Below are positions 1 to 64,000 of a stretch of DNA of 64,000 nt, piece by piece (position 1 is the first letter of the stretch; every line of letters starts with the position of its first letter). The DNA is from Ceratodon purpureus (taxonomy: Eukaryota; Streptophyta; Bryopsida; Pseudoditrichales; Ditrichaceae): contig CM026426.1 in NCBI GenBank assembly GCA_014871385.1, positions 104,071,281 to 104,135,280 on the forward strand. Reading direction: 5' to 3'. The position numbers and the translations under genes were made by a program. The notes under the pieces are model-generated. The model made no database searches. It saw only the letters and a list, made by a program, of their open reading frames with translations, and was not told where the DNA came from.

Positions 1-2124
1 ATGTTGCTAAACTTTAGAGCCTCTCTAGCTTGTGTATCCTTCAACTATGACGTCGTCACTGGTCCAATGGCTAGTTTGATACATTAGTTGAGACTGCAAT
101 CACTTTTTAAAGGAAGCCATTTCTTAAATGTAGGCTGTTAATAAACATTTTTGGAATAAGCAACACCATCTCTACGCTCATCCATAATGGAAAAGAGCTC
201 ACGGCAGGTTGAGGAGGCAAAAGGTCTTATGTGAGCAAAGAATAGAAATTAGAAATTAAAGAGCAAAAAATAGAAATTAGCATTGCCATCTTAGAGACAC
301 CCACCTTTATGATTGTGATTTTTTTGTATAATATTCTTATTACTTTCAAATTTTTGAATAAAATTCCATCAAATATCTAAAGATGGAATTCCTTCATTTT
401 ACTATGAATAATTTAAAGATGATGTCCTCATGATGTCACTACATGGCCAACAAGTGTATGCCTTAATAAATCTATGTCCTTTTCTTTTTAATCTTTATTT
501 TGCGGTTGATAGCTATCAATTTTTTTCTCTCTTCCGATGTACACCTTATCTTATAGTATCTCATTTAATTTGATTTTCTTTTTTTATAATGATATTAATC
601 TTTTTATTATTTACATTAAACTCGACTTTTATAAGCCTTCTTTATTTTTTTATTCTTGTTTTTTCTAATATTTACATTTATTTGAATGTTTTCCTTGGCT
701 TAATTGTTTCTATATCCGATTAGTAATGCTCATATGTATTTCAAAATCAATGCCAACAACATTTTGATGTATATACTAAAGTCAATTATACTTGAACATG
801 GTATAGGACCTGCACTAGCCCCATGGCATCGATTTCAAGCCATTGTTATGTCAAATTGAAATGGACAATCTTTACTTAAGACCAACTTGTCATTAACACT
901 TTTGTTTGGTGCCTAAAATTTTATAAAGTATGCAAATAGGACTGATGAAGGTTAACGCAAGACTTCATACAAGGGTTGAGTGTCTAGCCATTGAAGACAC
1001 TGTAGATAAGAAATATAAAGGGCTAGCTTTTTCTAGCTCCCGGACCACCAACATTACCATGTGTGCATGTGCGTGTGCGTGTGTGCGCGTGTGTGTGCAT
1101 GCATATATACATTCACACACATATATACTGCGCACAAATATATATGTGTCTGTCACTAGGTTTGAGATTCTTCAACTAGATTGTAGAGCTTGCAAATGTG
1201 GAAGGTGGTCATCATCTACTAAAGATGTTATCCTATTTCAAGTGCTACACTTTTTGGTGCTTGATATAATTTTGTTCATAAGTGTATAATTATCCAAAGA
1301 CATGCCACAATAATGCTGCATGCCAAAAGTGTTCAAATTGCACTCTAAACTCTCAAGCCATAGTAACTTGGCTTGGTTCATCATATCTTGGCATAACGTG
1401 GTTGACTTAGAAAATTGAACATGGCAAAACAATGCTAAAATGACAGTAGATGACCGAATTAAGTTGTAGGAATAGAAATATCTATTATAAAAAGAATATA
1501 ATTAATCCACACGGATGCCATTGTAATGCTACATGCCATATATGTTCAAAGTGCAATCTAAAGATTAAAGCCACAATGACTTCAACTGTGTGTAGTCAAG
1601 TTAAAGTACTCCAAGCTTTCATTATCTGATGCTATCATCTACTTCTAAATGTAGGAAATCTCAACCTGTTGGATTATACTTTGCCTTCTTCTTATGTCAG
1701 ATAGAAGAAGCCATAGATGCAAGAGCCTATGCCATCCATTCATCATAACAGAGCATGCAAACAAAGGAAATAATGCAAAGATAGAGACCATTAGCGCTCT
1801 ATAGACAAAGAAACTACTTGAGATAAATCTCTACATCCTCAAATTTTGATATGAGAGACAACCCAAGGCTCATAAAAACACTATCGACACTTGCATACCA
1901 AAATTGAATACACTTACTTACTTTGGGGCCCAGTTATACTTTTTTAGAGGTGAGGAAGGGGCAAAGGCAAAGTCTTTAGCTATGTATTCCGCCATGGGAA
2001 CCTCTTTGACTTCCTCATGACCATCATACTCTTGATTATTGCTAGAATTCGACTCTCATTTGCCACCAGTAATAGTGTTAGACTTGAGTAGTTTTGAAAG
2101 ATCTTCATAGATATCACAAACACT
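1..2124. other. AT-rich non-coding stretch, no gene recognised
   Basis: Short reading frames only, without codon structure or recognisable motifs. A GT-rich simple-sequence patch lies at about 1057-1105 and is the only distinct structure I see. It is probably intergenic, or a far upstream intron of the dynein gene. Confidence 0.5.
1057..1105. repeat. GT/GC-rich dinucleotide microsatellite
   Basis: Imperfect alternating GT and GC dinucleotides, followed by a short CA and TA patch to about 1145. Alternating purine-pyrimidine sequence of this kind can adopt Z-DNA. No gene context. Confidence 0.7.
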
Positions 2125-2664
2125 GGTTCCGTTAAAAATGTATGTGGCTCCATAAAAGTGGACTTATTAGAATTTTAGGGCATTTCAAAATATGAATAAA
2201 ATTATGTGAAATTATGAATATTGTGGTTGTAAAAAGATAAGACATATGTTTCACTTGCAATATATTTTAAATTATTTAAAGGTAATTCTTGATTGATTGT
2301 CATTTCTTCTTTATTATAATTCAAAAGAGGGTGTAGCATATGCCACACCCTACTATTCTTTTATCTAAAAGTTGAATAGAGGGTGTGGCATATGCCTTCC
2401 CCCCCTCTCAGTTTTATTTATTTAGAGTTGAGCAAAGGTTGTGGCATATGCCCTCCCCCCTCTCGGTTTTGTTTATTTAGAGTTGAGCAAAGGGTATGGC
2501 ATATGCCTCATTCTTCTTTTCATCCTTTTTATCTTTTTATATCTTTTTATCAAATCATATTTAGATGAAAATAAAACTAAATGTACCATAAACTTAATAA
2601 TTTAATATTCAAAATTAATCCCTTAAAAAAAATGCACATGGTTATGTCCACTTTTCACAGAACC
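2125..2664. mobile_element. MITE-like element, about 540 bp, with imperfect terminal inverted repeats
   Basis: The left end reads GGTTCCGTTAAAAATG and the reverse complement of the right end reads GGTTCTGTGAAAAGTG, 13 of 16 identical. The interior is AT-rich and holds the minisatellite listed separately. No coding sequence is visible, so it would be non-autonomous. I could not find a clean target-site duplication, so the boundary call and superfamily are open. Confidence 0.4.
2329..2510. repeat. Minisatellite of 55-56 bp units carrying the palindrome GGCATATGCC
   Basis: Units begin near 2371, 2427 and 2482 with a GTTGA start, a GGCATATGCC core and a pyrimidine-rich tail. A partial fourth copy lies upstream at about 2330-2349, where the core is flanked by GGGTGT and ACACCC and forms an almost perfect 22-bp palindrome. 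It lies inside the MITE-like element. Confidence 0.75.
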
Positions 2665-5600
2665 GGCATTCACAATCAGCTCCAAAGGTAGTAATATGAT
2701 GGTCATGGCGGCAATAGATCTTGAGGGAAGAACCTAGATGATTTGAATAATTTCAATATTAGTCATGGACTAAATATGAGTGAAGGAGAATTGAAGAAAT
2801 GCAAAGAGCATGGTGTAAATTGCTCATGAGCAACAACCAAAACATTGACAACAATGCCTCTTGCATCTATGGAAGAGAATAGAAGACAACTAAAATACAC
2901 TTCATTGTGCTCTTTTGACCTATACAATGATTGCCCATTGGTGAAGTTGACTATGGCGTCACTTGCAATAGAAACAATGTTGGCAAAGTATGCTTTGCAC
3001 TTCCTTGATCAGAATATGGAGTTAGAAGTGCATGAGCCACTAGGCATATCTTCAAAGGGCTCTGCTGCGGTGCATCAAACAATGATGGACACCCTAAATA
3101 GTTAATTTGTTCAACCAAGGTTGATGACAAATGAAGCAAGGATTCTGTTAAGACTGACCCAATTCTTGTAAAAATTGAATCCAAAAGTTGCAAAGAAGGA
3201 CTTCAAAATCTTCTCAGTGGCACCGTTGTCCTTGGAATAAATGCACTGTTGTCATTCAAGAAATGAAACGCAATCATGAAGATGTTGCAAAAGCATTCTT
3301 TTCCAAATCCATTCTATTGAAGAACCATGTAGAAGGGATTTGAGATGGTTGGCATTGGACAGTACTTATGGACTTCAGATATGACAAGATCCACTATCCC
3401 GTTCTTTGGAATAGTAGTACTATACAACTTGCACCTGATTATTCTAGTGCATGCCTTTGTGAACTAATGTATAGGCCCGTAGATTCACTTATTCATATAC
3501 TTAGTAAGAATTAGGTCATACAAGATAAGGAAGCTGAATTTTCTACGCAATGATATAGGTATCTTAGGTTGAGAATCGAGATATGGTCATACTGATGACT
3601 TTAATCGGACCTCTTGAAAATGAAAATTGCAAAGGCTATACTAGCTAGCACCTAGCTCCTAAAGAAAATTCTAACTCCTTGGTGTGGCTTGAAACAATTT
3701 AGTTTAGTTGCAGATGGCTAAAATCAAGCAGTGCCAAATGCAATACAACTTGTTCTTGTAAAGGGAGGTGCATGCTATGCTATCTTGTGTCGTCATATCC
3801 ATTTGTCTTCTTCAATTATCTAGGAGCCTACAAATCAACTCTTTCCTTCTAGTTACCTGCCTTGGTAACCTTTGGAAGTTGAGCAGCAACGCCTTCTTCT
3901 TCAACGAATGCCTTATTGAGAGCACGAGAGATTTCTTCAAAAAGTCTTTCAATGTTGGGCATAAATTCTTAGGACACTCCATGTACTAGCAACACTTCTC
4001 TAGATCCTTGAGGGGGTAACCTTCTGCTAGTAGTTTGTGAAGATAAAGGACTTATCATGCTTATTAATTGCGGTAGACATCCTACTCAGACCTTCTAGAA
4101 TTGCCTACTTTAAAAACAATTTGCGTTTGTAAAACCTCAAAAAATTAGAAAATCTGTTAGAAACAAGCATTAACATTGAAAATTAATGCAACATATTGAA
4201 TACCAAGATTCATGTATACACGTAAATGAAGAATTCAACAATTAGGTGTCAGCAAGGATCATCCATTTATTTGGTGATTTGAATTAAGGCATTAGGATTT
4301 GAGAAAATCAACGAAAATGCTTTGATAAAGACCTTCATCCACTCGTCAAGGTAGCCGTCCCTAGTCATCACATTAAGAACCATCATTATATTTGGAATGA
4401 GGTTTTTCTTAATCTTTGCTCCAATTGCATCTTGAAGAACACATGGAAGATAGCTCTATGCAGCCAATTATGCAGCTAGGGTTGGTCCAAGGGCTTTTGA
4501 GGAAGTGATTAGTCACATAGGTAATTTAGAACTTATTCCATATCTTCAACCACCGAACCTTGTAAATGCCATTCAAAGCCATGTTTGCAACAAATTGCAA
4601 CTTGTCAAGACCCATTTTTTACTTCTAAACAAGAGTCTTGCTATAGTAGTTCTAAATCTACCAAGAAGATCACTCAAAATGTGAATGCAAATCCTTCAAA
4701 TTTCAAAAACCGCAATCATCAAGATAGTAGAAAAACAAGCAAATTTGGGACATAAATTATCTTGGTATTGTATCCAAGGGACCCATTGTAGGGTTCTTCA
4801 TGCCAAATATTCCACACAAGGTGGTTTGGATGAAGTATTCAACTTTGCTTGGACCCAACCAAGTAGATTACCTAGCGGTAGAAGGTCTCTTCATGAGGTT
4901 TATGGGTGCAATCAAATACCCTACTCAAACGCCTATGCAAAAGGTCCAATTTTAACACAACACCCTTGACTAGAGACTAAAGCCATCTTAAGTTGACTAA
5001 AACATGATAATGTCACTATAAATGGAATAAAATATGCAAGGACATGCGTAGACTTTACTAAAATTGACTTATAAAGCATATCCTTAGATTTAGTTATCAT
5101 AGCAAAATCCCAAATTGAACTCTTTCAAAGGGATTCAAGCTTGGACGTGTACCGCTCCGGAAAGATTCTATGTAGGATTCTTGACACTAAGAACTCAGTA
5201 CATGGTAGTTTGAGAGCAATACCCAACCACGTCTTGCCGCTATAAAGGAGGCTGGAGAAGCCCAAAGCTTCCTTCTAGGATTGTCTGGGCGCGGTTGGAT
5301 ATCGATGTTGAGCATCCTCTACTAGGATTTATGCAGCCAAATATTTTACATCCAGTTGTTTGAAGATAGTACTTATGTGTGTCCCAACATTTCTCCTACT
5401 TTCCTTATATTTATGTAGTCCTATAGTATTGCCTTTTTGACATGAGCCATCTTCTTTGACCAGCTACATTGAAAGGTTTATATGAGACATCGCCCATTTC
5501 CTAAATAATATGTTCGAATTGCAAAATTTGACAAATTACTCACACGTTCACAATGTGCATCGCCATCAGAATCAATGGAAATCGATTTCGTGTTATATCT

Positions 5601-5916
5601 TAAACCAAGCGGTCTGGCAACCATTTTGCATGTGCTAATCAATATCTGGCACATGCTTCTTGTCCAAGATCCTCTTCTAGACCATGTATCAATAATTACC
5701 ATTCTATGTATAAAACATCTTGCTAGAGAGGAACTTTAGATCCATATATTTAACACCTTCTCAAATTCAGGTTCATCTGCTTTCAACTGTCGTTCCACCT
5801 ACCTTCAATCTCCACCATCACATGTTTCTTTTCATGATACTTATTGGTCAACTACATACAATACATGGCTGACCCACTCATGCATCCAAATCAAAACTCT
5901 GACATCAGCCGGATTA
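2665..5916 (-). other. Decayed coding-like stretch, family not recognised
   Basis: Several minus-strand segments look like old coding sequence interrupted by stops, for example around 3800-3960 (an acidic, leucine-rich helix-like stretch) and 4270-4480. The plus-strand frames at 2845-3105 and 4685-4969 have no recognisable motifs. By position this could be the remains of the partner gene of the old transposase at 8.9-10.0 kb, but I could not align it convincingly to the better-preserved gene at 14-19 kb. No function assigned. Confidence 0.25.
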
Positions 5917-7099
5917 CACTACAAGAACTTTTATGATCCGATTGACTACGATCAGACATAATTTTGTTAACTTATTTGTCAATTAGAAGACCTTGATTTT
6001 GTCACCCTACTGACATAATATCGTAAGTTTTGCTATCCATTAGGACATAGTTAAAAACTGAAAAATCTTGTTTCAATTAGAACATAAATCCTTTCTATCA
6101 AAAACCGAATAATCTTGTTTTATAGACTGTGTCAACCTAGTCAAAAATCTTGTCAAAAAAGTTTGTATTTAAATTTCAATTACTATAATCTTCTAATCTC
6201 TACGGTCAATTATGATGAATTTTTTTGAACTATCTACTACAATAGTACAGTTAAAGATCTTACGGTTAGAATTAGAAAATAATGATTTTTTAGTCATTTA
6301 TGCTTTTTACATTTGAAAAGGTAGTTTTAGAGTGTTTTTTGGGGAAACATGGTTAAAGAACTTTAGGGATTAATTGAGAGAAAATAGATGTGAGAAGGAC
6401 TAATGTGCCGCAGAGTTTTGTATTAATTTGTTAACTCTCTAAACACATATACTCTGCGACTAAGCCAGAAAATTGGAGTTGCTTTATTGTTTAATATTGC
6501 ACACACCATTTTGGATTTGAGCGCATGATCCATGTTGATGGAGATGGTCAGTTTTATGGCTCAAGAACATTAATGCCTTGAAAATGGATAATATGTATTA
6601 GACCTATATTTGATATGGCTAACATACATCAGATCTAAATTTAATATTTTTGTGGAATTGACAATATGTAAAATTAATATTTAAAAGCAATTTTCCTTAA
6701 GAAATTTTTTATATAAAATTGAATGTTTCATAAGAAGTGAAACATGGAGATGATTTCAAAATAATATTTACATTATTCAATAACAACCATTATTATTAAT
6801 ACTTATCCAATAAAAAACATCATTTTGAAAAATTAATCTTTATTGATTATAAACTAATAAAGCACTTTCTAAAATCTATCATGTTTTTGTATCAAATATA
6901 TTAGTTTTGCTGTAAATTAGGACATAGATTTGCACATATACAGGGTCTATGCTGTAAGTGACTAAAAAGTTGACAAAAAGATGACAAGGATTAAAAAATA
7001 AGACCAAATTGACAAGACTACAGAGCCAATGTTCAAGTTATCATATTGGACATTTTGCTGTCACAGTTGTGTCAATTTGACATAGTTTTTCTTGTAGTG
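5917..7099. mobile_element. Non-autonomous CACTA (EnSpm-type) element, 1,183 bp
   Basis: The left end is CACTACAAGAAC and the right end is the reverse complement CACTACAAGAAA, the terminal inverted repeat typical of plant CACTA transposons. Flanking trinucleotides are TTA on the left and GTA on the right, compatible with a decayed 3-bp duplication. The interior has no transposase. It holds repeated short motifs near both ends, as expected for CACTA subterminal regions. The element interrupts the surrounding minus-strand coding relic. Confidence 0.75.
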
Positions 7100-8830
7100 G
7101 TACCTCAAAGTCAAGGACATGTTGCACCTCCGACATACTCTTTATTCAAGAGAGTAGAATCTTTAGCATTGAAAAATTTTGGACTTGCTTCTATTACATG
7201 GTGTTCATTGCTACACTACTATATCTGTCAAACTCTTTGATCATTTGGTCCTTGACTTCCTCTATAGTTGTATTTGGATCCTCATGTAAAGGACTATTTT
7301 TCTTGAATTAATCCTTCTTGCTTGTACTCTTCTACTTTGTGGTGTTCTCCACCCGCTTCTTGCCCTACATCTCTACAATGGTTTCACCATTCTTGTCCTC
7401 TTTATCCACAAAGGTGAGCACGTCCGCCTCATCAGCTTCTAGTACTGCCACATCTACTCGGATGTATAAGAGCCTTGTGCAAGATATGGTTCTCTTGCAT
7501 CTCCCTTTGAATTCTAGAAGACCACCACGTGGTTCTCTATGCATCCAATAGCCTCTAGAGAGGTTTGTAGTGCCAGCTCTACTTGTACATTCTTGGATTC
7601 AAACTAGAGCTCGTTCCCCTCATCTTTTTTTAAGATTCAATATAACTGAATACAACCTTCTTCCTTCTCTTTGTCTTTGCGGCGAGAGGAGTTACACCTT
7701 CAAGTGAAGAAACATCATGCATCTCCAACATTGTCCTTCTCACCATGCGCTTTCAACAATCTCTACTCCTAGTAATCCTTGCTACAAAACACCTTGTTCT
7801 TGGAGTGTTCAAGTCAGAATTGATGTAGTCCACTTTAATGATGACTTTGGTATTTGATCTTAGACATGGTCAAGGACAATCTTCTTCTCAAACAACGGTC
7901 CTGCCTAATTTTTTAAGACTCTATTTTAATGTAATTTGACATGTCATTTTCTTTGGAGAAAGTATATCGTTCTTGGATCTCCTTTGAGGGTTACCCATCA
8001 ATGGTATAGTTGCTAGTATATTTTTTGAACACAAATTTCCTACTATTAAGACACCTATGTATGCATCATCACCAATTACTAGATTTGACACAGTTGCCTG
8101 AGTCTAGACTCTTCAAACTCCCTTTGTCATGGCGCAATCAATCTCAAATGATGCACTAGATATTAATGTCCCTTATAGCCATGGCATGGATATCCCACTC
8201 ACATTCTGGATGGACAATGACAAATATGATTTTATGTCTTCTCTGCATTCGAGTCCTAGGTTTCACTTCCAATAAGACGCCATTGGCATTGAAGAGGAGT
8301 TTTTTGATGACCATCCCTTTAAAATTACTTGTAAAATTACTTAGTTTTTACTTCTTGATGAGAAGAATTGCAAGATGTGGAGGCTCGCTCTGAATAGGTA
8401 TAGAGTCTGTGGTTTGACAGACTCATTAATGGCAAAACATTCACCAAAATTCTCATTCCTTTTCGACCTTCTACATGCACCATGCAAACTCTTCTCCTTT
8501 TCATTGTAAAGGTCAAGTCCAAGCCTTGTCCAAAGACACCTCTTGTAGCAAAGGTCAAGGTCAAATCAAACACGGTTAATCCGGTCATCACTGTCTTGTC
8601 CGACAACCACAAGAGTCTTTGCAGATTCACACCTTCTGTTCTTACACATCCACACCTACCTATACAACCAAAGTTCCTTATAGATAAGTCTATTAGCAAT
8701 TTCACGAGAGAGCCACCACCTTTTAAGGAGTGTATCACTGTCATTGAATTGTTGTGGAAACTTGTTTGTTGGCTTAGAAAGTAGATCCTCCTAAAGAAGC
8801 TTGGCAATAGTTTGACTTGACTCAAGAAAG
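7100..8830 (-). pseudogene. Decayed minus-strand coding relic, possible partner gene of the old transposase
   Basis: Minus-strand frames at about 7270-7560 encode an acidic stretch followed by a lysine-rich stretch, broken by TAG stops. A longer open stretch lies at 8337-8825. The acidic-then-lysine-rich pattern resembles the charged region of the methyltransferase-like gene at 15.6-15.8 kb, and the orientation relative to the transposase relic at 8.9 kb is the same (divergent). The resemblance is weak and I found neither the DGNHR nor the DLTAxTG motif here, so the assignment is tentative. Confidence 0.25.
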
Positions 8831-8889
8831 TCGAATACTTGCCTTTGAGCTTAACTGTGACTTCACATTTGAGTTGCCACCAATTGGTG

Positions 8890-9980
8890 TCTCTGCTTCT
8901 TGGTTGTTGACAAAGTCAATGCTGCAAATGGATAACAACAAGTTTGAATGAAGATTTGATTGAGAAGACACCATATGCCAAGAAGAGTTCAATGGTGTTG
9001 GAGGCTACTAAAGAACTTACTAGAAGCATTTTGTCAAGATTTGAGGAAGATCCGCCAATGATGCTCACTCCAGAGGAGCTAATTTGAGTATCATATCAAT
9101 GCAATGACATCACGTCTTCAAACATTCAAAACAAGGTCGTTACCTTGAGGTACTTAGAGAGGTTTTTTAGGAGCACGGTCTTAGCACATAGGATTTTCTA
9201 CAAAGTAACATGTTTTGTTTTCAAAGGTTAGAGCTTAACAAGGTTTACTTGTTCAAGATGTTGGATTTTGTTCAAGGTTATGGATTGGGGTAAATTTGAT
9301 AAAGCAAATGCAACTCAATGCAATCTTTAAATATGCTTGGTTGATGTTTGAGTTTGTCAAGTAGATAAAGTACTAAACAACCATAGCATGTCATGTCTAT
9401 GACTCTTCTTACTTTCGTAAAGATTATTCCGTGTTGTGCCATGCAATCTGTAGAGATTAAAGCTTAGATAGTGTATTGGAAGAATCTCAATGTAGTCATG
9501 GAGGGACATAAAGTAGAAAAGCCAAACATCAAGGGTATCATCGGTAACAATGATCAAGCAACCTTGAATGTTGTTCGGGTCATATATCAAAATGATAAGA
9601 AGGAAGACCACATGGACGCTTCTAAGAGGATGTGTTGGTTTCACTAAATCCAATTCTTAATGAAGTATACTGAGAAGTACATTTTGAAAGATTTGTGGAA
9701 TTAACACAAGAAGATGTGCCAGCAAAACATGATGCCTCATTTAATAACCAAAGTCAAAAGTTTATATCATGGATTAAAGGCTTGGTGGATATTTGCTAGG
9801 ACTATAACCAAGACTACTTATATCTATATTGGAGTTACGACTTGCATTTTGGCACTTCCAATCTCACCAATGAAGGAGATTTATATCCAAGGAAGTCATG
9901 CTAGCCACTTTTTTAGTTTTGCAAACTCAATATCCTTATTGGACAAGACTTGTATGCGAGCAGTAAGTAGAAAGTAGAGA
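8890..9980 (+). pseudogene. Old, heavily decayed MULE-type transposase relic
   Basis: Plus-strand fragments match, in order, the transposase at 19.7-22.9 kb. A KTPYAKKSSMVLEA segment near 8970 pairs with KTPNAKNFAIILAA. An LNKVYLFKM segment near 9240 pairs with the GKVFLFKV region. TTIACHVYDSSY near 9383-9410 pairs with TTMACHVYDNKY. A stretch near 9500-9800 with VEKPNIKGIIGNND, RVIY, RMCWFH, HKKMC and AWW pairs with ENTNFKGFMADNAG, RKIY, RTCLFY, HKALC and RWW. Several in-frame stops and frame changes show it is dead and older than the other copy. Assignment to MULE rests on the better copy. Confidence 0.7.
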
Positions 9981-12812
9981 TCAAAGAAACAAAAAAATAA
10001 TGAGCAAAGAATAGAAATTAAAGAACAAAATCCTAAACTAAAAACTTATTTATAAAAATTGGAATCTGAAATTAGAATATGTGAATATTTTTAAAATAGT
10101 TTTATCTTCATAAGTTTTGGGGACATGTGAAGGTGAATGGTAATCTTATATCTTGTTGATAGCATTGCACTTTCCTTTCAAGTACCATACATCTCCTGTG
10201 TGAATACACGGAATAGTTCACTATAATGAACATATAGGCCAATATTTATGTCAATTCATATGGAAAAATTTCATCGAATAATTCATTGTTTGAGTATATC
10301 AATAAGCCGCTTGCAGAAAGCACTTGTCTTGACGACGCCAAATACCATTCTCTATAATATAAATGCAATTATAGCATTCAATGTTTGTTCTTTCTAATTT
10401 TTCTTAAATAGAAGGATCTACGATGATAGTTGTTATTATAGTCATTTGCATTATAAAAGAATTGCTTTGTACTATTGTTTCCCTTAGTGATAATATAGAT
10501 CCATTTCAACCATATGTGGAGGATGACAATGAAGAGCTTGGAAAAGAGTCTAGATAATCTCAGACACTGTCAATGAGAGTTGAGAATAAATAAGGTCTCA
10601 AGCAAGTTGGACTAACAATTATAAATTCTATTATTATCGTGGATCTCGACTAGGAAGCAAACTTGTCTCAACCAACTCATACATATTTGAGGGCAAAAAG
10701 ATCCTTCTAGGAATATATTTTAAATTTGCACTTAATGTTTTGTTAATATCAAGGCCTATGGAAAAGCTTTTACAACATGACCATGTGCTATCTATGCTGC
10801 CAAAGATGGATGTGAACGTTGATTTTCTTCCATTGAAGTTGTATGTTAGTAGTTATGATGAAATGGCAAAGAGAATACCAAAGCGCATTTGATTTAATTA
10901 ATGTTACCTACTCAACAAGCAATTGTTGTCAGCAATGAATTTTTGTGTTTAATATGAATGGAGTCTTGGTGGGTGGCAGGAAAAAAGTTGTGCTTAATGT
11001 ACTTGTCGAAGTTTGCAAGGTATTAGATGTGACTGTGATTTTATGAAAGATGTGGATGCACGTCGACAAAGTCTTAAGTATTGCCATCAGATATGAATTG
11101 CATAATGCAATAAATGTAAACAAGCTTTATATTAAAAAAGACAATACAAATTTAATTTTGTTAGGTCAATTTCAAATAAATCAAACATGAAGGACAAGGC
11201 AATTATTTGTTAATACAAATCACTCTAGAGAAGAACTTACCCAAGATTGCTCCTACTTCTTAGACAAATGGTGAGTTAGAATTACCCTTTCAAAGACTAG
11301 CTGAACGTAGGCGCCTTAATTAAAATGTCAATTTTGGAATTGCAATGGCAAACCTTTGAAAGGGTGAAGTAAAAATGGTTGCAAAACATGATCTTCCGCC
11401 TTTCTCAAGTTCTTTTACAAATTCTGTATTTATTATAGAAGAAATTTGATGGCACAAAGTTCCAACGGTTACAAGCAATGCGAAAACTACCCATGAGGTT
11501 GTGATAAAGCTCTTGAAGGGGAGAAGACACTATCTCGTAATGAACAATTATTTTTGTTCCATACCTTGTTTTAGGTTCTATTAGATAAATTGGTTTATCT
11601 TCAATAGTTTTATTTTTATTTTTATTTTATTTGTATTTTTTATTTTTTTTTTCATAGTTCTTCTTATATTTTATACTTTGTTCTTTCATAATTCTTTGTT
11701 CTACCTTTATTGCATGAAAAATTTCCTTCAATTTTTTTTTTGGGTTATGTTTAGAATGGTTTTTAGTAAAAGGTCTCTTAGTGGTTCTAGTGTCAACTAC
11801 ATTATATGCAACAAGTATTGTGCCTTCTAACCAAATTGGACTTCCTCTGCGGTTGGCAGATGTGGTTGCCCCGACAAAGATGGACCAAGGGTAATCTTGA
11901 GAAGGAGATGCATGATTCTCATAGCAACTCTTGCATAATTTGAAAGGATAAACGTCTAGTGCTATTTTTGTCTACCTATGCTTTCCTATTAGTCTATCCA
12001 AATGCAGCAACTCCAACAGTATTACGAAGGACGTATGCAATGCATCAAGGAATACCTACATCACTAGTATCACAAGAGTACACAACACACATGTATAGTG
12101 TGGATGCGACCAATTGAATTAGATTTTCATATACATGCCAAACCAGAAACTACAAATGGCAGTACAAGAATTTCAACATGCTTTTAGACATATCAACCAT
12201 GAATATATACCTGATGCACTTGGATAAATATAGGATTGTATCAAACCTCGTGAGGCAACCTTCACACCTGCAATCACAAATTCCATTGTTTAAAGTTTTG
12301 TTCGAGAGGTAGCTACAATATAGTAGCCATATGCCATCTATAAACATGGTTTGCAGCATCAGGATGTGGTTTGTTGCTTTTGAACAACACATCATTTTCA
12401 TCTTGACATGCAATTCACATGCCTTCGCAACGATTGTTAGCAAAAAGTGTACGAAGGGTTGCGTTGGTAGTAGGTTGTATGAAGTAGATTTTGGAATGAA
12501 CCATTTTGTATGATTTTTTTCCTCGCATTTTTCTTACTATATCCAAACACTTTCCCAAGAGTAAGAGCTAGAATCTTTTTCTTTTTCTTTATGCATGAAA
12601 TAAATATGAAAGTAGTGAATCTGAAGACTTCATTCCATTAGAGTTTAATTTTTGTAAATCCAATGTTCTAGGATTTATATGGTTATCCACATTCATTCAG
12701 CAATCATATTTCAGCATGGTAGATGTTTCAATTTTTTTCTCTATGCGCCAACATTCATTCCTTGTACAAGTACAGTGACATTGTAGTGGGTCCTTCGACG
12801 ACATGAATGCTA
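9981..12812. other. AT-rich stretch with no intact gene
   Basis: No long coding frames. Apart from the weak FCP1-like segment at about 10929-11125, I see only scattered decayed sequence. Short frames at 12150-12513 on both strands show no recognisable motif. Confidence 0.4.
10929..11125 (+). pseudogene. Possible FCP1/NIF-like phosphatase domain relic
   Basis: A plus-strand frame reads FVFNMNGVLVGG, then a spacer, then VCKVLDVTVIL, a TGA stop, KMWMHVDKVLS. This recalls the N-terminal part of plant FCP1/NLI-interacting-factor domains, where a DxDGxL-type loop is followed some 25-30 residues later by a hydrophobic strand. Here the loop reads N-x-N-G-V-L, so the catalytic aspartates would be missing. 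The match is short and made by eye. Confidence 0.25.
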
Positions 12813-12829
12813 TCTTGTGAGCGGTGAGC
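12813..12829 (+). repeat. Left terminal inverted repeat of the MULE element
   Basis: TCTTGTGAGCGGTGAGC, identical to the reverse complement of 23419-23435. It is followed directly by a second GGTGAGC, giving a short tandem at this end only. Confidence 0.75.
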
Positions 12830-13334
12830 GGTGAGCACTAAATTTATTAAAATTTTGACTAATTATTTGAATATTTTGAGATGATTTTACATGACGTGGC
12901 ATATAAGGGACCTATGACCGTGGAAGGTGGTTAAGGATAATATCAAAGATAATGGCTTCTAAATTGTTTACTGTAGAAATTTACACCTTATTCATATCTT
13001 CCATATTTGTGATTTATTTAATTTATATCTTAGCTATTCCACGTCATGAATAAGAAGGGAAAATATGAATAAAAACAAATAAAAGATAGAAATAAAATTA
13101 AAAAATAAAAGATTAAAAAGAGTAAGTAAAGAATGAAAAACAAAGAAAATGAATGAATAAATATAGGAAAGAAAGAAGAAAAATCAAGAATAAATAAAAC
13201 AAGATTAGATGAAAAACGAAAATATAAAAAGTAAAGAAAAATAAAAAATTTAAAGAATAATAAGGAACAATTAAAAATGGATAATGAAATCCTAAAAAAT
13301 AAATAAAAAAAAATTGATCAAGAGCCATACCCAA

Positions 13335-13545
13335 CTCCCGATGTGCATATAGTAGATCCTCTACTGTTACCCGGCACCCCTCTCCCGAGCCCTGGCCCTC
13401 CTCCCTACCCTCCTCCCAACCCTTGACCCCCCGCCCTACCCCCGTCGCGACCCGGAGCCCTCCTTTGGAATCCCCTCCGCGACCCGGGGCCCTCCTTTGG
13501 AATCCCCTTCGCGACCCCCTTCCCGCCACGGCTACTGCAGATGAC
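13335..13545. repeat. GC-rich pyrimidine tract with 32-bp tandem repeats
   Basis: A C-rich stretch in otherwise A-rich DNA. Two 32-bp units start with GCGACCCGG at 13447 and 13479, and a partial third starts at 13511. It lies near the left end of the MULE element, between its terminal repeat and the 3' end of the methyltransferase-like gene. The open frames across it are low-complexity and are not called as genes. Confidence 0.7.
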
Positions 13546-14372
13546 TATGGCACCAATTTTTTCTGGATGACAATTTTTTCATCCAAGTCTTGGATGACTA
13601 TTTTTTAGAGGTAGATATTATTAACTGAGACTTAATAACTCTTAAAATAATTAGCATTTTTGAAAACCAACTTTGGATTTGGATTCATAGGGGGGGTATT
13701 TACGCAATGCACAAGGAAAAAAAAAAGGGAAGAGTATTAAGAAAATCACATTATAATGTGGATGCCTTCAAACATTAACCAAGGGAACTTCAACTTAAGA
13801 ATACATTTGTTTGACCTTTATGTTTTAATCATGCATGTAGTCAATGTTAAAATGTAGGGCCGGTATAGAAATTAAATAGGAGTACGGAAAAGCGAGGTTA
13901 AGGCAAAATATAAAATCCAAAGCCAAACTTAATATATGATATATAAGTAGGGAAAACATAAGAGTATAGACTAACTATGCAATGATCAAGGAGACATATC
14001 GTCATTGCTACAAGTACCAATCCAACCATGAGAAGAATCACTATCACTAAACAATACCACTCTCGCAACTTCTGCAGCTATATCAAAATAAATTTCAGCG
14101 TCACGACAAATACTGTCTCTACCAGATGAAATAGATGGAGAAAGAGCAGCTACATAAGCTTCAGCCTGCATCTCAGCATAATGAAGAAGCTCAAGAGGTC
14201 TAATCGGACTTCTTCTCTTGCCAAGATGGCGCGAGATAATAGATCCACTAATGTGGTTGTTTACCGTTTTTTTTCCGCCAACTGCACATGATAATTTAAC
14301 ACTTTAAAAAAAAATGCACTAAAATTTTAAAAAATAAATAAATAAAAATGCCAAATGAATGTAAAGACTTAC

Positions 14373-15450
14373 TTATAAGAACGCTTGGGGGCAGTTTTCT
14401 TCCTAGGCTCATCGTCTGACACAACGGGACGTTTCCTCCTCTGTGCTTGAAAGAAGAGGCAACAACACCTGCTTCTACAAGGTGGTGTCATACTCAAAGG
14501 CTATGACATGACGCCGGAGACTCTTGAATGCTCAAATGGAAGCACCTGCACAGAAATACATTTGTTCCAAGGAATAAGTAGAAAGAATTAATTGTATGCC
14601 AAAATTCATAAAACAAAAAAAACAAAGAGAAGAAAATACCTGTAGAAGCTGTGAGATCCATGACAATGTCATTCTCAACCGTGCACAGATCAATTAGAGC
14701 CTGTAAGAGGTTAGAAGTCTTCTCCCGTGCTCCTCTGAATGGCTTACCATTCTCTGAATTAACCGTCAGAGAATCTGCAGTAATCCAATTAATGCAATGT
14801 CCATCGGAGGAGAGCTTGATGCCTGGGCACCAAACTCAGGCCTATTATAAAACCAAAACTTAGACATTAGAACATCCTCCTCCTCATTCTCCACCTTGAT
14901 AAAGCACTTCACCATAAATGTCTTATGCTTGCATGGATAACGATCTCGTTGAGTCAATGATAGACCATTGATTGCAAATCATTTGGCCTGCTTCTGAAAG
15001 TTAGCCCACTGTGCCCAGGAAATAAACTCATTCAAAATGAACTTTGAGTCAGAGTAAAAAACAATCAAGGCTCCATCATCCTGCAGAAACTATATAGCAA
15101 ACTCAAAATGGGCCTTAATCCATTTAGACTCCATTTTCTTCCCTGCTGGAATCTTGGGGTGCGTGTTCTAAGAGGGAATTTCACCATCTTAGCCTAAACC
15201 TGGAATAGGTAAATCCTCAGGAACATAAAAAATGATGAGGTCCATAGCAGCCTTGGGCTCTTCACCTCTCAAATTCCTAGCCTTGCTACCGTGGTGCTGC
15301 TTCATCCAATCCTTGATCTTGGTCTAGCACGCAGGCTCATCCCTCTCCGATAGATCAGTAAACAACTCCAAAATGCCCATAGGACAATCATTGATGATCT
15401 CAACACTAGTGTCTACTTCATCCAACTGCGAGCATGGAATCGTGTAGACA
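14373..15450 (-). other. Beta-class amino-methyltransferase-like region
   Basis: Reading on the minus strand, MDLIIFYVPEDLP (about 15217-15245) sits where motif IV (DPPY-like) belongs, followed by a DDGALIVFYSDSKF strand. Further on come a motif X-like PFRGAREKT...LLQALIDLC and then motif I, DIVMDLTASTGAS (14640-14660 and into the next exon). After that come LRRHVIAFEYDTTL, the usual acidic end of the second strand that contacts AdoMet. The AdoMet-binding motif is convincing. The catalytic DPPY is not present, so either the family is non-catalytic or the site has decayed. Stops: TAG, TAA, TAG, TAG, TGA, TGA and TAG in this region. Confidence 0.6.
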
Positions 15451-17942
15451 GTGAAAAATGTGGCACCTGAGGGACATAGGAACTATGGCAGTAAGCATGC
15501 TGCTCCCCGAAGGAGAAATGCCAACATGAGTCATCAACTTCTCTGGCCCTTCCTTCAGAACAAGTTTTGCCAACTCCCTCTTCCTTGCTGCCACTTCCTT
15601 CTTGAGCTTGACTTCCTCCTCCTTCTCCTTTTTCTTGTCTTCCTTTTCCTTCATCCTTGCCTCAGCCTTAGCATTCCTCTCAGCCACCTTCCTCTTCTGC
15701 CTTTCAGAAAGGGATGCATCATCACCAACCTGCGAAGTATCCTCTTCCACATGCACCATGTTCTCATCTACAAGCTGCTTCATTAAATTCTCACAACTTG
15801 CTTTAAGAGCTCTCTCCTCTTCAGGATAAATATCATTCTCCTTGAGCTCAAGGTACCAAGGACACTGTAGGAGGTGAGGACCTCCAAAATACCTCCTTTG
15901 ATAATCTGTAAATATGCATTCACTGCTAGAAACATCCACCAACTTCTTAAAACGCTAAGGAATATCCTTCCTGTCAATGGCACCCTTGACAACCAACTTC
16001 CTCCAGAAATACCTCAAGATAGCCCGCTTCATGGCATTCTCAAGCCTGGTGGAGAAATGGCCCATTCTTGGTAAAAGTGCCAACCTTAGGAAAAAATTCT
16101 TAAAGGCTTTCCCCCACAAAGTAATGGAATGAGCCTCAATCCATGAGCCAATGCACTCAACAGGATTAGGTAAGTCCTCTGTCCTCAAAAATATGATGTC
16201 CTCTTCTACAATCTTGGCGTAACGAATGACTGCCTCCTCCTCTAACTGTAGTAGCAAACAATGATAAACTTCATCAGTACATATTTTTCATTAAACAAAT
16301 ATATTGATTCTCTAACCGGTAAAAGGCATGAAATGAATTCAACAATTTCAACCAAAAGATTTAAATACATACCCCAGCCCAAAAGGCAGCCTGTTCAATT
16401 CAAACCCGGAGAACTAAATCAGAAGCAAGTGTTGGAGGAAAGTTATACTCCAGGCAACTCTCCTTGCTCATGTTCCACCACTTTAGCCATCTCTCTGTGT
16501 ACTTGGCAGAAACCTTGGCGCTTGCAAAAAGCTGCAATTTTTTATGGGTCATATCAGGATTTGCCTGATAAATGTCAAAGTGGCGGATGATCTGCAAACA
16601 AGTAAATCATTATCTCAGAAGACCTTGCTATGATATCATATAATAATGTACAAAATGAAGTACAATAAAAAAGAACTATGCATTAACAATACAACGGTGA
16701 GTAGAGAATGGACATGATAAAATTAACAATGCCTAGATACAGTAGTGAGTATACATTGTAATACATCCGAAGCACTAAACTGATTATCTAAAGCTCATAA
16801 ATACCGAACGGTTTACAGTGTCCTACAATCATCTCGAACCATCACTTAAAAGGTTCCCCAGCTCATGCTAACTAAAAATCAACTTCTGTAAGAACATCGT
16901 CATTTGGAATCACAAGAATAATGAGAAGATTCTTATCTCGGATCCGAGGGGACCAGTTCGATGCTTGCTGAAGAATACTTGAGCGATGTCAGCATCTCCA
17001 ATGACATTTAAATAAAACAACCCGCCAACTAACTGCATCCATGACTTTGAATACTTACTTGGAACAGCCGAAGGCAATGCATACACAAGGGAGAAATAAA
17101 ACAAAAAACAAACAAACAAACACATGGGGCTCCCCACTTGGAGCCACACAGAGTGCTTCAAAAAAAGTGAAGTCTGGTGGCCACCCAGGGCACCTCTCAG
17201 ATCCGAGGCATGGTCCGAGGGTGCCACCGGGAGTCACTTATTTGTCACAGGCAGCTCAAAAAAAAAACATGCCGAGGCCAAGCCTCAGCCAAAGCCCAAG
17301 TAGAGACGTACCTCCTTGATAAAGCCTTCTCCATTTGCAGGATTGGCGATCGTAACATAGCAATTCAAATCTGTTGATAGTGAAGTTTTCTTCTTCTCTA
17401 CTGCTTTTGTAGTAGCAACAAGGAGCTTAGACGGACTCCCTACCCTGTCATCTCCATATCCGGCTACCAGGGAGTCTTTATATGCTCAAATTGCGTCCTC
17501 TTGGGCAACGGATATCTCTCTCTAGAAGAGCAATATTCAGTTGTTAGTCTCAAATCATTTAATCAGTTAATATCCAACAATGATACTGAATAAACAAAGG
17601 CTTACGTCATACAAGAAGTTGATGAATGCATCATGTGTGAGATGATACCACTTCTTGTTTTTTGTGCATTGCCACTCAAGAATGTTGGCTTGCAAGTCCT
17701 CATCTTTGACAAGACCTTTGAGTTGGTCAAAGTCCAATAATCCTAGTTGTTGGACACGCTTCATATTATGTGTCCAATGCTATGCAACGTGGTCCACTTG
17801 GTTCTTTATGAAACACATTGAAGATAGGCTTAGAGGCATACAATTGCAAACATTTAATTCATATTGTCAAGCAAGTCCCAGTGACTTGTTAAATGGTAGT
17901 ATTGATTAATCATAATTAAGAAGTTTGAAGTTTACAGATTAC

Positions 17943-18542
17943 TTGTTCCAATCAGTCATGGCATGCAAGAGCATATTGCAATTTGCAGGCCTGACGTTAA
18001 TAATAACTGATTAAACAATTACATGGAATGAAGCATCATGTTGGTGAACAGTGTTGATACTTTCTGTCCATGCTATGTGGCGATGGTTTCCATCCCACAT
18101 ATAGAAATAGCGGTTGGAGTATTTCTCCAACCCGGGAGTTGAGAGCAAACGTCCCTCAAACTCATGATCCACCTTGCGCCATAACTCTGACCACGACACC
18201 CTACTTGACTCTCTATTTGACTCTGTAACACTGGATTCCTCCATCCTGAAGCTCTTCAAAGATAGATAGAAGCATGATGATGCAAGCTTGTATCCACGTG
18301 CGAATTCAGTCTTCAATTTCTGGATGTCCGTCTTGAGCGGCTCCCTCACATCTTTCATAGGAATCATCCTACAAAGTGGCACGTCGATCTCCATACTTGG
18401 TAAATCAACCGCATTTTGAAATACCAGGTGTGAGCTCCCGATCACATCTCTGCGAAGCTTGTCCTCCATCTCGGCCATGCCACCTCCGCTACAGTCCATG
18501 CCTACATGTGAGGTAGGCACCTCTTTAATCCCATGCTCTGTG
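17943..18542 (-). other. Exon 2 with ParB/sulfiredoxin-like DGNHR motif
   Basis: The codons for WDGNHRH lie at 18077-18097. In ParB-type and sulfiredoxin-like proteins a D-G-x-H-R loop contributes to nucleotide binding or nuclease activity. The hydrophobic stretch before it (NRYFYM) and the segment after the TAA stop near 18012 (VRPANCNMLLHAMTDWN) are read in the same frame, so I treat this as one exon. Reading it as ParB-like is by motif only; the rest of the fold is too divergent to judge. Confidence 0.45.
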
Positions 18543-18951
18543 CTCATCTGCAAGCCACCCGGTTACGTAGTGAGCAGGCATAATTTAATAGTGAAATGCT
18601 AGCAGCTAGAGACAACGTCGCTGCCTCAAGCATGCAAAGTGAACTATACTTCTGCATTCAGGAATGGAGAACAATGAGAATATCGAGAACAACTTCTACT
18701 TACCTTTGCGAACTTGAGAAGTCTTGGCGCCGAATCCCCCTCCACGGCCTCAGCGTTGATGGGCCATCCCCTCTACCTCTAACTCGCAGCTCGGGTAGCT
18801 TTACCGCCTGCTCTTCCTCAACGATCTCAAACTGAACGCGGTCTTCACTTAGATTATCCCGCAAATCTGACCCTTGAGTCGTCAGGTCCTCCCCCAAATC
18901 GATTTGCCCCCTCAAGCGCACCTCCAACGAATTGTCTCGCGATTCCCTCAC

Positions 18952-19680
18952 CTACGACCCGCAACAGTAAACACCCACCAGAATATAGATTTGTACTCGG
19001 GCTCCTAGGGTTTCTAGTCCTTCCATCAGCAGGGATTCCTCACATTGAATGTGTTAACAATCACCACTCTGACAATGAATCGCAACTTGGAACACACAAA
19101 TGATGGGGGGTCGAATGCTTACCAGTGGGAGAGTGTCGTGAGCGAGAGTCGAGTAGAGTCCACCACTGCTGGATTTGCTTCTGCCACCAGCCACATTTGG
19201 AGCACCTACACCATGTGTAGTTCGATGCGAAAGCTTCGTACTCCGTCGAAGAGAGTCAACCGGAAGAGTCTACAGCATAATATGGTCACCTAAATGCGTC
19301 ACGGCTCCGTTTTCAATAAAAATATTTCATGCCCGTTTGTTACTCCAAGGAAGTCACCGATTATCTCTCACTTATTTCCTCTCAACCTGAATGAAGGTAC
19401 TCACTAACTTAATCCATTGCAATAAAAATCCATATTGAAAAAGTGATAGTACAAGTTAGAGGTATTGACATTCTTTGTTTTAGTAATAAAAAATGAAACA
19501 CTCGTCAAAAATCAAAATCTAAGCAAACATAGAAGTCTGGTATACCTGAAAGACAGAAGCCAATTTCTTGATTTTAAGACTTCGAGATTCATCTGTGTTA
19601 CAATCCACTTCTGCAATACGGTTGAGAGTTTCCTTTTCCTTCAGTCTCCTTTGGCCTGTGATTTGCTTGGGATTAGCAAA
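18952..19680. promoter_or_regulatory. Divergent intergenic region between the two MULE genes
   Basis: About 730 bp separate the first recognised exon of the methyltransferase-like gene from the transposase ATG at 19681. A divergent promoter would have to lie here, and 5' untranslated exons may too. I see a plant telobox-like AAACCCTA on the minus strand near 19005-19012 but no clear TATA box assignment. The short frames here do not resemble proteins I recognise. Confidence 0.35.
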
Positions 19681-22600
19681 ATGAGTACTTCGCCTTCTCC
19701 CTCTACCTCTAGTCGTACATGATCTGGGAGCTCTAGGCACTCTTGAATTCGGTACTTCCTCTTCCCTCATGTGTCTTACTAACACACTCCTGTCAACATA
19801 CAACTAACTAGGAAGATTGTCATGAATCAAGAAGTGTTTACTTCTGCATCAGTACTGTTTTCTGTGAGAGGATCTCCTACAGATAAATCTACGTTAGCAT
19901 ACAAAGTATGACAGACACATCCTATTTGTCTGGAATTGTGCAATGCTAGGATCTACCACGTATCGTCTTCAAATAATGATGTTACCCATGCAGCCATTCA
20001 TTTAAGACGTCATAGACATCCTGTATCTCAAGGTAGATGTCAGGATTCAATGGACATAATGTTTGACTGCATTGCTAAGGAGGTTCAGAAGACACCTAAC
20101 GCCAAGAATTTTGCTATCATTTTAGCGGCCAGCAAGCAGTACCTTGTCGATACTCTGATCTGTCCTACTATAGGAGGCAGTCATCTTCGGGACCAAGATT
20201 AGTAATGGACCAATTTGAGACTTTTACTTCACGAAATATACGGAATTTTGTTTTTGGATCAAAGAGATTTTTCTGTCAAGGAAGAGGAGTCACAGATAGC
20301 ATCTTGGAGCTCAAGGACTACTCGAACTTTGAGTTCATCCATTGAAATCAATTCCCTCGACAGAATGAAGGCAAGGTATTTCTGTTTAAGGTGTCAACTG
20401 ACCGTCCCCAAAGCGGTGTGGACTTGGTGATGCGCATGCAGCCTGGAGGTGATCTTCAAGACTACTAGATCATGTTCGACCATTTGAGGCGTGTTTCTGA
20501 CTGGACCACCATGGCATGCCACGTTTATGACAATAAGTACTGTAAAGTGATGACCATTGCCCTTTATGACATACAATCTGAAGATGCTGGTGTTCAAGAG
20601 TTATTTTGGCTCCAACTGAATGAAGTTATGCGGAAAATACGGCCTTGAAAATACAAATTTCAAAGGATTCATGGCTGACAATGCTGGAGCCAACTGGCAC
20701 GCTTTGCGTAAGATATATGGGAACGGAGATCCCAATGACCCTATGGAAGACCGGGAGCGCACATGCCTTTTCTACTAGACAAAGTGCCTTCAGAGGGCAA
20801 CTTCTCGCAACATCTTGCTAAGCTATCAAGACCAACACAAAGCTTTATGCAATGTATGGAAGGACGCAAAGACCCAAGAGGAAGCAGAAGCACAGTATAA
20901 TGTCATCCGCAGATGGTGGCTTTCATCAAGCGCTACAACTGAAGAAGGAAGGCGTCACCTAAATGATTGGAAGGCTTTTTGGCACTTTTGCTACAAACAA
21001 GGGGGAGGCTCGATGCAGCTTGCAAGCTCAATTCTCTGCCAACCTTCCATCAACTATTAGTATACCTTGCATGTCATTTATAATCGTGAAAATGACATGA
21101 TGTTCTTTTTTACTTTACCAGGATCTTACACTTGACGAGAGAGCCGACATGCCTTCCTGCAACCTTGCGGAAACCATCTACAACAAATGGCTTCAACAAT
21201 CAAGAAATGGAATGACATGTTTGTACGAGGCTACAGTGGATGATCTCATTCGAGCATTCATGCAGATTACAAGTTATTACTCTTGGCTGAAAGGAAGAAA
21301 GGGCGGTAAAGGTTCTGACAGAGCAGAACTTCGTTTACGCTACGCTCAACGCTCCGGTGACCCCAAGTCAATTTCTGAGGCAGTTAACTCCTACCCGGGT
21401 GCCGAAGATTTATTGACGAAGAAAGGATGCTCGGAAGGTGCAGAGATTTTTGGATCTACGAAACGAAAGTTAGATTTGCCGCCCGGTTCAAGTCATGACT
21501 CGCATCGCTATGATATAGTGAATTATTCCATTCCTTGTGATGGTACGAGGTCCACCAAAGCAAGTAGTGAGGAGGCCCTTTCGAAACCTGACTCGGGTGT
21601 TGAACACACTACTTTAGTTCAAGAGATAGTTTGCGACCCGTCAAAGTGGCACATTGCCAGACTGTCCGGCGAGTCTAGCTGAAAATGCCAAGCAATGCAG
21701 GCTCATACGAATGAGAAGTGCGATACCCGAGTGCGCCGAGGTACACATGGTACACCTGCCCTTACCTATGCAGGACTGAAGAAGGAGTCCAAAACCGATC
21801 GTCATATTTTTACTGACTTCTGGTTTTGCGCCGATGACATTAATAGATGTGTGAAGGGCACAAAGAAGTGGTTTGTGATTGATTGGCCATCTATCCCATA
21901 GACTTAGCATGTGAAAGGGGCACGAACATTAGGAGAAAAATCAGGTCACAAAAAGGTCGTGTAAGCGGCACGTGAGAGAAAAAAACGGGCGCTGCCCGCG
22001 TACTTTTTGACATGGCATGTGAGGTGCCACCGTGGTGCCAACAACCGCCACGGGGGCTTGAACCAATGACCTCCGAGGGAGGCGTGTGGAGGGCACATCT
22101 ACAGTGTCGGGCTGACACAACCTGCCCACTTGGGACCAAAGCCCGAGCCGAGGCATTCATGTCTCACCTAATATTCCGAGGACCTTTGTTGTGAGTGCGC
22201 CACACAGTTCTGTGCGGGCAGCAACTCTGGCATCCGCTGCCAGCGGCAGAGGTGCCCAAAGTAGGGAGTTCACCTAGAAAGGGCAGGCTTACACGGCCTT
22301 ATTTTGAGCTCATTTTTCTCCTAATGCTTGACCATGAAAGAGATTTTGGCTCTTGAAGAGGCTGGCTATCAACTCCAACAACGTGGAGCACTATCACCTT
22401 GTTGTCAATCCCAGGTTGCTGCTAATATGCCGCTTCCAAGGAGTCATTTCCCCGTTCCTCTCAATCTAGATATACATCCGACGACTCGAAACGGATATGC
22501 CATCAGGAGAAGGTCCAAAGCTCCTACCTCCGACCACGCAACAAGTAGAGCAGCGCGGGTCTCATGAACAACTATTGGGTGACAAGTGTCACATCGATCC

Positions 22601-22912
22601 CATATCCAGGATTTGGCTGCATCATCTCCTTAAGAAGTTCAAGTGGAACGGTATATTGTATCTCCATCACAGACTTCCCTGGATGTATTTTCCCCGACTT
22701 CATGAAAATTACTCCGAAAACTCTTGGCAAAAGAGGCCAGTGGAAGTATTGCAAGCATGTGTACTATATCTTCCGCTGTCTATGTGAGATGGATTACATG
22801 GTCGTTACTTCTATGCACGCCCCTAGCTTCAGCTTCATCGAAGTTATGCGTGTTCTGGAGCCGGCCAAACTTGCTGAACTGCTTCAATATTTTCTTATGG
22901 TTAGAGTGTGAT
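19681..22912 (+). pseudogene. MULE-type transposase pseudogene
   Basis: The gene starts with an ATG at 19681 and a serine-rich head. A zinc-finger-like region follows at about 19910-20010 (CLELCNARIYHV, then HLRRHRHPV), of the WRKY-GCM type common in MULE transposases. The core has TTMACHVYDNKYCK (about 20510) and FKGFMADNAGANWHAL (about 20665-20710), giving candidate catalytic aspartates. A conserved HKALC and WW region follows. After a small intron (about 21060-21121) come TLDERADMPSCNLAET and a lysine-rich linker. The last exon ends in a SWIM-like finger, GCIFPDF then CKH (22750-22758), with one cysteine changed to F. In-frame TGA/TAA/TAG stops in the head and core, frameshifts near 20,210-20,270 and 20,640, and an inserted element at 21.9-22.3 kb make it inactive. 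Confidence 0.75.
21928..22325. mobile_element. Small inverted-repeat element inside the transposase gene, tRNA-like promoter box within
   Basis: The left end ATTAGGAGAAAAATCAGGTC and the reverse complement of the right end ATTAGGAGAAAAATGAGCTC match at 17 of 20 positions. The 398-bp interior is GC-rich, unlike the surroundings. On the minus strand it contains GGTTCAAGCCC, a good match to the RNA polymerase III B box of tRNA genes, so it could be, or contain, a SINE. An A box is not clear and there is no evident target duplication. It separates two coding segments of the transposase. Confidence 0.45.
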
Positions 22913-23080
22913 ATTGATTGACCAAGACAATTCCAAAATACAGTATATGAATAGCGGAATTGATTTGTTTTGGCTTTGTGCTGGATTTGGAATCCGCATG
23001 ACATAAATAAAGGTCACTTTTTTATTTATTTAATGTTCACCTCTCAAATTTGGTCGTGGTAAAATAAAGAAGAAAACAAA

Positions 23081-23175
23081 TATTCTTCCATACTTTGGGA
23101 ATATTCTCCTTTCGGATCCGAGGGAAGAATATTCCTTCATACTTTGGAAATATTCTTGTCTCGGATCCGAGACCA
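23081..23175. repeat. Imperfect tandem duplication with TCGGATCCGAG palindromes
   Basis: Two copies of a roughly 50-bp unit (ATATTCTTCCATACTTTGG..., then CGGATCCGAG) lie near the right end of the MULE element. The same palindrome TCGGATCCGAG also occurs at about 16937-16947, and a variant lies at about 17200, inside the same element. Confidence 0.55.
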
Positions 23176-23418
23176 CAAAAATTAAATAAAACAATTGAAA
23201 AAATTAAATTGGATATCCATTATGTATGTGACTTAAACGGTTAGATATTACCCCAAACCATGCACATTTCATTCATTCCACGGTATAGGATCTACTTTTT
23301 TGTATTCATATATTTCAACGAAGTGTCCCAAATTTCTCATCATTATGTGATTGCTCTAAAAAAAATCAGAAAATAAACTAAAAATTCAAATTTTTACACA
23401 AAAACTGAAATTTTTTTG

Positions 23419-23435
23419 GCTCACCGCTCACAAGA
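23419..23435 (-). repeat. Right terminal inverted repeat of the MULE element
   Basis: GCTCACCGCTCACAAGA, the exact reverse complement of the left terminal repeat at 12813-12829. Confidence 0.75.
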
Positions 23436-25443
23436 GAGCGTTGCTGCTTCCACAATATCCACCTTTACACAGAGTCGTTCAAGAATTTCGACAAAAATGA
23501 AGTGATTCATTTCAAAAATGTCCAAAATTTTTAAATCTATCCCAATTGTGCTCTAATTTCTTGTGGTCGTTTTCTCATCGAAAAGTATATATCGACCATT
23601 TGGAATCTTAATTGCATACAAAAAGGTTTTCCTTTTAGATCATTGAATTTAGAAAGTGTAAGGAAATTTCAGCATATCCTCAATGACCATAAAGAGGATG
23701 TTTCAACCTTTTCAAGCAAGCATAAGGCTCAAACTTGCTAAGTGTAAACCTTACTTAAATATTTACAAGAACAAATGGCCCTTTATAGTCCAAATGGCTT
23801 TGCAAACAAAATCTTTAAGCATCAAAACTTAGGTACAGTGAAAAGGTAGTATTAAAACAAATTTCAATAGTGACATTGAGCCTTGTAATCTCCCCATTTG
23901 TACGGTGTATTGATCCTTGATTTTTTATGAACCTTGGTATACAATGAAGGTACAAGATTCCATGGTCACAAAACTCACAAACTCACTAATTTTTTTAATT
24001 AGTGGATTGCTACCAATAATAGTTTGTTTTTAGCAATTTTAACTCCAAAAACATCAAATAACAATAATGGTTAAATATAAAGAAAACTTTTGGAGGGTGG
24101 AATGACAACAAAAGTACTTTTTTTTAGTTCAAAGACCACCAAGCTCCTATACTGCAAATATAGTGAGGCCACCAAACTATTCAATGTTTATCACAAGTAA
24201 TGATACAACAAAGTAAAATCCATGGTTTTTTTAAAAAACTCAAGGTGACTTTATAGATAACTCTATTGACACCTCAAAAATTTGATACCCGCAAAAATAT
24301 AGGTTCTAAAACAATATCACAATAGCAAGAGTTATGTAGATTTTTTCAAGTGAAAGTATTGCTCTTTTAGACTCTTGGAAAGTGAAATGTCCATTATCTC
24401 TAACAAAATGTATTTAGGTTGACGAAAGATTCACACCTCATCATGGATTCTACAAAGTGGAAGAGTGGTAAGCAAAGGTAACTTCTTTTTAGATGAAGCA
24501 GTCCATTCACTAAGAATCTTCTTTAAGACCTATCAAGTTTAACTTCCACTATTGATTGTCCAATGCCTTCTTCGAGCTTCACAGGACCAACTCCTTGGAC
24601 TATGCTTTGTATTCCTTCCTGTGCCTCATTCTAATGGACTTGCATTTGTTTCATTGAGGCTGTGAATGTCTAAAAATTGGGCTGGTAGAAAAAAATCACT
24701 ACATTTGACCTCGTACAAAAAAGAAAAGTTCTTTTAGATTTTATAGAGCTTAAATTGCAAATAACTATTCTATAATACAAGTATATTATTGAATTTGACA
24801 TTTTTTCAATTGATCAAAAATGGTTTCAGTAGAATTGTTTGATGATTGAGATTAGTTTAATCAGTAACAGTTATTATCTTAAGTTCTAGCAATTTTGTTT
24901 TATTTTTTAAATTTTGGATAGGATTTTTGAATAGATATTTACAATTCGTACTTGTAGGTTGTCATATTTAAGTCATTTCTTATCAAAAATAAATCAAGAT
25001 AATACCATTAAACTTCATGAGTTCATGTATTGTAATGATTGTTAAGCACTACATTTTTTTTAATTCAAAACACAAAACTACTAATCACTTATAGTTCTGT
25101 AAAACACACACACAGTGATATTTGAATCAACAAATTCCATATCCTATTAATATCCATTAAAATATTAAATGTTCTAGAATTGGTTTATTTATCACTAAAA
25201 CATTTAAACCTAAACACAAATTTTATAATGTTCTAAAGACCATCTAATAGCCATTAGTTTCTATAAAATTGAGTTTATAATGAACGCTAATTAAACTTGA
25301 AACAACTTCACTCTTATTGGAATGGAAGACGATATTGTCAAGTGTTGATAAAATCTCAAAATTTGAGTGAAATTTCACTTTTGAAGACAATATTTGAATA
25401 TGAAAAATCATTAAACTTAAGTTAAGTTTTCATGATAATGCAG
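23436..25443. other. AT-rich stretch, presumed dynein intron
   Basis: No coding frame or recognisable dynein segment was found between the MULE right end and the first visible dynein exon. The exon at 25444 begins one base into a codon, so an upstream exon ending with two bases of a codon must exist. I do not see it here; it may lie left of the MULE element or outside the window. Confidence 0.4.
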
Positions 25444-61381
<35,938 letters not shown>

Positions 61382-63213
61382 GTAAGTTGTGTAACATTTT
61401 TATTTCCAAATTTACTAGATTATACACGTGGTTTTGATAATTTAATTTATGCATGCAATATGAAACATATATTGATCTCTTAAAATATTAATTAGATCTA
61501 GCTCTTTAGATACTTGTAGGTATTGAACTATCTTAAGATCACTCAAAACATTATAACTATTTAATACATGACTAAATATTAATTTTAATCACAATAAAAG
61601 AGCCAAAGCCAAAGATATAGCAATGATGATTTTGAAATTACCTAGGTGCATTGTTTGAAAAGAGTTGAAATTGTAAAATTTATTGATTCTTCAAATCATT
61701 TCAATTAAACTTACCTATTTCTATATATTTTTGCATGTAGTATTGCAACTAGAATTTTGGTATTAAAGAAAAAAAATATGGATTATAATCTAACATAAAT
61801 CCAAATTTTGTATCCCAAGACTATCTATCAATTGAAAATTTTACATATTTAAAACCTCAATGTAACAATGTCATAAATAAATTGACTATGGATAAAGCCA
61901 AAACTAGCGTACCAAATCTAATGCTTCTTTGGGATATGACCAAGTTGCGAGGCCTAATGTGAAAATTTTATGTCTATCAAAGTTGAGAATTTTAACTCTT
62001 GAGATGGAAATATACAATAGAAGAAAATGAATTGAAATATCATAGTGTGAACTACAAAAGGCCAAATCCAAAGGCCAAGTCCCATGCCTTTGTTAAGAGA
62101 TTTTAATCATTTTTCACTACATGAATGCATTAGTTTTTAAAAAAAGATTCTCTTACTCTACAACCATGAAACCAAAAGGAAATACATTCTTATTCTACTT
62201 TTGATTTTGATGATTATGAAAATATCATTATGGGCATTTTGGCATTGCAAAAACTTGTAATTTTATAGAAAATTAGTCAAATGATAGAAGCAATAGTATT
62301 TATGAAATAAGGACAAAGAATGCATTTTGGAAGGTCTTGATGGCATTTTCAAAAGTATGGAGGATATTTGGAGCATAGTCTTATTGGGTCATATTAAAAG
62401 ATAAATTTCAAAAGAAATGAGGGTGAATGCATTTCTATAAGCTTTTGAGATTAATTTTGAAGATAAACTTACATATTCAAGAGAAAGTATTACATTGAAT
62501 GTAGGCTTAGAGTAACAACTTGTCAATTAGTAATAGAGAATTTGTCGGTCATAGTTGGTGATTTATTTGAAATAGAATTGCTTACAACTTCAATGATTGT
62601 GAGAGAATGTTGTAGAGAAAATAGAATTTATATACAATCATTAGTTTTAAAGAAAACCAACACTTACAAGGATGAAGGAGGTCTTTTCGATTTTGAAGCT
62701 TTCCAATTTTGAAGCATTCTACAACATTCCACTTACGGTAAGATTTATAAAAGGCAACGATGTCTCTATTCTAGATCATCTTATGATCATCTTGCATATA
62801 ATGATCTAGAAGGATTCATGATTGGGCATTATTTTAGAAATAAAAAATTAATATGAAGAATATCACAGGTTTATATTTGCCTTTCAAATTTATTGATCAG
62901 AATGCATAATTCTATTCAACATTGGTTTATTATCATCCAAAGAAAATAGAAATGGTTTGCACAAAAGAAATAGTCTTTAGAATCTCATTTGATTCAGCAC
63001 TTATATGACTATAGAAAGAAAATTTGGCATTTCTAAAGCAAGGTGACGCATATTATAAAAAAGTAATTGACATGTTACTTTGAAATGTATGAAACATTAT
63101 AATTGCAACTTTATGTTTTTACAATTGTACATTATAGAAAATGATGAGTTTGACATAAATTGAGTAAAAGGTGTGGAAAAAGAGTGCCAAATAGAAGCCG
63201 ATAGATTATAAGA

Positions 63214-63296
<83 letters not shown>

Positions 63297-64000
63297 GACC
63301 TTAACCTTTAGTGAAGAAAATGAAAGAACTAGAATAAAGATTTATTTTAGCTAAAGAGACACATTTTATAGAATCGGACAAAGATGAAGAAATAAAAAAA
63401 GACAATGGTAGTCAAGAAGAAACAAGAAGAAGCGGCAAGAGATGATGGAGATTTTATTGGTTGAAGCAACATGTGTTCATTTGATATGAGATTAGAGCTT
63501 TTACAAGGCTCATTTAGATGAAATCTTAAGCCTCTAGTTTGTTAATTGTACCTATGATGATTACAACTCTAAATTTATGTAGCATATTTAGACAAGAATA
63601 TATTGATTGGACAATTAAAATTGATTCTCTCATCAATGTGGCAATGATTTCCATTGCTAAAATGGAGGTTAGAATTCAAAATCCAACATCAAATGCTTTT
63701 ATGCATTTGGTATAGAAGACAAGGAGGTGTGGAGGTTTAGACAAAGGCTTTTGACAACAACTGAGGCCTTAAGGCCTTGAATTTGGCCTTAAAATCAAAG
63801 CACTTTCAAAACAAAAAATGATTAATTTCCATCTTCTACTTCAACTTTGACCACCACTTATACAATTTATTATTTATTTTTTTATTATTTTAAAATTTCT
63901 TTTATGGTTAAAAATATCTTCTTTTGAACAAATCTTATCTTGATCCCTAAAATTCCTTTATTTTTTCTCACCAAAATCCCTCTTAAACTATCACTTTTCA
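61382..64000. other. Downstream dynein intron with decayed repeat sequence
   Basis: No further dynein exon recognised. The stretch around 61,900-62,060 resembles part of 51,880-52,010 (a shared ATGACYAAGTTGNGAGGC block) and looks like decayed dispersed repeat. Weakly coding-like pieces near 63,590-63,720 match no family I know. Confidence 0.4.
63216..63293. repeat. (TA)n microsatellite, about 39 units
   Basis: A perfect TA run in the last visible dynein intron. Confidence 0.97.

Follow-up and report, generated by a model that had tools for sequence, protein, structure and literature searches.

MuDR carries a second gene, mudrB, MULEs capture genes, and VANDAL21 is an element of MULE type. 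Anti-silencing has been shown for Arabidopsis VANDAL21 and its protein VANC21, whose motif, YAGTATTAY, is non-palindromic (PMC5735166; PMC10398659), and the VANC motif arrays sit in the VANC/VANB introns of VANDAL elements (PMC5735166). In Ectocarpus, the transposon Sola1-1_Ec32 bears an opposite-strand gene for a protein of 1,104 aa with a ParB-like part and an N4C/N6A methylase; the same paper cites green- and red-algal cases of such genes (Iyer 2011, Petroll 2025), and its authors raise the possibility that they bind the transposon carrying them and alter it epigenetically (PMC12477816). The bdelloid N4CMT, with an SPPY motif and a chromodomain, is a host gene helping to silence transposons (PMC8885841), and the retrotransposon DNMTs are C5 cytosine enzymes shown to be active (PMC5890265).

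The window analysed here, a stretch of 64,000 nucleotides from the moss Ceratodon purpureus (GCA_014871385.1, contig CM026426.1, positions 104,071,281 to 104,135,280), contains one copy, now decayed, of an abundant DNA transposon with two genes, of which other copies in the genome have open frames. Compared by description, its left gene resembles that of Sola1-1_Ec32 in lying opposite the transposase, in a close size (1,021 aa plus a C-terminal exon against 1,104 aa), and in placing an amino-methylase domain, here behind a domain that is ParB-like by motif, inside a DNA transposon; it differs in belonging to a land-plant element with 9-10 bp duplications rather than to the Sola superfamily. 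The DVPE catalytic motif and the palindrome arrays are features of the moss element that the available part of the Sola1-1_Ec32 description does not mention. Since ParB-methylase accessory genes are published for algal transposons (PMC12477816), the moss element is to be regarded as a land-plant variant, extending to this group the methylase-carrying transposons reported in algae; the earlier note's remark that it knew of no description of the pairing no longer holds in view of the Ectocarpus case, and no land-plant or MULE case of a ParB-methylase accessory gene was recognised in the literature searched.

With VANDAL21/VANC21 the moss element shares an accessory gene of a DNA transposon and arrays of a short motif in its own introns and noncoding DNA, the repeats being gained and lost between copies; the moss motif is palindromic, unlike that of VANC21, and anti-silencing, demonstrated there, is inferred here. 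The moss protein also has a methylase domain, for which the consulted parts of PMC5735166 and PMC10398659 give no counterpart in VANC21. Five phage ParB-methylase fusions (L062, L064-L067) likewise have an N-terminal ParB-like part followed by a methylase with motif IV before X-I; they are of about 390-420 aa with a canonical DPPY in 5/5, whereas the moss protein has DVPE, is some 600 residues longer and shows no ParB similarity detectable by profile. The bdelloid N4CMT is likewise a eukaryotic PF01555-type amino-methylase tied to transposon biology, but the moss gene is transposon-borne and has DVPE; the retrotransposon DNMTs are also DNA-methylase genes carried by transposable elements, but of the C5 cytosine type and in retrotransposons, whereas the moss gene is amino-methylase-like and in a DNA transposon.

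Ends, Size and Decay of the Window Copy

Set against the better-preserved copy c5a (12,559 bp, its 10-bp duplication perfect at 10/10), the window copy extends over 12802-23446 (10,645 bp), with inverted arms at 12806-12829 and 23419-23442 that are 92% complementary and a 9-bp target-site duplication, lengths of 6-8 and 10-12 bp fitting worse (Table 1). The duplication length of 9-10 bp thus rests on the two copies with both ends readable, the window copy and c5a. The terminal inverted repeats (TIRs) are of about 28 bp with GGTGAGC heptads, and their 22-base core has 154+156 (310) matches in the genome versus 0 for the reversed pattern; the 17-bp inverted ends of the earlier note were therefore genuine terminal repeats, drawn 11 bp too short at each end. 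The element measures 12.6 kb in one fully bounded copy and 12.7-16.1 kb across twelve TIR pairs. The window copy carries stops in every one of the left-gene exons 1-6, its exon 5 being broken into three pieces with six stops and motif IV reading FYVPE, and is interrupted by an insertion of about 400 bp.

Table 1. Coordinates of the element and its parts in the window.
Feature	Position	Strand	Basis
Left target-site duplication, CTTCGACGA	12793..12801	.	7/9 match to 23447-23455
Left terminal inverted repeat with GGTGAGC heptads (left end)	12802..12836	+	Homologous to c5a left end; TIR core 310 vs 0
Left gene last exon, C-terminal tail	13986..14281	-	ORF; acceptor by eye; similar exon in c5a
Left gene exon 6, after methylase motif I, basic tail, broken	14378..14543	-	Comparison with other copy
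Left gene exon 5, coiled-coil-like and methylase up to motif I	14641..16245	-	PF01555 in c5a
Left gene exon 4, one stop	16373..16591	-	Comparison with other copy
Palindrome, core CGGATCCG at 16939, left-gene intron 3	16936..16949	.	
Degenerate palindrome, at most 2 mismatches to the 14-mer, intron 3	17195..17208	.	
Left gene exon 3, one stop	17312..17521	-	Comparison with other copy
Left gene exon 2, one stop	17606..17806	-	Comparison with other copy
Left gene exon 1, DGNHR (ParB-like by motif), one stop	17945..18547	-	68% to c5a exon 1
Decayed transposase region, DDE-like core and SWIM-like CxCx19CxH	19863..22908	+	85-87% DNA identity to copy c3a
Secondary insertion of about 400 bp, 40-nt inverted ends, within transposase gene	21927..22326	.	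Arms 88% complementary; gap versus copy c3a
Palindrome, right subterminal	23110..23123	.	
Palindrome, right subterminal	23159..23172	.	
Right terminal inverted repeat (right end)	23419..23446	-	Same end found in other copies
Right target-site duplication, CTTCCACAA	23447..23455	.	Comparison with left copy

Transposase Gene and Superfamily

The plus-strand transposase gene was borne out by a genome search with its exon, in which 150 of 2,083 candidates were scored and 150/150 matched; many scored copies have a C-terminal exon that is open over about 465 aa, and one copy holds an open frame of 1,231 aa. The window transposase has a protein identity of 78-85% to the main-family copies in four stretches. 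An acidic/CxFH core, FMADNAGANWHAVRKVYG...CLFH, which is DDE-like and may be the DDE core with C2H after the second D, and a SWIM-like CxCx19CxH stretch can be made out by eye, as described earlier, though the Pfam transposase and SWIM models gave no match to the protein, and hhalign against three PF10551-hit proteins of the same genome gave a probability of 0.4% with shallow profiles. The duplication of 9-10 bp falls inside the MuDR/MULE range of 8-11 bp, and terminal inverted repeats, also a mark of these elements, are present. The element is likely a MULE, as first named, an unproven assignment that draws on the duplication and on motifs seen by eye and is unconfirmed by Pfam and hhalign.

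Left Gene, Methylase Domain and the ParB Question

The left gene is divergent, on the minus strand and multi-exon, as had been read from the letters, its exons matching those of copy c5a; the spliced product, 1,021 aa plus a C-terminal exon (about 1.1 kaa), has a DGNHR domain (ParB-like by motif) at its N terminus, then a stretch resembling a coiled coil and an amino-methylase domain of the beta N6/N4 type. The motifs X and I noted earlier are backed by the Pfam model N6_N4_Mtase (PF01555) in the protein of c5a (31.5 bits versus a gathering cut-off of 26.7), and the left protein also matched a PHROG DNA methylase (3.6e-7). CcrM aligned across nearly the whole domain (E 0.026, query 8-231 of 247) in the permuted motif order IV-X-I, and profile comparison with the five phage ParB-methylases gave E 0.0012 and a probability of 19%. 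The catalytic (D/S/N)PP(Y/F/W) of PF01555 was not found: of the two patterns searched with the neighbouring residues fixed, DVPE has 138 genome sites and DPP has 0, so that methyl transfer is uncertain. Motif I reads TASTG/TTSTG versus FxGSG, and the D of motif IV and the D/G of motif I are kept. Because DVPE stands for DPPY in divergent subfamilies, we think that the left protein is mainly a binder, a former methylase now serving as a reader, and we give a lower chance to methyl transfer through an unusual site; the suggestion that the element marks its own DNA becomes doubtful.

For the N-terminal domain, a ParB-like character may be proposed from the motif: DGNHR is invariant in 11/11 aligned left-gene sequences, and it may resemble the ParB Box-II-like motif of GxxR type. 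Pfam, NCBIfam and hhalign gave no match to ParBc/ParB, the hhalign probability being 0.1% against eight phage ParB domains and 0.2% against the five phage fusions, and DUF1015 was the sole weak profile match (E 0.11 and 0.03). The PDB searched with the DGNHR profile gave eight weak matches, the best at E 0.55 and none of them ParB, and the plasmids gave one match at E 6; the 38 pattern stretches from viral contigs searched with the exon 1 (DGNHR) alignment and the 134 from prokaryotic genome contigs searched with alignment A3 included 0 confirmed relatives. Thus, of the ParB-like and amino-methylase-like description, the methylase stands by PF01555, and the ParB part has the motif in its favour and the profile searches against it. 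A single-sequence AlphaFold model of the window exon 1 was discarded (pLDDT 34.9).

Pairing of the Two Genes

The left gene lies divergent and upstream within 12 kb of 112/150 scored transposase exons, where random placement gives 0.36; as 150 exons per gene were scored among 2,083 transposase and 1,836 left-gene candidates, the pairing fractions hold for those lists. Both genes are present in 10/10 fetched copies. Among the 31 facing TIR pairs obtained from the 87 listed ends on C1-C3 (of 310 in total, 13 listed C4 ends being excluded), 16 hold one listed transposase exon and one listed left-gene exon, on opposite strands, and of the 12 with neither listed exon, three (C2:10364164, C2:13072056, C2:23864765) hold a DVPE site and hence a part of the left gene. 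The central claim of the earlier note, a eukaryotic DNA transposon family with its own amino-methylase-like gene, therefore stands, for many copies and within the same termini in this genome. An ordinary single-copy host gene is ruled out as the identity of the left gene by its copy number.

Both proteins are under purifying selection, the median dN/dS, in sets without the window copy, being 0.044 for the transposase C-terminal exon (28/45 pairs with usable dS) and 0.117 for left-gene exons 1-3 (11/45).

A Palindrome Arrayed in the Element

A new observation of this analysis is the palindrome CTCTCGGATCCGAGAG, with the 8-base core CGGATCCG that contains GGATCC/GATC, mostly in arrays within the left-gene introns. 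The core occurs 94 times in 11/11 copies and 0 times in the 105,333 bases counted as outside; for the 9/11 copies whose left end was out of view, the whole fetched sequence as far as the right end was taken as inside. The core is 83-fold over expectation, the next 8-base palindrome being 9-fold. Intron 3 holds 36 cores, 21 more lie below exon 3 in pieces that end before exon 4, 16 are right-subterminal, and 0 fall in matched left-gene exons. The 14-base form has 2,591 genome sites versus 3 for the control, which supplies a concrete candidate target for the left protein.

The array units carrying the palindrome are of unequal length (393, 308, 150, 117 and 96 bp). In intron 3 the palindrome columns are 92.9% identical versus 73.7% for the remaining aligned positions, and higher in 21/21 alignable pairs (28 possible), the alignments being local and maybe anchored by the palindrome and the pairs not independent. 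In the palindrome logo, the search itself dictates the 8-base core, and the flanks beyond the core differ among copies. Among the matches listed, 24/50 palindrome sites of C1 lie, by eye, in clusters away from all 150+150 listed exons, and no exact palindrome was found within 400 kb of the DVPE site C1:773115. The base at position -3 co-varies with the left-gene lineage, an observation left unused because physical linkage confounds it.

Possible Role of the Left Protein

The reading preferred here, with a probability of about 0.55, is that the left protein is a methylase-derived, sequence-specific accessory factor which would bind the palindrome arrays and thereby control the element or protect it. 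Its proposed target would be CTCTCGGATCCGAGAG, arrayed in its own introns and near the transposase end; by coating the element at the arrays, the protein may keep the element genes expressed or shield them from silencing in the manner of VANC, an anti-silencing role that we infer by likeness. If it does bind the palindrome, plants would have arrived at self-protecting transposons at least two times, starting from different proteins, and a fold of bacterial methylases would have been converted to DNA reading; the binding is a prediction testable in moss. A fuller version, held tentatively and at somewhat less than even odds, is that a plant DNA transposon captured a bacterial-type ParB-methylase fusion, whose catalytic motif was then lost, and that the protein would now serve as a reader, loading at parS-like arrays of CTCTCGGATCCGAGAG and spreading anti-silencing, a second independent VANC-like origin; the left halves, reader and arrays, would be swapped as modules between elements sharing one young transposase half.

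The palindrome could instead be read by the transposase or a host factor. It seems improbable that the transposase binds the arrays, or that they serve in pairing or recombination, with the left gene unrelated to them, e.g. a mudrB-like transposition helper. In favour of this reading, 11/11 copies have one palindrome or more on the stretch from the transposase gene to the right end, and MuDR sets a precedent for a second gene; against it, the intron 3 region of the left gene accounts for 57/94 sites (for 21 of them exon 4 was not in view), and 0 palindromes occur in one short element whose two TIRs are exact (C1:1312678-1315826, n=1). Slightly better placed, yet still unlikely, is an active N6-adenine/N4-cytosine methylase marking the palindromes for self-recognition by the element or its transposase, for which the domain architecture parallel to the algal transposon genes (PMC12477816), the kept residues of motifs IV and I and the GATC core of the palindrome may be adduced, whereas the lack of the PP(Y/F/W) of known amino-methylases from motif IV and the departure of motif I from FxGSG argue against such activity. 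Passive cargo is the least probable origin of the left gene, and by far. Gene capture by MULEs would allow for it, but it is disfavoured because the dN/dS is low and the gene is conserved, being kept across divergent subfamilies with exon 1 45-48% identical, and it accompanies the transposase in most of the scored cases given above (112/150).

Two-gene elements, their ends and transposase

The pairing of a plus-strand transposase with a divergent minus-strand gene (hereafter the left gene) between inverted ends, reported in the earlier note from the sequence alone, was confirmed in the Ceratodon purpureus genome (362.5 Mb in 151 contigs), and the interpretation offered there was supported in part. 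When the best 150 of 2,083 candidate transposase exons and the best 150 of 1,836 candidate left-gene exons were scored, a left gene lay on the opposite strand, upstream and within 12 kb for 112 of the 150 listed transposase exons (median gap 4.9 kb), 38 were without a listed left gene, and none had only a different arrangement, vs a mean of 0.36 and a maximum of 3 chance pairings upon random placement on the same chromosomes (200 trials). Both genes were present in all ten fetched copies, which had been picked by the transposase. The window sits on a 110.5-Mb contig, C6, which we take to be the V chromosome; this contig held 22 of the 150 best-scoring transposase exons, with 46.5 expected from its length. 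The accessible part of a published account puts the C. purpureus genome at 360 Mb and its U and V sex chromosomes at more than 100 Mb each (PMC8000587).

The window element is flanked by a 9-bp duplication whose two copies agree at 7 of the 9 bases, and the 12,559-bp copy c5a by a perfect 10-bp duplication, AGTATAGTGT, with runs of the heptads GGTGAGC/AGTGAGC at both of its ends. Comparison with c5a showed the 17-bp inverted ends noticed earlier to be real, but part of longer termini rather than their full extent. The core of the terminal inverted repeat (TIR), YGCTATCTTGTGAGCGGTGAGC, had 154 and 156 genome matches and none in the reversed-read control. The 87 ends listed on contigs C1-C3, paired as neighbours facing each other at most 60 kb apart, gave 31 pairs among the matches listed, 16 of which enclose a single listed exon of each gene, with the transposase and left-gene exons on opposite strands; the span is 12.7-16.1 kb in twelve of these and, presumably owing to nested insertions, 21-50 kb in the other four. 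Three pairs enclose just one listed exon, and 12 (2.8-10.2 kb) enclose neither, three of the latter holding a site for DVPE, the left gene's methylase motif IV; those without such a site may be non-autonomous relatives.

The open transposase copies code for some 1,200 aa, in a single 1,231-aa frame in copy c1a and in two long frames in c3a, c2a, c13b and c11b. By eye, the protein shows a part rich in cysteines, a DDE-like core whose second acidic residue is followed by C-x-F-H, and CxCx19CxH close to the C-terminus. However, neither a transposase nor a SWIM model of Pfam matched at E values of 10 or below, and hhalign against three proteins from same-genome PF10551 hits gave 0.4%, both profiles being shallow. 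Thus, the duplication length and the by-eye motifs make the earlier assignment to the MULE group likely, but it is unproven.

Features of the window and of the same genome (contigs C1-C12)
Feature	Sequence	Position	Remark
Window element	window	12802-23446 (10,645 bp)	ends set by comparison with copy c5a (contig C5)
Insertion in transposase gene of window copy	window	21927-22326	about 400 bp, 40-nt inverted ends
Short TIR-bounded element without listed gene exons	C1	1312678-1315826	3.1 kb; no YYTCGGATCCGARR among the matches listed
Short TIR-bounded element without listed gene exons	C2	23171395-23174225	
DVPE site	C1	773115	no YYTCGGATCCGARR within 400 kb among the matches listed
N6_N4_Mtase-like exon	C12	14530065	multi-copy
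N6_N4_Mtase-like exon	C3	17622469	multi-copy
N6_N4_Mtase-like exon	C1	835556	multi-copy
N6_N4_Mtase-like exon	C1	19940466	multi-copy
Single near-full-length N6_N4_Mtase match	C8	9595672-9596436	profile positions 2-218; one stop

The left gene and its methylase-like domain

In c5a, an uninterrupted frame of 1,021 aa results when six left-gene exons are joined across GT-AG introns; the window copy has an additional C-terminal exon, the junction to which seems, by eye, out of frame in c5a. The amino-methylase likeness proposed earlier was upheld by Pfam N6_N4_Mtase (31.5 bits vs a cut-off of 26.7, E 2.2e-7), by the best PHROG DNA methylase match (3.6e-7) and by an alignment with CcrM over nearly the whole domain (E 0.026), in which DPPYNL of CcrM faces DVPEDL of the left gene. 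The methylase-strand pattern followed by D-V-P-E occurred at 138 genome sites (reversed control 0) and its D-P-P form at none, these being the two forms compared. DVPE is common to copies c5a and c13b, just 37% identical in exon 5, and the decayed window copy has FYVPE; known amino-methylases, by contrast, carry SPPY, DPPY, NPPY, DPPF or DPPW in the accessible part of PMC8885841. Judged from these motifs, the domain is probably not an ordinary methylase.

The methylase domain is maintained by selection; with the window copy excluded and pairs of dS 0.02-1.5 used, the median dN/dS was 0.146 for exon 5 (6 of 10 pairs), 0.098 for exon 4 (7 of 21), 0.117 for exons 1-3 (11 of 45) and 0.044 for the C-terminal exon of the transposase (28 of 45).

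The ParB domain of the original reading was not recovered by Pfam or NCBIfam in the left gene, among the PDB hits of the DGNHR-domain profile, or by hhalign of this domain against eight phage ParB domains (0.1%). The DGNHR motif of exon 1 is invariant in 11 of 11 sequences, and DUF1015, which we take to be related to ParB, matched weakly (E 0.11 in one of 11 members, E 0.03 in one of two shortened domains).

Palindrome arrays and their proposed role

The palindrome core CGGATCCG occurred 94 times inside the elements (124,367 bases), in all 11 copies at 3-22 per copy, and was absent from the 105,333 bases counted as outside, the left end being out of view for 9 of the 11. Its enrichment was 83-fold over the base-composition expectation, that of the runner-up self-complementary 8-mer 9-fold. 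The extended consensus is CTCTCGGATCCGAGAG, with the bases outside the core varying between copies; with CTCGGNNCCGAG held fixed, the centre was AT in 73 of 73. Intron 3 holds 36 palindromes, and 21 more lie past exon 3 where exon 4 is outside the fetched piece; 16 are right-subterminal (at least one in each copy), and the others lie between the genes (8), downstream of exon 5 (7), in intron 4 (3), in intron 1 (2) and in the transposase gene, whose start was set approximately (1), with none in matched left-gene exons. Array units differ in length (393 bp in c13a, 308 in c3b, 150, 117 and 96 in c11b). In the 21 alignable of 28 possible intron-3 pairs, which are non-independent, palindrome columns were always more alike than the rest (1235/1330 vs 5758/7816 identical), in local alignments that the palindrome itself may have anchored. 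Genome-wide, YYTCGGATCCGARR had 2,591 places vs 3 in the reversed control; by eye, 26 of the 50 listed, all on C1, adjoin listed gene exons and 24 do not, and an eight-site cluster on C1, not beside listed gene exons, lies 1.9 kb from a TIR.

In the VANDAL elements of Arabidopsis, as the accessible parts of PMC5735166 and PMC10398659 describe, YAGTATTAY motifs are found within the introns of VANC/VANB as well as upstream of VANA, and their binding by the accessory protein VANC (VANC21) is accompanied by the loss of silencing. The moss motif arrays are similarly placed in accessory-gene introns, with repeats gained or lost between copies; from this match we infer, by analogy, that the left protein may be a reader of the palindrome and would thereby control or protect its element. 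The class itself was recognised recently, from algal transposons (PMC12477816), with the accessible part of Dinatale et al. as prior art, and the moss element represents a land-plant variant of it. A literature search, largely without full texts, gave no recognisable account of a gene of this type from land plants, or of the palindromes or degenerate catalytic motif of such genes. What is new is a testable target-site hypothesis, with the palindrome as the candidate target.

Mosaic copies and other methylase-like exons

Right parts are 88-95% identical among the eight main-family copies (c3a, c13a, c1a, c3b, c5a, c11a, c2a, c4a), while exon-bearing left parts fall to 68-75% in many pairs and are 80-90% identical in closer ones. 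On the oriented pieces, the start of the right-hand alignments falls upstream of the transposase gene, at 5.2-5.8 kb (6.5 kb when c3b is one of the pair). Array units have just short stretches in common between copies, and together these patterns are read as left halves having been exchanged among elements.

Among the genome's own N6_N4_Mtase-like exons (best 150 of 773 candidates scored), the near-full-length match on C8 may be a host gene, a bacterial insertion or a contaminant. In open frames of roughly 150 aa, the many further multi-copy exons cover profile positions of about 150-219, and on C1 they do not adjoin a DVPE site; they possibly belong to other transposon families with methylase-like genes of their own.
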